Shown: positions 1-61,719 of the stretch, in pieces | How positions within the stretch are numbered: the stretch's first letter is position 1 | How the letters are laid out: every line of letters begins with the position of its first letter | Virus record (IMG/VR): IMGVR_UViG_3300030389_002537 | Location: 1-61,719 of that record | Reading direction: 5' to 3' (one strand) | DNA length: 61,719 bases | From: a virus | Notes under the pieces: model-generated | Seen by the model: the letters and a program-made list of their open reading frames with translations, nothing else | Told to the model about the DNA's origin: nothing | Databases searched by the model: none | Program-made: the position numbers and the translations under genes

Positions 1-154
1 GCGGCTTTTCTTTTTCGTATATTTGTCGTATGGCTAGCGTACAGCAAGTATATAACTCACTAAAGGATCTGACAAATAAGGAGCAGAAAGGATTTATTAC
101 TCCTCAGATATTTAATTCATTAGCGTCATTAGCTCAAATGAATATCTACAATGA
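1..154. repeat. Terminal overlap of a circular genome (left copy)
   Basis: These bases are repeated at 61566-61719 with one difference (T at 77, C at 61642), silent in an Asn codon. The repeat covers a terminator tail, a promoter and the start of a structural gene. It ends at arbitrary positions within a gene, as expected when an assembler wraps round a circular or circularly permuted molecule. The unique length is then 61,565 bp. A real short direct terminal repeat is less likely because the copies differ and both ends cut a functional unit. Confidence 0.9.
18..25 (+). promoter_or_regulatory. TATATTTG promoter -7 element, leaderless type
   Basis: TATATTTG matches the Bacteroidota -7 consensus TAnnTTTG. 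It is followed by exactly four bases and the ATG at 30. It lies directly after the T-tract of the terminator at 61552-61574 across the circular junction, so it restarts transcription for the neck and tail genes. No clear -33 TTG is seen. The same sequence, including the flanking TTTTCG and TCRTATG, occurs at 57561-57581. Confidence 0.7.
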
Positions 155-767
155 GTTTTTTACGGAGCTTATTGAGGCTAAAAAACTATCTAGACAAAAC
201 TTCGAACTGGGTAGGGATAAATCTGTAAGAAAACTAAAGCTTGAGGATTTGTCATTTATGGTCAGAGAGGCTACGATAAACTCTTCTGATAATGTTTTTA
301 ACAGACCTGAAGATCTGTCAAGGATTATATCTATACGATCTAACAATAGTTTTGATTTTACAAGCGTAGATTCAAGGGTGATGTGCGAGATAATGTACGA
401 TGTGGGTAAAATGAACGCTATACTTGGTAGCAACCTGTCGACACCAACAGAATCTTTTCCTGTAGCGTTAGTAGGTAGAGAGATAGAGGTGTTTCCAAGT
501 ACTATTGACTCTATCATTGTAACGTATTATAAAAAACCAACGTCATTTGAAGTGGGTACTAGAGATGAGCTACCTCTGCAGCCAGCGTACAACGCATTTG
601 AACAGTTTGATGGTAGTCTTATTTTTAATCCAGTAGGTAGTCGAGATTTTATGCTACCAGATCATTGTGTACCTGAGTTGGTAAATGAGATGGCTAAGCT
701 ATTGGGTGTACGTCTAAGAGACCAATCCGTTCAGGCAACAGCAACAAGAGAAGAAGCTAGTGAGTAA
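30..767 (+). CDS. Neck/connector structural protein candidate
   Basis: A 245-residue soluble protein with no signal or membrane segment. Its N-terminal region (about residues 1-45, with GFITPQIFNSLASLAQMNIY) resembles a short helical protein common at this position in Bacteroidota podovirus-like phages, where neck or ring proteins are encoded after the capsid genes. It is the first gene of a new late transcript and overlaps the next gene by one base (TAATG). The ATG at 30 sits four bases after the promoter. Role in the head-tail neck is inferred from position and size; no catalytic motif is visible. Confidence 0.5.
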   Translation: MASVQQVYNSLKDLTNKEQKGFITPQIFNSLASLAQMNIYNEFFTELIEAKKLSRQNFELGRDKSVRKLKLEDLSFMVREATINSSDNVFNRPEDLSRIISIRSNNSFDFTSVDSRVMCEIMYDVGKMNAILGSNLSTPTESFPVALVGREIEVFPSTIDSIIVTYYKKPTSFEVGTRDELPLQPAYNAFEQFDGSLIFNPVGSRDFMLPDHCVPELVNEMAKLLGVRLRDQSVQATATREEASE

Positions 768-1606
768 TGAGTATGAATAAAGTAAAACTAAGCCAGATTA
801 TACGTGACTTCATCATCACTATGGATGATGATGATTACGTAAGCAATGCATCGGACATAGCTATACGTAACTTTGCGTTGAGGGGTATACGCGAAATAGG
901 TTTTGATCTTGGCAAAAAAATTAGATCTATAAAGTTAACTGTTCAGTCTAACGATACGATTATTTTACCAGATGATTTCGTAGACGTAAGCAAGATAGGA
1001 ATAGTTGGTGCTGACGGAGTTATACGTGCTTTAACAATGAATGGTAATCTAAACTATTCTAGAAAGTATGAGGTGGACTCTAATGGAACTGCAACAAACG
1101 AAACACACGACAGCGAAGAGGGACCGCTTAACATAGAAGCAAACTTCATAAACGACAGACAAGATGATAAAACAGCCACATCAACTGGAGATGTAGATGA
1201 GTTTAATGCTTTTGTGTTCGAAAATTATTTATTTCAGGGAGGTTTTGGTAGGCTGTACGGTGTAGGCGGTGGGTCTGCGCCTGGTGAGTTTAGGATAAAC
1301 CTTGATCAAAACAGAATAGAGATATCTGCTAACTCTGACTTTACTGAGGTTGTTATGGAGTATGTGGCGGATGAAGCTAGATCTACAGACCCAGAGGTTC
1401 ACGTTTACGCAGAAGAAGCTCTAAGATGTTATATATATTATAAACTTGTAGAGCGTAAAGCAAGCGTACCAGCTAATGAAAAGGCGAGAGCGCGTACAGA
1501 ATACTACAATGAGAGAAGAAAAGCAAATGCTAGATTAAGTCACTTTACAAAAGATGAAGCTCTTAAGACAATACGTAAGAACTTCATGCAGGCACCTAAG
1601 TTCTAA
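767..1606 (+). CDS. Head-tail adaptor-like protein
   Basis: A 279-residue protein. The first 90 residues read as a helical adaptor: an acidic stretch, a helix with conserved Arg residues (IRNFALRGIREIGFDLG) and a short strand ending in LPDDFVDV. This pattern is shared by phage adaptor or tail-tubular-A-like proteins that dock under the portal. The C-terminal third (from about residue 200) is helical and basic. One-base overlaps (TAATG) with both neighbours imply translational coupling. Assignment rests on pattern and on its place before the giant tail protein. Confidence 0.5.
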   Translation: MSMNKVKLSQIIRDFIITMDDDDYVSNASDIAIRNFALRGIREIGFDLGKKIRSIKLTVQSNDTIILPDDFVDVSKIGIVGADGVIRALTMNGNLNYSRKYEVDSNGTATNETHDSEEGPLNIEANFINDRQDDKTATSTGDVDEFNAFVFENYLFQGGFGRLYGVGGGSAPGEFRINLDQNRIEISANSDFTEVVMEYVADEARSTDPEVHVYAEEALRCYIYYKLVERKASVPANEKARARTEYYNERRKANARLSHFTKDEALKTIRKNFMQAPKF

Positions 1607-4600
1607 TGATAGATAAAATTACACCTAGAGCTCTGGATAAAAGTTCAGATTACAGGCTTGTCCCTAAAACAAGCATGATCGATGCGCTTAATGTTTATAT
1701 CACGGATGACGGAGATGGCGCTGAAGGTAATGTAGGCACGTTAAAGAATGTAAGAGGTAATGAATCTGTTGATTATGCGACCCCAGACGATTATCCAACA
1801 GCATCAGAAGACGCTGTTCTTAAAGTTATAGGTAGCGTAACTGACAGTAAAACAAAAATATGTTACTTTTTTGTATGGAGTCAAGTTGCTGAAGATCACG
1901 GCATATGGGCTTATGATAAGTATGGTAAGCTGCCTATATCAAAAACAGAACCTATCGGTATACCAAACTCTTTAAGAAGAGTTTTTACCTCGAATCAATT
2001 CAACTTCCCACAACATGGCTTTGTTAAAGGTGACGTTGTGTATACTAACACAACAGAATTTGAAAAGCATGAAGACATCAGAACTTATTTTGATAACAAT
2101 GAGGGTTTAAAGATAGACTTTGAGAAGGATGCATTATTGTACTTTACAGATAATGTAAACGAACCTAGAAAGATAAACATATACAGGGCGTTACTTGAAA
2201 AAAATGACGCACTTGCAGGCGCTGAATATACAGATGGCAATGAGTTAGAGCTTACTGATTTTATATGTGCATGTCCTAAAGTACCTCTTGATAGAATAAC
2301 TTTTATATTTGATGCTGATTCATCAATATCTACAAACAACTTTGCTGCTTCACCTGGGTTTCAGTTTGCATATCAGCACATATATCAAGACAAAACAGAA
2401 AGCGCTATATCGGTTTACTCAGAAGCAGCATTTCCGCCTTCTATTGTAAACAGAGGTGCAGCTGATGTAAGCGATATATTGGCTCATAACGTATGTATTT
2501 TAAGTATACCTCAAGCTGGTCCAGAAGTAGAAACCATAAGGTTATTAGCGAGATATGGCAACTCAACTAACTTTTTTGAAATAGATGAAGTAGGTAATAA
2601 TGAGTCACTTACAGAAAATTGGGATGTTGATGAAAGGCTTTATAGGTTTTACAATGACAGAGTAGCTTCTGGTGTAAACCCACAAGAAGTAAACAAAACA
2701 TTTGATAATGTACCCCGTAAAGCACAAGCCCAAACAGCTATATCGAACCGCCTCATATACGGAAACTATCTAGAAGGTTTTGACAATATAAATACAGATT
2801 GTGACTCTAGAGTTATATACAACGAAAGACCTCCAGACTATCTAAATCTTACTATAAGCACGCACGCTTCAATAGAGCCTACACCTTACGGAGAAAACAG
2901 GTGTGTGGGTTTTCAGCTTGACACTACAGAGATACCAAATCAAATATCAGAAGGTACTATCGTAAATATAGTTATAGATTATGAACCAGATAAAAACTTT
3001 CATATATACCAAGCGCATGATACTAGCCTAACATATCATCAGTCAAGGCATATGGGTAAGTATTCTGCAAACGCAAGAGGATACAGAAGATACCCCCTTA
3101 AGCAAGACAACTTGATGTACTCTGATAGTGGTGAGGGTCAACCTGGTGCTGATAATGATGGAGATGGAGATTTTCCAGCATATAAGTCTGGAACACAGGC
3201 TTCAAATCAAGAAACTGGTGCAGGATCAAGCGGCGGTTACAGGACTCCAGAGCAATCTGGATCTGTATACTTAGAGGAGCAGGCTCAGAAGTATTTTGGT
3301 AAAAATTTTGGTGTTGGAATAGAAGGGCCTACAGACCCTTCAATATCTCCAGACTCAAACACAAGTGCTTATGATATAAATTTACCAACATGGAGAGCTG
3401 TACAAAATCAACTTGTGCCAGAAATAGAAACAGATCCTAAGGCTGGATTTGGAACAAGCGCTGGAAACCCTCTGATTATAAAAAGTAAGCCTCTTGAGTT
3501 TAGAGTAAGGCTTACGGTTACGCAACCTATAGCGTACAACGGTAGAAAAATTATAGGTACAACTATTACTGAGGCTCTTGCTGGAGCTGATAACGGCTCT
3601 GGAGGGTCACTTACATATGGATACACAGTAAACGTAGATGAAGTTGTAAATGTTGCGAGGATAACAAAAGATGAGTATGACCTTAGCTTAGGGTATGACA
3701 ACTATGAATCTAGTGATTTGACAAATCCTAATTTTACGTTTAAGCAAATAGGCCCAGGAACTGACTACGATAAACTTATTGTAGGTGTAGGGGCAATGAG
3801 AGAAGGTTACGGTGCAGCAGGACAATTTAATACTACTCAACGATTACTTCCTGTTGGGTTCTTTATCATAAACAGAGCAGAGGTTGATTTTTACCTTGAA
3901 CTCGTTGAACCTGATGAGCTTAATCCTGGCGAAAGAGACCACCTAAGGCTGTGTATATCTAAGATAGATATCGATCAAAACGATATAATGACATGTATAA
4001 GGAGACATGACCCTCAATCACCTTGGTGGGTTGTAAGTCCTGAGATTGCATCTGATCCAGCGTTTCAACAATATTGGACATATGGCCTAGGAGATTCATC
4101 TCCTTGGGGTCCATTTTTTCCTTTTTCAGACACCCCAAATCAAACATACGAGGACTCTAATAGTTTTGCGTCAAAGTTTAACATTCCAGACCCTATTTTT
4201 GTACCACGGGGTAGAAAAGATTTTATAATAGGGTTTGATTTAAATGGAGATGGATTAAATTATATAGGTAGTGGTTCATTAGGTGGTATTATTTACCCTA
4301 ACCTTTACTGTTATGGGTATATGGATGTGTCTTCATCTTCGCTGTTTAAATCGCACGCAGAGATATTTGGGGCGGATGAAGAATCTGTAGGTGAGTTTGA
4401 AAATATGTATAAACCAGTTCTCGGTGAGTCTCGTTTTAGATTTAGTCTTATGGATGGTGAAGGTGGGCCAGGTGGCGCTCAAGCTGGTGGAAATTCAGCA
4501 TATGATAATCACATGAATGGTTCGCATGGATCTGTAGCGGCTCAGATATACTTGGATACAGACGAAAGCGATATAAAACTTCATTATTCTATAGGCAATG

Positions 4601-7600
4601 GTAATTGCTACCAGGCATATGTTGGTGGGGTAAGATATGGAGAAGATAGTGCTGATGATTTTGGGGGTCCTTACGCTACAATGAACTCTTCAATTATTAG
4701 TCAATATGGTCTTATGACAGACGAAGAAGCAATTGACGACGGATTAAGTGTTGGAGCAGATGGACAACTACAATTTGGTGATGATTACGCTCGTTTTACA
4801 TATGTTGTAAGCGGTCCGTTCTATACAGGTAGTATAGCTTTAAACCCTATCGTTGGGGCTGACGGATCTAACATACAAGGTAGACCATACCCTCAAGTTA
4901 GAGACTATACAACAACATTACCTTTAATTTGGACCAACACTACAGATGGGGCAAACATAGAGCAAATTACACAGCAGGATTATGGTTTTGGAGATGGTTA
5001 TTATGTTCAGTACAACTGGTTGAAAACATCATTTCCTTGGCCTCAGGTTATGCGTCCACCGCAGGTTCCTGAAAGCTACAGCTGGACATCTAACGGTCAA
5101 ATGAATAGTACCGCTATAGACGGATTGCCTTTCCGTAAAGGTATAGACAATGAAATTAATCCTGATTCAACTGTGGCTGACTCTTATTACAATGGGGATA
5201 ATAACGTAGCAGAAGGGCATAGTGAGTTCGGTTGTGTAGACTTCCGTTTGACGCATTCGCACCTAGAAGGAGGCTCTAGATCTATGTATAGCCCGTCTGG
5301 AGGTTTTGAAAACAATACATCCTTTAAAACCTCTGCTACACACGAGTTTGGGATAGTATATTACGATCAAAGAGGTAGACATGGATATGTAAATTATCTA
5401 GACAGCGTTTACGTAGAAGGTTATAATCCAGGGCGTAGACCTGTAGACGGAAACAATCAAAATAGTCAAGGCTCTGCACACGTTGAACTTACGCTAAAAC
5501 ACGATCCGCCTGAATGGGCTCACAACTATAAAATAGTTTACTCAAAAAACACAAGTTATTCTGACTTTATACAGTATTCTGCGGGTGGTGCGTTTGTGGC
5601 TCAAGGCGAGTCAGCAAGTGGAGACCCGTCTAGAATATACGTTTCTTTAAACTACTTGCAGGGTCATGAAATATCATACTCTGGAGCTTGGGGAGCTAGG
5701 TCTGAAGAAGGAACTCCTGTTATGTACACACCAAAGCAAGGGGATAGATTAAGGGTTATATCGTTTATGCTGGATAATACAAGTGGTTCATCTGTTCCGC
5801 CTCGTGTATATCCTTATAATTATGACTTTGAGGTATCAGATGTTGTAAATTTAGATGATGTAGACAACCCTCTTGCTGAGGGGTATGATGATACTGGAAA
5901 TATTATTCCTGATGAAAATCAAAAAGGATTATTTTTAATACTTAAGAATAACGGTAACGCTACAGGGTTTAGATATCAAGATGTTCGAGATGGCACTCAT
6001 TATTGGGGAGATAACTGTATTATAGAGCTGTATTCTCCACTAAAAGAACTAGATGCAGACGACCGCCTATACTACGAAATAGGTACAACCTATGATGTAT
6101 TTAGAAATAATAATGGAGATCTTGTTCATCAGGGTGATTTCATTAATCAAGAAGGCAACCCTGTTATACTCCTTACAGATGGTGATGTATACTTCAGATC
6201 TCATGCTGTAAATCTTAGAGAATATGATTCATCTCTTGTTGATGGGACGTATATGGGGTATGTAGATATTATCATAAACACAACTGCATATTCTCAAGGT
6301 ACGGACTGGGAAAACTACTCAAGATCTGAGGCTAATTTTAAAAGTTATTATTTAGAATCTCCTGTAGCTACAGATTTATTTAAGTCTGATGCTATACATA
6401 TTGGTAGACCTAATATGATAAAACAGGACGCTCAGGAGTCATACAAAGAGGCTAGTGTTATACACTCAGATAGAGATATTATAGATCACGGTAAAGTGTC
6501 TTATTCTTCTTTCAATAGATCTATACCTATTGACAAAGATTTAGATATGAAGAATGGCGAAATTAACTACCTAGGCAACTGGGATGACAGCTGTTTCTTT
6601 GTCCAGAAAGATAAGTGTGGATATTTTGGCATAGATAGAACTATGATATCAGACCTTAAAGGTGAAAAAAGTCTTATAGCGTCTAGTAAATTTATCAATG
6701 AGCCGCAGTACTACTTAGGTAAAGCAGGGGCTGATGGTAATCCAGAATCCGTTTATGTACTCAACAACTCTGCTTATTTTGCACATAAATCTTTAGGTAA
6801 AGTATTTAAGGCAAGCGGAGGCGGTGCTGGTGTACAGGTTATTTCAGATATAAACATGAGGTCTTGGTTTAAAGATACTTTTGATGCAGCCATGAGCGAG
6901 TCTCAAGTAAATGGTGAAGATGTTAGAGTTGTTGGTGGTTATGACCCAATGAAAGAGGAGTATCTTCTTACTATATTGAGACCTCAGACTTATGAGTTAA
7001 TTACAGATTCTTTTGAACCAACCGTAGACGAACCGCCGCCTCCACCACCTCCACCTCCTGTAGAGGCCCCTGAGTGGGATATATGTAAGTGGTTTAATGG
7101 AACTGAAACTCTTGTTAATATTCAGAATCCTGACTACCCTAGCCCAGATATTGTTCCGTTTACATGGTATGACAACCCATCATATGTAACGGTTGCTGAT
7201 GTAGCTACAGAAATATACGGTGGAGAACCTGGACCATTTACACTTACTGATACTTTAAATCAAGTTGGGTTTGGTAATGTTGCTTTATGGCTAACCTTAG
7301 ATACTGGTGTGTTTACGGATGTATCTCTTCAGTTATTTATAGACACATACTTAACAGAACAAGACGGATCTTTAATAACTCTTGAGTCTCTTGCAGAAAC
7401 TTGCGGGCTTGATTTAGACCCTAATCCAGATCCTGATCCTGATCCAGACCCTGATCCAGATACAGACACAGATGATCCAGAGGATCCAAGACCAGATGAT
7501 GAGCCTGGACCTGTAAAAGACGAAAAAGATAAAAGAAAAGGCAGGGTAAAATATAGTGGAGATGTTAAGTCTGCACAAGACTATGGCGATGTAAAAGAAA

Positions 7601-7854
7601 ATCTATACACTGCTGGTGGAGAGTACTTTTTACCTGACGGTACCGATTACGTAGGTGCTTATCATATACATCCTACGAAAGGAGCTATGGTTGGTGGTAT
7701 GCATATAGAAGAAAAACACGATATTCTTACCCCATATCCACCACTAAAAGCTAAGATACCCGTCGAAACATCTAAATCAAAAAAACAAGAAACAGTAACA
7801 CAAACACGAACTCAAACAACGCCTAGTGGTTCGGGTACATCAGGAGGATATTAA
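1606..7854 (+). CDS. Giant tail hub/muzzle-like structural protein
   Basis: A 2082-residue protein. The N-terminus (NVYITDDGDGAEGNVGTLKN preceded by a D-ALNV-like turn near residue 28) matches the start of large tail-stabilisation, gp10-like or muzzle proteins in Bacteroidota phages, including crAss-like ones. Most of the length is beta-rich, aromatic and Gly/Asp/Asn rich, typical of tail-tip and receptor-contact proteins. A proline run at about residues 1809-1817 and an Asp-Pro repeat at about 1938-1962 form a stiff linker to a charged C-terminal tail of about 100 residues. It is the second largest gene. A tail role is well supported; the exact structural name is inferred. Confidence 0.65.
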   Translation: MIDKITPRALDKSSDYRLVPKTSMIDALNVYITDDGDGAEGNVGTLKNVRGNESVDYATPDDYPTASEDAVLKVIGSVTDSKTKICYFFVWSQVAEDHGIWAYDKYGKLPISKTEPIGIPNSLRRVFTSNQFNFPQHGFVKGDVVYTNTTEFEKHEDIRTYFDNNEGLKIDFEKDALLYFTDNVNEPRKINIYRALLEKNDALAGAEYTDGNELELTDFICACPKVPLDRITFIFDADSSISTNNFAASPGFQFAYQHIYQDKTESAISVYSEAAFPPSIVNRGAADVSDILAHNVCILSIPQAGPEVETIRLLARYGNSTNFFEIDEVGNNESLTENWDVDERLYRFYNDRVASGVNPQEVNKTFDNVPRKAQAQTAISNRLIYGNYLEGFDNINTDCDSRVIYNERPPDYLNLTISTHASIEPTPYGENRCVGFQLDTTEIPNQISEGTIVNIVIDYEPDKNFHIYQAHDTSLTYHQSRHMGKYSANARGYRRYPLKQDNLMYSDSGEGQPGADNDGDGDFPAYKSGTQASNQETGAGSSGGYRTPEQSGSVYLEEQAQKYFGKNFGVGIEGPTDPSISPDSNTSAYDINLPTWRAVQNQLVPEIETDPKAGFGTSAGNPLIIKSKPLEFRVRLTVTQPIAYNGRKIIGTTITEALAGADNGSGGSLTYGYTVNVDEVVNVARITKDEYDLSLGYDNYESSDLTNPNFTFKQIGPGTDYDKLIVGVGAMREGYGAAGQFNTTQRLLPVGFFIINRAEVDFYLELVEPDELNPGERDHLRLCISKIDIDQNDIMTCIRRHDPQSPWWVVSPEIASDPAFQQYWTYGLGDSSPWGPFFPFSDTPNQTYEDSNSFASKFNIPDPIFVPRGRKDFIIGFDLNGDGLNYIGSGSLGGIIYPNLYCYGYMDVSSSSLFKSHAEIFGADEESVGEFENMYKPVLGESRFRFSLMDGEGGPGGAQAGGNSAYDNHMNGSHGSVAAQIYLDTDESDIKLHYSIGNGNCYQAYVGGVRYGEDSADDFGGPYATMNSSIISQYGLMTDEEAIDDGLSVGADGQLQFGDDYARFTYVVSGPFYTGSIALNPIVGADGSNIQGRPYPQVRDYTTTLPLIWTNTTDGANIEQITQQDYGFGDGYYVQYNWLKTSFPWPQVMRPPQVPESYSWTSNGQMNSTAIDGLPFRKGIDNEINPDSTVADSYYNGDNNVAEGHSEFGCVDFRLTHSHLEGGSRSMYSPSGGFENNTSFKTSATHEFGIVYYDQRGRHGYVNYLDSVYVEGYNPGRRPVDGNNQNSQGSAHVELTLKHDPPEWAHNYKIVYSKNTSYSDFIQYSAGGAFVAQGESASGDPSRIYVSLNYLQGHEISYSGAWGARSEEGTPVMYTPKQGDRLRVISFMLDNTSGSSVPPRVYPYNYDFEVSDVVNLDDVDNPLAEGYDDTGNIIPDENQKGLFLILKNNGNATGFRYQDVRDGTHYWGDNCIIELYSPLKELDADDRLYYEIGTTYDVFRNNNGDLVHQGDFINQEGNPVILLTDGDVYFRSHAVNLREYDSSLVDGTYMGYVDIIINTTAYSQGTDWENYSRSEANFKSYYLESPVATDLFKSDAIHIGRPNMIKQDAQESYKEASVIHSDRDIIDHGKVSYSSFNRSIPIDKDLDMKNGEINYLGNWDDSCFFVQKDKCGYFGIDRTMISDLKGEKSLIASSKFINEPQYYLGKAGADGNPESVYVLNNSAYFAHKSLGKVFKASGGGAGVQVISDINMRSWFKDTFDAAMSESQVNGEDVRVVGGYDPMKEEYLLTILRPQTYELITDSFEPTVDEPPPPPPPPPVEAPEWDICKWFNGTETLVNIQNPDYPSPDIVPFTWYDNPSYVTVADVATEIYGGEPGPFTLTDTLNQVGFGNVALWLTLDTGVFTDVSLQLFIDTYLTEQDGSLITLESLAETCGLDLDPNPDPDPDPDPDPDTDTDDPEDPRPDDEPGPVKDEKDKRKGRVKYSGDVKSAQDYGDVKENLYTAGGEYFLPDGTDYVGAYHIHPTKGAMVGGMHIEEKHDILTPYPPLKAKIPVETSKSKKQETVTQTRTQTTPSGSGTSGGY
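7414..7490 (+). repeat. GATCCW hexamer repeat coding Asp-Pro linker
   Basis: Imperfect tandem copies of GATCCT/GATCCA encode alternating Asp-Pro inside the giant tail protein. A 24-base piece is also found in the unrelated gene at 38742-38805, which carries the same kind of linker. Confidence 0.85.
7842..7847 (+). promoter_or_regulatory. Ribosome binding site deciding the start at 7856
   Basis: AGGAGG placed eight bases before the ATG at 7856. It overlaps the last codons of the giant tail gene. Most other genes in the window lack such a site, so this one is informative for the start choice. Confidence 0.7.
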
Positions 7855-7855
7855 T

Positions 7856-8899
7856 ATGTTATACCGAGGAGAAACAGTAGCATTTTCAACAAAAGCAAAT
7901 GTATGGAAAACGAGATACTCGTTTAATCCCACTTGTTATATGGATATGGATAATGATTTTTTATCTAGCGCACCACAAGATGAAGAAGACACTAATCTTG
8001 CTTGGAGACATGATATTGCTACAGGCTACAATACTTTTTACGGATCACTTTATGAATCAATCATAGAGGTTGCCTCAAATCAAAACCCATCTGCTACAAA
8101 AGCATTTAAGGCTGTATCTCTAGAAACAAGCGCTGAAGGCTGGAATTCTATAGTTCGAACTAATATAGATAAAGGGGGCAATACATCTCTTGTACAGGAG
8201 GGAACTATTAGGTCTTTTGATAGCAAAGAAGGGAATCAGTATGCGTCTATGCCTAGAAACTCACAAGGAAACGAGTCTACGTCTAATTTAACATACGTTG
8301 GGAGTGTGACATTAAATGATTTAGTGCCAGGTTATAACTCAGAAAGTGACGTTAGTATAGCAGATCTTGTTGTGCCAGGAACAGCACAGATACAATACGA
8401 GGTACCGCTTCAAAGCATACCTTCAATATCAATAACACCAAGTGAGGCTTCTAAGTTTTATATACCGTCTCCTGCTCAAAACAATCAACTATCTTCATTT
8501 GTTTTTCAGCAAGAGCCAATCCCTCAAGGCAGCTATGAAACAATTTATTCTCTGCAGGGATACAATGTTGACGCTATGTCTATTGTTGGGTATAATTCAG
8601 AGACAAATAGCATAATTTTAGAAACTCCTATACTAAGTATATCACAGTCTGGACAGCAATTAAGTCTAACAGCTTTATTTGCACTTATTGCAGAGTATTC
8701 TAGTGAGGCTGGAGTTACTGAATTTGACTTTGATGCACAAATACCTGTATACATGATGACAGACCCACGTATAAATGGGGATATGATGAGAGGTCCATAT
8801 GCAAACATTAGTATTATTAGGGAGTCTGCATCTCCATTTGAACTATTTTCTATCAACGTAGACTTTGAAAACACTAAGCTTGATGGTAGTTTGGGATAA
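7856..8899 (+). CDS. Virion structural protein, unknown
   Basis: A 347-residue beta-rich protein with many Ser, Asn and Thr residues and no signal or membrane helix. I chose the ATG at 7856 because an AGGAGG lies eight bases upstream, one of the few real Shine-Dalgarno sites here. A GTG at 7826 would overlap the preceding gene without such support. The order between the tail hub and internal proteins suggests a tail or neck accessory. The family is not recognised. Confidence 0.7.
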   Translation: MLYRGETVAFSTKANVWKTRYSFNPTCYMDMDNDFLSSAPQDEEDTNLAWRHDIATGYNTFYGSLYESIIEVASNQNPSATKAFKAVSLETSAEGWNSIVRTNIDKGGNTSLVQEGTIRSFDSKEGNQYASMPRNSQGNESTSNLTYVGSVTLNDLVPGYNSESDVSIADLVVPGTAQIQYEVPLQSIPSISITPSEASKFYIPSPAQNNQLSSFVFQQEPIPQGSYETIYSLQGYNVDAMSIVGYNSETNSIILETPILSISQSGQQLSLTALFALIAEYSSEAGVTEFDFDAQIPVYMMTDPRINGDMMRGPYANISIIRESASPFELFSINVDFENTKLDGSLG

Positions 8900-8905
8900 A
8901 ATCAC

Positions 8906-8913
8906 TAAATTTG
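8906..8913 (+). promoter_or_regulatory. TAAATTTG promoter -7 element, leaderless type
   Basis: TAAATTTG, then four bases (TAAT), then the ATG at 8918. Matches TAnnTTTG with the same exact spacing seen at 18, 35565, 42803, 57567 and 59321. Confidence 0.6.
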
Positions 8914-8917
8914 TAAT

Positions 8918-10144
8918 ATGAGTAACGGAATTACTAATCGATCTACGGGACTTACCTCATTACTGCAAGCTCAGACGTTTGCTAACATGACTCCAGAGCA
9001 GCGTCTTCAGTTTCAGCAACAACAGGCCAAACAACAGAGGTTACAGGCTGGCATACAGGGTGCTGCTGGTATTGCTGATTTTTTTAGTGGTAGAAAAGCG
9101 CAACAAGGTGCAGAGCAAGATATAGAAGCTTTAGGGGCTCAGTCTGATGAGATTAGGCAGAAGATGGAGGATCTTAAGATGCCTAGCGCAACAAGCCCTG
9201 AAGCCGTTGCGGCTGCTGTGCGTAACGCTACGATACTCGGAGCAAGAGCTCCACAGGACGATTCATCAGAGCTTGCCGCTGCTAAAATGGCACTTGAGTC
9301 TGGTGCAGACCCAACAAACGTACAGAGAGCTCTAAGCGAGGCTCAGCAACAAAAAGATGAGGCAGAGAGAGCAGAACAACAAAGCGCATTCCAACAAGGT
9401 CTTGGCATGCAACAGATGGATGCGCAGAGACAGTATGAAAAAGAAATGCAAAGCCTTGGTATGGACTACGAAGATACACAGGCTCAGCTGCAGGCTGCAC
9501 AGCAACAGAGTTTGCTCGGTCAGCAGCAGCAACAACGAGGGCAAGCTGGGTTGCTAGGCGGTGCCATACAGGGTTTTATGCAAAATAAGAGAGTTGGGCA
9601 GTTAGGTGAGCAATTAGCTGCGTTAGACCAAGAAGGAGATGACACTACAACAGTAGACGAAACTACAACAGAAGATCAAACTACAACAGGAGACCAAACT
9701 ACAACAGGAGGATATCAATTTGGGGATTATAGCGGAGGTTTAGGTAATCTCATGGGGCAAGGCCAAGGGGGGTTAAGGCAGGGACTTTTCGGGGGAGCAA
9801 AAAACTATGACGGGAGTACAGATTATGACGGCAATCCACTAACTCGATTTGATGAAGGGGGTAGGAATATAGTACAGAAGACACCAGGTGCGTTTAAGCA
9901 CGACGACGGAGACGGTGTGTACGAAGAAGGTGAAAACGAATTAATACTTATGCAGCAGACAGCAGGGGGTCTTGTGGACACAGGTATACGTCAGACGGGT
10001 GGTGAGTTTGTACTCAACCCAAAACAGGCACAGGCACTGGAGACCGCCTACGATAAGATAAAGTCAAAAAAGAACCCAAGCAAGGCAGATCTTATGTTAC
10101 TATTTAAAGCGGCTAGATTCCTAGATGAACCGCAATTTGATTAA
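8918..10144 (+). CDS. Gln-rich internal virion protein candidate
   Basis: A 408-residue protein rich in Gln and Ala. Residues 1-215 are strongly helical with coiled-coil character and Gln runs. Residues about 242-266 form a Thr-rich repeat linker. The C-terminus contains GGEFVLNPKQAQALE (about 360-374), a motif I associate with phage internal or tape-measure-like proteins. Starts four bases after a promoter element. The next gene begins two bases after its stop and is also Gln-rich, so the two may be co-ejected with DNA. Function inferred from composition and position. Confidence 0.55.
   Translation: MSNGITNRSTGLTSLLQAQTFANMTPEQRLQFQQQQAKQQRLQAGIQGAAGIADFFSGRKAQQGAEQDIEALGAQSDEIRQKMEDLKMPSATSPEAVAAAVRNATILGARAPQDDSSELAAAKMALESGADPTNVQRALSEAQQQKDEAERAEQQSAFQQGLGMQQMDAQRQYEKEMQSLGMDYEDTQAQLQAAQQQSLLGQQQQQRGQAGLLGGAIQGFMQNKRVGQLGEQLAALDQEGDDTTTVDETTTEDQTTTGDQTTTGGYQFGDYSGGLGNLMGQGQGGLRQGLFGGAKNYDGSTDYDGNPLTRFDEGGRNIVQKTPGAFKHDDGDGVYEEGENELILMQQTAGGLVDTGIRQTGGEFVLNPKQAQALETAYDKIKSKKNPSKADLMLLFKAARFLDEPQFD
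9645..9714 (+). repeat. ACTACAACA tandem repeat, Thr-Thr-Thr linker
   Basis: Four copies of an ACTACAACA core separated by six to nine variable bases encode D/E-x-TTT units inside the Gln-rich internal protein. Likely a flexible linker and a site of copy-number change. Confidence 0.75.
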
Positions 10145-10146
10145 AA

Positions 10147-11739
10147 ATGGAGAATAAATATTACGATTATCTAAAACCACAGCTACCTGGTCAGAGTTTT
10201 TCTGACATGGTAAATCAACAGCTGCAGATTGTTCAACAACAACAGCAGCAGAGGCTAGCGCAAGATATGCTGATTGAAAGAGAGCAGCGTAAAATTTTAG
10301 ATGAACAACAGAAACAGCTTTTAGGGTTTGATCCATCTAATTTTTCTGATGTTGACAAGCAGGTTTTTGCTGGTAAGAAAGAATGGTTGGCCGAAAGAAT
10401 AAATGGATTCTACTATACAGGAGCTAACAGGTCTCAATTTGTTGAGGACGTAAACTCATTAAAATCACTGTACGAAGGTCTTGAGACTCACCACGAAAAC
10501 ACAAAAACTGAGCGTGAAAATTTAGAAGGTTTTATATCTGGCACAAAACAATGGACAGATAAAACAATGCAGCTTGGAGACACAAAAGAATCTCTAGATT
10601 ATAAAGTTGCTCAATGGAATACATCAGGTGTTGAACCCGAATCTATAGAGTTTGATCCAGCAACAGGTGATGCGTATGGATACTACACAGACATTAACGG
10701 TATGAGAATGCAGGGTGAAGACGGGGCCGATATGTTTGGGCTGGTTGCAGAGGCACCGACTCGTGGATCTAAGGAGTATTTTTCACCAACCGTATCCCCA
10801 TATCAGAACCTTTTACCTGGTGCGTTTTCTAAAACATACTCAGCGGGCGCAACAAGGCTAAAGAACAATCAGAATCTAACGTATGATCAGAAACTAGCAG
10901 AGCTAAGAGAGTGGGTTACGTTTGATGCTATGAATAACCCTTCTGTTGCGGCAACGGCAAGATCTCAGTTTGCACAGAACTACGGGGAGGATGTGTTTGA
11001 ATCGTATTTAGCTACAGACCAACAAAAAGGTGCAGGACAAGAAGGTTATATACCTATTGACATGCGTGAGTATATTGATGAAACAATGCGGTTCTTGGAG
11101 GGTAACTTGATGGAGCAACCGAGCAAAAAAGAAGACAAAGGTCCATCTGTATTTCCGTCATCTGTACAATTTAAAATTGATGACTTTGTTAAGCCTGGAT
11201 CTGGTTTTGTTGGTCCAACTTTACCAGGATCTGAAGATGAAGATGATAAGTTCGGTAGCGGAATAAGTAGTCTTATGGTGCCTAGGTCTGGTGTAGGTAA
11301 ATCAACAGTAATGGTTGAAAGCTCATACATACCTCAAAGCGCTAGTGATCCAAGAGCAAGAGAAGTTAGCGATCAATATAAAGTTTTAGGTGTAGCTGTA
11401 GACGAAAGCGGTTCTAATAATTTATTTGTGCGTGCAGAAATGTACGTCGAAGAAGATATAGACGCGCTAGATCCTGCATATGCAGCTACATTACAGGGTT
11501 ACGATATAAATGCAGATGGCAAAACAACAAACGTAAAAAAAGTTGTAAATATCGTTGTGCCAGCTATCACAGAAGAAGGTCAGACAAATAACGAATATAT
11601 AAGTATACTAGCTCAAATAGGTTTTAGCGCAGGAGTAAAAGACGGGGACAGGAGAGAGGCAATACAGAAGGGATTAGAGGTGTTGAAGATGTTTAATGAT
11701 AGTGAAGCGCAGATCTTTGCATCCCAACCTGCCCCTTAA
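10147..11739 (+). CDS. Internal virion/ejection protein candidate
   Basis: A 530-residue protein. It opens with a Gln-rich coiled coil (residues 18-60), followed by a mixed alpha/beta body and an acidic loop near residues 365-375. No signal peptide or membrane helix. Its position between the Gln-rich protein and the giant polyvalent protein fits the ejection-protein cluster of podoviruses. Not recognised as a named family. Its stop lies just before the TATATTTG element at 11745. Confidence 0.5.
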   Translation: MENKYYDYLKPQLPGQSFSDMVNQQLQIVQQQQQQRLAQDMLIEREQRKILDEQQKQLLGFDPSNFSDVDKQVFAGKKEWLAERINGFYYTGANRSQFVEDVNSLKSLYEGLETHHENTKTERENLEGFISGTKQWTDKTMQLGDTKESLDYKVAQWNTSGVEPESIEFDPATGDAYGYYTDINGMRMQGEDGADMFGLVAEAPTRGSKEYFSPTVSPYQNLLPGAFSKTYSAGATRLKNNQNLTYDQKLAELREWVTFDAMNNPSVAATARSQFAQNYGEDVFESYLATDQQKGAGQEGYIPIDMREYIDETMRFLEGNLMEQPSKKEDKGPSVFPSSVQFKIDDFVKPGSGFVGPTLPGSEDEDDKFGSGISSLMVPRSGVGKSTVMVESSYIPQSASDPRAREVSDQYKVLGVAVDESGSNNLFVRAEMYVEEDIDALDPAYAATLQGYDINADGKTTNVKKVVNIVVPAITEEGQTNNEYISILAQIGFSAGVKDGDRREAIQKGLEVLKMFNDSEAQIFASQPAP

Positions 11740-11744
11740 TTTAG

Positions 11745-11752
11745 TATATTTG
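11745..11752 (+). promoter_or_regulatory. TATATTTG promoter -7 element
   Basis: TATATTTG with 15 bases to an ATG at 11768, about 115 bases before the ATG at 11868. The promoter's position supports 11768 as the true start of the giant gene rather than 11868. Confidence 0.55.
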
Positions 11753-11767
11753 TAAAAAATAACGCAT

Positions 11768-11867
11768 ATGGCGAGTAAACTTTCACAAGATGATAATAAA
11801 TTCATCGACGACTTATTGAACGATAAGCAATCTTTTTTTTTTAAAAGGAGAGCCAAAAAGAAAGTCA
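11768..11867 (+). other. Probable N-terminus of the giant protein, out of frame at a T10 run
   Basis: An open frame from the ATG at 11768 encodes 24 sensible residues (ASKLSQDDNKFIDDLLNDKQ and on) up to a run of ten T at 11833-11842. The frame of the 2900-residue protein is open upstream from 11820 but has no ATG before 11868. Removing one T joins the two frames without a stop. This is either a homopolymer error or length variant, or slippage-dependent expression. A +1 ribosomal shift would give the same fusion; a -1 shift meets a stop at once. Confidence 0.6.
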
Positions 11868-14800
11868 ATGCAAGGAGGGGGTCACGTAGACCTCTACGAT
11901 CAGGTTGTAGATTCGGGTTCGAACTATCAGTTCATTTCGGAGGATTCTTTATTGAATACGGTTCCCATAGATTTGGACTTGGGTATACCAGAACAGATAG
12001 ACCTAGATGAAGACTATGATTTTACAACTCATCAATATAACTGGAACGATCTAGACCCGTCATTTGGTCTTGGTGATTACGTATCGAACCGTAATGCATG
12101 GCAAGATAATGCAGACTATCACGTAGGTGGATACTTAGATCCATCTTACCAGCCAGTAGTGCCTAATCAAGAACACTACGACAACACAATAAGCGAAATT
12201 GTGGGGAGTGCTCCAATAGCTCCAGAACCTCTTGATGAAGGACTTATTAGTTTGCTACCTCCAGAAAGCAGACAATACAGAATTGATCTTTACAATAATT
12301 CTGTAATAAAGTACAATGAGGATCTTGAGGTATACAAAACCAATCTTGAGAGCGCTGACAATCAATACAATAAACAGTTTGTTCAACCTTTTAACGAATA
12401 TGTAGAGGCGGTCAACAACGACCACGAAAGAAATATAAAGTTAGACATGCAGGGTAAAAATGCATTGAGCTATATATTTAGAGTGGCGAGTCAAGATAGT
12501 ATTGATAAAATGATTCAAAAAGATTCTGAAGGTAATTTTATGAATCTTACTCCATTTGGAACAATGGATCTAAGTCTCTTGAAAATAGCACCGCTTAATA
12601 ATTCTCCGTTTAAATTACCCAACGGTGAGATTTTAGATAGAGGAAACATACAGCTTGAAGACTTATATCAAGGTACTGCTGAAGATTTTATATCCATAAT
12701 AAACGAAGAAGCTGAAGCTGAAAAACAAAAAGCTATAGCGACTTTAGATCAAAAAATTAGTGAGGTTCAAACTACATTAAATTTAATTAAGACTCCTAGT
12801 AAAAAGCGTTCATATGAAAGGCAGTTAGAAGATCTTACTGAGGAAAAACAAAATATTATGGATTCAGAAACTTTTGGTTTCGACATTACTGCCCGTAAGT
12901 ATTTTGAGAATTATGTTTTTAAAAACATGATGTTAAGCGAGGATGAGTGGAGGAGTTCTACGTTAATGTCTAGAGGTAGAGCTGACGATCCAAATATAGA
13001 TATGGAGGCTGCAGGATTCGGGACGTATAAAGATTATGTAGGTAGACTTGAGAAAAAAATATATGCAGATCTACTATATAATAAAGAAGGGTATGAGTTT
13101 GCTCAAGCCGTAGGTATGCCGCACTTTGGTCTTGTGCTTGATGAAGACGTAGCCGTTGGCGAAAGAAACGCTAGGTTTGCTGACGCAGCTTTAAGCTGGA
13201 GGCAGGGTGTTAATCAGCTTGAAGGTATGATAGATGCTACTGGCGCGACTTATGAGCAAATTTCAAATCTTGGTATACCTTTAGTTGGCGCTAGATCTCC
13301 TGTAAATCAATCTCCATTCCTTAATGCGCTTGATTTCGGTATAGGGGCCTTTAACTATTATGTAATGGGTGGCAGTGAGGATCCTACAGATGAAAATCAA
13401 GCTATAAGGGACGCATTGTTTAAGAGAGATCAAGAAAGAAATAGAAGAATTTCTGAACTAGAATCGCAAAAAACAAAGTTTGCAGTTACAGGTCAGCAAC
13501 TAGATCTTTTAGGATCGGATGCAATACTTAACGAAGGCACTCGTGTAGAACAAATATCTTCTATATTTAATCAAGCTAGAAGAGATATGGTCTTTAGCGA
13601 ACAGATAGATCCTGCGATACAGTCTATGCCTACGTCTTTAGCTGTAATGAGTGTAGCGTTAGCAACATCTGTGCCTACTGGAGGTAGTAGCTTGGTTGCA
13701 GCTGGAGCTGGAGGATTAACTATGGGGACTCTTGTAACAAACAGAACATATTACGACAGTTTTAGCAATCCTATATTCTATGAGAAAAACCCAGACGGAA
13801 GTGTAGATTGGAGTAAGTCTAAAATATCAGAAACAGAAAGACATGCTATGTCATTTATGCATGGTGGTGCAGAAGGATTAGGTGAGGGGTTAGGTACATT
13901 TGTTACATTTGGTGTAGGAAAATTTGCGCTTACTCCCGCTAAGTTTTCTCCTTACAGCATGTTTAAAGGTTCTCCAGGATCTGTTGGAGTAACAAAATTT
14001 AGTGGAGGTAGAAAGCTTTTAGATTATGGATTTGGATTAACTTATTCTATGGGTATTGGAGCTGGAGAAGAGTTTATAGCAGAAGGCACTACAGGTGTTG
14101 CTCAAATGGCTATAGATTCATATTTCTCTGGGGAAACATATACAACAGCTCAGTATGCTGAGAGATTTATGAAGGACGGCAAAATAGGAGCTTGGGCTGG
14201 TATGGGTATGACTGGAGGTGCATACAGTGTAGGTGTGGCCAAAGCTAATCTTTATGAAAAGAATTTCGCTCCTGAGGTATACTCTCAAAAAGTATTTGAT
14301 ACATACACAAACCAATTAACATCAAGCGGTTTCTTTTTTAACGGTGTTGATAAATCAAAACTTAAACAACTTAACAAAGCTTTAGCTACCATACGTAAAG
14401 AAACAGCATCGGGTGGTACTTTTATGAATCTTACCGATGTACAAAAAGATGCGGTTAAACTAGCTACAGAACTTACAGAAGAACTAAATACATCTCAAGT
14501 AAGAGATGGGCTTCTTTTGCAAAACTTATACGATTCTGGAAGAGGGGATCTTGTTGCAGAGGTTGTAGCCATAGACAACCGCCTACTATATTTAAACTCT
14601 GTATTATCAGAGTACACTCAGAATGAAAATGGACAGTGGTTTGATAGCGAGGGAAATCCTGCAGAAGATCCTACAAATATGGAGCTTTACAAGGCTGGTC
14701 AGCTTCTTTCAGAAACAACAAAAAAACAATACAGAGCTGAGATGAAGACGCTTCAGAATAGAATGGATCTTATAAGGACCATGGCTGAAGCTGACTTTAT

Positions 14801-17800
14801 ACACTCACCAGACTACACTCCAGCAGCTAGAGAAGTAGGTGTGGGCAACTGGAGGGAGAACGAATACTACAACACAGAGGATGGAGCAAATTCATACTCA
14901 GAGGTTGTATACGACCAAGAGAAAGGTGAGGTTCAAGGTAATGTTAACCAAGAATATTCTGATATTATAAACAGGTATTCAGAGGCTGCTGCTGGACAGG
15001 CTAAAATAGTCCAGCACACTACAAGAGAATCTATGCTTGCTGTAACAGGAGATGCATCAGCTCTTGCATTCTACAAAGAAGCTACTATAGAGGAAAGAAA
15101 AAGCGGTACGATAGATGAGCTTCATGTGTATGTAGGAGAGGGTCAATCAGTGGAAAGTCTAGAAAGAGAAATGATTCACGAGTTTGGTCACTTCGCTTTA
15201 AGGGACATTGTTGCAGACAAAGAGACAAGAGAGAGTTTAGTTTCTCAAATATTAGAAATAGATAATGACAACGTAAAGAATACAGTTAATCAAGTCAGAG
15301 AAGCTTACCCTGATGTTAGTCAAGAGGTTCTTGAGATAGAGATAATAAATCACTTTATGCAGGACGTTGCTACTGGACAATTAAGTCAGACGGATATTAC
15401 GCAAGGGTTTGAGTCGTGGGGCTTGAACATAATGAATGCAGCTGGTAAGCTAGGTGTGACTAGCAGCGACGCTATACTAAGGGATAAAGATTCTGTTGTT
15501 AAGCTTGCCGCTAAGTATAGCAACTTTGTAAACAGAAACGGAGGTATTACAGGTATAAGAACTCCTGGTCAGGCACAAGCCGTCAAAACACAAAGACAAG
15601 CTGAAGCTGCTATGCAAGAGTCTAAAACATCAGACGGTGCTGGATTAGCTGCAAAGAAGTTTAACTACCTTGAGAACACCAAGATATACTATACAGAAGT
15701 GGTGTCTAAAGAAGGTAGAGACGCTATAAGTAGAATATCATCTGTAAGAGAAAGGACTGCAGATCTAAGTGATTACAATCACTTCAGAAACCTATATGCT
15801 AAACTAACAGGTAATGGTGTAGCTCCTTCTAGAATGAAGGATATATACTTCATAAAGGACGGTAAGAGATTTGATGTAAAGCCTCCAAGACCTAAGACAA
15901 ATAAAAAAGGTGAGGTTTTACAAATGGAGGTTCCTAAGAGGATGACCTACAATGAGAGAAAACTTGCTATGGCTGTAGAGACACAAGAGTATGAGGATAT
16001 GTTAGCTCAAGAAAGAGCAGATCTTATGGGGGAGGTTGGAGATCTTTGGAAAAACAATGATAAATCGATTAGTCTTTATACTAACTTTCTTGATTTCAAC
16101 CCTACAATAAAAGGTGAATTTGATTTAGGTCCTAGAAGTAGAACTATTGAGTCGATAAACTCTGACATAGAAGATTATGTTATTGCAAAACAAAACATAC
16201 AGGCTCTTATAGATTCAGATATAACAGAAGACGATCTTAAAGCTTTAGCGGGTAGAGATAATAAAATTAGCAGGAGTGAACATCCTAACATATTTAATAT
16301 GATGGGGTTACGTAAAGCAGAAACACATACACAAAAGGCGGACCGCCTCACTAACAGCATGGAAGGTAAAGGTGCTGTATGGCAGCTACTACCAAAAGAT
16401 TCACCTTCTTATGAGAAACGTATACCTGATCTAAGATTAGCTACGCCTGCTGAACTTCAGTATGCATCAGATAGGTTTGATAGAATAGAGGATGAACCTT
16501 TAGATGGTGACTTGCTTGATATAGACACATCAGAACCTACAGGGCTAGCTGCAAGATCTATAAATTATGATAAGAGAAAAGCTATATTTAAAGGTGTTAC
16601 TGCTGAAAACTTTAATGATTTTGTAAACGGCAAAATAAAATCTGGTAGCATACAAAGCTTTGAAGACCTTAAGAATTTAATGAGAGAAGCTAACATGCTT
16701 GATTCAACAGGAAAGCTTCGAATGAGTCTTCACAACGTAGATAGAACTATGGTTGGTCCTGGATCACTGCCTGTACATGGAGATACTTTTAACTTCCATT
16801 TATCTGGGGGTCCTATGGGCAACTCTGTTGCGGCTATGCAAGGTGCTAATATTGGTCACAACACCACAACAAGACAGTCTAGCATTAACATTACAAATTA
16901 TGCAGACAAAGCAAAACAAAATAACGATACATACTTATTAGGCCTTAAGTTACTTTCAGAAGAAAATAGCTTTGGTAATCCTCAGGTTTTTAAGGTTGCT
17001 GTACAATACACTTTGCAGTATTTACAAAACGAAAAAACGTCAGAAGCTATACAAGATTTTCTTGTCGATAGCTTTAATTCTTTCTTCAATAATAAATCTT
17101 ACGTAGCTGGATTAAGAACTACGAAAGAAGATGCTGAAAAAGTAATTAGTTTATTGGGTAAAAAGTTTCAACCATTTGGAATGGTGGATGGCGTAACTAT
17201 GCAAACTGGATCTATGCAGATAAATTCTAGACAAGGACTAATTAATTTCTTAGAAGAAATATCAAACGCATCTTTAGATGAAATCACATCCAATACCAGC
17301 TTTGCAGACAGAGCTTCCCTAGCAGGAAGATTGTTTAAAACCAGAGTGGGTTTATCTGCTCAACCTGGATTTGTAAGTCAAGAGCAGTTTTTAGATGCGG
17401 TAAATCAAAACGAGTATAAAGGTGTAGAAAACGGAGCTGTTGTTAACGCAACACTAATGGACGTTAATAATACAAACTTACACGGAATTAAAGGTGTATC
17501 AGGTCACTTAAAAGGTGTTGGGGCTAATGCTCTTGCGGAGTCTACATCATACAATTTTGGTGTTACTGGACACATAACAACATTCCATTTTGAAAAACCA
17601 TTATCTAATGAGGGTGTACAAGAGATGCACTCTAGACAGCAAACTAGCAGCGATTTCTTAGCATCACGTAGATTACCAGGCAGAATATACACACAAGGTC
17701 TTTCAGCTTGGGAACAGTCTACGCCCACCGCTTACGGAGCAACGCTTCAAAGGCTTGCTACAAGATTACAAGATAGATTTAGCGACGTGCTACTTCTTCA

Positions 17801-20570
17801 GCAAGATATAGAAGTTTTCAGAGGAAGTAAAGTTCCTGAGTCTCAAGACTTTGAGATGGCTATGGATATCATGTACGGTAAAGTTCGTACAGATCTAGAG
17901 GCCTTGGAGGTTGTACTTGCAGAAATACAGAGCTCAATGAACACTGCAAACCTTACGGCAGAGCAGGTATCTGATTATCTATATGCTAAGCACGCAGAGG
18001 AACGTAACAAAAAGATAGAGAGCACTAGACCTGAAATGAAGGATGGTTCTGGTATGACTACAGAAGAAGCTGGAGAGATAATACAAGAGTTAGAAACTCC
18101 AGAAATGGTAGCCATATCTAAAATGGTGTATTCAGTAATTGAAAACACGCGTAAGACTATGGTTCAATCTGGATTAGAAACCTCACAAGTTATAGAAGTT
18201 TGGGAAGGATTGTATAAAAACTACGTGCCTCTTAACGGATTATCTGCAGATGAAATAGACGGAAACAACTCATCGTATCCAACAGGCGGTGCTGGTATGG
18301 CTATCTACGGTAAAACCACAAAAGCTGCAAAGGGTAGAGCAAGTAAAAGCGGAGTAAATCTTATAGCCAATGTAATTATGCAGAACGCTATGGTACAGCA
18401 AAAGGCTCGTAAAAATCAGGCTATGATGTCTCTGTACAATCTTGTAAAAAATAATCCAAACAAAGAGGTGTGGGGCATATTCTCTACAAAAAAACCCATG
18501 CAGAAAACCAACAAAGAGGGCAAGAGGGTTAACATGAATGAGTTTGAGATGAAGTCAGACAGACGCATGGTGCCTATAAGGGTGAACGGAGAGCAACACT
18601 TTATCTTTTTCAAAAAATCAGACTATGCAGATGCTTTAAACGGCATGACTGAAGAGAAATTATCTAAAGTATTTAAGGTGATGTCAGGTCCTATGACGTT
18701 TATGCGTAATGCATTCACGCAGTACAACCCGTCGTTCTTTGTAGGTAACTTCTTTAGAGATATACACGGTGCGGTCTTTAATGTTATGTCTGAGATTGAG
18801 AGAGAGGGCGGTATCCTTCAGGGTTACGACATTAATACTAAGAAGTTTACTTCGTCTCTTGTTAAAAGATCATTCTCTGTGCTTGGACACTTATTAAAAG
18901 ACAGTGCGTTTAGCAGAGAGATGAGCCCAGAGATGAGAGAGTATCTTACAGAGTGGGAGGCTGCAGGCGGTAGAACAGGATTCTCTTATTCTGAAAGTAT
19001 AAACAACGTAATAGAAAATCTTAGGGTTGATGCAGAAACTCCAGGTAAAGTCAAGGCTGCTACTCAATATGCTTTTTCAAAACCAAAACAATTTTTCCAG
19101 TATGTAGCTAATGTAAACGAAGCATTCGAGAACAGTATAAGGCTGGCTGCATATATAGAAGCTAGAGAGGCAGGGGTAACTAAGCAAAGGGCAGCTCAGC
19201 TATCTAAAAATATCACCATAAACTTTAACAAGTCTGGTGAATTGGGACCGTCTCTTAATCAGACATTCCTGTTCTTTAACGCTGCGGTGCAAGGTGCTAA
19301 CAGATTTAGCAGAACATTCGCAACATTAAAAGCAGAACTACCAAATAATCCAGACGAAACTACAAGCTGGAAGAACAGAGTTACAAGCGCACAAAAAGTT
19401 GCAGCTGGTATGGTTTTACTTTCAGGACTTCAGACTATATTGAATATGTCTTTATCTGGAAGAGATGATGATGGAGAATTATACTACAATAAAATACCAG
19501 AGTATAAAAAAGAGAGAGGATTTATTATATGTTACGGATCAGGACCTAATGACTACATCTCTATACCTTTAGGATACGGCTACAATATGTTTAATGTTTT
19601 TGGCATGCTGCTAGCGGAGGTATCTGCAGGTGCTAGACATTACGACGACGCTCTTGTTGACTTTGGTTTATCTTCTTACAGCGCATTCTCTCCTATAGCA
19701 ATGGGTAATACCGACGAGCTTGGACCAGCAATTTTAAAGTCACTTACCCCAACAGTAGCAAAAGCTCCTTTAGATGCTTTCGCTTGGAACGAGACTTATT
19801 TTGGTGGTAAAGTTTTCCAAGAGCAGTTCCCGTTTGGGGCTGAGACTCCAGTATCAACAATGTCGTTTAGATCACCAGATGTTGTACAAGATTTATTTGT
19901 AGGGCTGCATGAAATGACTGGCGGTAGAACGTATATTGACGGAACTCTTGAAGTGAATCCAGATCCTTATTACTACATAGCTTCATCATATTGGGGCGGA
20001 GCTGGTGATTTTGTAATGGATGTAACAACCTTAGGTAGAAGTGCTTACGTAACTGGAGCTAGAAAGTATAATGCTCTTATAAGCACTAGAACTAACGAAG
20101 AGTTTATAGAAACCCTATTCAAAACTCCTCAAGAAGACAGGCCAGTTATAAGATTCAATGACGTACCTATTGTTAAAACTATATATGGTGCAGGAGCATC
20201 TAGGTTCTATGACTTTGATTTATACGAAAAGAATGTATACGAGGTTTTACAATTTGATAAGGAACTTCGTAAAGGTACTGTTGAATCAAGAAAAGGGGTT
20301 GACTTTACAGGAATACAAGCTTTAAAGAAAGAGTATTTAAAAGTAGAAGAAGCTTTAAAAGTTATAAGAGAAGAAAAGAAAAAAGCTAGGGATATTGAAG
20401 ACTATATTGATAGAAGCAACAGAGCGTATCAATTGCAAGAAGCTGAGCGTCAGTTAGTAACTATATTCAATGCGAAATATTATCAACTAAGAGGTCAATA
20501 CCTCGATCCAAAACCACAAGGATTTATACCTATAAACGATATTAGAAAAATACTAGGAACAGATGAGTAA
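11868..20570 (+). CDS. Giant polyvalent/ejection protein with zinc-protease motif
   Basis: A 2900-residue protein, the largest in the window. An HEFGH zincin motif lies at about residues 1104-1108, followed by a helical region. Glycine-rich hydrophobic stretches near residues 590-620 and 725-760 could insert in a membrane. The segment from about residue 2275 (MRNAFTQYNPSFFVGNFFRD) resembles the C-terminal region of large polyvalent proteins of phages and mobile elements (LPD38-type), which are delivered into the host. The C-terminus is a charged coiled coil. Likely a virion cargo protein that cuts host or phage proteins after ejection; I see no RNA polymerase active-site motif. The true start is probably 11768 if the T10 run is one base too long. 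Confidence 0.6.
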   Translation: MQGGGHVDLYDQVVDSGSNYQFISEDSLLNTVPIDLDLGIPEQIDLDEDYDFTTHQYNWNDLDPSFGLGDYVSNRNAWQDNADYHVGGYLDPSYQPVVPNQEHYDNTISEIVGSAPIAPEPLDEGLISLLPPESRQYRIDLYNNSVIKYNEDLEVYKTNLESADNQYNKQFVQPFNEYVEAVNNDHERNIKLDMQGKNALSYIFRVASQDSIDKMIQKDSEGNFMNLTPFGTMDLSLLKIAPLNNSPFKLPNGEILDRGNIQLEDLYQGTAEDFISIINEEAEAEKQKAIATLDQKISEVQTTLNLIKTPSKKRSYERQLEDLTEEKQNIMDSETFGFDITARKYFENYVFKNMMLSEDEWRSSTLMSRGRADDPNIDMEAAGFGTYKDYVGRLEKKIYADLLYNKEGYEFAQAVGMPHFGLVLDEDVAVGERNARFADAALSWRQGVNQLEGMIDATGATYEQISNLGIPLVGARSPVNQSPFLNALDFGIGAFNYYVMGGSEDPTDENQAIRDALFKRDQERNRRISELESQKTKFAVTGQQLDLLGSDAILNEGTRVEQISSIFNQARRDMVFSEQIDPAIQSMPTSLAVMSVALATSVPTGGSSLVAAGAGGLTMGTLVTNRTYYDSFSNPIFYEKNPDGSVDWSKSKISETERHAMSFMHGGAEGLGEGLGTFVTFGVGKFALTPAKFSPYSMFKGSPGSVGVTKFSGGRKLLDYGFGLTYSMGIGAGEEFIAEGTTGVAQMAIDSYFSGETYTTAQYAERFMKDGKIGAWAGMGMTGGAYSVGVAKANLYEKNFAPEVYSQKVFDTYTNQLTSSGFFFNGVDKSKLKQLNKALATIRKETASGGTFMNLTDVQKDAVKLATELTEELNTSQVRDGLLLQNLYDSGRGDLVAEVVAIDNRLLYLNSVLSEYTQNENGQWFDSEGNPAEDPTNMELYKAGQLLSETTKKQYRAEMKTLQNRMDLIRTMAEADFIHSPDYTPAAREVGVGNWRENEYYNTEDGANSYSEVVYDQEKGEVQGNVNQEYSDIINRYSEAAAGQAKIVQHTTRESMLAVTGDASALAFYKEATIEERKSGTIDELHVYVGEGQSVESLEREMIHEFGHFALRDIVADKETRESLVSQILEIDNDNVKNTVNQVREAYPDVSQEVLEIEIINHFMQDVATGQLSQTDITQGFESWGLNIMNAAGKLGVTSSDAILRDKDSVVKLAAKYSNFVNRNGGITGIRTPGQAQAVKTQRQAEAAMQESKTSDGAGLAAKKFNYLENTKIYYTEVVSKEGRDAISRISSVRERTADLSDYNHFRNLYAKLTGNGVAPSRMKDIYFIKDGKRFDVKPPRPKTNKKGEVLQMEVPKRMTYNERKLAMAVETQEYEDMLAQERADLMGEVGDLWKNNDKSISLYTNFLDFNPTIKGEFDLGPRSRTIESINSDIEDYVIAKQNIQALIDSDITEDDLKALAGRDNKISRSEHPNIFNMMGLRKAETHTQKADRLTNSMEGKGAVWQLLPKDSPSYEKRIPDLRLATPAELQYASDRFDRIEDEPLDGDLLDIDTSEPTGLAARSINYDKRKAIFKGVTAENFNDFVNGKIKSGSIQSFEDLKNLMREANMLDSTGKLRMSLHNVDRTMVGPGSLPVHGDTFNFHLSGGPMGNSVAAMQGANIGHNTTTRQSSINITNYADKAKQNNDTYLLGLKLLSEENSFGNPQVFKVAVQYTLQYLQNEKTSEAIQDFLVDSFNSFFNNKSYVAGLRTTKEDAEKVISLLGKKFQPFGMVDGVTMQTGSMQINSRQGLINFLEEISNASLDEITSNTSFADRASLAGRLFKTRVGLSAQPGFVSQEQFLDAVNQNEYKGVENGAVVNATLMDVNNTNLHGIKGVSGHLKGVGANALAESTSYNFGVTGHITTFHFEKPLSNEGVQEMHSRQQTSSDFLASRRLPGRIYTQGLSAWEQSTPTAYGATLQRLATRLQDRFSDVLLLQQDIEVFRGSKVPESQDFEMAMDIMYGKVRTDLEALEVVLAEIQSSMNTANLTAEQVSDYLYAKHAEERNKKIESTRPEMKDGSGMTTEEAGEIIQELETPEMVAISKMVYSVIENTRKTMVQSGLETSQVIEVWEGLYKNYVPLNGLSADEIDGNNSSYPTGGAGMAIYGKTTKAAKGRASKSGVNLIANVIMQNAMVQQKARKNQAMMSLYNLVKNNPNKEVWGIFSTKKPMQKTNKEGKRVNMNEFEMKSDRRMVPIRVNGEQHFIFFKKSDYADALNGMTEEKLSKVFKVMSGPMTFMRNAFTQYNPSFFVGNFFRDIHGAVFNVMSEIEREGGILQGYDINTKKFTSSLVKRSFSVLGHLLKDSAFSREMSPEMREYLTEWEAAGGRTGFSYSESINNVIENLRVDAETPGKVKAATQYAFSKPKQFFQYVANVNEAFENSIRLAAYIEAREAGVTKQRAAQLSKNITINFNKSGELGPSLNQTFLFFNAAVQGANRFSRTFATLKAELPNNPDETTSWKNRVTSAQKVAAGMVLLSGLQTILNMSLSGRDDDGELYYNKIPEYKKERGFIICYGSGPNDYISIPLGYGYNMFNVFGMLLAEVSAGARHYDDALVDFGLSSYSAFSPIAMGNTDELGPAILKSLTPTVAKAPLDAFAWNETYFGGKVFQEQFPFGAETPVSTMSFRSPDVVQDLFVGLHEMTGGRTYIDGTLEVNPDPYYYIASSYWGGAGDFVMDVTTLGRSAYVTGARKYNALISTRTNEEFIETLFKTPQEDRPVIRFNDVPIVKTIYGAGASRFYDFDLYEKNVYEVLQFDKELRKGTVESRKGVDFTGIQALKKEYLKVEEALKVIREEKKKARDIEDYIDRSNRAYQLQEAERQLVTIFNAKYYQLRGQYLDPKPQGFIPINDIRKILGTDE

Positions 20571-21000
20571 GAAAAAAATTAAAGACACCAAGCTTGGATC
20601 TTGGTTGGCAGAAAAAGCACCACAAGTATTAGGTGTTGTTGGGGATCTTCTACCAGACAGCGGTGGGCTGGGTGTGGTAAAAAATCTTATAGACAAAGAC
20701 GATACTGTTGATTCAACTGAAGCTCAACAAAAAATAGATGCAGAGGTTAGATTTCAGGAAAATGTAACAGAGCGCTGGAAGGCTGACATGGGCAGCGATG
20801 TTAAGCTGGCTAAACTTATACGCCCTGTTACACTTATATGCCTGATGGCTATGTTCATGATTACCATGATGATTGACAGCATGGATAACGTAGCATTTAA
20901 TGTAAAAGATTCATACGTTTCTCTACTTGAGCTACTTATGTTGACCGCCTTTGGTGCTTACTTTGCAGGACGTACTATTGAGAAGAAGGGGAAGAAATAA
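20563..21000 (+). CDS. Holin-like protein, GTA 3TM holin type
   Basis: A 145-residue protein with an amphipathic N-terminal region and the pattern KLAKLIRPVTLICLMAMFMI (about 82-101). Two clear membrane segments lie at about 88-104 and 121-136, and it ends in a lysine-rich tail. This is the layout of the family called Holin of 3TMs for gene-transfer release (PF11351). It overlaps the giant gene by eight bases and is the last gene of the rightward transcript, as expected for lysis timing. It converges with the leftward arm, overlapping by 26 bases. Holin function is inferred from the family. Confidence 0.6.
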   Translation: MSKKKIKDTKLGSWLAEKAPQVLGVVGDLLPDSGGLGVVKNLIDKDDTVDSTEAQQKIDAEVRFQENVTERWKADMGSDVKLAKLIRPVTLICLMAMFMITMMIDSMDNVAFNVKDSYVSLLELLMLTAFGAYFAGRTIEKKGKK

Positions 21001-21415
21001 GTCTATCCCTTTCTTCTTTAAGGTTTTGTATTTTATTTTCGTATTGAGATATACGTCTATTTATAACTGATACATCGTAATCTCTGGCTACGTTAGTCAT
21101 GTGCATCTCACATATAGCGTGCGCAGTATTATACTTCTGAGCATAACCTTTCCAGTGAGTCATATTTGTTTCGTGGTTTCTAACGTAATAACACACTGTG
21201 CTTCTGTCTCTACCCAAAACCTTTGATGTATTTGTGTCAGACATGTAGCTGCGTAGGACAGTTCCAATAGCTGCCCTTACTTGTGTTTGCTCTGGATTTC
21301 TTCTGTTTGTAGGCTCAATATTTAGAGCTTTATAAACTTCTTGGGCGGCTATTGCACCCACGTTCTGTAATTGTGTTGACTTTCTCATCGTACTGGACAT
21401 GCACCTGTTGCGCAA
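20975..21415 (-). CDS. DnaA domain IV-like DNA-binding protein
   Basis: A 146-residue protein. Residues about 45-85 (RAAIGTVLRSYM ... VLGRDRSTVCYYVRNHE) match the helix-turn-helix and signature loop of DnaA domain IV, which binds DnaA boxes. There is no AAA+ domain. The C-terminus is a coiled coil rich in Arg, Lys and Glu. Phages use such minimal proteins as replication or transcription regulators that recognise DnaA-box-like sites. It overlaps the reductase gene by 31 bases and is the most distal gene of the leftward transcript, so it is probably expressed late in that programme. Role inferred. Confidence 0.55.
   Translation of the reverse strand: MRNRCMSSTMRKSTQLQNVGAIAAQEVYKALNIEPTNRRNPEQTQVRAAIGTVLRSYMSDTNTSKVLGRDRSTVCYYVRNHETNMTHWKGYAQKYNTAHAICEMHMTNVARDYDVSVINRRISQYENKIQNLKEERDRLISSPSSQ
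20983..21018. terminator. Possible bidirectional terminator between convergent arms
   Basis: AAGAAGGGGA at 20983-20992 can pair with the sequence at 21006-21018 (six plus four pairs, a three-base bulge and a 13-base loop). It lies where the two major transcripts meet. No strong T-tract follows on either strand, so this is weak. Confidence 0.3.
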
Positions 21416-23277
21416 TCTTGAATATCTATATCTTCCATGTTAATATCATGTATAGATGTTATTGGCGTGCATTGTGATTTAATTTTATTATATGTTTTCT
21501 TATCTATTTCTTCAAGCGGAGCTTGATCAAAGCCATGGTCGTTGTGTAATAGGAATGACACGGACTTTACATTTACGTAGTTCTCGCGTAACCACGCTTT
21601 AATTTCATCTAATTCTTCTTTCCTATAGTAAACGGTCACTGACACTGAGTTATCGCTCCATTCAGCCTGTAATCGCTTTATAACCTCAAGTTGATCTACT
21701 GCTGACATATCGGCCGCAAACTTAGTGCCTTTTGGAAACTTACATGGAAACTCTACAACGACTGTAGAATGATCCTCTGTGCCGTCAAAGTTTCTTACAT
21801 ATTCTATGCGAAAGCCATTGTTTCTGCACACGCTGACCAACTCGCTATCAGCAGACATTCGTATTCGCCTAATGTAGTATTCGGAATATCCAGGGTGTGC
21901 TCCTGGTGTAACGCCAGCAAGTAAACTAAGCGTTCCTGATGGTTTAACTGTTGTAAGTTTAATAGATGTTGGGAATCCCGCATCTCTAGAGTAAGTTCTA
22001 TCATATTCACGTAGGTAAATATAGCAACTTTCGAGCCAACTACGTTGTTCTTCTGTTGCCTGTAAATAACCTGTCACACCTATACCCATTCTCATGTGTC
22101 TGTGGACAATATGTTCTGTCTCTTTGACAGCACACCTTATAGACAAGCTGTGCTTGTTGATGCGGTACAGGTAGACAGCTACCTTTTTAAGTTCTTTTTC
22201 TGACTCTATATTCGGTAAATATATTTCAGCTAGACAACATGTCTCAAACGGAGCTAGAGATTGCTCTGCACATGGATTATAACCCATTACATCTGGATCA
22301 GGGTATTGCATCTCACCTGTCCTACCCATACGCCTTGAAGCTTCTAGATTAATTAAGCCATACGGTTCTCCGTTACCTTCGTAGCCACCCCAGAACTCAT
22401 CAGGCAGTTGATCTATATCATCACACACCACTGAGTTATTTGACATCGCCCTCCAGTTAGGTATACCGCCTAGGTCCCATCGCTTTGCACGTAGATATTC
22501 TAGATCGTCATGATCTCCTAATGCAATCTGAGCTGATCGTCTTACATTACCAGCCACAACTATCTTACCTATAATGTTCATAATATCAAGACAATCAATA
22601 GGTTGTAGTCTTTTATTAGAGCGATTGTTTAAGATGTTATTAATTTCTTGCATGCCCCATATAAGATCCTGGCTACCTGAAGCTGTACCTCCGAAACCTT
22701 TTATTGGAGAGCCAGCTGGTCTAATTAAGTGCGTTGCATATGTAAACCCTTCACCTGTAACGAAGCTTGCTTCAAGTACACGTTTGAGTAATTCTGTCCA
22801 TCCCTCACGAGAATCAGGCACAATGAAGTCAGCGCCATTATCGTTTACGTTTTCTATCTTAACCTTACGTTTTACTTTTGGTAATTGATATACATGCTCC
22901 CTTTGTATGTTGTAGCCAACTCCTGATCCAAGCATAAGCATTTCAAACGCCCAGGTGAATGGACGTATAGGTTCGTCAACAACAGTGAACGCACAGTTTT
23001 GTAGAGAGGGTAAACCTAATTTATCTACAGTTTTTGTGCCAAGTTGCCACAAGAATCTACCAGCAACAGTGCCTTTTAGATTCATCATCATGTCTTTTAT
23101 TTCACCTTGTTCGTACTTATTGAAGTCACATCCTAGTTGTTTGTTACACGCTTCGACAACCCTGTCAACCGTGTCTTCCCACTCTTCTGAGCCTTCTTTC
23201 ATTGGTCTTGCATACGTTCTTTTATAGGTAGCGTATCCCACCTCCCCCCAGGGGATGTCTTCTGATTTGTACTTCAT
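21385..23277 (-). CDS. nrdJ: Class II (B12-dependent) ribonucleotide reductase, monomeric type
   Basis: A 630-residue enzyme that reduces ribonucleoside triphosphates to deoxy forms using adenosylcobalamin. The N-terminus has the YKRTYAR start typical of this group. QNCAF near residue 93 provides one active-site cysteine. NPCAEQ near residue 335 holds the thiyl cysteine and FETCC ten residues on holds the second redox cysteine. PSGTLSLLAGVTPGAHPGY near 447 is the phosphate-binding loop. The C-terminal CATGACPV supplies the reducing cysteine pair. It is shorter than the 730-residue Lactobacillus-type enzyme. Part of the nucleotide supply for phage replication; requires host B12. Confidence 0.92.
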   Translation of the reverse strand: MKYKSEDIPWGEVGYATYKRTYARPMKEGSEEWEDTVDRVVEACNKQLGCDFNKYEQGEIKDMMMNLKGTVAGRFLWQLGTKTVDKLGLPSLQNCAFTVVDEPIRPFTWAFEMLMLGSGVGYNIQREHVYQLPKVKRKVKIENVNDNGADFIVPDSREGWTELLKRVLEASFVTGEGFTYATHLIRPAGSPIKGFGGTASGSQDLIWGMQEINNILNNRSNKRLQPIDCLDIMNIIGKIVVAGNVRRSAQIALGDHDDLEYLRAKRWDLGGIPNWRAMSNNSVVCDDIDQLPDEFWGGYEGNGEPYGLINLEASRRMGRTGEMQYPDPDVMGYNPCAEQSLAPFETCCLAEIYLPNIESEKELKKVAVYLYRINKHSLSIRCAVKETEHIVHRHMRMGIGVTGYLQATEEQRSWLESCYIYLREYDRTYSRDAGFPTSIKLTTVKPSGTLSLLAGVTPGAHPGYSEYYIRRIRMSADSELVSVCRNNGFRIEYVRNFDGTEDHSTVVVEFPCKFPKGTKFAADMSAVDQLEVIKRLQAEWSDNSVSVTVYYRKEELDEIKAWLRENYVNVKSVSFLLHNDHGFDQAPLEEIDKKTYNKIKSQCTPITSIHDINMEDIDIQDCATGACPVR

Positions 23278-23320
23278 ATTTTGTTATTTTTTTTAGATGA
23301 AAAGGACGGCTAAGATAGCA

Positions 23321-23824
23321 CTAAATATCCTTTTTGTCAAGTGATTGAGGATCAATATACCAGTCTCTGTAAGGTATTACCTCATAGCTATTTAACTCCC
23401 TCAGATCGTGTAAAGCAAGCAGTGTTATTTGATCCTGCCTATCTTTTCTTTGGTATATTTTACGGTATGCATCCTTCTTCCACACCCTCTTACTAAAGTC
23501 AACATTCTTCTTACACCAGTCTAGCAGTTCTTCACGCTCAACACGAACATAACCTCCTACCTCGCACATTTCGAATGCTATCCATTTAGCCTTACCAAGT
23601 AGCCAACCTGCATCGCCTCTTACATTCTTAAACTCTACCCATATCTCATCAGGTAAATTATTGCCTTTGACATCAACACCGTCTTCACCGTGCCAATAAT
23701 CAATGTGCATTTTTATATCTTCATCTCTCGATGATTTAACAGCGTCTGGACAAGCCCTTTCGTAACGGGTCGCAGAAACACCGCCGTCCCTCCAGGACCG
23801 CCTAAGTCTACCTTTATCTACCAT
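23321..23824 (-). CDS. Possible PD-(D/E)XK nuclease-like protein
   Basis: A 167-residue protein. The core D-V-K-G ... EIWVEFKNVRG (about residues 52-70) resembles the acidic-then-E-x-K arrangement of PD-(D/E)XK nucleases. It is followed by GDAGWLLGKAKWIAFE, a helix seen after the active site in such folds. The C-terminal half is charged, with several Tyr-Arg pairs. It lies between the reductase and the resolvase-like gene, in a DNA-metabolism operon. The nuclease call is tentative; the family is not firmly recognised. Confidence 0.4.
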   Translation of the reverse strand: MVDKGRLRRSWRDGGVSATRYERACPDAVKSSRDEDIKMHIDYWHGEDGVDVKGNNLPDEIWVEFKNVRGDAGWLLGKAKWIAFEMCEVGGYVRVEREELLDWCKKNVDFSKRVWKKDAYRKIYQRKDRQDQITLLALHDLRELNSYEVIPYRDWYIDPQSLDKKDI

Positions 23825-23828
23825 AGTA

Positions 23829-24044
23829 TTACAGGTTATGTATCTCCTTCGCAGCTTCTCTAATTAGATCAAGCTCGATGTTCATTGCTTGCCTCAGATC
23901 AAGTATTGCCCTGTTTATCTTATCCGTATCTGTAATTGGCTCTCCATCTTCATCATGCATAAACTCATCATAATAGGCGGTTATATGCTCGCGCATGCGT
24001 ACACACGCTTTGCAATACTGCCAGCTAAGTTCATCCTTCGTCAT
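23829..24044 (-). CDS. Small hypothetical protein
   Basis: 71 residues, acidic, mostly helical, with two Cys near residues 11-14. Overlaps the upstream resolvase-like gene by 14 bases and sits four bases before the next gene, so it belongs to the same operon. No function recognised. Confidence 0.65.
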   Translation of the reverse strand: MTKDELSWQYCKACVRMREHITAYYDEFMHDEDGEPITDTDKINRAILDLRQAMNIELDLIREAAKEIHNL

Positions 24045-24477
24045 TTTGAATGGATTTTAGTATTTCATCGACCGCTTGGTCGACCTGTTGTTTATTTCTC
24101 GCAAGGTACACATCGTACCCTAAGTCATTATTCATTATATACCCTAAAAATATCTTCCACCGCATCGGAAAATCATGATGAGACGGTAGATATCCTTTGG
24201 TTTCTATTATCCACTTATGATCCTTACCCACAAAGTCAGGTGTGTACCGAATCGGTTGCTGTACTGAGTTAGTGCGATCAGACATAAGCTTTTTTTTTGC
24301 AGTCATCTTAAAATACTTGTTCGTAAATCGAAAAGAATCCATAAGAGTAAACTGCGTTTCTTCATAGGTAAACTTTATGCCTGATTCACGAAGCTTGTCT
24401 GAACAATACTTCTCAATCGCGGACTTAAACTTACCTAATGATTTTTTAGGGGCGCGTTTGCGCTTATTGCGTTTCAT
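24031..24477 (-). CDS. T7 endonuclease I-like resolvase
   Basis: A 148-residue basic protein with a lysine/arginine-rich N-terminus. It has the motif YTPDF ... WIIETKG (about residues 78-95), the Asp and Glu-x-Lys catalytic signature of the T7 endonuclease I/PD-(D/E)XK Holliday-junction resolvases. Length matches T7 gp3 (149 residues). It would cut branched DNA before packaging or degrade host DNA. It sits downstream of the primase-helicase. Confidence 0.75.
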   Translation of the reverse strand: MKRNKRKRAPKKSLGKFKSAIEKYCSDKLRESGIKFTYEETQFTLMDSFRFTNKYFKMTAKKKLMSDRTNSVQQPIRYTPDFVGKDHKWIIETKGYLPSHHDFPMRWKIFLGYIMNNDLGYDVYLARNKQQVDQAVDEILKSIQNDEG

Positions 24478-24517
24478 TGGAGGACAAGTTACACTCCGTG
24501 TAAGTATACTTCCAAAT

Positions 24518-26320
24518 TTATTTTAATAAAATTTCAGAGAAATTTATTGCAGATTGTGTATCTCCCTCAAAATGAATAGGTTCGAATAATTTTTCTCTAG
24601 TCTCCCACGATGTAAAACCAGTATGAGATAGATTCATTAGCAGATTATATGGCTGATCAAATGGTGTAGGCTGACCGCCTGTCTCTACCTCACGCACTTT
24701 ACGCACATGGAACTCACTGAGTTTACGTATGTTATGGTCTGGTGCTTGAACCTTTCGATGAATAGTAATGAAACAATCAGCACGGTTAACAAATTTACCG
24801 CCTCCCTCTGTATCCTCAGCAAATGGTGCAACTGGCAAGCCATCTGATCCTTTACGTCTTTGTGCTTCTGTTACAGCATGCATATTCAGCCATACAGCTA
24901 CGTTGTTTGCTGTTGAGTATGTAAGAAACTCACTAGCAGCTTCATAGTGGTAGTCATGTACACCAATACTTGAGTTCTTCATGTCTAACTTCAATGAGTT
25001 GTAGGGATCTACAAATATGGCATCTATTTCTTGTTGCGATCTAACCTTCTCCATGAAGACTATAATGTCGCTGTAGCTGTATACCTGATTATTATTGATG
25101 ATAGTGAAGTGTTCTTGCACCCACTTGTATGCCTGCTTGCGCTGAGCATACGTCATATCACCAACCTTTCTGTCTGCTGCAAACTGCATAAGCTGCATCT
25201 TTACTGATGCGGTTCTGTTCTCAGATGAGTATATCAACCACTTCCAGTTATGACGTATAGCTGCGTTTGCAATTAAATATAGCGCTGTAGTTGTCTTACC
25301 TACATTACTGTGTCCGTTCATGATCACAAATTCCTTCTTGTATCGGAAATACTCATCGAGTTTTGGATCTCCTGTATCCAATCCCACCTCAATATTACCT
25401 TGTGAGAAGTCGTCAATCCACCTAAAGTCCTCATCATCAGATGATATGAATGACATATCACCGTCGTTGATAAGCATTTGACGCTTAGCTTGTTTCTCTT
25501 CATCAATAATCTCACGTATAGGTGTATTTTTTCCGTTCTGAATCATATCCACAATAGTAGACATAGCTTGATCTTCAGAATCTAAATCTCTCTTTGAGAT
25601 CTCACGAAATAACACGCGAACCGCTTCGTCCTCCTCCATACGCCCAGCCGCAATGTATCCACCACACAATCGCGCAGCCTTTACAAGAGCTCTATGCTTG
25701 TCACCATCCTCAGCAGCTCGTATAATACGTGCAGCTAGGTTAAGCTTCATGTAATCTGTATACTTATAAGCTTCGTTTGTAGGTGTTTGAGCCTCAGCAA
25801 ACTCTGTAGAGAATGCTCCGAACTTTTTCCATTCATCTTTGATGATGATGTCGGGGTCGTGAGATTCAAAGCATGCACGAGATTCATTGATACCTGACTC
25901 GTCAACCTCAAGTGTGTATTGCTTATTAAAGTACGTGCACAAGGCACGAAAGTGATCTCTGTGTCTCTCTGGGTTTGTTATCTGCACAAGCGCTTTAACG
26001 CCGTCACCAGACGGTGACACCCAGCAAGAATGGACATACTGATCCGTAGCCAAAGCTGTCTTCGTCGCGTCAACATTAACGTGATCGAAGTCCAGAACAA
26101 TGTATCCGCTATGTTCGAAAAGCGCATCGTCAGATCTTGACGAAAACTCACCACTGAAGCATACAATCGGTAGCTTACGTTTCTTTTCTTTTTCTCCATT
26201 ACGAACCTTCTGTATCAGATCCTGAGACTTCCCGTCTTGTATACGAGATAGTGCAGTCGCCAACTGTATGTGATGTGGCGCTTCCTTGTCGAATACATTC
26301 TTGAATATTGTTACTTTCAT
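24518..26320 (-). CDS. Primase-helicase with VirE-N/BT4734-like N-terminal domain
   Basis: A 600-residue fusion protein. Residues about 1-190 match the VirE-N/BT4734-like primase domain widespread in Bacteroidota (for example IVLDFDHVN and SPSGDGVKALV). A middle helical linker is followed by a RecA/DnaB-type ATPase with Walker A GHSNVGKTTT near residues 331-340 and a Walker B-like IDAIFVDPYN about 100 residues on. It primes and unwinds DNA at the phage fork. I prefer the ATG at 26320 to a TTG four codons upstream. Its start overlaps the preceding gene by 122 bases, unusual here. Confidence 0.8.
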   Translation of the reverse strand: MKVTIFKNVFDKEAPHHIQLATALSRIQDGKSQDLIQKVRNGEKEKKRKLPIVCFSGEFSSRSDDALFEHSGYIVLDFDHVNVDATKTALATDQYVHSCWVSPSGDGVKALVQITNPERHRDHFRALCTYFNKQYTLEVDESGINESRACFESHDPDIIIKDEWKKFGAFSTEFAEAQTPTNEAYKYTDYMKLNLAARIIRAAEDGDKHRALVKAARLCGGYIAAGRMEEDEAVRVLFREISKRDLDSEDQAMSTIVDMIQNGKNTPIREIIDEEKQAKRQMLINDGDMSFISSDDEDFRWIDDFSQGNIEVGLDTGDPKLDEYFRYKKEFVIMNGHSNVGKTTTALYLIANAAIRHNWKWLIYSSENRTASVKMQLMQFAADRKVGDMTYAQRKQAYKWVQEHFTIINNNQVYSYSDIIVFMEKVRSQQEIDAIFVDPYNSLKLDMKNSSIGVHDYHYEAASEFLTYSTANNVAVWLNMHAVTEAQRRKGSDGLPVAPFAEDTEGGGKFVNRADCFITIHRKVQAPDHNIRKLSEFHVRKVREVETGGQPTPFDQPYNLLMNLSHTGFTSWETREKLFEPIHFEGDTQSAINFSEILLK

Positions 26321-26573
26321 TGTCGTTTGCAATCATTAGTAGGACCATATATCCAGCACAGTCCATTAGTGTGTCTTCTGTCTCATCATTGAGACCTACA
26401 TTAGCTATTCTTTTTAGCTTGTCGTCAAGTCTTATTCTTATAGCTTCGGACGCTTTAAGGGAAGAAAAAATGCCTACAGGGTTCAAAGCTGAATCCCCGT
26501 AAGCATCGTTTTTCTGTATAAGCAAGTCCTCAATCTCTTGACATTTTAATTTAATTTTGTCTTTTGTGTTCAT
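26199..26573 (-). CDS. DUF1599/Nmad1-like protein
   Basis: A 124-residue protein. The signature KNDAYGDSA (about residues 21-29), the charged IRIRLDDKLKRI helix and the ending DTLMDCAGYMVLL match DUF1599, also called nucleotide-modification-associated domain 1. The family is common in phages and proposed to work with modified nucleotides; its activity is unproven. The last 40 residues overlap the primase-helicase coding region by 122 bases and are low in conservation signals. Next to the primase, it may act on the nucleotide pool. Confidence 0.65.
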   Translation of the reverse strand: MNTKDKIKLKCQEIEDLLIQKNDAYGDSALNPVGIFSSLKASEAIRIRLDDKLKRIANVGLNDETEDTLMDCAGYMVLLMIANDNESNNIQECIRQGSATSHTVGDCTISYTRREVSGSDTEGS

Positions 26574-26805
26574 CTAGTGTTACTTGAGATCGTGATAACT
26601 CCACACTATCCAATATCTCACGCACGATAATTTCTTTGTTCTTTGCCTTTGGCGTGAAGTATTTCTCGCGAAGGCGGTGCATAGTTTTCTTATCGTAACG
26701 CATGATATCAGACGGTGTGTCGAATACAGTGACTATCCACTCTTTACGCTCGTGTACGACCTTCCGTTTTTTGAAGGCAACACGAACGTGCGAGTGTCTA
26801 ATCAT
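26551..26805 (-). CDS. Small basic hypothetical protein
   Basis: 84 residues, highly basic in the first half. I chose the ATG at 26805 because it lies four bases after the stop of the SSB-like gene. A GTG at 26826 would overlap that gene. Overlaps the DUF1599 gene by 23 bases. Possibly nucleic-acid binding by charge; no family recognised. Confidence 0.6.
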   Translation of the reverse strand: MIRHSHVRVAFKKRKVVHERKEWIVTVFDTPSDIMRYDKKTMHRLREKYFTPKAKNKEIIVREILDSVELSRSQVTLDEHKRQN

Positions 26806-26809
26806 AGGT

Positions 26810-27118
26810 TTAGAATGGCATGTCACTTGTTACAGCTTCTGCCTCAGCCTTTGCCTGCTTCTCAGCACGCTTTGCCTTAGCTGCCTCACTATTCGGATCG
26901 AATACCGAACAGCACGGCTTACCATTCTTAGACATGAAAAGCTTTACATATACGTTACCGCCTTGCCCTTCGGCATTGCGCGTAGTTGCAAATTTTTCAA
27001 TCATTTCTTTCAGCTCTGTGTCTTTAAACTTGACAGACCAGCTTGAAAGTTGTCCCTCGTACATACGAGGCTCTTCGCAGTACCCAACGAGTACTGAATC
27101 ATAACTTTGATCACTCAT
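26810..27118 (-). CDS. SSB-like single-stranded DNA-binding protein candidate
   Basis: 102 residues. A compact beta-rich body (residues 5-75) is followed by a Lys/Ala/Glu linker and the tail SDMPF. This tail copies the acidic tip (D-D-I-P-F) by which bacterial SSB recruits replication and recombination partners. It lies next to annealing and exonuclease genes and starts four bases after its own TACATTTG promoter element. The OB-fold is not certain from sequence, so the call rests on tail, size and context. Confidence 0.55.
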   Translation of the reverse strand: MSDQSYDSVLVGYCEEPRMYEGQLSSWSVKFKDTELKEMIEKFATTRNAEGQGGNVYVKLFMSKNGKPCCSVFDPNSEAAKAKRAEKQAKAEAEAVTSDMPF

Positions 27119-27122
27119 GATA

Positions 27123-27130
27123 CAAATGTA
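27123..27130 (-). promoter_or_regulatory. TACATTTG promoter -7 element, leaderless type (minus strand)
   Basis: On the minus strand TACATTTG is followed by four bases (TATC) and the ATG of the SSB-like gene at 27118. It is the only early gene with the exact four-base spacing, giving it separate expression inside the leftward operon. Confidence 0.6.
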
Positions 27131-27190
27131 TTAATTATTAAAAAGTGTAATGCGTAGATTATCAATAGGTTCCACGCGACCTTGCATGTT

Positions 27191-27952
27191 TTATACAATA
27201 AATTCTGCATAACTATTCTGTGTTGGTGAGCCCTCGGTTAACCATTGTTTGATGTTGCCGACCGCTTCATTAAACTTCATTTCTCCCTTGAATAGTGTTT
27301 CATCTGAACACTTAACCAAGGCTGGGTAAAATGGGTAGGTTTTTTCCTGGACAACCCAGTAGTAATCCTTGATCCCAAACACCTGTGTATATATGTAGGC
27401 TTGGATGTCGTAACACCAGCTGTTCACGTCATAGCGAAACTTATCTACACTACGTGAAGACTTGCTGTCTGTTATAAAACCATCCCCCAAGCAGTCAAGG
27501 AATCCTCTGACGGGTACGCCATCAATCTCTTCATTGAATTCTACTTGGTATTGTCCAGATAAATAACTACTGAGTAGACCACAGGCTTCAAGCCTCTCGA
27601 TCATCTCACTCGCTTTCTTCCAATCTTCCTGTGTGACGAGCGTCTTACCCTCATTCTTTTCAGAAATCTCCGCCTTCCATTCTCGGTAACGCTTAGTATT
27701 CCTAGGATATTTACCACCAATATCGGCGACAATATCGCCGTCATCCAAACGATAAAATTGATCATCTAATTTCTCTGGTTCGAACAGCATCATGTCGTAT
27801 AGGCTGCCAAATGTTAATGCATCTGACTCTTTCTTGAGTTGCCCCCTCATGTACATCTCCCAAAGACGCATGTCTCCGAGAGCGTACTTGATAGAGGAAT
27901 AAGAAAGGTGTCCTTTACCCACAGATTCTGTTAGCTGTTCTCTTAATGTCAT
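27191..27952 (-). CDS. RecE-like exonuclease, PD-(D/E)XK (DUF3799-type)
   Basis: A 253-residue enzyme. The opening LSYSSIKYALGDMRLWEMYM and LTFGSLYDMMLFEP match phage RecE-type nucleases. The catalytic part has GFLDCLGDGFITDSKSS (about residues 148-164), i.e. an Asp then Asp-x-Lys, followed by a YDIQAYIYTQ helix containing the conserved Gln-x-x-x-Tyr. It would resect double-stranded ends to leave single strands for the annealing protein, whose gene overlaps it by four bases. Together they form an exonuclease-annealase pair. Confidence 0.82.
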   Translation of the reverse strand: MTLREQLTESVGKGHLSYSSIKYALGDMRLWEMYMRGQLKKESDALTFGSLYDMMLFEPEKLDDQFYRLDDGDIVADIGGKYPRNTKRYREWKAEISEKNEGKTLVTQEDWKKASEMIERLEACGLLSSYLSGQYQVEFNEEIDGVPVRGFLDCLGDGFITDSKSSRSVDKFRYDVNSWCYDIQAYIYTQVFGIKDYYWVVQEKTYPFYPALVKCSDETLFKGEMKFNEAVGNIKQWLTEGSPTQNSYAEFIV

Positions 27953-28473
27953 CTTACAAACTTCTTGAGTCCAGCTACTTGCTTTTCAGTGAGTTGCTCA
28001 CCATATTTAGCCACCACAGAATCAAATGCTTTGCGCTTGTCTGTTGATGTCTTGATATAACCAACCGCCTTATCCATAATATTTTCTACACGTGCAGATG
28101 ATGATGAATCACTTTCTTGCTTAGCAATAGCGTCATTTACCTCATTGGCTGATGCGATAGAGGTGTCGATACCGATACCCATCATTGCAAGAGCTCTACC
28201 TATGGCTGATGTTTCACAGTTTTCTACGTAGCTAGTCTTGTTGATATGGCTACCTGAACGCTCTTCATGTGCGTGTCCTGTAGCTATTACACGCTGATCT
28301 TTGTCAGCTATAATGCATTTGCATACACACATTTCTGAATCAAGAGCGGTAAACTCTGTAGATATTGTCCAGTTTTTGTACTCATCTTCCTGGCGAAAGA
28401 ACTTAATACGCTCGTTTACTTCGACGTATTGCTTGCCACGTATGTTCGTGGTCTTGAACTTATAGTTACTCAT
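27949..28473 (-). CDS. Single-strand annealing protein, Erf/Rad52-like
   Basis: A 174-residue protein. After a beta-rich N-terminal half it has the motif ENCETSAIGRALAMMGIGID (about residues 83-102), which marks an ERF/Rad52-like group of phage annealing proteins (Ala/Glu-Thr-S-A-x-G-R-A-L). The C-terminal 60 residues after a Ser-rich linker look like a small helical domain. ATGA overlap with the exonuclease implies equal production. It pairs complementary single strands in recombination or concatemer formation. Confidence 0.7.
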   Translation of the reverse strand: MSNYKFKTTNIRGKQYVEVNERIKFFRQEDEYKNWTISTEFTALDSEMCVCKCIIADKDQRVIATGHAHEERSGSHINKTSYVENCETSAIGRALAMMGIGIDTSIASANEVNDAIAKQESDSSSSARVENIMDKAVGYIKTSTDKRKAFDSVVAKYGEQLTEKQVAGLKKFVR

Positions 28474-28495
28474 ATAAATTAAATTTAATTGTTTA

Positions 28496-28503
28496 CAAAA
28501 TTA
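28496..28503 (-). promoter_or_regulatory. TAATTTTG promoter -7 element candidate (minus strand)
   Basis: TAATTTTG on the minus strand, 22 bases before the annealing-protein ATG at 28473, in a very AT-rich gap. Matches TAnnTTTG; no convincing -33. Confidence 0.4.
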
Positions 28504-28507
28504 GTAA

Positions 28508-28921
28508 TTAGAAATGTTCTAAGCAAGAAATTTCTCTTTTAATTTTAAGGTACATGCCAAGACTTTGCATAAGCTTGACTGCACCTGACTTCACCCCATG
28601 TGCTGCTCTCTCGTAGTCCACCTTAAAGGTTTGTTCTGTTCCGAGCAGCTCTTCGATTAACTCTTCGCCTGCATAACTAGATGCTAGTTGATCAAGTAAA
28701 TCAGTCATTGTGGAATCAGTTACCTCTATAAATATCTTTACGATATCCTCTGGTGTCCATTTCTTCCACTCATCGTACCCAAACTTCTGTATGTCTATCT
28801 TGCACAGATTACCTGCACAATCTACTATATCGAAGTCATCATCATCTTCACAGTCATCTATAAAGATGTCTATGTATCGTAGTGCTTCATCTTCTGTAAT
28901 CAAAATCCAAAGTTTTTGCAC
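28508..28921 (-). CDS. Acidic hypothetical protein
   Basis: 137 residues, strongly acidic, with an EDDDDFDIVD run near residue 25 and a possible GTG start. Overlaps the upstream gene by 22 bases. Acidic early phage proteins often mimic DNA or bind host factors, but nothing specific is visible. Confidence 0.6.
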   Translation of the reverse strand: MQKLWILITEDEALRYIDIFIDDCEDDDDFDIVDCAGNLCKIDIQKFGYDEWKKWTPEDIVKIFIEVTDSTMTDLLDQLASSYAGEELIEELLGTEQTFKVDYERAAHGVKSGAVKLMQSLGMYLKIKREISCLEHF

Positions 28922-29097
28922 AAATCGTACACGTTTGACATTTTAGCTACTAGCTTGTGGTTAGAAATTGTTCTATCTCTATCTTTCCTAGCAGTTTCAT
29001 ATTCTTTCACGAACAGCTTGATAAGATGCATTGCATCTACATGCTTGGGTGTTAGCTGCATGGTTGGGGGGAATAAATATTCTTTTGTTTTACTCAT
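28900..29097 (-). CDS. Small hypothetical protein
   Basis: 65 residues, basic and helical. Its start overlaps a 28-residue membrane peptide gene by eight bases. No family recognised. Confidence 0.6.
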   Translation of the reverse strand: MSKTKEYLFPPTMQLTPKHVDAMHLIKLFVKEYETARKDRDRTISNHKLVAKMSNVYDLCKNFGF

Positions 29098-29176
29098 CTT
29101 TATTGGATTGATATGTTAAATAAATAGCTGTCACTATATAGAACAGTGCAACTGGAATTAGTACTTGTAAATTCAT
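29090..29176 (-). CDS. 28-residue single-helix membrane peptide
   Basis: A very short frame: residues about 3-22 (LQVLIPVALFYIVTAIYLTY) form one hydrophobic helix, with a short polar tail. Its ATG overlaps the stop of the upstream gene as ATGA and its stop overlaps the start of the next gene, the tight packing seen throughout this arm. Probably an inner-membrane micro-protein; function unknown. Confidence 0.55.
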   Translation of the reverse strand: MNLQVLIPVALFYIVTAIYLTYQSNKDE

Positions 29177-29643
29177 GTGAATTTTTGTGTTTTAATTGTT
29201 TCATTCTTGTTAGCCACGCTGTGTTTCTCACCAATGTAGTAGTTCCAGTACGCATCGACTGAACATTCTGACTTGTACTTATCGGGCATACATTGAGGCG
29301 GTTGCTCAAATGACTCATGTGGTATGTCATCGGGCGCACTGAACAAAGAATCCTCGCATTTACTTATTGTCATGTGTTCCCTACCGTATTTCCAACGATA
29401 TATTGTGCCTAACGACATCATGTGTTCGTACAGCCAATCGTAATGCAGTGAGTTCTCACGCACCCACTTGGTAGATGGGTGGTTGTAGTGCGCTTTCTTG
29501 TATGGCACGTTGTCGCCATTACCGTAGTGATGGTGTGCTGTGCATAGCATCTGTGCTGATTCAAGTATCATCTTTACTACATGTTTGTCATACATGTAGC
29601 TAGCGGCTACGCTTGGATCTTCGTGTAAATAAAATATATTCAT
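29173..29643 (-). CDS. Pyrimidine-dimer-glycosylase-like phage protein
   Basis: A 156-residue protein opening MNIFYLHEDPSVAASYMYDK, then HVVKMILESAQMLCTAHH, NHPSTKWVREN and WLYEHM. This string of motifs is a familiar phage and cyanobacterial family sometimes annotated as pyrimidine dimer DNA glycosylase-related. The catalytic role is not established from sequence. The gene follows a tRNA-like element by 15 bases and overlaps the next frame by four bases. Confidence 0.6.
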   Translation of the reverse strand: MNIFYLHEDPSVAASYMYDKHVVKMILESAQMLCTAHHHYGNGDNVPYKKAHYNHPSTKWVRENSLHYDWLYEHMMSLGTIYRWKYGREHMTISKCEDSLFSAPDDIPHESFEQPPQCMPDKYKSECSVDAYWNYYIGEKHSVANKNETIKTQKFT

Positions 29644-29658
29644 GTTAATTAAATTAGA

Positions 29659-29752
29659 GTGAGCAAGAGGAATCGAACCTCAATGCATAACCAATAAAAG
29701 CAGTCAATCGGGTAGGGGCATCACACCCTAGCGGATCTTGCCAGACGCTCAC
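29659..29752 (-). tRNA. tRNA-like gene, atypical, anticodon uncertain
   Basis: The minus-strand transcript has a seven-pair acceptor stem (GTGAGCG with TGCTCAC, one G-T pair). It has a canonical T-arm (GAGG, loop TTCGATT, CCTC) and U at position 8. The D-arm pairs but its loop lacks the conserved GG. The anticodon stem has one mismatch; the best fit with U33 gives anticodon GCC (Gly). The variable region is long (about 27 bases). It may be a diverged or non-standard tRNA. Confidence 0.5.
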
Positions 29753-29763
29753 TAAGTATGTCG

Positions 29764-29946
29764 TTACATACCAATCAATATCTCAAACGCTTTGTCCATA
29801 GCATAGGTGCGTTGCTGTGTCATCGTACCGCATACTTGTGGTTTCGGTAACAATATAGATGCATCATCAATAGTGTATGTGGTTGCACCTCTTTGTATAG
29901 CGTTAGCTATCTGTCTTTGGTGGTGTAGTCTTTCTTGTGTAGTCAT
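29764..29946 (-). CDS. Small hypothetical protein
   Basis: 60 residues, helical N-terminus rich in Gln and His. Lies just upstream of the tRNA-like element in the same direction. No family recognised. Confidence 0.5.
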   Translation of the reverse strand: MTTQERLHHQRQIANAIQRGATTYTIDDASILLPKPQVCGTMTQQRTYAMDKAFEILIGM

Positions 29947-29978
29947 AGTGTGTTATTTTGCTTTCATATATCCATCGC

Positions 29979-30206
29979 TTAGTCCTCGACTGACGTACCC
30001 GTTTCGGTATCATCATAAGTATCGTCCTGAGGCTCTTTGCTATGCTCTGCTTTATGTAAATCATTTAATTGCATTTGTAGTTGTTCCGCTATGATACGCC
30101 ATTGCATAGCGGATTTCAACAGAGTTGTCTTGGTGTTTGCCTTGAGAACAGTTTTAATCTGCTCCTTTGTCCACCCCTCTAGTGGGTTAAATTCTTGTTC
30201 ACTCAT
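29979..30206 (-). CDS. Small hypothetical protein
   Basis: 75 residues with an acidic C-terminus. I chose the ATG at 30206 because it forms an ATGA overlap with the stop of the upstream gene, the standard junction here. A longer frame from 30263 would run deep into that gene. Contains FNPLEGWTKEQIK, a helix-capping pattern; function unknown. Confidence 0.6.
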   Translation of the reverse strand: MSEQEFNPLEGWTKEQIKTVLKANTKTTLLKSAMQWRIIAEQLQMQLNDLHKAEHSKEPQDDTYDDTETGTSVED

Positions 30207-30403
30207 TGATTTTGTACTTTGTTTAATCTTTTTAACTTCTCGTTGTTGCTTAAGGTTTCCCAATCTTTTGGCTTTATTATGCCAGGCGTAGCAAAGACAA
30301 TTCTTTCTTTGCGCTTGATTATTTCTTCTACCTTAGCATCGATTGGTGCGCTCATGTCTTGTAGCATCATGAACATCTTCATAAAATTTGCTGTGTTATT
30401 CAT
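30203..30403 (-). CDS. Small hypothetical protein
   Basis: 66 residues, Met-rich N-terminus and basic C-terminus. Preceded by the AAACCAATATAACA leader typical of this arm. ATGA overlap with the next gene. Unknown function. Confidence 0.55.
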   Translation of the reverse strand: MNNTANFMKMFMMLQDMSAPIDAKVEEIIKRKERIVFATPGIIKPKDWETLSNNEKLKRLNKVQNQ

Positions 30404-30671
30404 TGTTATATTGGTTTATAAATTCTATTACTGCCTTGTACATCATGTCTATCCCCCCACTTGACATAGGTGTAATTACAACTATATCGTTTTTGTTATA
30501 TATAGTAACATCACCATCATTTCTATTTACCCAATAGCCAAGACTTTCAATCCTCTCCACTACAGGCATAAGCCAATCCCACGAATTGTGGTATGTGTTG
30601 CCGTGAGCATCACATCTATATTCGTGATTCATAAATTCTGCTATTAGTTTGTTATTGTTAGTGAGTTCCAT
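30396..30671 (-). CDS. Small hypothetical protein
   Basis: 91 residues with alternating aromatic and charged residues, alpha/beta in appearance (for example YRCDAHGNTYHNSWDWLMPV). Overlaps its neighbours by 8 and 14 bases. A common small phage protein shape; no function known to me. Confidence 0.6.
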   Translation of the reverse strand: MELTNNNKLIAEFMNHEYRCDAHGNTYHNSWDWLMPVVERIESLGYWVNRNDGDVTIYNKNDIVVITPMSSGGIDMMYKAVIEFINQYNNE

Positions 30672-30831
30672 CGTTTGTTATTTCTTTTATTGCGTCAATA
30701 AGCATATCTCTAGCGTGTGTCGGATCGGACAGCACCGCCTGTACTAGCCATTCAAATTCGTCCTCCATGTTATATCCGTTGCGTATAATATCAACGTACC
30801 TCTCTGCTCGTTCTTGTATCTTGTAACTCAT
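30658..30831 (-). CDS. Small hypothetical protein
   Basis: 57 residues, acidic and helical (for example NMEDEFEWLVQAVLSD). Starts after an AAACCAAAACAAA leader. Overlaps the downstream gene by 14 bases and the upstream one by 41. Confidence 0.5.
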   Translation of the reverse strand: MSYKIQERAERYVDIIRNGYNMEDEFEWLVQAVLSDPTHARDMLIDAIKEITNDGTH

Positions 30832-30934
30832 TTTGTTTTGGTTTAATTGGTTTTGTAATTAGTTCTGCTAGTTCGTGCATACTGAATGATGCGAACCCTG
30901 ATTGTGTTTTTGGTTTACGTTGTCTGTCCTTCAT
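30791..30934 (-). CDS. Small hypothetical protein
   Basis: 47 residues, basic N-terminus (KDRQRKPKTQSGF). Overlaps both neighbours by 20-41 bases, so reality is less certain than for its neighbours. Confidence 0.35.
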   Translation of the reverse strand: MKDRQRKPKTQSGFASFSMHELAELITKPIKPKQNELQDTRTSREVR

Positions 30935-31061
30935 ATTTGTTAAAATTACTTACTATTATCTCGCACATAGTTCTCAAAGTGCGGTCTGGCATGTCGTCAA
31001 AGTGTGTAAGCAAGTCCTCTTGCACTCGCTCTCTTAGTTCTCGTAGTTGATGTATTGTCAT
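30915..31061 (-). CDS. Small hypothetical protein
   Basis: 48 residues, amphipathic helix rich in Arg, Glu and Leu. Shares one base with the stop of the upstream gene (TAATG), which supports the start. Confidence 0.5.
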   Translation of the reverse strand: MTIHQLRELRERVQEDLLTHFDDMPDRTLRTMCEIIVSNFNKYEGQTT

Positions 31062-31333
31062 TATCTCACATTTTGTGTGTTAATATTCCATTCGTCTAGT
31101 ATGTCAAGCACTTTCTCGTGTATACACATTGTGCCGTCATAGTCTAAAAGTTCTTTACCTTCAAGCCATAGCCCACCTTCTTCGTGATATAACATACCAC
31201 CTTCGTCTACATCGCATAACTCAAACCAACCCCACTCATGCTCTGTGTCTATGCTTACCTCTAATTGAATCTCTGCGTCCTTATCTAGCCTACCTATGTC
31301 TTCGGTAAATGTTATTGTTTTATTGTATTTCAT
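31061..31333 (-). CDS. Acidic hypothetical protein
   Basis: 90 residues, acidic, beta-rich, with FELCDVDEGGMLYHEEGGLW near the middle. ATGA overlap with the upstream gene. Resembles many small phage early proteins of unknown role. Confidence 0.6.
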   Translation of the reverse strand: MKYNKTITFTEDIGRLDKDAEIQLEVSIDTEHEWGWFELCDVDEGGMLYHEEGGLWLEGKELLDYDGTMCIHEKVLDILDEWNINTQNVR

Positions 31334-31518
31334 ATCATTGTAATGTTTCCGTTTGTGTCTATGTAACCCGCATCGATCAGAGCTGATGCAGTTCGCCCGT
31401 AGCTACCTTGTAGCGTCCATGCTTTACCACTGCTGATTAGCTCAGCGAATAGCTCTAGCACTCCCGTGTCGTCTAGAAGACCGCACTCGAAGTCGATTAT
31501 TTTGTCTGTTATATTCAT
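31330..31518 (-). CDS. Small hypothetical protein
   Basis: 62 residues. The core FECGLLDDTGVLELFAELIS and GKAWTLQGSYGRTASALIDA is a recognisable family of very small phage proteins seen in several hosts, without known function. The ATG at 31518 is chosen for its ATGA overlap with the upstream stop. Confidence 0.65.
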   Translation of the reverse strand: MNITDKIIDFECGLLDDTGVLELFAELISSGKAWTLQGSYGRTASALIDAGYIDTNGNITMI

Positions 31519-31772
31519 GATGTTAAGTCCCAAATTAGTTCTACGTTTTCTATAACTTCGAGTTCTCTGTCAGTACATGTTACTCCGTCCTTTACGGGGT
31601 ATATATTAGCTTGTAAGCCAAAATCTTCTCCGTTCTCTAAGAGTACTTCTCCGAATACGTTGATGTCTATGTATGGGCATAAACCCCACCATATATCTCT
31701 GCTTTCTTCGAAGTCTCCTGCGGGTATCACTAGTTCCCCGAATAGTTTTGATTTGATTAGTAATGATTTCAT
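31515..31772 (-). CDS. Small hypothetical protein
   Basis: 85 residues, acidic, beta-rich, possibly an OB- or SH3-like barrel. Preceded by the ATACATCATG start context shared with four other genes in this arm. Confidence 0.6.
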   Translation of the reverse strand: MKSLLIKSKLFGELVIPAGDFEESRDIWWGLCPYIDINVFGEVLLENGEDFGLQANIYPVKDGVTCTDRELEVIENVELIWDLTS

Positions 31773-31780
31773 GATGTATA

Positions 31781-31990
31781 TTATTTAATTGATTTTGTAA
31801 ATTCCTTCCATGCCATGCACTCGGTGCTACCTAAGTCTATGGCTATCTCTATGTTGGATATGTGTGTCCATGCATCGTCAGAGTGTATAGTCTGCTCGTA
31901 CATACTTTTACCGCTTTCGAGGTGGTCTATGACTACCTGAGCGTCGTCAATTATCATCTTCATTCGATGTATTAAATCTTCTCGTTTCAT
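31781..31990 (-). CDS. Small hypothetical protein
   Basis: 69 residues, helical. Its leader is AAACCAATAAAACATACATC, the clearest example of the early-gene leader motif. Function unknown. Confidence 0.6.
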   Translation of the reverse strand: MKREDLIHRMKMIIDDAQVVIDHLESGKSMYEQTIHSDDAWTHISNIEIAIDLGSTECMAWKEFTKSIK

Positions 31991-32000
31991 GATGTATGTT

Positions 32001-32234
32001 TTATTGGTTTACTTTTGCTTTTACGGATAGCATTTCTGTGTCGCATTGCTCAAGCTCTGCTTCACCTAGCGTATCCCATATCTCATCGTATAGATACTCA
32101 TATCTCAGGTATTCGTCGCCTTCGAGCTCGTAGTTTGTTATTCTTTCAACGGCTGATGGCGTAAGTTCGTCAGGTAAAGCTACCTCGATTGTGGTGGTGT
32201 ATGTACGCACCACTTCTATTTCAAATAGTTTCAT
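32001..32234 (-). CDS. Small hypothetical protein
   Basis: 77 residues, acidic, with a beta strand (MKLFEIEVVRTYTTTIEVA) typical of small phage proteins that form a ferredoxin- or dodecin-like sheet. The ATG at 32234 lies two bases after the upstream stop. A start at 32255 would overlap that gene. Confidence 0.6.
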   Translation of the reverse strand: MKLFEIEVVRTYTTTIEVALPDELTPSAVERITNYELEGDEYLRYEYLYDEIWDTLGEAELEQCDTEMLSVKAKVNQ

Positions 32235-32236
32235 GA

Positions 32237-32362
32237 TTATTGGTTTTTTGTCCATGTTTCGTATGCAAAGTCTATTGCATCGTTGATTTCTACTGCCTCT
32301 TCACGAGTGATTGTGTACCCTTCCATTCGGTACACTTCGATAATGTTATCTATTACGTCCAT
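32237..32362 (-). CDS. Small hypothetical protein
   Basis: 41 residues, acidic helix. Leader AAACCAATTAATACATC before the ATG. Family unknown. Confidence 0.5.
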   Translation of the reverse strand: MDVIDNIIEVYRMEGYTITREEAVEINDAIDFAYETWTKNQ

Positions 32363-32368
32363 GATGTA

Positions 32369-32494
32369 TTAATTGGTTTTCGATTGGTTTGATTCAAGTG
32401 GGTAGTAGCACGCCATATAGCTACTAATTACGTGGTTGGTTTCGCCTAACCTCGACCATTGAATCGGACTGCTAAGATACGACATAGAGTCCAT
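32369..32494 (-). CDS. Small hypothetical protein
   Basis: 41 residues, Ser- and Tyr-rich. The ATG lies five bases after a TAAATTTG element, so it may be made from its own leaderless transcript. Few coding signals beyond that. Confidence 0.4.
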   Translation of the reverse strand: MDSMSYLSSPIQWSRLGETNHVISSYMACYYPLESNQSKTN

Positions 32495-32499
32495 AAATC

Positions 32500-32507
32500 C
32501 AAATTTA
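32500..32507 (-). promoter_or_regulatory. TAAATTTG promoter -7 element (minus strand)
   Basis: TAAATTTG on the minus strand with five bases to the ATG at 32494. A perfect inverted repeat lies seven bases upstream of it, at 32514-32530. Confidence 0.5.
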
Positions 32508-32513
32508 TTTTTG

Positions 32514-32530
32514 TAATAACGTAGTTATTA
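32514..32530. promoter_or_regulatory. Inverted repeat, operator candidate
   Basis: TAATAAC, GTA, GTTATTA: seven perfect pairs around a three-base centre, immediately upstream of the TAAATTTG element. The position suits a repressor site; it could also form a small hairpin after the stop at 32528. No regulator is assigned. Confidence 0.4.
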
Positions 32531-32830
32531 GTATAGCTTTTTGACCTCCATGTCTAACTGTTTAGCAGCATAGTTGATGTGCTTAGATGTAGTGGGTGAA
32601 TGGTGCTTTGGTACGACTAGCGTGCCTACACCCTCCCACCCAAAAGCAACGTCAGTTTCGTAGCTCTTGACTATGATTCGCCACCCATGCCTACCGTTGT
32701 ACTCTTTACGCACCGATAGGTTTTGCTTGTACTTTGGTAAATCGATCTCGCGTGTGTGCGGTACACCCCACAGGTGTCCATCATCTCTGTACATTTCGTA
32801 CACTTCGTCTGCTCTTTCTAGTAATCCCAT
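32528..32830 (-). CDS. Hypothetical protein
   Basis: 100 residues, basic, beta-rich, containing NGRHGWRIIVKSY and a short C-terminal helix. No family recognised. Its stop overlaps the inverted repeat at 32514-32530. Confidence 0.6.
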   Translation of the reverse strand: MGLLERADEVYEMYRDDGHLWGVPHTREIDLPKYKQNLSVRKEYNGRHGWRIIVKSYETDVAFGWEGVGTLVVPKHHSPTTSKHINYAAKQLDMEVKKLY

Positions 32831-32832
32831 GT

Positions 32833-32976
32833 TTATTGATATTTGTCAAGTTTAACATCGCTGTATCCACGCACACTAAATTCGTGTGCAAGCATAGTAG
32901 CATCATCTAAGGTTAGTAAGTAGTCGTTTACTTCTGTACCACCTACCCACACTGAATAAATTTTTTCTGTATCCAT
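32833..32976 (-). CDS. Small hypothetical protein
   Basis: 47 residues with VWVGGTEVNDYLLTLDDA, a pattern I know from many very small phage proteins without function. Leader AAAACCAATAAAAC before the ATG. Confidence 0.65.
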   Translation of the reverse strand: MDTEKIYSVWVGGTEVNDYLLTLDDATMLAHEFSVRGYSDVKLDKYQ

Positions 32977-32988
32977 GTTTTATTGGTT

Positions 32989-33138
32989 TTAAAAGTTAAT
33001 ATCTAATTTTGCTTGTTCGCAGAATGCCTCTGCCACTAGGCTTACGCCTTCTGTGTCCTCACACCATGTGAAGTACTCGTATGCTAGTTCTAGCTCTTCA
33101 AAGCTAAATCCTCTGTATGGGTTGAATATTCTACTCAT
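32989..33138 (-). CDS. Small hypothetical protein
   Basis: 49 residues. The start at 33138 (MSRIFNPYRG) makes an ATGA overlap with the stop of the 27-residue peptide gene upstream, which argues against the longer frame from 33183. Confidence 0.6.
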   Translation of the reverse strand: MSRIFNPYRGFSFEELELAYEYFTWCEDTEGVSLVAEAFCEQAKLDINF

Positions 33139-33218
33139 GATGCTATCGCCATTGTGCATACGCTTACTACAAAGATTGTCCATGTGCTTAGCACGATTGT
33201 TATTAGTTTATCCTTCAT
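33135..33218 (-). CDS. 27-residue single-helix membrane peptide
   Basis: Residues 5-26 (LITIVLSTWTIFVVSVCTMA) form one membrane helix. The ATG has the AAACCAATAAAAA leader and the stop overlaps the next ATG. It resembles in layout the 28-residue peptide at 29090-29176. Function unknown. Confidence 0.5.
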   Translation of the reverse strand: MKDKLITIVLSTWTIFVVSVCTMAIAS

Positions 33219-33221
33219 TTT

Positions 33222-33389
33222 TTATTGGTTTAAATTGTCATATTGTTTAGCTAGGTATTCGATTTCTTCAGGGTGTATGGCTACATTCAGGTACTCCGAT
33301 ACGTTGATGTAGAGCATACCACCTACCTCTTCGCTAGGCGTTTCGTGGTGTACTTCAAGCACGAATGATGCTTTTTCTAATTGTGTCAT
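33222..33389 (-). CDS. Small acidic hypothetical protein
   Basis: 55 residues, acidic, with LEVHHETPSEEVGGMLYINV. ATGA overlap with the upstream stop. Unknown function. Confidence 0.6.
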   Translation of the reverse strand: MTQLEKASFVLEVHHETPSEEVGGMLYINVSEYLNVAIHPEEIEYLAKQYDNLNQ

Positions 33390-33823
33390 AGCAATATTTC
33401 TTTTTGGTTTTTACAGTCGTAGATTGCGATTTCGCCATGCTCTTTCGCTAGTTTCGTAGCTACGTCAAGGCTATACAGGTGTTGCACAAGGTCGAAGTAT
33501 ATCTGCCCCTTGTGTATCCATGTACCTACACCAATTCCAGAGGCGTACTTGTACATACGGTATGTGTTTTGGTGTTCATCAAGTAGCGTGTGATACTTAT
33601 CCCATAGCTTTTTGAACGCTTTGAAGTGTGCGCTTACGTCAGGGTATGCACTGCCGTCAACCTCTGCATACATAGTGGTTGGTTCAGTTAAACCACCTAC
33701 AATGTAACCTTCGGTTGGGTTGGTTGTGCCATCTGCAAGGCGTGTATATCCACCGTCTATGAGCGTATTAGCGTACGGTATACGTTTCTCGTATTCTTTC
33801 AGTAAATCCATAGAATAGTTCAT
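33386..33823 (-). CDS. Hypothetical early protein
   Basis: 145 residues, soluble, aromatic-rich. No signal or membrane segment and no catalytic motif. Starts after an AAACCAAAATTTTATACATC leader. The region before it holds a hairpin and a tRNA-like minihelix. Confidence 0.6.
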   Translation of the reverse strand: MNYSMDLLKEYEKRIPYANTLIDGGYTRLADGTTNPTEGYIVGGLTEPTTMYAEVDGSAYPDVSAHFKAFKKLWDKYHTLLDEHQNTYRMYKYASGIGVGTWIHKGQIYFDLVQHLYSLDVATKLAKEHGEIAIYDCKNQKEILL

Positions 33824-33854
33824 GATGTATAAAATTTTGGTTTGTAAGAGGGTT

Positions 33855-33890
33855 TATATACTACTCTCATAAATGAGAGGAGTAGTATAT
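33855..33890. terminator. Hairpin upstream of 33823, terminator or processing signal
   Basis: An ATATACTACTC arm pairs with GAGTAGTATAT (11 pairs), with a further TCAT/ATGA inner pairing and a three-base bulge. It lies between the tRNA-like element and the next gene on the minus strand. No T-tract follows, so RNA processing or stability is as likely as termination. Confidence 0.4.
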
Positions 33891-33909
33891 TAAACCTTCT
33901 AAAGGTTAG

Positions 33910-33954
33910 AGCCAAGAGGGGATTCGAACCCCTTCGCACCCTGTGTGCTTGGCT
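33910..33954 (-). ncRNA. tRNA-like minihelix (acceptor and T-arm only)
   Basis: On the minus strand AGCCAAG pairs perfectly with CTTGGCT, and AGGGG, loop TTCGAAT, CCCCT forms a canonical T-arm. In place of D- and anticodon arms there is only a short hairpin (GCAC, ACAGG, GTGC). At 45 bases it cannot be a normal tRNA. It may be a tRNA mimic or minihelix, or the 3-prime end of a host tRNA kept as an attachment-site remnant; no integrase is present. Confidence 0.55.
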
Positions 33955-33964
33955 TGTGTGGGTG

Positions 33965-34360
33965 TTACGCTACCTGTGGCGCACCGTCCATGAGTGCCTT
34001 GCAGTAGCGAACTGCGTCCTCAACAGAGTAGCCGAGTGAACGTAGTTCACTGAATTCAGGTAGGGCATTCACCTCTGCAACCGCTTCGGGTATGAAGTTT
34101 TCAGCTATCGCTGACTGCTTTTGCGCTTGCGCTTCGAGCTTTTGGTTTTTCGAAACCTTCGCTTTTGCCTTGCGCTTTGGCTTGCGCTTCGGTGCAGGTG
34201 CTACCTCTTCGAGGTTAGAGATAAAGTTTGCTAGAGTCTCCATAGACTCTGACAACTCCTTAAGGAGTTTCACAGCGTGTGCCTTGCGCTTGCTTGTTGG
34301 GTTGAACTTCGCTTGATTTACGGCTTTCTTTGCCTGCTTGATGAGTGTGCTTGTAAGCAT
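33965..34360 (-). CDS. First early protein, basic, Lys/Ala-rich
   Basis: 131 residues. A helical N-terminal half is followed by a very basic linker (KRKPKRKAKAKV near residues 57-68) and a C-terminal helical part. Base composition is visibly more G+C rich than its neighbours. It is the promoter-proximal gene of the leftward arm, so it is the first phage protein made. A nucleic-acid-binding or host-takeover role is plausible by charge; family unknown. Its leader contains ATACATCATG. Confidence 0.65.
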   Translation of the reverse strand: MLTSTLIKQAKKAVNQAKFNPTSKRKAHAVKLLKELSESMETLANFISNLEEVAPAPKRKPKRKAKAKVSKNQKLEAQAQKQSAIAENFIPEAVAEVNALPEFSELRSLGYSVEDAVRYCKALMDGAPQVA

Positions 34361-34408
34361 GATGTATAAGATTTTTGGTTTACGTCAATTCCGAATGAAT
34401 CGACACCA

Positions 34409-34439
34409 CAAAGATATGGAAATAAAACACCGATGTCAA
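34409..34439 (-). promoter_or_regulatory. Strong leftward early promoter
   Basis: On the minus strand TTG (34437-34439), exactly 20 bases, then TATCTTTG (34409-34416). Both boxes match the Bacteroidota housekeeping sigma consensus. It drives the leftward arm with a leader of about 45 bases before the ATG at 34360. It is one of only two places where both boxes are plain. Confidence 0.75.
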
Positions 34440-34442
34440 GTT

Positions 34443-35046
34443 TTTGAGGGATTAATTTCGTGCGCGATTTCTCCCGCAGGAAGGTTACGAAGTAACCCGC
34501 GTGGAAACAGGCGAAAATTCGGGCTATGCCGCGAGCGCTTGCGTGTGCATGACGCGAGGCAGATTTTGTATTGATAATTCATGGTTTGTATTGCAATTAA
34601 ATCGCCAATAAATGCTAACAATGAGGGGGTAATTATCAACAATAAAACTGAGGGTTGTGCGCATGCGTGTTAGAGTTATACTCTAAGACGTGTATGGTAC
34701 GGGGGTGATTGTCACACACTTACGTCGAACCGTGCCCAATTTCGTGTATTTGCGATGCGGTTAAACAATGAGTTTAAGTTTGATGCACTACTTACTTGGG
34801 TATCAGTGAGTTACCGTCGTACACTTGGGCATGTCACACGTCCATATGCGAAGGGGGGAGGTCAAAATTTTCGATTTTTTTACAAAAAATTTGCTTTTTA
34901 AATTACATATAATCCCCACCCTAAACATTTCTCGCCGTTTTTTCCAGGGGGATCCGTATTTTTTTTGCGATGGTTATACCCCCTTCCCATTCTAAAGCAT
35001 TGATAAGCGGTCAATTAGACTATTTTGCTTAAATCAGCACTTTAAT
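34443..35046. other. Gene-free region between divergent arms, origin candidate
   Basis: About 600 bases without a credible gene. It holds G+C-rich short palindromes (such as TGCGCATGCG near 34660), two TGTCACAC copies (34711 and 34834) and repeated TTGGG motifs near 34795-34830. A long AT-rich stretch at 34862-34910 could unwind. This composition and its place between divergent promoters suit a replication origin or control region. No iteron array or DnaA box set is obvious. Confidence 0.4.
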
Positions 35047-35047
35047 C

Positions 35048-35078
35048 TTGACTTTTAAAAAAATATGTTATACCTTTG
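35048..35078 (+). promoter_or_regulatory. Strong rightward promoter
   Basis: TTG (35048-35050), exactly 20 bases, then TACCTTTG (35071-35078). Same spacing as the leftward promoter at 34409-34439. Transcript would begin near 35083 and reach the gene at 35168. Confidence 0.75.
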
Positions 35079-35167
35079 CTATCCATATGATGCATATCAA
35101 AGCTAATCTAGATGATTAGGGTGTGTATACACGAATAAGCATTATAAATGTTAAATACAGGTTAGCT

Positions 35168-35455
35168 ATGCGCATAAAAAAGAGAGATCCAAAGGTAGGA
35201 ACGGGTAAAAAACCAAAGGGTTCAGGAAGAAGGCTGTATACAGACGAGAATCCTAAGGATACTGTGCGTATAAAGTTTGCTACACCAGCAGATGCCAGGA
35301 GGACCGTATCAAAAGTGAAAAGAAGCGGTAAATCTTTTGCAAGAAAAATACAAATATTGACGGTTGGTGAGCAGAGAGCTAAAGTAATGAAGAAGAATAA
35401 AGTTGTAAATATATTTAAAAGAGGTAAAAACGCCATTCGTCGTGAAAGTAAATAA
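35168..35455 (+). CDS. Small basic phage protein
   Basis: 95 residues, strongly basic, with KPKGSGRRLYTDENPKDTV, a motif found in small marine-phage proteins. I chose the ATG at 35168; a GTG at 35123 is upstream but unsupported. Likely binds DNA or packs in the virion, since related basic proteins occur at 52272-53199. Confidence 0.6.
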   Translation: MRIKKRDPKVGTGKKPKGSGRRLYTDENPKDTVRIKFATPADARRTVSKVKRSGKSFARKIQILTVGEQRAKVMKKNKVVNIFKRGKNAIRRESK

Positions 35456-35564
35456 AAGAAAATACATATCTAACAAGATCAAGAAGATTATGGCCGAGGG
35501 TAAGCCCATGAAACAGGCGGTTGCTATCGCCTTGAGTATGTATAAGAGGAAGATGAAAAAGTAG
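35442..35564 (+). CDS. Small basic protein, GTG start
   Basis: 40 residues (VNKRKYISNKIKKIMAEGKP and on), ending QAVAIALSMYKRKMKK. The QA-AIALS ending is typical of a small DUF6496-like phage protein. Overlaps the previous gene by 14 bases and stops directly before the promoter at 35565. Confidence 0.55.
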   Translation: MKVNKRKYISNKIKKIMAEGKPMKQAVAIALSMYKRKMKK

Positions 35565-35572
35565 TATATTTG
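35565..35572 (+). promoter_or_regulatory. TATATTTG promoter -7 element, leaderless type
   Basis: TATATTTG, four bases (CTCC), ATG at 35577. Same spacing as at 18, 8906, 42803, 57567 and 59321. Confidence 0.65.
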
Positions 35573-35576
35573 CTCC

Positions 35577-36827
35577 ATGGCATTATTCGACAATATTAAC
35601 CGAAGACTCAAATCTATGCAGGAAGGCGGGAGACCGTTTGTAATGCCTGAGGTAGATGATGGATCTATCGGCGGATTTAACAGACCAGAGCTTAGAGGTC
35701 TGCGTAAACAAGCTCGTAGAGGTACATTAACCAATAGAGAACGTAGACGTTTAAACTATTTAACAAACGAGGCTAGAGGAAGGCGAAGAAGTGGACTGCT
35801 TGGTGGACTAGGCGGTGCAGCCGCGGCTTTAGGTGCAGCTGCGCTTATTAAAGGTGGCGGTGCTAAGGGGTTGATGGATAGTATTAAGGGTAGAATGGAT
35901 AGCCTTAAAGAAGTATTAGAAACTAGAAAAGAGGAAAGAGATATAGCTAAAGAGCAAAAACCATCAAGAGAAGATCGTAATATTGAGATGTTGGAAGGTA
36001 AGCCAGCAACTGAGATCGAAAGAGATCAAGGAGAAAGACCTGCGCTAAGAGGTGTTGATGAGAATGATGCAGCTATGAGACAGCTTATGGAGGAGCGAGA
36101 TTTAGAAGAGTCTGATCGTTTAACAGACGAGGAGCAGCTACAGGAAGCGACAAGAGAAGCGGATAAGATCTCTGCGATAGACGAAGCAAAAGCAGCAGGA
36201 ACATTCAAAAGAGTAGGTCCACCTCGTGGTGGAAGCACTCCAGAAGAAGAGTTTGCTCCAGGAACCAGCACAGAGGATATGTTAGAAGCACTTCAAAATG
36301 TTGAAACACCAGAAGAACGACAAAGAATACTAGATGCGATGGGAGCTGTCACAGGTCTTAGTGGAGAAGAGGAGCAGAAACAGCAGATGATATTAGAAGA
36401 GGCTCTACAAAAAGGTAGAGGAACTCCAAGTGGTCCATTGCAGGGTGGTGTACCTTCAGGTCAGGGAGAGGAAGTTGAAGTTCCTATGTCAACTAGAGAC
36501 ATGTTAACACAACTAAAACAAGGGGTAGATCCTGAACTTTTAGGCGCTGTTAGAGGCGGTGGTGGAGAAAGTTTACTTTCTAAAGTTGATCCAGAAGGTT
36601 TAGTTCAAGGTGAAGAAGGCGCAGAGGGAGCTTTAAGGCTCTTGCAAACTATAAATAAAAGAAGAGCAGATTTTGGTTTACCGCCTGCTACTAAATTAAC
36701 CAGGGAGTTATTAGACTCTCCAACAGGTACGATTGAAAGACTTAATCCACCTCAGGCAGGTCCAATACGATCAGGTAGAATGGATGCTGGTGGCATGGTA
36801 AAACGAATGATGGCAAGATATAACTAA
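35577..36827 (+). CDS. Virion-associated protein with helical, charged body
   Basis: 416 residues. Basic N-terminus, an Ala/Gly-rich hydrophobic stretch near residues 75-100 that could insert in a membrane, a long acidic coiled-coil region and a C-terminus ending GGMVKRMMARYN. The Gly-Gly-Met-lysine end recurs in neighbouring genes (37304). Probably a virion or internal protein; family unknown. Confidence 0.45.
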   Translation: MALFDNINRRLKSMQEGGRPFVMPEVDDGSIGGFNRPELRGLRKQARRGTLTNRERRRLNYLTNEARGRRRSGLLGGLGGAAAALGAAALIKGGGAKGLMDSIKGRMDSLKEVLETRKEERDIAKEQKPSREDRNIEMLEGKPATEIERDQGERPALRGVDENDAAMRQLMEERDLEESDRLTDEEQLQEATREADKISAIDEAKAAGTFKRVGPPRGGSTPEEEFAPGTSTEDMLEALQNVETPEERQRILDAMGAVTGLSGEEEQKQQMILEEALQKGRGTPSGPLQGGVPSGQGEEVEVPMSTRDMLTQLKQGVDPELLGAVRGGGGESLLSKVDPEGLVQGEEGAEGALRLLQTINKRRADFGLPPATKLTRELLDSPTGTIERLNPPQAGPIRSGRMDAGGMVKRMMARYN

Positions 36828-37300
36828 TGGCAACACTAACATCAACAATAACAGAGAGTATATCTCTAAACGGAGCGGACAGAGGATCCACTAATACATT
36901 AAGTATATCATCCGTAACACAGGTGTTCCACCGTATCGTAACATGTCCAGCAGATCAAGATACCACTTTAGTAACTTTCGATGATTCCACAGATGACGTA
37001 GCTGGTACAGCTGGTGCATTAGATGTAGAAGATGTAAAGTATATAAGGGTAACAAATCTTGGTTCACAACCAGTAAACTTATCATTACAGATAGATGCAG
37101 GAGAAGACAATACAGCTGCTGACGAGTCAGCCACTATATTGTTAGCTGCAGGTAGGAGCTTTATTATGGGGGCAGCAGCGGACGGTGTAGCTGTAAGCGA
37201 TACTGATGGTAATATAGTTACCACTTTACACCATTTAGAATCATTATTAATCGACCCTTCGAGTAACGCGGTTACTGTAGAGGTATTTATAGCAAGTTAA
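36827..37300 (+). CDS. Virion beta-sandwich protein candidate
   Basis: 157 residues, all beta in pattern, Thr/Ser/Asp-rich. Similar in build to the small proteins at 53230, 53625 and 54058. Overlaps the upstream gene by one base (TAATG). Suggests a decoration or fibre-like subunit. Confidence 0.5.
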   Translation: MATLTSTITESISLNGADRGSTNTLSISSVTQVFHRIVTCPADQDTTLVTFDDSTDDVAGTAGALDVEDVKYIRVTNLGSQPVNLSLQIDAGEDNTAADESATILLAAGRSFIMGAAADGVAVSDTDGNIVTTLHHLESLLIDPSSNAVTVEVFIAS

Positions 37301-37303
37301 GAT

Positions 37304-39076
37304 ATGAAGTATATGAAAAAAGGCGGGAGATCATTCCCAGATTTAAACAAAGATGGTAAGATAACCATGGCTGATATCTTACAAGGTAGAGGCGTTATAA
37401 GAGGTAAGCGTAAAAAGAAGAGAGCAGCAGGAGGTATGTATGTACCGCCTGGCGATCAGATGGGTATTGGTGGTGCTTTACTTACCGTTGGCAGGAATAT
37501 AGCACAAGGCAAGGGATTAGGTAGCGGTGTGTTAAAAGGTGTAGGTAGAGCTGCCGTTACACCAGGTAGCGGAATAGGCGCTGGTGCTGGACTTGTTGGA
37601 GCTTTGGCTGGAAAATCTAAAAACCCAATGATTCAGAAAATAGGTAAAGGAATTTCTGGGGTTGGACAGATAGCTGGCATGTTCACTGGCGGCGGAGGTG
37701 CTGGTGGAGGTATTCTTCAAAAGGCTGGTGGTCTATTGAAGGGAGCTACTGGTGGTGGTGTACTACAGGGCTTGGCTGGAAAGCTTTTTGCAGAAGACGG
37801 CATGAAGGTGTCATACGGTGATGGGGGTAAGATGAGCTATGGGCACGGAGGTGAAGCAAAGCCTATGGTTGTGCTTAAAATAGCTGAGGACGGTATGAAG
37901 GTTATGAAAAATGGTGGTGTAAATGGTGTAAATGGAGATAATGGAGATAATGGAGATATTGTTTTTAAAGGTGACGAAAAGATAGATGCTCCTGGAGATA
38001 CAGGAACTGACATCTATACATCAATTGAAAGAGGTGCCAACAAGTATGCAGCTACCAAAGAGGAAAAAGAAGCTAACGAAGCTTCTAGAAAGGCTCTAGT
38101 AGCAGATATCAAACAAATTCAAAAAGAGAACGAAGACAAATTTAAAGAGCTTCGGGATAGTGGACAAATTACTAATCTGGAATATGCCGAACTTACTGGT
38201 AAAAGCGCAAAGGGAAAACCTTTGAAAACTATGGGTATATTGTCTAAATTAGGTGTTATAAATTTAGAAGACTACCCTAATTTCAAGAAGCGTATTGATT
38301 TTTTTACTGCTGGATGGGGTGATCAAACTAAAGCAGACTTTATTAAAGGAATAGATGCTGAGGTTATTAATGAAAATTCACTTTCAGAAGCTGGAAGTGC
38401 TGGTAATAAATCACAAGTAAGTGAGGCTAGCTTTATAGAAAGGATGTATAGAGGTGGAGATCCATCAAAAGGATTTAAGAGGTCTCTTACAAATAGAGAG
38501 GGTGAATTAGAATATAAAATGATAGATAATTTAAATCCTTTTGCAGGTAAAGAACTAGAAGCTTCAAGATTTGGAAAGACGAATTTAGTTAGATTTGGTC
38601 CATCTCAATTTTATACTTACATAGAGGGGCAGGAGCGTAAAGATATTGATCCAATAGAACCTTTAAAAGCTACTGCAATACCGATTGAAAGACGCGAGCA
38701 GGATATAGCAATGAGAATGAGGGAAGCACCTGAACCCCTAGTCCCTGATCCAGACCCTGATCCAGATCCTGATCCTGATCCTGATCCTAGTCCAGATCCT
38801 GGTACACCTCCAGGACCTTCTCAGATAGACCTTGGGATTCCTGAACCTATTTATACAGACTACACTGGAGGGATGGAAACATTAGCTACTGGCCCGTTTC
38901 AACAACAGGAGAGATTGATAAGCGAACAAATGGGAAGTCAAGCAGACGGAGGCAGGGTTTACGATAAAGGAGGTAAAATGCCCCCAGAGCTATTAGCTTA
39001 CTTTTTAAAGAAGCGAAAGGAAAAGAAGCGCCGCATGATGATGGGTGGTAGAAATTATAGAGTTGTAAAGAGATAA
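37304..39076 (+). CDS. Repeat-rich virion protein with EF-hand-like motif
   Basis: 590 residues. Near the N-terminus, DLNKDGKITMAD (about residues 13-24) is a textbook EF-hand or dockerin calcium loop. A Gly/Ala-rich hydrophobic region spans about 45-160. NGVNGDNGDNGD repeats (about 200-220) and an Asp-Pro repeat (about 480-500) act as linkers. The C-terminus is basic. Composition fits an internal or tail protein that passes a membrane; the family is not recognised. Confidence 0.5.
   Translation: MKYMKKGGRSFPDLNKDGKITMADILQGRGVIRGKRKKKRAAGGMYVPPGDQMGIGGALLTVGRNIAQGKGLGSGVLKGVGRAAVTPGSGIGAGAGLVGALAGKSKNPMIQKIGKGISGVGQIAGMFTGGGGAGGGILQKAGGLLKGATGGGVLQGLAGKLFAEDGMKVSYGDGGKMSYGHGGEAKPMVVLKIAEDGMKVMKNGGVNGVNGDNGDNGDIVFKGDEKIDAPGDTGTDIYTSIERGANKYAATKEEKEANEASRKALVADIKQIQKENEDKFKELRDSGQITNLEYAELTGKSAKGKPLKTMGILSKLGVINLEDYPNFKKRIDFFTAGWGDQTKADFIKGIDAEVINENSLSEAGSAGNKSQVSEASFIERMYRGGDPSKGFKRSLTNREGELEYKMIDNLNPFAGKELEASRFGKTNLVRFGPSQFYTYIEGQERKDIDPIEPLKATAIPIERREQDIAMRMREAPEPLVPDPDPDPDPDPDPDPSPDPGTPPGPSQIDLGIPEPIYTDYTGGMETLATGPFQQQERLISEQMGSQADGGRVYDKGGKMPPELLAYFLKKRKEKKRRMMMGGRNYRVVKR
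37912..37962 (+). repeat. Short tandem repeat coding NGV/NGD
   Basis: AATGG-based 9- and 12-base units encode NGV and NGD repeats. Inside the 37304 gene. Confidence 0.7.
38742..38805 (+). repeat. GATCCW hexamer repeat coding Asp-Pro linker
   Basis: Same hexamer and partly identical 24-base piece as at 7414-7490, in an otherwise unrelated gene. Encodes an alternating Asp-Pro linker. Confidence 0.85.
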
Positions 39077-39082
39077 CCACTC

Positions 39083-39253
39083 TTATTTTTCCCATGGCAT
39101 AGGCGACTGAAGATGTCTGTATGTAATTACAAGTTCTTGCATCTGTGCACTGTTGTACCTTCTAATCTTTCGATTGTTTTCTGATGCCTCTGTTGGTAAG
39201 AATGGTAGTAGTAATGCTACCCCTAGTGCTGTTAATAATATTTTAGTTTTCAT
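39083..39253 (-). CDS. Small secreted or lipoprotein-like protein
   Basis: 56 residues. KTKILLTALGVALLLPFLPT is a clear Sec signal peptide, followed by a basic mature part of about 35 residues. Oriented against the late operon, in a gap after the 37304 gene. I used the ATG at 39253, not the upstream one at 39277. Unknown role at the envelope. Confidence 0.5.
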   Translation of the reverse strand: MKTKILLTALGVALLLPFLPTEASENNRKIRRYNSAQMQELVITYRHLQSPMPWEK

Positions 39254-39285
39254 AACGTATGGATTAATGGTTAACAAATCAGTCG

Positions 39286-39293
39286 TATATTTG
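39286..39293 (+). promoter_or_regulatory. TATATTTG promoter -7 element candidate
   Basis: TATATTTG upstream of the DUF5675 gene, with a leader of about 130 bases instead of the usual four. May drive 39428 onward. Confidence 0.4.
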
Positions 39294-39342
39294 GACTGCT
39301 GATCTCAGTATACGATAAAGTTTTCGTAAAAACAAATTTTGA

Positions 39343-39462
39343 TTGAAAAAAAAATACTTTAACACAAAGAAAAAACGCAAAGATCCAGCCGTAGAGGCAG
39401 AAAAAATAAGGTTAAATAAAATAAAAAATGAAACTAGAAGTAATAAGATTCAACAAAGGTAA
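39343..39462 (+). CDS. Possible very small basic protein
   Basis: 39 residues from a TTG start, very rich in Lys, overlapping the start of the next gene. In a poly-A-rich stretch, so it may be chance. Listed for completeness. Confidence 0.25.
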   Translation: MKKKYFNTKKKRKDPAVEAEKIRLNKIKNETRSNKIQQR

Positions 39463-39949
39463 AGATTCCACTAACGGTATATTATTCGATATAACAGATG
39501 GACCACGAAAATTTCTATGCTACACGCTGGAAGACGAAAGTCGCGAGAAAAAAGTATACGGAGAAACTTGTATACCTGAAGGAGAGTATAATATCGGCTT
39601 TCGAACTGTGGGTGGATATCACTCCAAGTACAGCAAGAGATTTGCTGACATACATAAAGGTATGCTTCATGTCTTGGATGTCCCAGGCTTTGAATATATT
39701 CTTCTTCACTGCGGTAATACTGATGAGGACACTGCGGGATGTTTACTACTGGGTGACACGCAAGAAAACAACAACACAAAAAAAGACGGTTTTATAGGAA
39801 AGAGCACTACCGCTTACAAGCGTGTGTATCCGCCTATAGCAAAAGCACTAGAAGATGGAGAGGAGGTAACTATCGTATATAGAGATTTTACAGAAAGTCT
39901 TATATTGCAGCCGTCGGATATAACTGAATTTTTTGGAGGACAAGCATAA
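39428..39949 (+). CDS. DUF5675 family protein
   Basis: 173 residues. The opening LEVIRFNKGKDSTNGILFDI, CIPEGEYNIGF and ILLHCGNTDEDTAGCLLLG match DUF5675, a family of phage and Bacteroidota proteins of unknown reaction. The His-x-Gly-Asn ... Gly-Cys arrangement recalls L,D-transpeptidase-like active sites, so action on peptidoglycan is conceivable. It overlaps the LamG-like gene by one base. No other lysozyme was found in the window. Confidence 0.65.
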   Translation: MKLEVIRFNKGKDSTNGILFDITDGPRKFLCYTLEDESREKKVYGETCIPEGEYNIGFRTVGGYHSKYSKRFADIHKGMLHVLDVPGFEYILLHCGNTDEDTAGCLLLGDTQENNNTKKDGFIGKSTTAYKRVYPPIAKALEDGEEVTIVYRDFTESLILQPSDITEFFGGQA

Positions 39950-40707
39950 TGTTAGGATTAGGAAAAAGTATATTATCACCATATGTAGGAGGTGAAACTC
40001 CTTATACAAACACTCACTCTGTTCGTTTTCCTCAATCAACAACAACTGATTTTTTTGACACAAATACTACTTTGCAAACTCAGTTAAGAGGATCATTTTC
40101 TATTTCTATGTGGGTTAAACCTGACGATGGCCAATCTAGTTTTGAATGTTTTGTTGGCGTAAACAAAGGCGCACAAAATGCCTTTAATTTTTTTAAAGGA
40201 AACAATGATACTAAGTTAGCATTAATTCATTTTTCAAATTCAGGTCTCGCACTATACCAAAGCAATAGTGCTAATTTTACTGATGGCGAAATGGACTATA
40301 TTCATATAGGTGTAGTAGTAACTAAAAATAGTGGAACTCTTACTTCATACAAACTTTACGTTAATGGTAGTGAAGTAGCTGGAACTCTAACTTCTGGAAT
40401 TACAGAGGCCAACCATAGTAATTATACTAACGATCTTAATCTAATTATAGGAGCGTCGCGGTTTGGATCGGGTCTTCTTGATCAAAATAATCCATTTAAG
40501 GGTAATGCTGATGAATTCGCTTTTTTTGATGATGCTCTTACGGATGCCGAAATGCTCGCTATAGGTGGTGGAGGAGCCCCTACAGATATTACAGGTCATG
40601 ATCACTTACACCTTTACTATAAGATGAATAACAGCGTCACTGATGAAGCTGGCAATAGCAACGGTTCATTAGGAGCGCAAGCTGTTTTCTCAACAACAAT
40701 ACCTTAA
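39949..40707 (+). CDS. LamG/concanavalin-like virion protein
   Basis: 252 residues. FSISMWVKPDD, YKLYVNGSEVAG, NLIIGA and DEFAFFDDALT form the order of strands in the LamG/concanavalin-A-like jelly roll. Such domains bind sugars. Likely displayed on virion fibres or capsid for host-surface contact. Confidence 0.7.
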   Translation: MLGLGKSILSPYVGGETPYTNTHSVRFPQSTTTDFFDTNTTLQTQLRGSFSISMWVKPDDGQSSFECFVGVNKGAQNAFNFFKGNNDTKLALIHFSNSGLALYQSNSANFTDGEMDYIHIGVVVTKNSGTLTSYKLYVNGSEVAGTLTSGITEANHSNYTNDLNLIIGASRFGSGLLDQNNPFKGNADEFAFFDDALTDAEMLAIGGGGAPTDITGHDHLHLYYKMNNSVTDEAGNSNGSLGAQAVFSTTIP

Positions 40708-40709
40708 TT

Positions 40710-40937
40710 ATGGCTGTATATGCAATACTTACTGAAGAAGAGCTTAAATCTTTAACTAATTCAGAAATATTTGATTTTATATGTAACAACTATAAAGCTC
40801 ACTCTGATAGTCCTAAAAGGCAGATGCTTGTTTTTGAAGATTCTTTGCCATCTAGTTTAAGTTCTTATAATCCCTATACAGAGACTGAAGTTCAAGCTAT
40901 GTTTGCGGATCCTAATGATCAATGGTTTTACACCTAA
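40710..40937 (+). CDS. Small hypothetical protein
   Basis: 75 residues. Follows the LamG-like gene by two bases, so may be a partner or chaperone of that protein. Converges with the regulator gene with four-base overlap. Function unknown. Confidence 0.55.
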   Translation: MAVYAILTEEELKSLTNSEIFDFICNNYKAHSDSPKRQMLVFEDSLPSSLSSYNPYTETEVQAMFADPNDQWFYT

Positions 40938-41356
40938 ACATTTAACTCTCTATAAACTCTTTGCACAAGTAGTCTAGCTTTTTGAGTTAACGCATATCTT
41001 ACTCTGTAGTTATATTTAGTTTCATCCCTAAATAAATGATCTTCATATGTATTAGATGGTGTGAGTTTATCAAAATGCTTATATAAATATCCTTTATTAA
41101 GCAGAGGATATATAAACCTATTCTGTGTATTGTTCTTATTCATTTTCATATCCATTGATGCGAAGTCTATAGTAAAAAACTGAAGATCGTAACCCCACAG
41201 TAAAAACTCTACCTCACTCCATTTCAGATCAGTACCGCTTGTTATTTTATGCTTAACTTGTTTTAGTCGCTTAAGGTGGTTTCTTAAGATATATTTCTTA
41301 TCTTGCAGTGCAAAATCTCTGAAAAGACGTTTCTTTGGAACTCTACTTTTAGGCAT
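40934..41356 (-). CDS. Winged-helix, MarR-like regulator candidate
   Basis: 140 residues, basic. The middle and C-terminal part (KWSEVEFLLWGYDL ... NRFIYPLLNKGYLYK ... YALTQKARLLVQRVYREL) reads as a winged helix-turn-helix of the MarR kind. It is one of only two minus-strand genes in the late arm. Its start faces a divergent gap with a perfect ATAAATTTAT palindrome (41361-41370). It may control late genes or its own expression. Confidence 0.5.
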   Translation of the reverse strand: MPKSRVPKKRLFRDFALQDKKYILRNHLKRLKQVKHKITSGTDLKWSEVEFLLWGYDLQFFTIDFASMDMKMNKNNTQNRFIYPLLNKGYLYKHFDKLTPSNTYEDHLFRDETKYNYRVRYALTQKARLLVQRVYRELNV

Positions 41357-41360
41357 TGAA

Positions 41361-41370
41361 ATAAATTTAT
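41361..41370. promoter_or_regulatory. Palindrome between divergent genes
   Basis: ATAAATTTAT, a perfect ten-base palindrome, within the 25-base gap between the minus-strand regulator and the plus-strand gene at 41382. Possible autoregulatory site; could be chance in AT-rich DNA. Confidence 0.3.
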
Positions 41371-41381
41371 GGGATAAAGAT

Positions 41382-41693
41382 ATGGAAGAACAAGCTTTTT
41401 TCTTAGAGATTCAGCGACTATCTATGGAAATAGATAGAGTTATTGATAGATACGGTATGCGTGATAGGGCTTTATCTATCATGGTTACTGGGTTGATTGA
41501 TACAAACATATTTGGAGACACAAAAATAAAAGCTATATACAGTTATAGCTTGGAATCACAAGAAGAATTAGATAATATAATAAACTTTATTGATAATACC
41601 TGGAACGATCCAAGAGAAGATTATACTGATCAAAAAAAATACTACAGAGATATAGATGATCTTCTTGACGGCACAGGAATAGAATTAGAATAA
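41382..41693 (+). CDS. Acidic hypothetical protein
   Basis: 103 residues, acidic and helical. First of four short genes leading to the terminase. No family recognised. Confidence 0.6.
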   Translation: MEEQAFFLEIQRLSMEIDRVIDRYGMRDRALSIMVTGLIDTNIFGDTKIKAIYSYSLESQEELDNIINFIDNTWNDPREDYTDQKKYYRDIDDLLDGTGIELE

Positions 41694-41694
41694 A

Positions 41695-41931
41695 ATGGAA
41701 AATGTAATAAGAAAAATTGTGGTCGGAAAAGACCCTAAAAACGGCATGGCGTATTATGTCGGGATGAAGGCTGGTACAGGAGAGGTTTGTGCTATAGTAT
41801 ACGATGAAGCTTATCTTGTTAGGTGGGGAAAAACTAGATACTTAGTATACCTTGATACTGATGACACTCAGGTGTTATGGAAGTCTATTGATGAGATGCC
41901 GTGTATGTTGGAGTTTGATTGTAATTTTTAA
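41695..41931 (+). CDS. Small hypothetical protein
   Basis: 78 residues, beta-rich. Starts one base after the previous stop and ends three bases before the next start. Unknown function. Confidence 0.6.
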   Translation: MENVIRKIVVGKDPKNGMAYYVGMKAGTGEVCAIVYDEAYLVRWGKTRYLVYLDTDDTQVLWKSIDEMPCMLEFDCNF

Positions 41932-41934
41932 GAT

Positions 41935-42522
41935 ATGAAAACTCTTCACGTTTTTGTCGTTGAGCTTGAGAAGCAAATAAACGACACCATAAAGACCGAC
42001 TCAGGCCTTGAGCTTTTTATAGATACTAGATTTGAAAACGGTCAGTTCCCCAATAGAGTGACATCTGGTCCAGTTGTTTCACCACCTATCAAATATAATA
42101 CAGGTGTAGAGGTTGGCGATGAGTTATACTTTCACCATTTGGTTGTTTTAAATGAAGGTCAAAAACTTACTGGAGAAGACAATCATTTCTTTGTTAATTA
42201 TAGCCCAGACATAGCCCTTCATAATCAAGCTATAGCTTATAAAAGCCAAAAAGATGGTAAGATAAGGTGTCTTGCAGGATGGTGCTTATTAAAGGCTGTA
42301 GAACAGGAAGAAGATGACGATTCTGTTATTGAAGTAGTTTCTTTAAAAGATGACCTACCTACAAAAGGTGAAGTTGCATATTTATGCCAAGAAGGTAAGG
42401 ATATGGGTCTGAAGCCTGGAGATATTGTTGAGTTTGGACAGAATAGAGATTATCGCATAACTATAGACGGTCAGGAATACTATCGAACTCGTGCGGAAGA
42501 TTTATTAGGAGTATATGTCTAA
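41935..42522 (+). CDS. GroES-like co-chaperonin candidate
   Basis: 195 residues, about twice the size of GroES. The C-terminal 40 residues (LKPGDIVEFGQNRDYRITID ... EDLLGVYV) fit the GroES pattern Gly-Asp-x-V-x-F, strand, Asp-Gly, strand, Asp-I-L-G. An earlier V-G-D-E-L-Y-F-H (about residues 63-70) fits the first GroES strand pair. Phages use such caps with host GroEL to fold their capsid protein. Placed upstream of terminase, portal and capsid genes. The N-terminal half is unusual. Confidence 0.5.
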   Translation: MKTLHVFVVELEKQINDTIKTDSGLELFIDTRFENGQFPNRVTSGPVVSPPIKYNTGVEVGDELYFHHLVVLNEGQKLTGEDNHFFVNYSPDIALHNQAIAYKSQKDGKIRCLAGWCLLKAVEQEEDDDSVIEVVSLKDDLPTKGEVAYLCQEGKDMGLKPGDIVEFGQNRDYRITIDGQEYYRTRAEDLLGVYV

Positions 42523-42805
42523 GTCTAAATTCACCACGATAGAAGCTGCACAAAGGCTTATGAATAGTATGGAGATCGCTATCAATAACATGATTGACGA
42601 GATCAAAAAACCTGTAGACCCAGAGATAAATGGTAGTGCTCGAAAAGCTGAGCTACAATCTATAAAACAGACAGCGACAGATGCTAAAGAACTTCTTGTT
42701 GAAAGACAAAGATTAGAGCAGATGATAAAGGACTTAAATGAAAGCGGTTCTATAGAACAATCCAAGGATTACTCTGGCGGTTTTGCGGAAAGATTTTCGA
42801 AGTAA
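42515..42805 (+). CDS. Small coiled-coil protein, possible small terminase
   Basis: 96 residues, all helical (residues 8-75 coiled-coil-like), overlapping the GroES-like gene by eight bases. Two genes upstream of the large terminase, where small terminase subunits often lie. No helix-turn-helix is obvious, so the role is speculative. Confidence 0.4.
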   Translation: MSKSKFTTIEAAQRLMNSMEIAINNMIDEIKKPVDPEINGSARKAELQSIKQTATDAKELLVERQRLEQMIKDLNESGSIEQSKDYSGGFAERFSK

Positions 42806-42810
42806 CTTTG
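42803..42810 (+). promoter_or_regulatory. TAACTTTG promoter -7 element, leaderless type
   Basis: TAACTTTG overlaps the preceding stop codon; four bases (TAAT), then ATG at 42815. Same exact spacing as other leaderless sites. Confidence 0.55.
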
Positions 42811-42814
42811 TAAT

Positions 42815-43054
42815 ATGAAGTTATCTAAAAGAAACTATAGAAAAGAATACGATAAGTTTCAAGCATCTCGACAGCAGAAAAAAAATAGAGCAGGAAGGAA
42901 TAAGCGTAGAAGAAGGTTTCTTAAAATGGGTTTAGTAAAAAAAGGTGACGGCAACGACATACATCACAAAGGCGACAAAGTAAAAATAATGAAAGCTTCA
43001 AAAAATAGAGGCATATCTGAAAAGTCTAGATTAAAAGGCTCTACAAGAAAATAA
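42815..43054 (+). CDS. Small HNH-like basic protein next to terminase
   Basis: 79 residues, very basic. GDGNDIHHKG followed by KASKNRGISEKSRLKG resembles the metal-binding half of HNH nucleases (D-I-H-H then N-R). The usual second loop is partly degenerate. HNH proteins beside terminase assist cutting in several phages. Could be a reduced relative without cleavage ability. Confidence 0.5.
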   Translation: MKLSKRNYRKEYDKFQASRQQKKNRAGRNKRRRRFLKMGLVKKGDGNDIHHKGDKVKIMKASKNRGISEKSRLKGSTRK

Positions 43055-43060
43055 ATTAAA

Positions 43061-45175
43061 TTGAACGTATTATTATATACTGAAGAGTATGATGAACCTG
43101 CTATCAAGATTTGCCCCAACGGTTCGGAAGGTGAGATTATCGAACTCGGTGGGCTACTCATTTGCCTTCCAAAAAGGCCGACGAAGAAAAACATTATCGG
43201 ATATAAAGAACCAGACTCTATGCAAATGTGGAGAAGGATATCTATGCCGAAGGAACTGTCTCGTATTCGTTCTATGGATGAGTGGGCAGAAATGCCAAAA
43301 CAGTTTAGAGAGAAGTTTCGTCCATATATCGAGGAAGAGTTTAGGCGTAGGCGTGAGGGTTTTTGGTTTTATAACAACGGTACACCTACATATATTACGG
43401 GGAGGCATTACATGATGCTTCAGTGGAGCAAAATGGATATAGGTTATCCTGACTATCTTGAGTTCCAACATGAAATCTTTCTACACATGGCTGCATGCGA
43501 GGCTGATCCACGTTGCATTGGTCAGCTTTATACTAAGTGCCGTCGTTCTGGGTACACTAATATATGTTCTGCTGTACTTGTTGACGAAGCAACACAAGTT
43601 AAAGACAAGCTGCTCGGCATACAGTCAAAAACTGGTAAGGACGCTCAAGAAAATATTTTCATGAAGAAGGTGGTTTATATGTTCAGAAACTATCCTTTCT
43701 TCTTTAAACCTATACAAGACGGTACAACTAATCCACGTATGGAGCTAGCTTTTAGGGAACCGTCAAAGCGTATTACAAAAAACAACAAAACATCACAAAC
43801 TGGTGAAGCGCTTAACACAGTTATAAACTGGAAAAACACAACTAACAACGCATACGATGGTGAAAAGCTACACATATTGTATTTAGATGAAGCAGGAAAA
43901 TGGGAAAAACCTACAGACATAAGAGACGCATGGAGGATTCAGAGGACTTGTTTGATCGTCGGAAGAAAAATCGTGGGAAAGGCTTTGGTGGGAAGCACGG
44001 TAAATCCGATGAGCAAAGGGGGAAAAGAGTACAAAGAGCTATGGGCGGACTCGAACCCTTTGGAGAGGAACGCGAATGGTAGAACTATAAGCGGGCTATA
44101 TAGATTATTTATACCAGCCCAGCAGGCTATAGAGGGCTTTTTTGATAAATATGGCCAGCCTGTTGTAGGCACACCAAAAGAAGCGGTGGAGGGTATAGAT
44201 GGTGATATGATTTCTATAGGGTCTAGGGAGTATTTAAAAAACGAAAGAGAGAGCCTTAAGCATGATCCTTCAGAACTTAACGAGGTAACTAGGCAATTCC
44301 CTTTTACCACAGACGAAGCCTTCAGGGATAGTATCGAGGGTAGTATATTTAATATAGGTAAGATATATCAGCAGATAGAATATAATGACGAGCTGTTTCC
44401 AAATCCCGTAGTAAAAGGTAACTTTATATGGAAAGAAAAAGATAAAGAGGTTGTATTTAGTCCAGACGTAAACGGTAGATTTAAGATAGCATGGATGCCG
44501 CCAGAATCTCAAAGAAACGTAGTGAGAGTAGATAGAGGTAAAAGGGTACCGCCTTTTTCAGATAGAGGATGCGGTGGTGTGGATAGCTATGATCTTGACG
44601 CTACGCTAGACGGTAGGGGTTCAAAAGGTGCCTTGCATCTTTACAATAAATTTCATATGGAGAATCCATCAAATATGTTTGTTGTTGAGTATGCATCCCG
44701 TCCAGATCTTGCAAAAATATTTTATGAGGATGTTTTGATGTGTGCATTTTTCTATGGGTACCCTATACTAATAGAAAACAACAAGTATGGTATAGCAAGG
44801 CACTTTGAATCAAGAGGTTACGACGGATATCTTATGGATAGGCCTCAACATTTAAAAGGTAGCACAAAGACTGTTTCTGTAAAAACTAAAGGTATACCAT
44901 CAAACTCTCAAGACGTAATACAATCACATGCTCAAGCAATAGAATCGTATATACATGAACACGTTGGTGTAAACTATGAAACAGGAAATATAGGGAATAT
45001 GTACTTCAATGATACACTTGAGGATTGGATAGGATTTAAGATAGACAAAAGAACAAAATTTGACTTAACGATAAGCTCTGGATTAGCTTTGTTGGCTGCT
45101 CAAAAAAGCAAGCCAAAGCCTAAAAGTAACTTTACTGAAAAGCAGTTTTTTAGGAGATATAAGGTAACTGGATGA
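43061..45175 (+). CDS. terL: Large terminase subunit
   Basis: 704 residues. An N-terminal ATPase has a deviant Walker A (TKCRRSGYTN, about residues 157-166) and Walker B LYLDEAGKWE with catalytic D/E near 276-277. The C-terminal RNase H-like nuclease has GGVDSYD and, further on, LIENNKYG and DRP motifs typical of Bacteroidota and crAss-like phage terminases. It cuts concatemers and drives DNA into the prohead. Begins with TTG; no nearby in-frame ATG fits. The portal gene follows at a spacing of 19 bases. Confidence 0.88.
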   Translation: MNVLLYTEEYDEPAIKICPNGSEGEIIELGGLLICLPKRPTKKNIIGYKEPDSMQMWRRISMPKELSRIRSMDEWAEMPKQFREKFRPYIEEEFRRRREGFWFYNNGTPTYITGRHYMMLQWSKMDIGYPDYLEFQHEIFLHMAACEADPRCIGQLYTKCRRSGYTNICSAVLVDEATQVKDKLLGIQSKTGKDAQENIFMKKVVYMFRNYPFFFKPIQDGTTNPRMELAFREPSKRITKNNKTSQTGEALNTVINWKNTTNNAYDGEKLHILYLDEAGKWEKPTDIRDAWRIQRTCLIVGRKIVGKALVGSTVNPMSKGGKEYKELWADSNPLERNANGRTISGLYRLFIPAQQAIEGFFDKYGQPVVGTPKEAVEGIDGDMISIGSREYLKNERESLKHDPSELNEVTRQFPFTTDEAFRDSIEGSIFNIGKIYQQIEYNDELFPNPVVKGNFIWKEKDKEVVFSPDVNGRFKIAWMPPESQRNVVRVDRGKRVPPFSDRGCGGVDSYDLDATLDGRGSKGALHLYNKFHMENPSNMFVVEYASRPDLAKIFYEDVLMCAFFYGYPILIENNKYGIARHFESRGYDGYLMDRPQHLKGSTKTVSVKTKGIPSNSQDVIQSHAQAIESYIHEHVGVNYETGNIGNMYFNDTLEDWIGFKIDKRTKFDLTISSGLALLAAQKSKPKPKSNFTEKQFFRRYKVTG

Positions 45176-45180
45176 TTTAC

Positions 45181-45188
45181 TATATTTG
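45181..45188 (+). promoter_or_regulatory. TATATTTG promoter -7 element
   Basis: TATATTTG, six bases, ATG at 45195. A TTG start inside the box at 45186 is not credible. Confidence 0.6.
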
Positions 45189-45194
45189 CATAAT

Positions 45195-47606
45195 ATGTAC
45201 GGACAAAATAACGTAAATAAAAAGAACGGTTTTCCCGATCCGTTAGCGGATCAACAAACCAAAGAGTCTGATGCATACGGACTACAGTACGCAAAGGCTA
45301 TTCACGCTCAGTGGGGCGAAATGAACGAGGTGTCTTCTCTGTATGCTAGAAGAAACAAATTGTTTGATAGAAACAGAGATTATTCTAACGGTACTCAGGA
45401 TACAACTATATATAAGCAGCTTTTAAATTCTTTATCACCAAACAAGGGTGACGGAAGTCTTTTAAATTTAGATTACACTCCAGTACCTATACTCCCAAAA
45501 TTTGTAAAAGTAGTCGTAAACAAAACTTTAGCAAGAGATCCATACCCAAATTTAGAATCTATAGATCCATTATCATCTTCTGAGAAGAATAAGAGAAAGG
45601 ATAAGATGAGAATGCAAGTGGAGGCAAAAGAGTTATTGAAGTCTTTGAAAGAAAAAACAGGTGTTGTTCTGGATATGGATCCAGATAATATACCAGACAC
45701 GTTAGAGGAGGCTGAAATATTTATGGATACTAACATTAAGACTGATGCTGAGATAGCTGCTCAGGTCGGGACAAACATGACATTATCCTGGAGTAACTTT
45801 TCTGATACCACATATAGAAGAGCTGTTAACGATATAGTTACACTTGGCATGGGTGTTGTTAAAAGAAGGAATGATCCTAACCAAGGCATATCGATAGAGT
45901 ATGTAGATCCAGCTTCTTTTATACATAGCTACACGGAAGATCCAAATTTTGAGGATTTAGTATATGCAGGAAGTGTAAAGAGAATGTCTATTCAGGAGTT
46001 GAAGAGAATGTCAGCTGGGTCTTTTACCGAAGAGCAATACAAAGAAATAGCAGATAAGGTTAAGAATAAAAGAGGCAACGATGCAAACAAGATGTCTCTA
46101 CAACACTACGACGACCGCCTCAACAGAACAAACTATGGTTATGACGAGTATATGGTTGATGTTTTAGATTTTGAGTTTATATCTGTAGACACCATGTTTT
46201 TTGAAGAAAAAGAAAGTAGACACGGTAATAACGGATTTTACTACAAAGGTTTTTCTTATAAAGAAAAGTCTGGTAGTGTCTTCGAGAGGACTCCTCACAA
46301 GATGGAGATGGCTGTTGTTTATGGAGGCTGCTACATCTTGGAGGCTGACAAGCTTTTTAATTACGGTAGATCTAAGAATGTACCAAAGAACATTCACGAT
46401 ATATCAAAATGCAGACTTTCGTATTCTGTAGCAGCTACCAATATCAGAAGAATGATACCTAAATCTATGGTAGAGAGTTGTTCTGGATTTGCAGATATGC
46501 TACAGCTTACACATCTAAAGATACAGCAAGCGATAGCTAAAGCTAAGCCAGACGGTTTAATTATAGATATTGAAGGTTTAGAGAATGTACAGTTAGGTAA
46601 AGGCGGTGAGTTGCAACCTCTAGAGCTACATGATATATACGAACAGACTGGTGTCTTCTATTACAGAAGTAAAAATCCAGAGGGAGGATTTCAAAACCCA
46701 CCTATACGTGAGATAGGAAATACTATAAGAAACATAAATGAGCTCATAGGTTTGTATAATCACTACATGCAGCTTATTAGAGATACGACGGGTATCAATG
46801 AGGCTATGGATGCTTCTACACCAAAAGGTGATGCTCTTGTAGGTGTTCAGCAGCAAGCAATCAATGCTGGTAATAATGCAATATATGATATCACAAACGC
46901 ATCAATGATGTTGTTTAAGAGGGTTTGTCAGGATGTTGTTAAATGCTTACAGATACTTCCATCGGATTCAGTTCTATACAAGATATATACAAATGCTATA
47001 GGCGAAGAAAACATGAATGTACTTACTTCGTTTAAGGAATTGTCTATGTACAACTTCGGGGTGCATGTTGTTAAGGAGATGGAAGATAAGGATAAAGAAT
47101 ATCTGGAGATGAATATACAGATGGCTATACAGCAGCAACAGATTGATTTAGAAGATGCCATGGCTATAAGAAACATCAAGGATGTTAATCAGGCAGAAAG
47201 GTTGCTTATTATACGTAGAAAAAAGAGAATGCAGGAGCAGCAGCAGATGGCTATGCAGAATTCTCAACAGCAAGCTCAACAAGCTGCAGCGGCTGCAGAA
47301 CAAGCTTCAGCAGCTCGTATGCAAGAATTGCAAGCGCAAGCTCAAATAGACCAGCAAGAGATACAGTTGAAGGGTCAGCTTGAAATGCAGCTAGCTCAGA
47401 TGAGACATGAGTTCAATAAAGAGATTGAAACAATACGAGCTCAGGCTACTCTTGGATTTAAAGAGGATGATCAAAATTTCAAAGAGAAGCTAGATATAAT
47501 GAAGGAGGATAGAAAGGATCAACGTCAAGAGGATAATGCAGAAAATCAAATGAAGATCACACAAATAGCTCAGGGTGAGGAACCAGAGCCACAGCAAATG
47601 ATGTAA
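45195..47606 (+). CDS. Portal protein
   Basis: 803 residues. Order and length match large crAss-like and podovirus portals. A body with NMTLSWSNFSDTTYRRAVND, the YVDPASFIHSYTEDP wing and IQQAIAKAKPDGLIIDIEGL core leads to a long C-terminal coiled coil rich in Gln, Ala and Glu (about 660-790). Forms the dodecameric gate through which terminase packs DNA. The start is set at the ATG following the promoter. Confident by position and pattern. Confidence 0.82.
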   Translation: MYGQNNVNKKNGFPDPLADQQTKESDAYGLQYAKAIHAQWGEMNEVSSLYARRNKLFDRNRDYSNGTQDTTIYKQLLNSLSPNKGDGSLLNLDYTPVPILPKFVKVVVNKTLARDPYPNLESIDPLSSSEKNKRKDKMRMQVEAKELLKSLKEKTGVVLDMDPDNIPDTLEEAEIFMDTNIKTDAEIAAQVGTNMTLSWSNFSDTTYRRAVNDIVTLGMGVVKRRNDPNQGISIEYVDPASFIHSYTEDPNFEDLVYAGSVKRMSIQELKRMSAGSFTEEQYKEIADKVKNKRGNDANKMSLQHYDDRLNRTNYGYDEYMVDVLDFEFISVDTMFFEEKESRHGNNGFYYKGFSYKEKSGSVFERTPHKMEMAVVYGGCYILEADKLFNYGRSKNVPKNIHDISKCRLSYSVAATNIRRMIPKSMVESCSGFADMLQLTHLKIQQAIAKAKPDGLIIDIEGLENVQLGKGGELQPLELHDIYEQTGVFYYRSKNPEGGFQNPPIREIGNTIRNINELIGLYNHYMQLIRDTTGINEAMDASTPKGDALVGVQQQAINAGNNAIYDITNASMMLFKRVCQDVVKCLQILPSDSVLYKIYTNAIGEENMNVLTSFKELSMYNFGVHVVKEMEDKDKEYLEMNIQMAIQQQQIDLEDAMAIRNIKDVNQAERLLIIRRKKRMQEQQQMAMQNSQQQAQQAAAAAEQASAARMQELQAQAQIDQQEIQLKGQLEMQLAQMRHEFNKEIETIRAQATLGFKEDDQNFKEKLDIMKEDRKDQRQEDNAENQMKITQIAQGEEPEPQQMM

Positions 47607-47607
47607 A

Positions 47608-48036
47608 ATGGCAAAGATAAATTTCGACATATCAAAAAGACTTGACATCACTGTTAAGCGTGGTGATTCTTTTAAATTAGAACTAACACTAAAAGATTCT
47701 AGTGATAATCCTTTAAACCTACATGGTGATACATTTCATTTTGCAGTTGCTGCAGAAAATGGTATTAGAATGGGGACTAACACGGTAGTGCCTCCTCCGA
47801 CCATTGTTACAGATCAAATACTTACAGACGACGAGAGCACAACAGCAGAGACAGCTACAGGTAAAGTTAGGTTTGAGGCTTCAGCAGCTGATTTAAAATT
47901 TAATTTACCAGCAGGAACTCATAGATATGATATACAATATGTAGACGCTAGTGATACTATTGACGGTGAAGGCAATGCTCGAACAATACTTTTTGGAAAC
48001 TTTATTGTTAAAGACGATTTTAGTATTCTTCTGTAA
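47608..48036 (+). CDS. Small beta-rich structural protein (BppU N-terminal-like)
   Basis: 142 residues. RLDITVKRGDSFKLELTLKDSSDNPLNL and the strand-rich remainder resemble the N-terminal beta-sandwich of BppU-type baseplate proteins. One base after the portal stop. Role in virion inferred. Confidence 0.5.
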   Translation: MAKINFDISKRLDITVKRGDSFKLELTLKDSSDNPLNLHGDTFHFAVAAENGIRMGTNTVVPPPTIVTDQILTDDESTTAETATGKVRFEASAADLKFNLPAGTHRYDIQYVDASDTIDGEGNARTILFGNFIVKDDFSILL

Positions 48037-48194
48037 TGAGTATTACAATAAATACATCTACAAGCAGTATGGATATAACAGAGCCTGTTGTAGTGACTAC
48101 AAAAGTTACTGAATCTTCTGTTATAACAACTACAGCTACACATCCTACAAAACTTAATATAGAGGTTACACTTAATTCAAGATCATTAAGATGA
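48036..48194 (+). CDS. Small Thr/Ser-rich protein
   Basis: 52 residues of beta-favouring Thr, Ser and Val. TAATG overlap with the previous gene and ATGA overlap with the next, so translationally linked to the T9SS protein. Unknown role. Confidence 0.6.
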   Translation: MSITINTSTSSMDITEPVVVTTKVTESSVITTTATHPTKLNIEVTLNSRSLR

Positions 48195-50395
48195 GATATA
48201 TACTATCCGCTTTATTTTTTATGCCTACGTTTCTTTTATCTCAAGGAAGTTGGCTTGATGTTCAGGTTCAAACAGATCAATACGCTGGAGAAAGCTCCTG
48301 GAAAATACTTAGTGATTCAAATATTGTAGCCACCAGCTTCCCTCTTCAAAACAACACTTTACAAAACCAAATGGTATTTTTGCCCTCTGGTGATTATGAT
48401 TTTGTGATGATGGATGCTTTTGGTGATGGGATATGTTGTCAATTTGGAGAGGGTTGGTATAGAATAAGCAATAATTGTGGATTAGACACAGCGGTGTATG
48501 ATTTTGACTCAGCTGTAGACACTATACCTTTTACACTCAATCCATGTATGCCACCTCTTCCTGGATGCACCAATCCTGTTGCTAACAACTACAATCCGTG
48601 GGCTAATATTGATAACGGAAGTTGCAATGTATTTGAGTGCGATTCTACAGAGACTTTGGTTTCTATGGACCTTACGCTAGATACATGGCCTGGAGAAACT
48701 GGATTCACATTAGTTGATATAGCTACTGGTGATTTTTATGATCAAGTGATACCTGGTGAGTTTGATTTTGGGGATCAACTTGCTACATATACTTATAACT
48801 TCTGTGTTAGCTTAGGGTTTGAATTAATATTAGTAGATGAGTTTGGTGACGGACTAAACGGTTATGCGTCAGGCGGTCAGGATGGGGCTTGTGTTATTAC
48901 AGCCTGTGACAGTGTATTATGGGAGCTAGAAGACCTAGCATTTACTACGTTTGACGACGGTAATACAATGTACTCTGGGGCTATATTTACAGAGCCGTGT
49001 CCCCCAGCACCGCCCATTTACGGGTGTATGGATGATGATTATGTAGACTATAATCCAGAGGCTGAGTTGCCAGATACTTGTGAAACGCTACATACCTGGG
49101 GTTGTACAGATCCAGAAGCTTTAAACTACGATAGCACTGCAACAATATCAGACCTTGTAGGCCCATGTAGCATACAGATTATCCTTGAGGATGACGCAGC
49201 TGACGGATGGGGTAATTCTACTATAGGTATGGTGCAGGGTGAGCAACAGTGGATGTTTACTGTAGGACCTGGTGAGTTTTCTCAGTCGTGGAATATCACT
49301 TTAGACTCTGACGAAGAGGTTGATATATATTACTTCCAAGCTGGTAATCAACAGCAATCGTCTCAAGAGCTTGCCTTCCAAACACTACATAACTCAGTGT
49401 ATGTCCTTAATGAAGCTGGAGATACTTTGCTGTCTGAGGGAAGTAATCCATTTATAAACAACGGGCAGGGAGCTCTTCAACCATTTACTGGACCTAACTG
49501 GACGGTGTATCATTTTACTCCTTTTTGTGGAGATGGGTGTATACCTTATGTGTATGGATGTACTGATGAAACTTCATGTAACTACAATCCTGAAGCCAAC
49601 ACAAACTCTGACTGTAACTATCCAGTCCAGTATTACGATTGTGATAATAGCTGCATTAATGATGATGATAGTGACGGAGTATGTAATGAGCTGGAAGTTG
49701 TAGGCTGCCAAGATCCGACCGCTTTCAATTATAATGCACTAGCAACAGATGCAGGCGATTGCATCCCAGTTATCTTTGGCTGTACTGATCCTACGCAATT
49801 TAACTACAACCCAGAAGCTAATACAGAAAACGGAGGGTGTATACCTTATGTATATGGCTGTATGAATCCATATGCGTTTAATTACAATCCAGATGCTAAC
49901 ACAGAATTAGAAGACTCGTGTATTGAAGTGTTAGTTGACTGCATGGACCCTGATGCGTTTAATTACAACGAGTTAGCAAACACTCCTGATGAAAATCTTT
50001 GTCTGTATGATGCTGGGTGTATCACAGGCCCTGGAGAGCCTTATTGGTTAAACGACGGGTGTTACGCATGGATCATAGATATTGACCCATATTGCTGTGA
50101 GGTTGCATGGGATGAAACGTGCGTAGATCTTTACTCATACTGCGAGCAAGGATGGCCGCAAGGAGTGCTAGAAACAACAAGAGATATAACTATATATCCT
50201 AACCCTGCAAGCATGATCTTAAATGTGCAGGCCCCCGTAGAGGCTATTACAAGCCTATATAACGCATTTGGACAGCTTGTAGTGGTTGGGACTACAGACA
50301 AGACAATAGACCTCTCACAGCTCTCTAATGGAGTGTATGAGGTTGTAATAGAATATAATGGAATAATTATTAACAAGAAAATTATAAAATCATGA
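48191..50395 (+). CDS. Secreted repeat protein with T9SS C-terminal sorting domain
   Basis: 734 residues. Sec signal peptide at 1-18. Two regions with DAFGDGICC and DEFGDGLNG resemble modules of Bacteroidota surface proteins. Eight Cys-flanked repeats of the form GC-x-D/N-P-x-A-x-NYN-P-x-A-N follow, at residues 125-615. A WD-x-x-C-x-x-x-Y-x-x-C module precedes the C-terminal domain. That domain (about 662-734: IYPNPA, YNAFGQLV, IDLSQLSNGVYEVVI, KKIIKS) is a textbook type A sorting signal of the type IX secretion system. In the host it would cross the outer membrane by T9SS and be anchored or released. Finding such a gene in a phage late operon, between portal and capsid, is unexpected. Confidence 0.85.
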   Translation: MRYILSALFFMPTFLLSQGSWLDVQVQTDQYAGESSWKILSDSNIVATSFPLQNNTLQNQMVFLPSGDYDFVMMDAFGDGICCQFGEGWYRISNNCGLDTAVYDFDSAVDTIPFTLNPCMPPLPGCTNPVANNYNPWANIDNGSCNVFECDSTETLVSMDLTLDTWPGETGFTLVDIATGDFYDQVIPGEFDFGDQLATYTYNFCVSLGFELILVDEFGDGLNGYASGGQDGACVITACDSVLWELEDLAFTTFDDGNTMYSGAIFTEPCPPAPPIYGCMDDDYVDYNPEAELPDTCETLHTWGCTDPEALNYDSTATISDLVGPCSIQIILEDDAADGWGNSTIGMVQGEQQWMFTVGPGEFSQSWNITLDSDEEVDIYYFQAGNQQQSSQELAFQTLHNSVYVLNEAGDTLLSEGSNPFINNGQGALQPFTGPNWTVYHFTPFCGDGCIPYVYGCTDETSCNYNPEANTNSDCNYPVQYYDCDNSCINDDDSDGVCNELEVVGCQDPTAFNYNALATDAGDCIPVIFGCTDPTQFNYNPEANTENGGCIPYVYGCMNPYAFNYNPDANTELEDSCIEVLVDCMDPDAFNYNELANTPDENLCLYDAGCITGPGEPYWLNDGCYAWIIDIDPYCCEVAWDETCVDLYSYCEQGWPQGVLETTRDITIYPNPASMILNVQAPVEAITSLYNAFGQLVVVGTTDKTIDLSQLSNGVYEVVIEYNGIIINKKIIKS
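48563..50010 (+). repeat. Cys-flanked NYNPxAN protein repeats
   Basis: Eight diverged copies coding GC-x-D/N-P-x-A-x-NYN-P-x-A-N-x-C, clustered at 48563-48625, 49020-49170 and 49555-50010. They are shared with host-type secreted proteins. Confidence 0.75.
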
Positions 50396-50580
50396 AAGTG
50401 AATTGGATAAACAGTTGGAACTCTTATAACAAAAAAGAGAAGTATGAGTTAAACTTTAGATTAGGCACAGTAAGCGTGCTTGAAATTTCGTTTTGCCCAT
50501 GCCCAGCATGCGACAAGAAAAAGAAAAAGGCATGCCCAAGATTTAGATTTATGATACTCAACTTTGGATTTGAATTCTAA
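50392..50580 (+). CDS. Small Cys-rich protein
   Basis: 62 residues with a CPCPACDKKKKKACPR cluster, a possible metal site, then an aromatic C-terminus. ATGA overlap with the T9SS protein gene and TAATG overlap with the barrel gene. Tightly linked to both; no family recognised. Confidence 0.55.
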   Translation: MKVNWINSWNSYNKKEKYELNFRLGTVSVLEISFCPCPACDKKKKKACPRFRFMILNFGFEF

Positions 50581-51653
50581 TGACAAAGAAAAAAGATTTA
50601 ACTGTATTTGTCTATGCCTTGATCATGATCGTGGCCTTTATATTAGGCACCACTCTTGAAGCAAAAGGACAAACTCTAAAGAAAACATTTAAGTATGCTA
50701 CATTCTATACTGCTTTTAGTGGTGGTAACTCTGTGGCTGACGACAACATCTATTCCGTGACGAATGGTTTACAGACTGATATTGTTGAAACTCCTTTTGA
50801 TTATTCTATTACAGCTGGTGTTCGTAAGATCGCTAGATTTGGATACGAAAACAGGGCTAATGTTTTTTATGACGGTACAGAAAAATCTTACAGTGATGCA
50901 GCAAACATCGGTAAAGTAAAAGGTTTTGAGTTTTTGTTTGAGGCTGACTGGCGTAGACAACAAGGTAGAAACTTTTTAGATCAAGACTATTTCTTACGAT
51001 ATGTAGCAAAAAATTGGATAGCTAAGGTTGAATACCTGCAGGATGGTTTTGCAGATGTACAATACTTCGAGGGGTCTCAGCGATTAAGACTTAACATAAA
51101 CGACCGCCTCAGTTTTAACATTGGTGTTGCTCAACGTATATCAGAACCTTACGGCTATGATGCTTTAGAAGAGTGGGTGTTGTTAAACAACAATATACAC
51201 TACACAAGCCTCGCTCTACAAGAAGGGTATACCGTAGACGTACAAGGTGGTGAATACTTTGCTCCAGATGGCACGCTCGTAGCTAACAGTGTTGATGTTT
51301 GGGAGCAAGTTATTATACCTCAAGTTATTGACGACTACGTAGCTAGGAAGAGAAGTGAGCTTCCTAATGTTTGGAACTATTCTTTAGTAGTTGGGTATGA
51401 TTACTATAAGTATTCTAAAGAGTTTTGGGTGCATAGTTGGGCTAGTGTGATGCCGTACCACCTTAAGACTGACGATGAGTTTTCTTACTTCGAAACCACT
51501 GAAGGGGGGCAATGGATAGATTACGGTGCAGGCCTTATCTTTGGGTGGAGATTAAACAAGAGTCTTGGTGTATTCTTAGAGGGTAAATACAATAAGTATT
51601 GGAATCGAGAATGGCACGATTTCTCTGTCGGACTAAACTATGTGATATTGTAA
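50580..51653 (+). CDS. Outer-membrane beta-barrel protein candidate
   Basis: 357 residues. Hydrophobic N-terminal signal (about 9-30, ending EAKGQT). Alternating polar and aromatic strands follow (for example YSITAGVRKIARFGYENRAN, FLFEADWRRQ, LSFNIGVAQRIS, FGWRLNKSLGVFLEGKYNKYW) and a final strand DFSVGLNYVIL. This is the usual pattern of transmembrane beta-barrels. Lies next to the T9SS substrate, suggesting that both act at the host outer membrane. A virion role is an alternative. Confidence 0.6.
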   Translation: MTKKKDLTVFVYALIMIVAFILGTTLEAKGQTLKKTFKYATFYTAFSGGNSVADDNIYSVTNGLQTDIVETPFDYSITAGVRKIARFGYENRANVFYDGTEKSYSDAANIGKVKGFEFLFEADWRRQQGRNFLDQDYFLRYVAKNWIAKVEYLQDGFADVQYFEGSQRLRLNINDRLSFNIGVAQRISEPYGYDALEEWVLLNNNIHYTSLALQEGYTVDVQGGEYFAPDGTLVANSVDVWEQVIIPQVIDDYVARKRSELPNVWNYSLVVGYDYYKYSKEFWVHSWASVMPYHLKTDDEFSYFETTEGGQWIDYGAGLIFGWRLNKSLGVFLEGKYNKYWNREWHDFSVGLNYVIL

Positions 51654-51937
51654 TGGCTAAACAAATTGGAGAAGATACTAAAGTAACACTAGACCTAAAA
51701 ACAATAGGGATGGGTATAGCAGGGCTAGCAGCCCTTATTGGGATGTGGTTTGCTCTTCAAGCAGACATCGCTTTAGCCATGGAGTTACCAGAGCCAGCAG
51801 ATCCAGAGATTACACGCATGGAGTTTGATATGAAGGACCAGCTAGTACGTCAAACAATTATGACAACTCAAGAAGATGTGTCAGAGCTGAAAGAGGACCT
51901 GGACCGCATCGAAGAAAAAATAGATAAACTACAATGA
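51653..51937 (+). CDS. Membrane-anchored coiled-coil protein, spanin-like candidate
   Basis: 94 residues from the ATG at 51653 (TAATG overlap). One membrane helix (about residues 17-37, GMGIAGLAALIGMWFALQAD) and a C-terminal coiled coil (EDVSELKEDLDRIEEKIDKL). Layout like the inner spanin of lambda (Rz) or small phage membrane proteins. No outer spanin lipoprotein is evident nearby. Confidence 0.55.
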   Translation: MAKQIGEDTKVTLDLKTIGMGIAGLAALIGMWFALQADIALAMELPEPADPEITRMEFDMKDQLVRQTIMTTQEDVSELKEDLDRIEEKIDKLQ

Positions 51938-52272
51938 ATAACTTAATCTACATATGTTTGTTTGCAATTACATCTCTTAGTATGGGTATACCAGATTCAG
52001 GAGTATGTGTTGTTGAGTTTAACGCTAGTTTTAACTCTGCTAACAGTGTAGGTTGGATTGATGAGCTTAGCGACTGTAAAGGCAAGAGGGTAGATATAGC
52101 TGCTGAGCCAGAGCTACAAAAAGAACATAAAATTGTGGTAGTGCCAACTGTAATTATATTTAATGAAGGAGAAGAAGTAAAACGATTTCAAGGCAACATT
52201 ATGATGCAACTTGAGGCAACTCAAGATGAAGTGCAAGAGGCGGTCGATGAAATTATAATGAGTGACTTCTAA
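51934..52272 (+). CDS. Exported thioredoxin-fold protein lacking CXXC
   Basis: 112 residues. A short N-terminal signal-like segment is followed by VVEFNASF, a D-E-L-S-D-C-K helix, KGKRVDIAAEP, KIVVVPTVIIFNEGEEVKRFQG: a thioredoxin fold with the cis-proline loop (VPT). The CXXC pair is missing: the site is SFNSAN. Likely a structural or binding role in the periplasm. ATGA overlap with the coiled-coil gene. Confidence 0.6.
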   Translation: MNNLIYICLFAITSLSMGIPDSGVCVVEFNASFNSANSVGWIDELSDCKGKRVDIAAEPELQKEHKIVVVPTVIIFNEGEEVKRFQGNIMMQLEATQDEVQEAVDEIIMSDF

Positions 52273-52598
52273 TGAAGGTTTGCAAGCATGGATGTAAGAG
52301 TATGCGCAAGGGCGGTAAGATGCCCAAAAAGTTTTCTGTAAAAAGTGGAGACAAGTCTCCTTCTGGCGGATTAACAGCAAAAGGTGTTAGGCGTTATCGT
52401 GCTGCAAATCCAGGGAGCAAATTAAAGACAGCTGTTACAACAAAACCGTCAAAACTAAAGAAGGGTAGTAAGGCGGCTAAACGTAGAAAATCTTTCTGCG
52501 CAAGAATGAGTGGAATGAAGAAAAGGTTAACCAGTGCTAAGACAGCTAGAGATCCAAACTCTAGAATAAATAAAGCGCTTAGAAAATGGAATTGTTAA
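52272..52598 (+). CDS. Basic protein, DUF6321-like
   Basis: 108 residues, very basic, with PSGGLTAKGVRRYRAANPGS, FCARMSGMKKRL and DPNSRINKALRKWNC. This set of motifs is typical of a small marine-phage protein family (DUF6321). First of four consecutive basic genes; probably DNA-binding inside the virion or on packaged DNA. Confidence 0.65.
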   Translation: MKVCKHGCKSMRKGGKMPKKFSVKSGDKSPSGGLTAKGVRRYRAANPGSKLKTAVTTKPSKLKKGSKAAKRRKSFCARMSGMKKRLTSAKTARDPNSRINKALRKWNC

Positions 52599-52599
52599 T

Positions 52600-52779
52600 A
52601 TGAAGGCCGTAAAGAAAAAATTAAAGATATCTAACAAAAAGGTATCTGTAGACCCACCAAAAGGTTATCACTGGATGGAGGAGTCTGGTAGATATTACCT
52701 TATGAAAGGAGATTATGCACCGCATCCTGGTGCGGTAGAAAAAGCACAGTTTAAATTATCTAATCATGCCAAGAGTTAA
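52600..52779 (+). CDS. Small basic protein
   Basis: 59 residues, with GYHWMEESGRYYLMKGDYAP, a motif of small phage proteins found beside DUF6321 genes. Start one base after the previous stop; overlaps the next gene by 14 bases. Confidence 0.6.
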   Translation: MKAVKKKLKISNKKVSVDPPKGYHWMEESGRYYLMKGDYAPHPGAVEKAQFKLSNHAKS

Positions 52780-52948
52780 GAAGGTAAAGAAAAAGAAAAT
52801 ACGCTATAAAAAAGGCGGTACGGTAAAGGACGCTTGTTACCACAAGGTAAAGCGTGGCGAGAAAGTATTTCCAAGTGCATACGCTAGCGGAAGAATAGCT
52901 AAGTGTAGAAAAATGGGGGCTGCCAATTACGGGAAGAGTAAAAAATAA
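52766..52948 (+). CDS. Small basic protein, DUF5872-like
   Basis: 60 residues, ACYHKVKRGEKVFPSAYASG and RIAKCRKMGAANYG. Matches a small phage family seen with packaged or virion-associated basic proteins. Shares one base with the next ATG. Confidence 0.65.
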   Translation: MPRVKKVKKKKIRYKKGGTVKDACYHKVKRGEKVFPSAYASGRIAKCRKMGAANYGKSKK

Positions 52949-53199
52949 TGGCGGTACGCAAAACAGCAAAAGGGTTAGCGCTAAAGCGCTGGTTCAAAGA
53001 AAAGTGGAGAACCCCTAGAGGAAAGAAGGGGTATAGTGGAAAGGATAGAACCTTCCGCCCTACTGTTCGCGTGTCATCAAAAACCCCAGCCACATGGTCA
53101 GAACTAACGCCACATGAAAAAGCAAGGGCTGCTAAAGAAAAGCGTACAAAAGGCAGGGTGTCTAGATACAAAATCGTCAAAAAAAAGAAACGTAAATAA
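52948..53199 (+). CDS. Small basic protein, DUF5872-like
   Basis: 83 residues, KRWFKEKWRTPRGKKGYSGK followed by SSKTPATWSELTPHEKARA. Same general group as its neighbour. Nucleic-acid contact is likely because of charge. Confidence 0.65.
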   Translation: MAVRKTAKGLALKRWFKEKWRTPRGKKGYSGKDRTFRPTVRVSSKTPATWSELTPHEKARAAKEKRTKGRVSRYKIVKKKKRK

Positions 53200-53203
53200 T
53201 AAC

Positions 53204-53211
53204 TATATTTG
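53204..53211 (+). promoter_or_regulatory. TATATTTG promoter -7 element
   Basis: TATATTTG 18 bases before the ATG at 53230. Restarts transcription for the capsid block. Confidence 0.55.
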
Positions 53212-53229
53212 CATAAATAACTATTAATT

Positions 53230-53625
53230 ATGGCAACAACAACCGCAACATTAACATTATCGAGCGCAGACTTAACAGGTGACGCTCTATCGTTGTCTAC
53301 AACGGCAACACTAACTAAAGCTGGTACAGTAACTGGATTAGATCAATTTACTGGAATAGCTAGAAAAACATTTTCGTCTACATCTCAGGTAACACTTATT
53401 GCTAAAGCTGATTACACTGATGACAGAGCACATAAAGTGTACTTAAAAAATACTAGCACTGTAGCTACAGAAAATCTCATTGTAACTATTGAGTCTCAGC
53501 TTCTTGGAAGGCTTTACGCTGGTGATTGGGCTTTACTCCCATTTAACGGAGATCAAGATATTAAAATTACTCCTAGCGTTGCCACAGCAATGACTGTTGA
53601 GTATGCTGTAATTTACGAAGCATAA
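53230..53625 (+). CDS. Small beta-rich virion protein
   Basis: 131 residues, Thr/Ser/Ala-rich beta pattern, containing KVYLKNTSTVATENLIVTIE. Forms a set with the next two genes (53625, 54058) and with 36827. Suggests capsid decoration or head fibre; not recognised beyond that. Confidence 0.55.
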   Translation: MATTTATLTLSSADLTGDALSLSTTATLTKAGTVTGLDQFTGIARKTFSSTSQVTLIAKADYTDDRAHKVYLKNTSTVATENLIVTIESQLLGRLYAGDWALLPFNGDQDIKITPSVATAMTVEYAVIYEA

Positions 53626-54044
53626 TGGGTTTACTCCGAGGCGCACTTACATTAACAAGTTCGGATGTGTTAAGCATCCCAATTAACCTTAACGTCGATG
53701 CATCATTTAGTGCAGATGGTGGGTCTATTGGTCGTGCCAAGGTTTTACAAACAGGCGTGCATAACAACGCTTTAGACCTGTATGTTGCAAACGACAAGCT
53801 AATTACGGCTTATCTATATGCTAAGAATCTAGAGACTGAGAAAGAAAACTTTATGTATATCTACAATAACGCTGGCTCAAACGATGTTGTTGCTAAGTTA
53901 GGCGGTGGTGAGTTTTGTTTTATCCCTGTTGCGGCGGATCAAAACTTAAAGTGTTACGGCACAAGAGTAGATAGTATTATTGAATTTGCTGTATTTGGAC
54001 TAGATAGCTCAGCGGCAGGACCATTCATCGGATCAGGAGACTAA
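53625..54044 (+). CDS. Small beta-rich virion protein
   Basis: 139 residues, possibly a paralogue in fold of its upstream neighbour: LYLYAKNLETEKENFMYIY-like strand order, with GGGEFCFIPVAADQNLK near the C-terminus. TAATG overlap with it. Function inferred from context. Confidence 0.55.
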   Translation: MGLLRGALTLTSSDVLSIPINLNVDASFSADGGSIGRAKVLQTGVHNNALDLYVANDKLITAYLYAKNLETEKENFMYIYNNAGSNDVVAKLGGGEFCFIPVAADQNLKCYGTRVDSIIEFAVFGLDSSAAGPFIGSGD

Positions 54045-54057
54045 TAAAAATAAAGAT

Positions 54058-54435
54058 ATGAACGCACACAATCAACTACCAACTAATATATATGCTATAA
54101 GCGCAACAACAACTGACGTAAGCGCTACTCCAGTAAGGGGTAAGTTTTTTGCAATTACATGCTCAGTTGCTGGAACAGTTAAGGTAAAGGGTGCTGATAT
54201 ATTTCAGTATGTAGATGTAAGCGATTCTTCTAGTGTTCACACTGGATTTATAGATCAGGGAACGGGCGCTGCTTTTGCTGACGATGCTACTATGAACTCT
54301 GCTGGCGATGGGTTTTTTGAAACCTTAAGCACTAGCGAGGTTGACCTTGTTATGATTGCTGGTCAGACTATATACGGAAGATTCGATAGCGTAAAGAGTG
54401 ATGGAACATTCACTGGATTTGCGTATGCTGGATAA
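54058..54435 (+). CDS. Small beta-rich virion protein
   Basis: 125 residues, Gly/Ser/Thr-rich beta pattern, ending IYGRFDSVKSDGTFTGFAYA. Directly upstream of scaffold and capsid genes; likely head accessory protein. Confidence 0.55.
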   Translation: MNAHNQLPTNIYAISATTTDVSATPVRGKFFAITCSVAGTVKVKGADIFQYVDVSDSSSVHTGFIDQGTGAAFADDATMNSAGDGFFETLSTSEVDLVMIAGQTIYGRFDSVKSDGTFTGFAYAG

Positions 54436-54456
54436 TAAAATAATAATTAAAATATA

Positions 54457-55560
54457 ATGGAAAACGCTTCAATAGAAAAAATGGAGATCATGGATACTCC
54501 TGAGCAGCTTGCTGCCTCAATGCAACAAGAACCAACCCCAACAACACAAGAGGCTCCTCAACAGGAGTCTCAACCAGTTGAACAGGTTAATACACCAGAG
54601 GTAACGCCAGAGCCGACACAACAGGCTCAAACGGCACCGCCTCCAACACAAGAAACAACTGCACAACCAGAAACGGTTGAGCAACTACAATACTCAGACG
54701 ATCAGATAGAGACGGCTGTCCTTGACTACATGAGCGAAAGGCTTGGTACGGACATTAATTCTTTTGATGATTTTTATGGGGATGAGCAGGAGCAATCACC
54801 TCTTGACGAGAGAGTTGCGGCGATAGCAGAATTTGTCGAAACGACAGGTAGATCGCCACAAGATTGGTTTAAGTATCAGTCATTAAATCCGTCCGAAATG
54901 AACGATTTAACAGCCGTAAAGGTTGACATGGCTGCAAAGTACCCAAACCTATCAAGCGAAGAAGTAAACTTACTCGTAAAGAATCAGTACAAGTTTGACA
55001 CCGAAACACACGGTGCTGAGCAGGTACAACTATCGCAACTGCAACTTAAAATAGATGCTGAGAATGCACGTAAAAACATTTCGGAGATTCGTGAAAAATA
55101 CAAAGCTCCAAATGTGCAGGCTCCAGCAGATTCATTTATTACCGACGACTGGGTTAACGAAATGACTGACGAGGTTAACGATTTGACTGGATTGCAATTC
55201 GATCTAGGCAATGACAAAACCTTTACGTTTACGATTGACGATAACTACAAGTCTGAGTTAATAGATAAAAATACAAGATTAGAGGAATACTTTGATCCAT
55301 TTGTGCGCCAGGATGGTACATGGGACTTTGATGCACTCTCATCGCATAGAGCCGTTGTTGACAACATCGACCAAATCGTAAGCGCAGCTTACAGACAAGG
55401 TGTAGGTGATGGTCAGAAAGGCTTAGTTGAGAAAGCAGCCAATGTATCAACCGCTTCTCCACAACAGGGTACAAACTCGACACCGAGTGCAAATCCACTG
55501 GCGGAGCAGGTGAAGCAGATTATGAGTCAAAATTCTTCTAAGATGACTTTTAAACTATAA
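54457..55560 (+). CDS. Scaffolding protein
   Basis: 367 residues. Residues 15-95 are a disordered Pro/Gln/Thr/Glu linker. A helical acidic core with a coiled coil spans about 170-215. A short helix ends the protein (EQVKQIMSQNSSKMTFKL). This build and the place immediately before the capsid gene are typical of phage scaffolds that guide prohead assembly and leave or are lost. No protease motif seen. Confidence 0.7.
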   Translation: MENASIEKMEIMDTPEQLAASMQQEPTPTTQEAPQQESQPVEQVNTPEVTPEPTQQAQTAPPPTQETTAQPETVEQLQYSDDQIETAVLDYMSERLGTDINSFDDFYGDEQEQSPLDERVAAIAEFVETTGRSPQDWFKYQSLNPSEMNDLTAVKVDMAAKYPNLSSEEVNLLVKNQYKFDTETHGAEQVQLSQLQLKIDAENARKNISEIREKYKAPNVQAPADSFITDDWVNEMTDEVNDLTGLQFDLGNDKTFTFTIDDNYKSELIDKNTRLEEYFDPFVRQDGTWDFDALSSHRAVVDNIDQIVSAAYRQGVGDGQKGLVEKAANVSTASPQQGTNSTPSANPLAEQVKQIMSQNSSKMTFKL

Positions 55561-55575
55561 AAATTATAAGAAAAA

Positions 55576-57009
55576 ATGGCTACTATACCAAGTACAACTG
55601 TTGATATAGCAGGACATGAGATCTTAACGAGCCCGCAAAAATATGCGGCTATCGGTGATCTTTTGAACGCTGCTGCATCAGGAGTTAATGAAGTCGGTAA
55701 ACCCGACGTAAGTGATATGCTGGTTGAAACATACGGAGACCAAGGTATCACTGGATTTTTAAAGATGACAGGAGCAATCACTGCTGCTGGATCTTCTGAC
55801 CAAGTAGAATTCTACGAAGTTGGTCGTCGTCACAAAGTGTTAGCTTACGGAAGCAACATTAACATTGCTTCTAACGAAATTAACCTGCCTCAAGCAGACT
55901 TAACATACGTTACAGGAGCATCAGGCGCTGTATCAACTCCAACAGGAGCTGTACTAGAGGCTGGTGATATCGTAATGGATAAAGTTACAGGTGTACGTTT
56001 AATCCTTAAGGACTTTAATACTACAGCTGCTAACGACTACACATTCATTCGTTTAGATGGTGAAAACGCTTCAGGTACTAATGAAGTTGACACATCTTCT
56101 GGTGGTGAGTTTATCCACATCGGTAACATGTTCGCTCAGGGAACTGATCAACCTACAAACTTTATCCAACCAGATGTTATCCGTAGAATCAATTCTTACG
56201 CTATTGTAAAGGATCGTTTCGAGGTTGCTGGATCTCAAGCTACAAACGTAGGGTATGTAAACATTGGAAACGGTGACTACCGTTGGTTTATGTACGGAGA
56301 GATGGAAGCACGTAAGCGCTTTATGGACCGTCGTGAGATGACTCTTCTATTCGGTGAGTTAAACGATGGATCTAATGACTTTGGTGGTGCAGGATCTGAG
56401 GGTTACATTACAGCTCTTGAGTCTCGTGGTATCCAAATCACAAATGCTAACTCTAACCCAATGGATAGCTTCTCTGAGTTTGATGATCTTATTCTTGAGC
56501 TTGATAAGCAGGGAGCGCCTTCTGAGTACGCTATGTACTTAAACAGAAAGCAGGATCTTGCTATCGATGACATGCTAGCTACTGGTATCGCTACTGGTGT
56601 TACTGCAGGTCTTCCTGGTCAGTTTGGTGCATTCAATAACGATTCTGATATGGCTGTAAAGCTTGGCTTTAAGTCGTTCACTCGTGCTGGATACACATTC
56701 CACAAGCATGACTGGAAGCTTCTTAACGATCCTACTCTTGTTGGTGCTTCTACTAAGTTCCAGGGTGTTATGGTACCTCTTGCTAACGTAGCTGACGCTC
56801 GTTCAGGCATGAAGTCACCAGCTCTTGAGATGAAGTACAAGGCTGCTAACGGGTACTCTCGTGAAATGGAGCACTGGGTAACAGGCGGTGGTGTGTTAGG
56901 TCACACAAACAATGGAGGTACAGGTAAGGACGTTGCTACGTTCCACTACCGTTCTGAAGTTTGTTTATTAACTCGTGCTGCTAACCAACACGTTCTTCTT
57001 AAGGGTTAA
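55576..57009 (+). CDS. Major capsid protein
   Basis: 477 residues. The opening SPQKYAAIGDLLNAAASGVN and the following strands fit the HK97-type major capsid proteins of Bacteroidota podovirus-like phages. Codon use differs from its neighbours: about 18 of 20 Arg codons are CGT/CGC while most other genes prefer AGA/AGG, and GCT, GGT, CTT are favoured, as in very highly expressed genes. Follows the scaffold by 15 bases. No promoter of its own is seen; a terminator lies after the next gene. Confidence 0.82.
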   Translation: MATIPSTTVDIAGHEILTSPQKYAAIGDLLNAAASGVNEVGKPDVSDMLVETYGDQGITGFLKMTGAITAAGSSDQVEFYEVGRRHKVLAYGSNINIASNEINLPQADLTYVTGASGAVSTPTGAVLEAGDIVMDKVTGVRLILKDFNTTAANDYTFIRLDGENASGTNEVDTSSGGEFIHIGNMFAQGTDQPTNFIQPDVIRRINSYAIVKDRFEVAGSQATNVGYVNIGNGDYRWFMYGEMEARKRFMDRREMTLLFGELNDGSNDFGGAGSEGYITALESRGIQITNANSNPMDSFSEFDDLILELDKQGAPSEYAMYLNRKQDLAIDDMLATGIATGVTAGLPGQFGAFNNDSDMAVKLGFKSFTRAGYTFHKHDWKLLNDPTLVGASTKFQGVMVPLANVADARSGMKSPALEMKYKAANGYSREMEHWVTGGGVLGHTNNGGTGKDVATFHYRSEVCLLTRAANQHVLLKG

Positions 57010-57044
57010 TCGTTGATTGTCTAACTATTAAAACTTAGGAAAAC

Positions 57045-57518
57045 ATGGCTACATTCAAATACGGACCAGGAGCAGTTACAGCTGCAAAAAGAGTTACAGC
57101 AACAGATGTATTTACTCAAAATGCTGACGGCGCAATCATAGAAGTTACCCAGCCTGCTGGAACAATTCTAAGAGAAGTTATCGTTAGGTTTACAAATACA
57201 TCTACGCATGGATCTTCTAGTCAAGTAGGCTACGAGCTAGGAACCGCTTCAAGTGGTGCTCAGCTCGGAACCAACGTCGACGGATTTCTTGATGCGGGCA
57301 CTTCAATACCTGAAAATACAGTATACTTACTGAATACAGGTACGGGAAATGCTGCTGCTGATTTTCTTTCAGAAAGCGAAGTGGATACAACTCCAGCTGC
57401 TGCAGTAGGATATACAGACGATGAAAGAAGTATATTCTTGACTTTTTTACACAGCGATCACGCTGTTACTGTTAACTCAAATGTTGAGGTAAACTTTGTG
57501 TTTACTCATCTGAACTAA
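57045..57518 (+). CDS. Capsid-linked beta protein (decoration candidate)
   Basis: 157 residues, beta-rich, with EVTQPAGTILREVIVRFTN. Last gene before the terminator at 57535, so made at the same level as the capsid protein. A decoration or head-fibre role is plausible. Confidence 0.55.
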   Translation: MATFKYGPGAVTAAKRVTATDVFTQNADGAIIEVTQPAGTILREVIVRFTNTSTHGSSSQVGYELGTASSGAQLGTNVDGFLDAGTSIPENTVYLLNTGTGNAAADFLSESEVDTTPAAAVGYTDDERSIFLTFLHSDHAVTVNSNVEVNFVFTHLN

Positions 57519-57534
57519 TAGTGTACTAACTACA

Positions 57535-57560
57535 AGAAAGGGGCTTCGGCCCCTTTTTTA
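57535..57560 (+). terminator. Rho-independent terminator after the capsid block
   Basis: GGGGC, loop TTCG, GCCCC, extended by AAA-TTT pairing, then a T-tract. A UUCG tetraloop gives a very stable hairpin. Promoter follows six bases after the T-run. Confidence 0.9.
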
Positions 57561-57566
57561 TTTTCG

Positions 57567-57574
57567 TATATTTG
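57567..57574 (+). promoter_or_regulatory. TATATTTG promoter -7 element, leaderless type
   Basis: TATATTTG, four bases (TCAT), ATG at 57579, directly after the terminator's T-tract. Nearly identical to the terminator-promoter junction at 61552-61597. Confidence 0.7.
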
Positions 57575-57578
57575 TCAT

Positions 57579-57899
57579 ATGCTTAAATACTTGTTTTTTC
57601 AAAACGGTACCGATGACTCCGCTCTAATGCCAGCAGCAGATCTTATTGACATGGAAATAAGCGCCGACGGAACCGATTTGACTGTATCGTTTAGTAGCTT
57701 ATTACAAACTGAAGGTGTAAATTACTCTATAGTGCTTTCTATAACAGAAGATACAGGTAGGCAGGTTATGTCTGAGATTGCTGATGAAATAGCGTTTGGT
57801 GATAACCCATTTATAACAATAGCTGATGAGGCAAATAGCGAGTTTATACATCCTGACATAACAGCTATAGAAACAACATTAGACGGAAGCTTTCAATAA
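57579..57899 (+). CDS. Small structural protein
   Basis: 106 residues, acidic, strand-rich. First gene of a new transcript; overlaps the next gene by one base (TAATG). Perhaps a connector or fibre base; not recognised. Its first 30 residues (MLKYLFFQNGTDDSALMPAA) resemble those of its neighbour at 57899. Confidence 0.5.
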   Translation: MLKYLFFQNGTDDSALMPAADLIDMEISADGTDLTVSFSSLLQTEGVNYSIVLSITEDTGRQVMSEIADEIAFGDNPFITIADEANSEFIHPDITAIETTLDGSFQ

Positions 57900-58735
57900 T
57901 GGCTATTGATTCAAATAAAAAATTCTTATACTTCAACAAAGATTCTACATCTGGTGAAATGGATGAATCTTTATGTTTTCCTGTGTCTAGTTTTATAGGC
58001 GCTGAAACTCAGACCGCTTCTATAATTGACTTATATTTTAAAGGCTCTAAAAGTGTTGACGCAACGCAAGTAAGAGTTACTATAGATACTGGTTTTATCA
58101 ATATAAAGAATTTTTATAAAAAATTAGTTGATCAAATTAACTTTGGTGAACTAGCGTTTATAAAAGTAATGGATTACGCAGAGAGGCATACTCATCTGTC
58201 TGACGTAACTTTTGCAATGGTTGATAATATTGCACCTACATTTACTTTACAAGACAACATTCTTCTTGCGGACTCAATTACTGTTACTAACGATACAGTT
58301 ACAGATTCTTTAAGAGCTACTTCAAGAAATATTCCAGTAACTCATTTATACGGATCATCAGCTGGATCTCATGAAGGAGATATAATATTTCTCGGTAGTA
58401 CATCTACAACTGCAGGTAAATTATACCACTATAAATCAGATGGCACATGGGAGGAGGCTGATGCTGACTCAGCTTCTACATGTGATGGTCTGTTAGCTGT
58501 TGCTTTAGGGCTTAATTCTGCAACACATGGTATGCTACTAAGAGGCACGGTTACATTAAATCACGACCCAGGAGCATTAGGCGACGTATTGTTTGTATCT
58601 ACAACAGCTGGCGAGATAACAGCAACTGCTCCTTCTGGTTCTGGGGACATAGTGCGAATTGTTGGGTATTGTTTACACGCAACAGGTGGGCAGATATGGT
58701 TTAACCCAGACGGAGCGTTTGTAGAAGTAGCGTAA
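57899..58735 (+). CDS. Fibre/tip-like structural protein
   Basis: 278 residues. The N-terminal 90 residues repeat the pattern of the preceding small gene. The C-terminal half (HYKSDGTWEEADADSASTC ... GLLAVALG ... ILLRGTV-like strand) is the beta-stack seen at the end of many tail-fibre or head-fibre proteins. Overlaps both neighbours by one base. Confidence 0.6.
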   Translation: MAIDSNKKFLYFNKDSTSGEMDESLCFPVSSFIGAETQTASIIDLYFKGSKSVDATQVRVTIDTGFINIKNFYKKLVDQINFGELAFIKVMDYAERHTHLSDVTFAMVDNIAPTFTLQDNILLADSITVTNDTVTDSLRATSRNIPVTHLYGSSAGSHEGDIIFLGSTSTTAGKLYHYKSDGTWEEADADSASTCDGLLAVALGLNSATHGMLLRGTVTLNHDPGALGDVLFVSTTAGEITATAPSGSGDIVRIVGYCLHATGGQIWFNPDGAFVEVA

Positions 58736-59316
58736 TGCCATCAGTATTATTAAGACCAAACGCAGAGATTAGTTCAGGTAACTTTGCTAATGAATCTGGA
58801 AGTGGATTTGATGTTGCTAAAATAAACGATCAAAATAATAGCACGTATGTTTATAACACATCTGCAAACCAAAGTTTTGTAGTTGGATTAGATGATACAA
58901 GTGGTTTAGCTGGGGCTACGTTTGATAATTTTGTTGTTATAGCAGTAATGCAAAAACATGGAGCAAGAGGTGCTGACGCTAGTTTTGAAGTTGATATAGG
59001 TGATAGTTCATCAGCAACAACATTTGGTAGTATATCCGATGCAACATTTGTTACAACAAACTTTAGTCCTACGACTAGAATTGCAACTGCAATAAACTTT
59101 GCGGGTGGCGTTTCTGCTAGTGATGTAGACGATATGAGACTTTCAATTACTGGAACTGACCTCACTCAATTTAGACTTTTTGAATTATCTGTACAGATTA
59201 ATTATACGGCAGCAAGCGGTTATGGACAAAATGTAAATACTGTAGCAGCTGCTAACATAGGTAAGATTAACACAGTAGCCACTGCTAATGTAGGCAAAGT
59301 CAACACGGTTGATTAA
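58735..59316 (+). CDS. Virion surface protein with C-terminal repeat
   Basis: 193 residues. A beta-sandwich body (about 1-160) with a pattern like discoidin/F5-8-type sugar-binding folds, then a YGQ-linked tandem repeat NTVAAANIGKI / NTVATANVGKV. The repeat is common at the C-terminus of phage tail and fibre proteins. Function inferred. Confidence 0.5.
   Translation: MPSVLLRPNAEISSGNFANESGSGFDVAKINDQNNSTYVYNTSANQSFVVGLDDTSGLAGATFDNFVVIAVMQKHGARGADASFEVDIGDSSSATTFGSISDATFVTTNFSPTTRIATAINFAGGVSASDVDDMRLSITGTDLTQFRLFELSVQINYTAASGYGQNVNTVAAANIGKINTVATANVGKVNTVD
59232..59313 (+). repeat. Tandem repeat coding NTVAxANxGK
   Basis: Two and a half copies of a roughly 33-base unit at the end of the 58735 gene. 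Confidence 0.75.
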
Positions 59317-59320
59317 TTAG

Positions 59321-59328
59321 TATATTTG
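59321..59328 (+). promoter_or_regulatory. TATATTTG promoter -7 element, leaderless type
   Basis: TATATTTG, four bases (CAAC), ATG at 59333. Starts right after the stop of the previous gene. Confidence 0.65.
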
Positions 59329-59332
59329 CAAC

Positions 59333-60697
59333 ATGACCAGAAAGTTTTTTTTGTTCCGTAGATCAGATCCAGTAGGTCCAGTTAAAAGGGTTTCTGAAAA
59401 CGGTAAAGATATACCGATTCTTGCTGTACCTGCAGATAAGATAGCATTTGTTTCAGCAGGTAAAGGTGAAATCAACATAACTTTTAATGACGCTGGTGTA
59501 TACGAAGATAATGAAATGCTTGCTGGGGACTCTATTGAAAAAACAAATATAACCATAGCTTGTGCGGTTGGTCAAGAAATGTTAATAATTGAAAAAATAT
59601 TAATATTTGCAGGTAGCACAGAAGGTAAGCCGATTATGAAGTTTGATGTTCTTGAAAGTTCGTCACCAATATCTGAGGTTGTTTTAGAAAATGTATCTAA
59701 TTTAACAACAAAAATTAAATCTCAACCTACAGAACGTGTTACACAAAAGGTAAGCACAGGTGATTCAGCTACTAGATTCTTAAATGTTATAGGCGAAATA
59801 AATTTTGGTAGTAGAGAGAACAGACCTTTTGTAGATTATAACCACGAAAGCATGTATCCTGTAGATAATACAGATATTGTAGCTGTAGGTGCAGCTCAAT
59901 GGAAAAATGCAGGAACGGGAGGTGCTGCATACGATATAACATCAGGAACTGGATCTGTAACCACACAAACTGAAGCCACAGCTGCTGATGTTGGGCTTGG
60001 TCAAATATGTGCTCAATTCGCATCCAACTCATTCCTAGATGTGCCAGACATTACAGTTAAAGACGACTACACTATGTATTTTGTTATAGGTGATGCAGGC
60101 TCTGGGACAGGCGGTGAAGGATTTGGCGTGTTGTTTGGCGATGATGCTGGAGAAACGACAGGTTTTTCTACAGCTGGAGCTTCTAGCTCTTTTTCTATGA
60201 GACATGATGGATTGCTAGGTCATCCATTTAAAGTAAAAACAAACACATCTACAAGCGGTACGGAAGCTTATTCTTTTCCCGATCCATCATCAATAGCATC
60301 TATAGGCGAAAGACAGTTTTGTTACTCGTTTGTCATCAGAAGAGACAAAGACTTTAATTTGTATCTTTACAACTTTGAAGGCGAAGTAGTTGCATTTGCA
60401 CCAGCGTTTACAGTGAAATCTAAATCTAAGCCTGATTTTAAAGAAGTAGGATCAAAATATAAAATATTAGACACAAGTAAAATAAAAAATAGACTAAGAG
60501 CAAAAGTTACAGAGGGAACTGGAGGTAGAACTGATGGAAACTTATTCATACAGCAGCTTGGTAGTTCTGGAGGTAACGTAACAAATAGCTTTGCAGGTAC
60601 TCTAGGTAGATTCGGTGTAATAACGCGAGATATTGGTGAGGCAAATTGTTCTAAATTAGCACAAGATTTGTACGAGTTGTACAAACCGACAACATAA
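59333..60697 (+). CDS. Virion protein with lectin-like middle domain
   Basis: 454 residues. N-terminal 100 residues are beta-rich. The region about 220-380 (DDYTMYFVIGDAGSG ... FGDDAG ... YSFVIRRDKDFNLYLYNFEG) reads as a concanavalin/LamG-like jelly roll. C-terminal strands end in NCSKLAQDLYELYKPTT. Likely a receptor-contact or head-fibre protein. Confidence 0.55.
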   Translation: MTRKFFLFRRSDPVGPVKRVSENGKDIPILAVPADKIAFVSAGKGEINITFNDAGVYEDNEMLAGDSIEKTNITIACAVGQEMLIIEKILIFAGSTEGKPIMKFDVLESSSPISEVVLENVSNLTTKIKSQPTERVTQKVSTGDSATRFLNVIGEINFGSRENRPFVDYNHESMYPVDNTDIVAVGAAQWKNAGTGGAAYDITSGTGSVTTQTEATAADVGLGQICAQFASNSFLDVPDITVKDDYTMYFVIGDAGSGTGGEGFGVLFGDDAGETTGFSTAGASSSFSMRHDGLLGHPFKVKTNTSTSGTEAYSFPDPSSIASIGERQFCYSFVIRRDKDFNLYLYNFEGEVVAFAPAFTVKSKSKPDFKEVGSKYKILDTSKIKNRLRAKVTEGTGGRTDGNLFIQQLGSSGGNVTNSFAGTLGRFGVITRDIGEANCSKLAQDLYELYKPTT

Positions 60698-60714
60698 ATT
60701 AAATTTAATACATA

Positions 60715-61530
60715 ATGACAAAAGCAAAAGTGGCAGCTGAGGCCCCAAAAGCTCAGCCCGTACAGGCACCGCCTGCACAAAAGAAAAAGCGCGGTATCAA
60801 GCGCCAAGAAAAAGTTTTACAGCATTCTGAATACGAAATACCTAATCGAGCTGGTATTGTATTTATGCTACCTCAAAAAGGTGTAACTATATACGACTCA
60901 GAAAAAGACACGGTAAGAGAAATTAGATACTGTCCCAACGAGCCGTCTATATATACTGATGAGCAAAGCGACAAAGCTCTTAGACAGAGTGTTGCCTTTA
61001 GAGATGGTAGATTGTTTGTACGTAAAGATCAACCAAATTTAAGATCTTTTTTAGATACACACCCTATGAATATGGCGAATGGTGGTCAGATATTTAGAAG
61101 AGTTGACAAGAAATCAGAAGCTGAAGCTGAACTTAAAAGAGAGTTTGCTTTATCCGAGGCTGTATCTATAGTAAGGGATAAGGAGATAAACGATCTACTA
61201 CCTATAGCTATGTATTTCAAAGTAGACATTAACAAGCCTGTGTCTGAAATAAGATACGACTTACTTAACATAGCTAAAAAGAAAACAAAAGAATTTATGG
61301 AGGCATTTGATTCTCCACAGGTTCAGGTAAGATCTACTATTCAGCAAGCTGCTGATTATCAAATTATAAAAATAAAACAAGACGGATGTTATTGGTTTGA
61401 TGCTAATACTCTTATTGTTGCAAACCCAGTGGGTCAGAACACCATAGACACTATGGTTAGGTTCTGCTTAACTGAAAAAGGAGCATCTGTGCTATCTAGT
61501 TTAGAAGAAAGACTAGACAAGTTAGCATAA
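60715..61530 (+). CDS. Structural protein, unknown
   Basis: 271 residues. A basic, Ala/Pro/Gln-rich N-terminus (about 1-40) is followed by a mixed alpha/beta body. Last gene before the terminator at 61552, so near the junction between capsid-fibre and neck blocks. May be a neck or head-closure protein; family not recognised. Confidence 0.5.
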   Translation: MTKAKVAAEAPKAQPVQAPPAQKKKRGIKRQEKVLQHSEYEIPNRAGIVFMLPQKGVTIYDSEKDTVREIRYCPNEPSIYTDEQSDKALRQSVAFRDGRLFVRKDQPNLRSFLDTHPMNMANGGQIFRRVDKKSEAEAELKREFALSEAVSIVRDKEINDLLPIAMYFKVDINKPVSEIRYDLLNIAKKKTKEFMEAFDSPQVQVRSTIQQAADYQIIKIKQDGCYWFDANTLIVANPVGQNTIDTMVRFCLTEKGASVLSSLEERLDKLA

Positions 61531-61551
61531 CTCATGATGATGTAGAAGATG

Positions 61552-61574
61552 AGCCGCCTATTATGGCGGCTTTT
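61552..61574 (+). terminator. Rho-independent terminator before the neck/tail genes
   Basis: AGCCGCC, loop TATTAT, GGCGGCT, then TTTTC and a T-rich run. Seven perfect G+C-rich pairs. The second arm and T-tract are repeated at 1-9 of the window. Followed by a TATATTTG promoter. Confidence 0.88.
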
Positions 61575-61719
61575 CTTTTTCGTATATTTGTCGTATGGCT
61601 AGCGTACAGCAAGTATATAACTCACTAAAGGATCTGACAAACAAGGAGCAGAAAGGATTTATTACTCCTCAGATATTTAATTCATTAGCGTCATTAGCTC
61701 AAATGAATATCTACAATGA
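61566..61719. repeat. Terminal overlap of a circular genome (right copy)
   Basis: Copy of 1-154 with C at 61642 in place of T at 77. It contains the promoter element (61583-61590) and the first 125 bases of the neck protein gene. Confidence 0.9.
61595..61719 (+). CDS. Partial second copy of the neck protein gene start
   Basis: The first 41 codons of the gene at 30-767, cut by the contig end. It results from circular overlap, not from a duplicated gene. Confidence 0.85.
   Translation, partial: MASVQQVYNSLKDLTNKEQKGFITPQIFNSLASLAQMNIYN

What the first reader, a model, noticed from the sequence alone, without database searches (positions are those of the whole stretch)
48191..50395. Phage late gene encodes a type IX secretion substrate
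A 734-residue protein with a Sec signal, eight Cys-flanked NYNPxAN repeats and a canonical T9SS type A C-terminal domain lies between portal and capsid genes. The sequence shows the domain directly. T9SS signals belong to host surface and secreted proteins in Bacteroidota. Two hypotheses follow: the phage uses the host T9SS to coat the infected cell (blocking receptor, adhesion or superinfection), or the virion carries a T9SS-like tail to engage the machinery at entry. The repeats suggest capture from a host gene.
Basis: partly seen in the sequence, partly recalled or inferred. Interest (0 to 1): 0.9.

Follow-up and report, generated by a model that had tools for sequence, protein, structure and literature searches.

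The report
Phage surface-protein module using host secretion
A virus that probably infects Flavobacteriales-type bacteria carries a gene for a large protein tagged for export by the host's own type IX secretion machine, and the gene is always linked to a virus-specific outer-membrane barrel and two small envelope proteins, often beside cell-lysis genes, which suggests the virus remodels the host surface just before it bursts the cell.

Summary
The 734-aa ORF at 48191-50395 has a signal peptide, eight Cys-flanked repeats and a type A T9SS C-terminal domain above both curated cut-offs (TIGR04183 35.8 vs 23 bits; PF18962 36.6 vs 27). It is not a chimera: 68 other IMG/VR loci encode relatives, and all 34 aligned members keep the domain. 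Phage-encoded T9SS cargo is already published (PMC7468147, PMC6949934), with superinfection exclusion already suggested.

It lies in an overlapping operon with an outer-membrane beta-barrel (OMB), a one-TM coiled-coil protein and an exported thioredoxin-like protein without CxxC. OMB, TM and TRX genes travel together. The T9SS cargo accompanies every type-1 OMB in the tree (101/101) and is absent from a sister OMB clade (6/6) occupying the same kinds of genomic position. The unit moves between unrelated phages and directly abuts lysis genes in 24 of 48 non-redundant loci (6.7 expected). OMB shows no profile similarity to PorV or PorP/SprF.

Best reading: a late, lysis-linked envelope module that displays its cargo on the infected cell through host T9SS. 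Outer-membrane opening versus receptor masking is unresolved.

The parts
48191..50395 (+). T9: T9SS type A cargo, 734 aa, 37 Cys
   Evidence: TIGR04183 and PF18962 above cut-off; 34/34 aligned homologues match PF18962
48191..48244 (+). predicted Sec signal peptide of T9 (aa 1-18)
   Evidence: sequence; conserved in homologues
48563..48625 (+). Cys repeat 1 (GCTNPVANNYNPWANIDNGSC)
49022..49081 (+). Cys repeat 2
49100..49168 (+). Cys repeat 3
49556..49615 (+). Cys repeat 4
49703..49762 (+). Cys repeat 5
49778..49840 (+). Cys repeat 6
49856..49921 (+). Cys repeat 7
49937..50002 (+). Cys repeat 8
50192..50389 (+). T9SS type A sorting domain (aa 668-733)
   Evidence: fold match to 8glk_D, 7pq4, 8qb1
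48036..48194 (+). small ORF (52 aa) overlapping the T9 start by ATGA
   Evidence: read from the sequence; listed as a 52-aa ORF
50392..50580 (+). g62: small Cys-containing ORF (62 aa) between T9 and OMB in many relatives
50580..51653 (+). OMB type 1: outer-membrane beta-barrel with an N-terminal hydrophobic/signal segment, 357 aa
   Evidence: AlphaFold2 model (pLDDT 66) with about 12 long strands; Foldseek matches NanC and KdgM porins and viral OM proteins; no PorV or PorP/SprF profile similarity
51653..51937 (+). g112a: 94-aa protein, one N-terminal TM then Glu/Lys-rich probable coiled coil
   Evidence: hydropathy peak around aa 16-43; no significant family
51934..52272 (+). TRX: exported thioredoxin-like protein without CxxC, one invariant Cys (C48)
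   Evidence: PF00085 22.3 bits, just below cut-off 23.5; alignment A3
52272..52598 (+). g108: Lys/Arg-rich DUF6321 protein, frequent module neighbour
   Evidence: PF19846 E=1.8e-19
20563..21000 (+). holin-like gene; in many relatives directly abuts the module, but not here
   Evidence: phrog_3427 holin E=1.2e-22; PF11351 sub-threshold

Best explanation
The protein is a phage-encoded type IX secretion substrate. It is made late, in one overlapping operon with a phage-specific outer-membrane barrel (OMB), an inner-membrane coiled-coil protein and an exported thioredoxin-like protein. Sec and the host T9SS (SprA/PorV) carry it to the outside of the infected cell, where it works with the barrel. 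Together the four proteins would occupy inner membrane, periplasm, outer membrane and cell surface. The most likely job is a late, lysis-linked step at the host outer membrane: weakening or opening it. Shown by computation: CTD identity, operon overlap, strict linkage, transfer as a unit, purifying selection, lysis-gene adjacency. Inferred: actual export, physical contact with the barrel, and the step itself.
For: CTD over cut-off and fold match. Every junction from g142 to g108 abuts or overlaps by 1-4 nt, so probably one operon. TRX is beside OMB in 71/71 and g112a in 48/48 flanked loci, with no flanked T9 lacking OMB. T9 accompanies type-1 OMB in 101/101 and is absent from the sister OMB clade 6/6, one change on the tree, support 1.0; whole-record TIGR04183 search gives 8/8 versus 0/8. 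Both OMB types occupy the portal-side and holin-side positions. T9 distances track OMB (r=0.46, p~0.001), not terminase (0.15) or portal (0.16). Lysis genes directly flank the module in 24/48 loci vs 6.7 expected, none of 2000 null draws as high, with different lysis genes in different phages (holin, amidase, M15). Strong purifying selection: dN/dS 0.02-0.07 for the middle region and OMB, 0.12-0.36 for the CTD where computable. T9SS genes in the likely host group.
Against: In the window itself the module sits between portal and capsid, far from the holin, and half of the sampled loci show no adjacent lysis gene. The adjacency test is not corrected for shared ancestry. The TM protein is short for a spanin and no lipoprotein partner was found. 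A 734-aa surface protein is unusual for lysis. The host is inferred, not shown. No expression, localisation or phenotype data. Receptor masking explains most of the same facts.
Confidence: 0.42

Rival explanations
1. Receptor masking or superinfection exclusion: barrel plus surface protein cover or occupy the phage receptor late in infection, blocking other phages and keeping progeny from sticking to debris (as T5 Llp does, from general knowledge).
For: Surface destination; OM barrel partner; mobile module shared among unrelated phages; same idea proposed for Cryophage (PMC7468147).
Against: Strong purifying selection in OMB and the T9 middle region rather than diversification; late structural operon rather than early genes; lysis-gene adjacency; no need evident for the conserved TM and TRX parts.
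Confidence: 0.32
2. Host-manipulation cargo: a captured host surface protein that changes adhesion, aggregation or substrate binding of the infected cell.
For: Repeats are abundant in host-group genomes, one with a related CTD; variation in N-terminal domains and repeat number.
Against: Strict coupling to a phage-only barrel and two small envelope proteins is more than an adhesin needs; no close full-length cellular homologue was found.
Confidence: 0.13
3. Virion component carrying a T9SS-like tail to engage the machinery at entry.
For: Gene lies among head genes; a related repeat occurs in a cyanophage protein annotated as virion structural.
Against: Signal peptide and CTD direct export away from virion assembly; the module also sits outside the head region, next to holin or amidase; always tied to exported partners.
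Confidence: 0.05
4. Assembly chimera or misbinned host gene.
For: T9SS domains are normally cellular.
Against: 68 other viral loci and the same gene order in independent contigs.
Confidence: 0.01

Closest known systems
Cryophage T9SS-tagged cargo (PMC7468147, Nat Commun 2020)
   Same: Phage genes with T9SS type A sorting domains, thought to use the host machinery
   Different: Cryophage cargo are variable genes (an endoglucanase, a GH39 and a PA14 protein); here a Cys-repeat protein is obligately linked to an OM barrel, a TM protein and a TRX protein across many phages
crAss-BACON cluster 2 phages (PMC6949934)
   Same: T9SS sorting-domain ORFs near the head genes of Bacteroidota phages
   Different: BACON domains; no barrel partner module described in the passages read
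Type B CTD cargo with cognate PorP/SprF shuttle (PMC12618676, PMC9143113)
   Same: Cargo gene with its own OM barrel gene downstream
   Different: Here the CTD is type A (TIGR04183), normally served by PorV, and the barrel has no profile similarity to PorP/SprF or PorV
Phage spanins (PMC6139136)
   Same: Phage envelope proteins near holin/endolysin; inner-membrane protein with one N-terminal TM and a probable coiled coil
   Different: No lipoprotein o-spanin found; barrel and T9SS cargo instead; TM protein's periplasmic part only about 55 aa
Cellulophaga and Flavobacterium elemo phages
   Same: Terminase 41-48% identical in the hits listed from this group and one environmental record
   Different: No T9 or OMB match in any isolate of the group

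Membership tests
T9SS type A cargo | TIGR04183/PF18962 C-terminal domain over cut-off | tested here: met
   33/34 and 34/34 relatives match
T9SS type A cargo | Ig-like beta-sandwich CTD fold | tested here: met
   match to 8glk_D, TM 0.75 to target
T9SS type A cargo | N-terminal Sec signal peptide | tested here: met
   by inspection and alignment only; no dedicated predictor
T9SS type A cargo | host carries a T9SS | tested here: inconclusive
   present in the likely host group, but the host of this phage is inferred
T9SS type A cargo | T9SS-dependent secretion | not testable with these tools
   needs a reporter assay
PorP/SprF or PorV shuttle (for OMB) | profile similarity to TIGR03519 or NF033709 members | tested here: not met
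   hhalign probability 3.7-20% for PorP/SprF (signal peptide only) and 7% for PorV
PorP/SprF or PorV shuttle (for OMB) | outer-membrane barrel encoded next to the cargo gene | tested here: met
Spanin system | inner-membrane protein with periplasmic coiled coil | tested here: inconclusive
   one TM by hydropathy; coiled coil judged by eye
Spanin system | outer-membrane lipoprotein (lipobox) | tested here: not met
   regex scan of the window found none in the module
Spanin system | adjacent to holin/endolysin | tested here: inconclusive
   24/48 loci yes, window itself no
Thioredoxin (for TRX) | CxxC active site | tested here: not met
   absent from all 17 aligned

The most novel reading that the evidence does not exclude
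A widespread phage envelope module in which the virus supplies both a type A T9SS cargo and its own dedicated, unrelated outer-membrane barrel partner, plus inner-membrane and periplasmic parts, forming a trans-envelope complex that uses the host T9SS to place its outer piece and then opens the Bacteroidota outer membrane at lysis.
Probability: 0.25. Interest if true: 0.9.

Novelty: new variant of a known kind. Interest (0 to 1): 0.7.

Why it matters
How phages of Bacteroidota breach or seal the outer membrane is little known; a survey found no spanin genes in 91 of 677 phages (PMC6139136). A module found in hundreds of IMG/VR contigs that depends on a host secretion machine would link phage release or superinfection to T9SS, which also drives gliding and polysaccharide degradation. 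It is directly testable in Flavobacterium johnsoniae, where T9SS mutants exist. The OMB type 1 / type 2 contrast, with and without T9, is a natural experiment on what the cargo adds.

Tried and rejected
Contig chimera: rejected. OMB as PorP/SprF or PorV homologue: no profile similarity. OMB in Pfam, PHROGs or PDB by sequence: nothing convincing. T9 or OMB in isolated phages: only a repeat in cyanophage S-CAM3 for T9, no OMB hit, and a few weak CTD hits in uncultured records. Cellular origin of the whole protein: genome contigs gave two loci, one a clear phage contig binned in a Flavobacteriales MAG and one a short contig holding the same cassette. Own promoter or terminator: scans at chance level (sigma-70 type only, Bacteroidota promoters not covered). 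Whole-protein fold search of T9: informative only for the CTD. A first lysis-adjacency count over a wide gene window (15/55 within four genes) had no null and was replaced by direct-flank counting with a random-junction null.

Full report
Observation. The ORF, signal peptide, eight repeats and T9SS domain are all real and at the stated coordinates. The C-terminal domain passes both curated cut-offs, and its predicted structure matches the type A CTD of NucA bound to the T9SS complex (8glk_D) and other solved CTDs (sequence matches). The window is the whole IMG/VR record. Terminase and portal are clear head-packaging genes. The terminase matches Flavobacterium elemo and Cellulophaga phages (41-48% identity in the hits listed, one of them an environmental record), which points to a Bacteroidota host.

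Not an accident of one contig. A search with the protein found 68 related loci at 35-100% identity in IMG/VR. All 34 aligned members match PF18962 and 33 match TIGR04183. The N-terminal region comes in alternative forms, repeat number varies, and the CTD sequence changes fastest while its motifs stay. Purifying selection is strong: dN/dS 0.02-0.07 for the middle region and the barrel, 0.12-0.36 for the CTD where it could be computed (many dS values are saturated, so these are rough).

The unit. From the gene after the portal to the gene after TRX every junction abuts or overlaps by 1-4 nt, and consensus promoter and terminator scans are at chance level. Immediately downstream of T9 are a 62-aa ORF, a 357-aa barrel (OMB), a 94-aa single-TM protein (g112a) and a thioredoxin-like protein without CxxC (TRX). 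The OMB model is of modest confidence (pLDDT 66), but Foldseek returns porins (NanC, KdgM) and viral outer-membrane proteins.

Linkage. In fully flanked loci TRX is beside OMB in 71/71 and g112a in 48/48, and no flanked T9 lacks OMB. The T9 search and the TRX search did not use OMB, so for these two the result is not circular; g112a was only seen in loci fetched for other genes. In an OMB tree of 107 sequences, 101 have T9 nearby and 6 do not; the 6 form one clade with support 1.0. Whole-record TIGR04183 searches agree: 0/8 records with type-2 OMB, 8/8 of the other records tested. Type-2 OMB sits in the same two kinds of place (after portal-g142, or next to holin) with the same g112a and TRX. 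The T9/OMB association rests on a single transition on the tree. T9 distances follow OMB distances (r=0.46) but not terminase or portal (0.15, 0.16), and some phage pairs share T9 at 84-93% identity while their portals are 57-64% identical. The module is absent from several related phage records (some are fragments) and present in phages with no detectable relative of this terminase, including a contig with ribonucleotide reductase genes binned in a Flavobacteriales MAG. It therefore appears to move as a unit.

Link to lysis. After reducing to 48 non-redundant loci with both flanks, the gene directly next to the module is a holin, amidase, M15 peptidase or DUF5675 gene in 24, against 6.7 expected for random junctions in the same loci. 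Different phages have different lysis genes at that spot: holin before T9 (L012, L029), holin after TRX (L196, L237), holin-like before and amidase after (L147), M15 after (L020/L181, L034, L039). DUF5675, and the small holin-like gene of L065/L147, count as lysis-related only by assumption. In this window the module is not next to the holin (20563-21000; phrog_3427). Shared ancestry is not corrected for.

Host side. No host was shown for this phage. In the MAG's bacterial family, PorP/SprF (31/31), SprA (15/16) and PorV family (26/26) are present. The Cys repeats occur in 52/52 genomes, once among the loci checked with a related CTD (L356; most other loci were cut before the end of the ORF), whereas OMB occurs only in the phage contig. 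So the cargo looks host-derived and the barrel does not.

Mechanism and rivals. The parts would occupy inner membrane, periplasm, outer membrane and surface. Two late roles fit: an outer-membrane step in lysis, or masking of receptors. Lysis adjacency, late operon and purifying selection favour the first; surface destination and precedent keep the second close. A virion role is unlikely. In F. johnsoniae type A CTDs use PorV, while type B cargo have their own PorP/SprF-like shuttle often encoded next door (PMC12618676). Here a type A CTD has a barrel next door with no profile similarity to those families, which is the unusual point.

Prior art. Phage T9SS cargo: PMC7468147 and PMC6949934. I found no description of this module in the papers searched; subscription journals are largely absent from that library.

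Noticed in passing
L131, L134 (14135-17454), L182, L187, L191, L198: Two T9 genes in tandem (about 690-710 and 411-521 aa) before OMB: duplication or split of the cargo.
   Followed up: no
L018:3-2642 and 7989-10199: Two T9-like genes on either side of a holin in one 68.6-kb phage record with no relative of this terminase.
   Followed up: partly
L227/L238, L230, L232, L233, L235, L237, L279: Type-2 OMB (about 36% identical) with the same TM and TRX genes but no T9SS cargo.
   Followed up: yes
L148: Short contig binned in a Candidatus Nitrosopelagicus (archaeal) MAG carries the T9-OMB-TM-TRX cassette; probably a misbinned phage fragment.
   Followed up: partly
L147: Phage contig binned in Flavobacteriales MAG NAT55, with DnaB-like helicase and ribonucleotide reductase genes and the cassette beside an amidase.
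   Followed up: partly
L065, L066: Runs of glycosyltransferase-like genes upstream of amidase, a holin-like small gene and T9 in large phage records.
   Followed up: no
window 52272-52598 and 52948-53199: Short basic proteins of DUF6321 and DUF5872 next to the module; function unknown.
   Followed up: no
window 21385-23277 (-): Looks by eye like a cobalamin-type ribonucleotide reductase; not tested.
   Followed up: no
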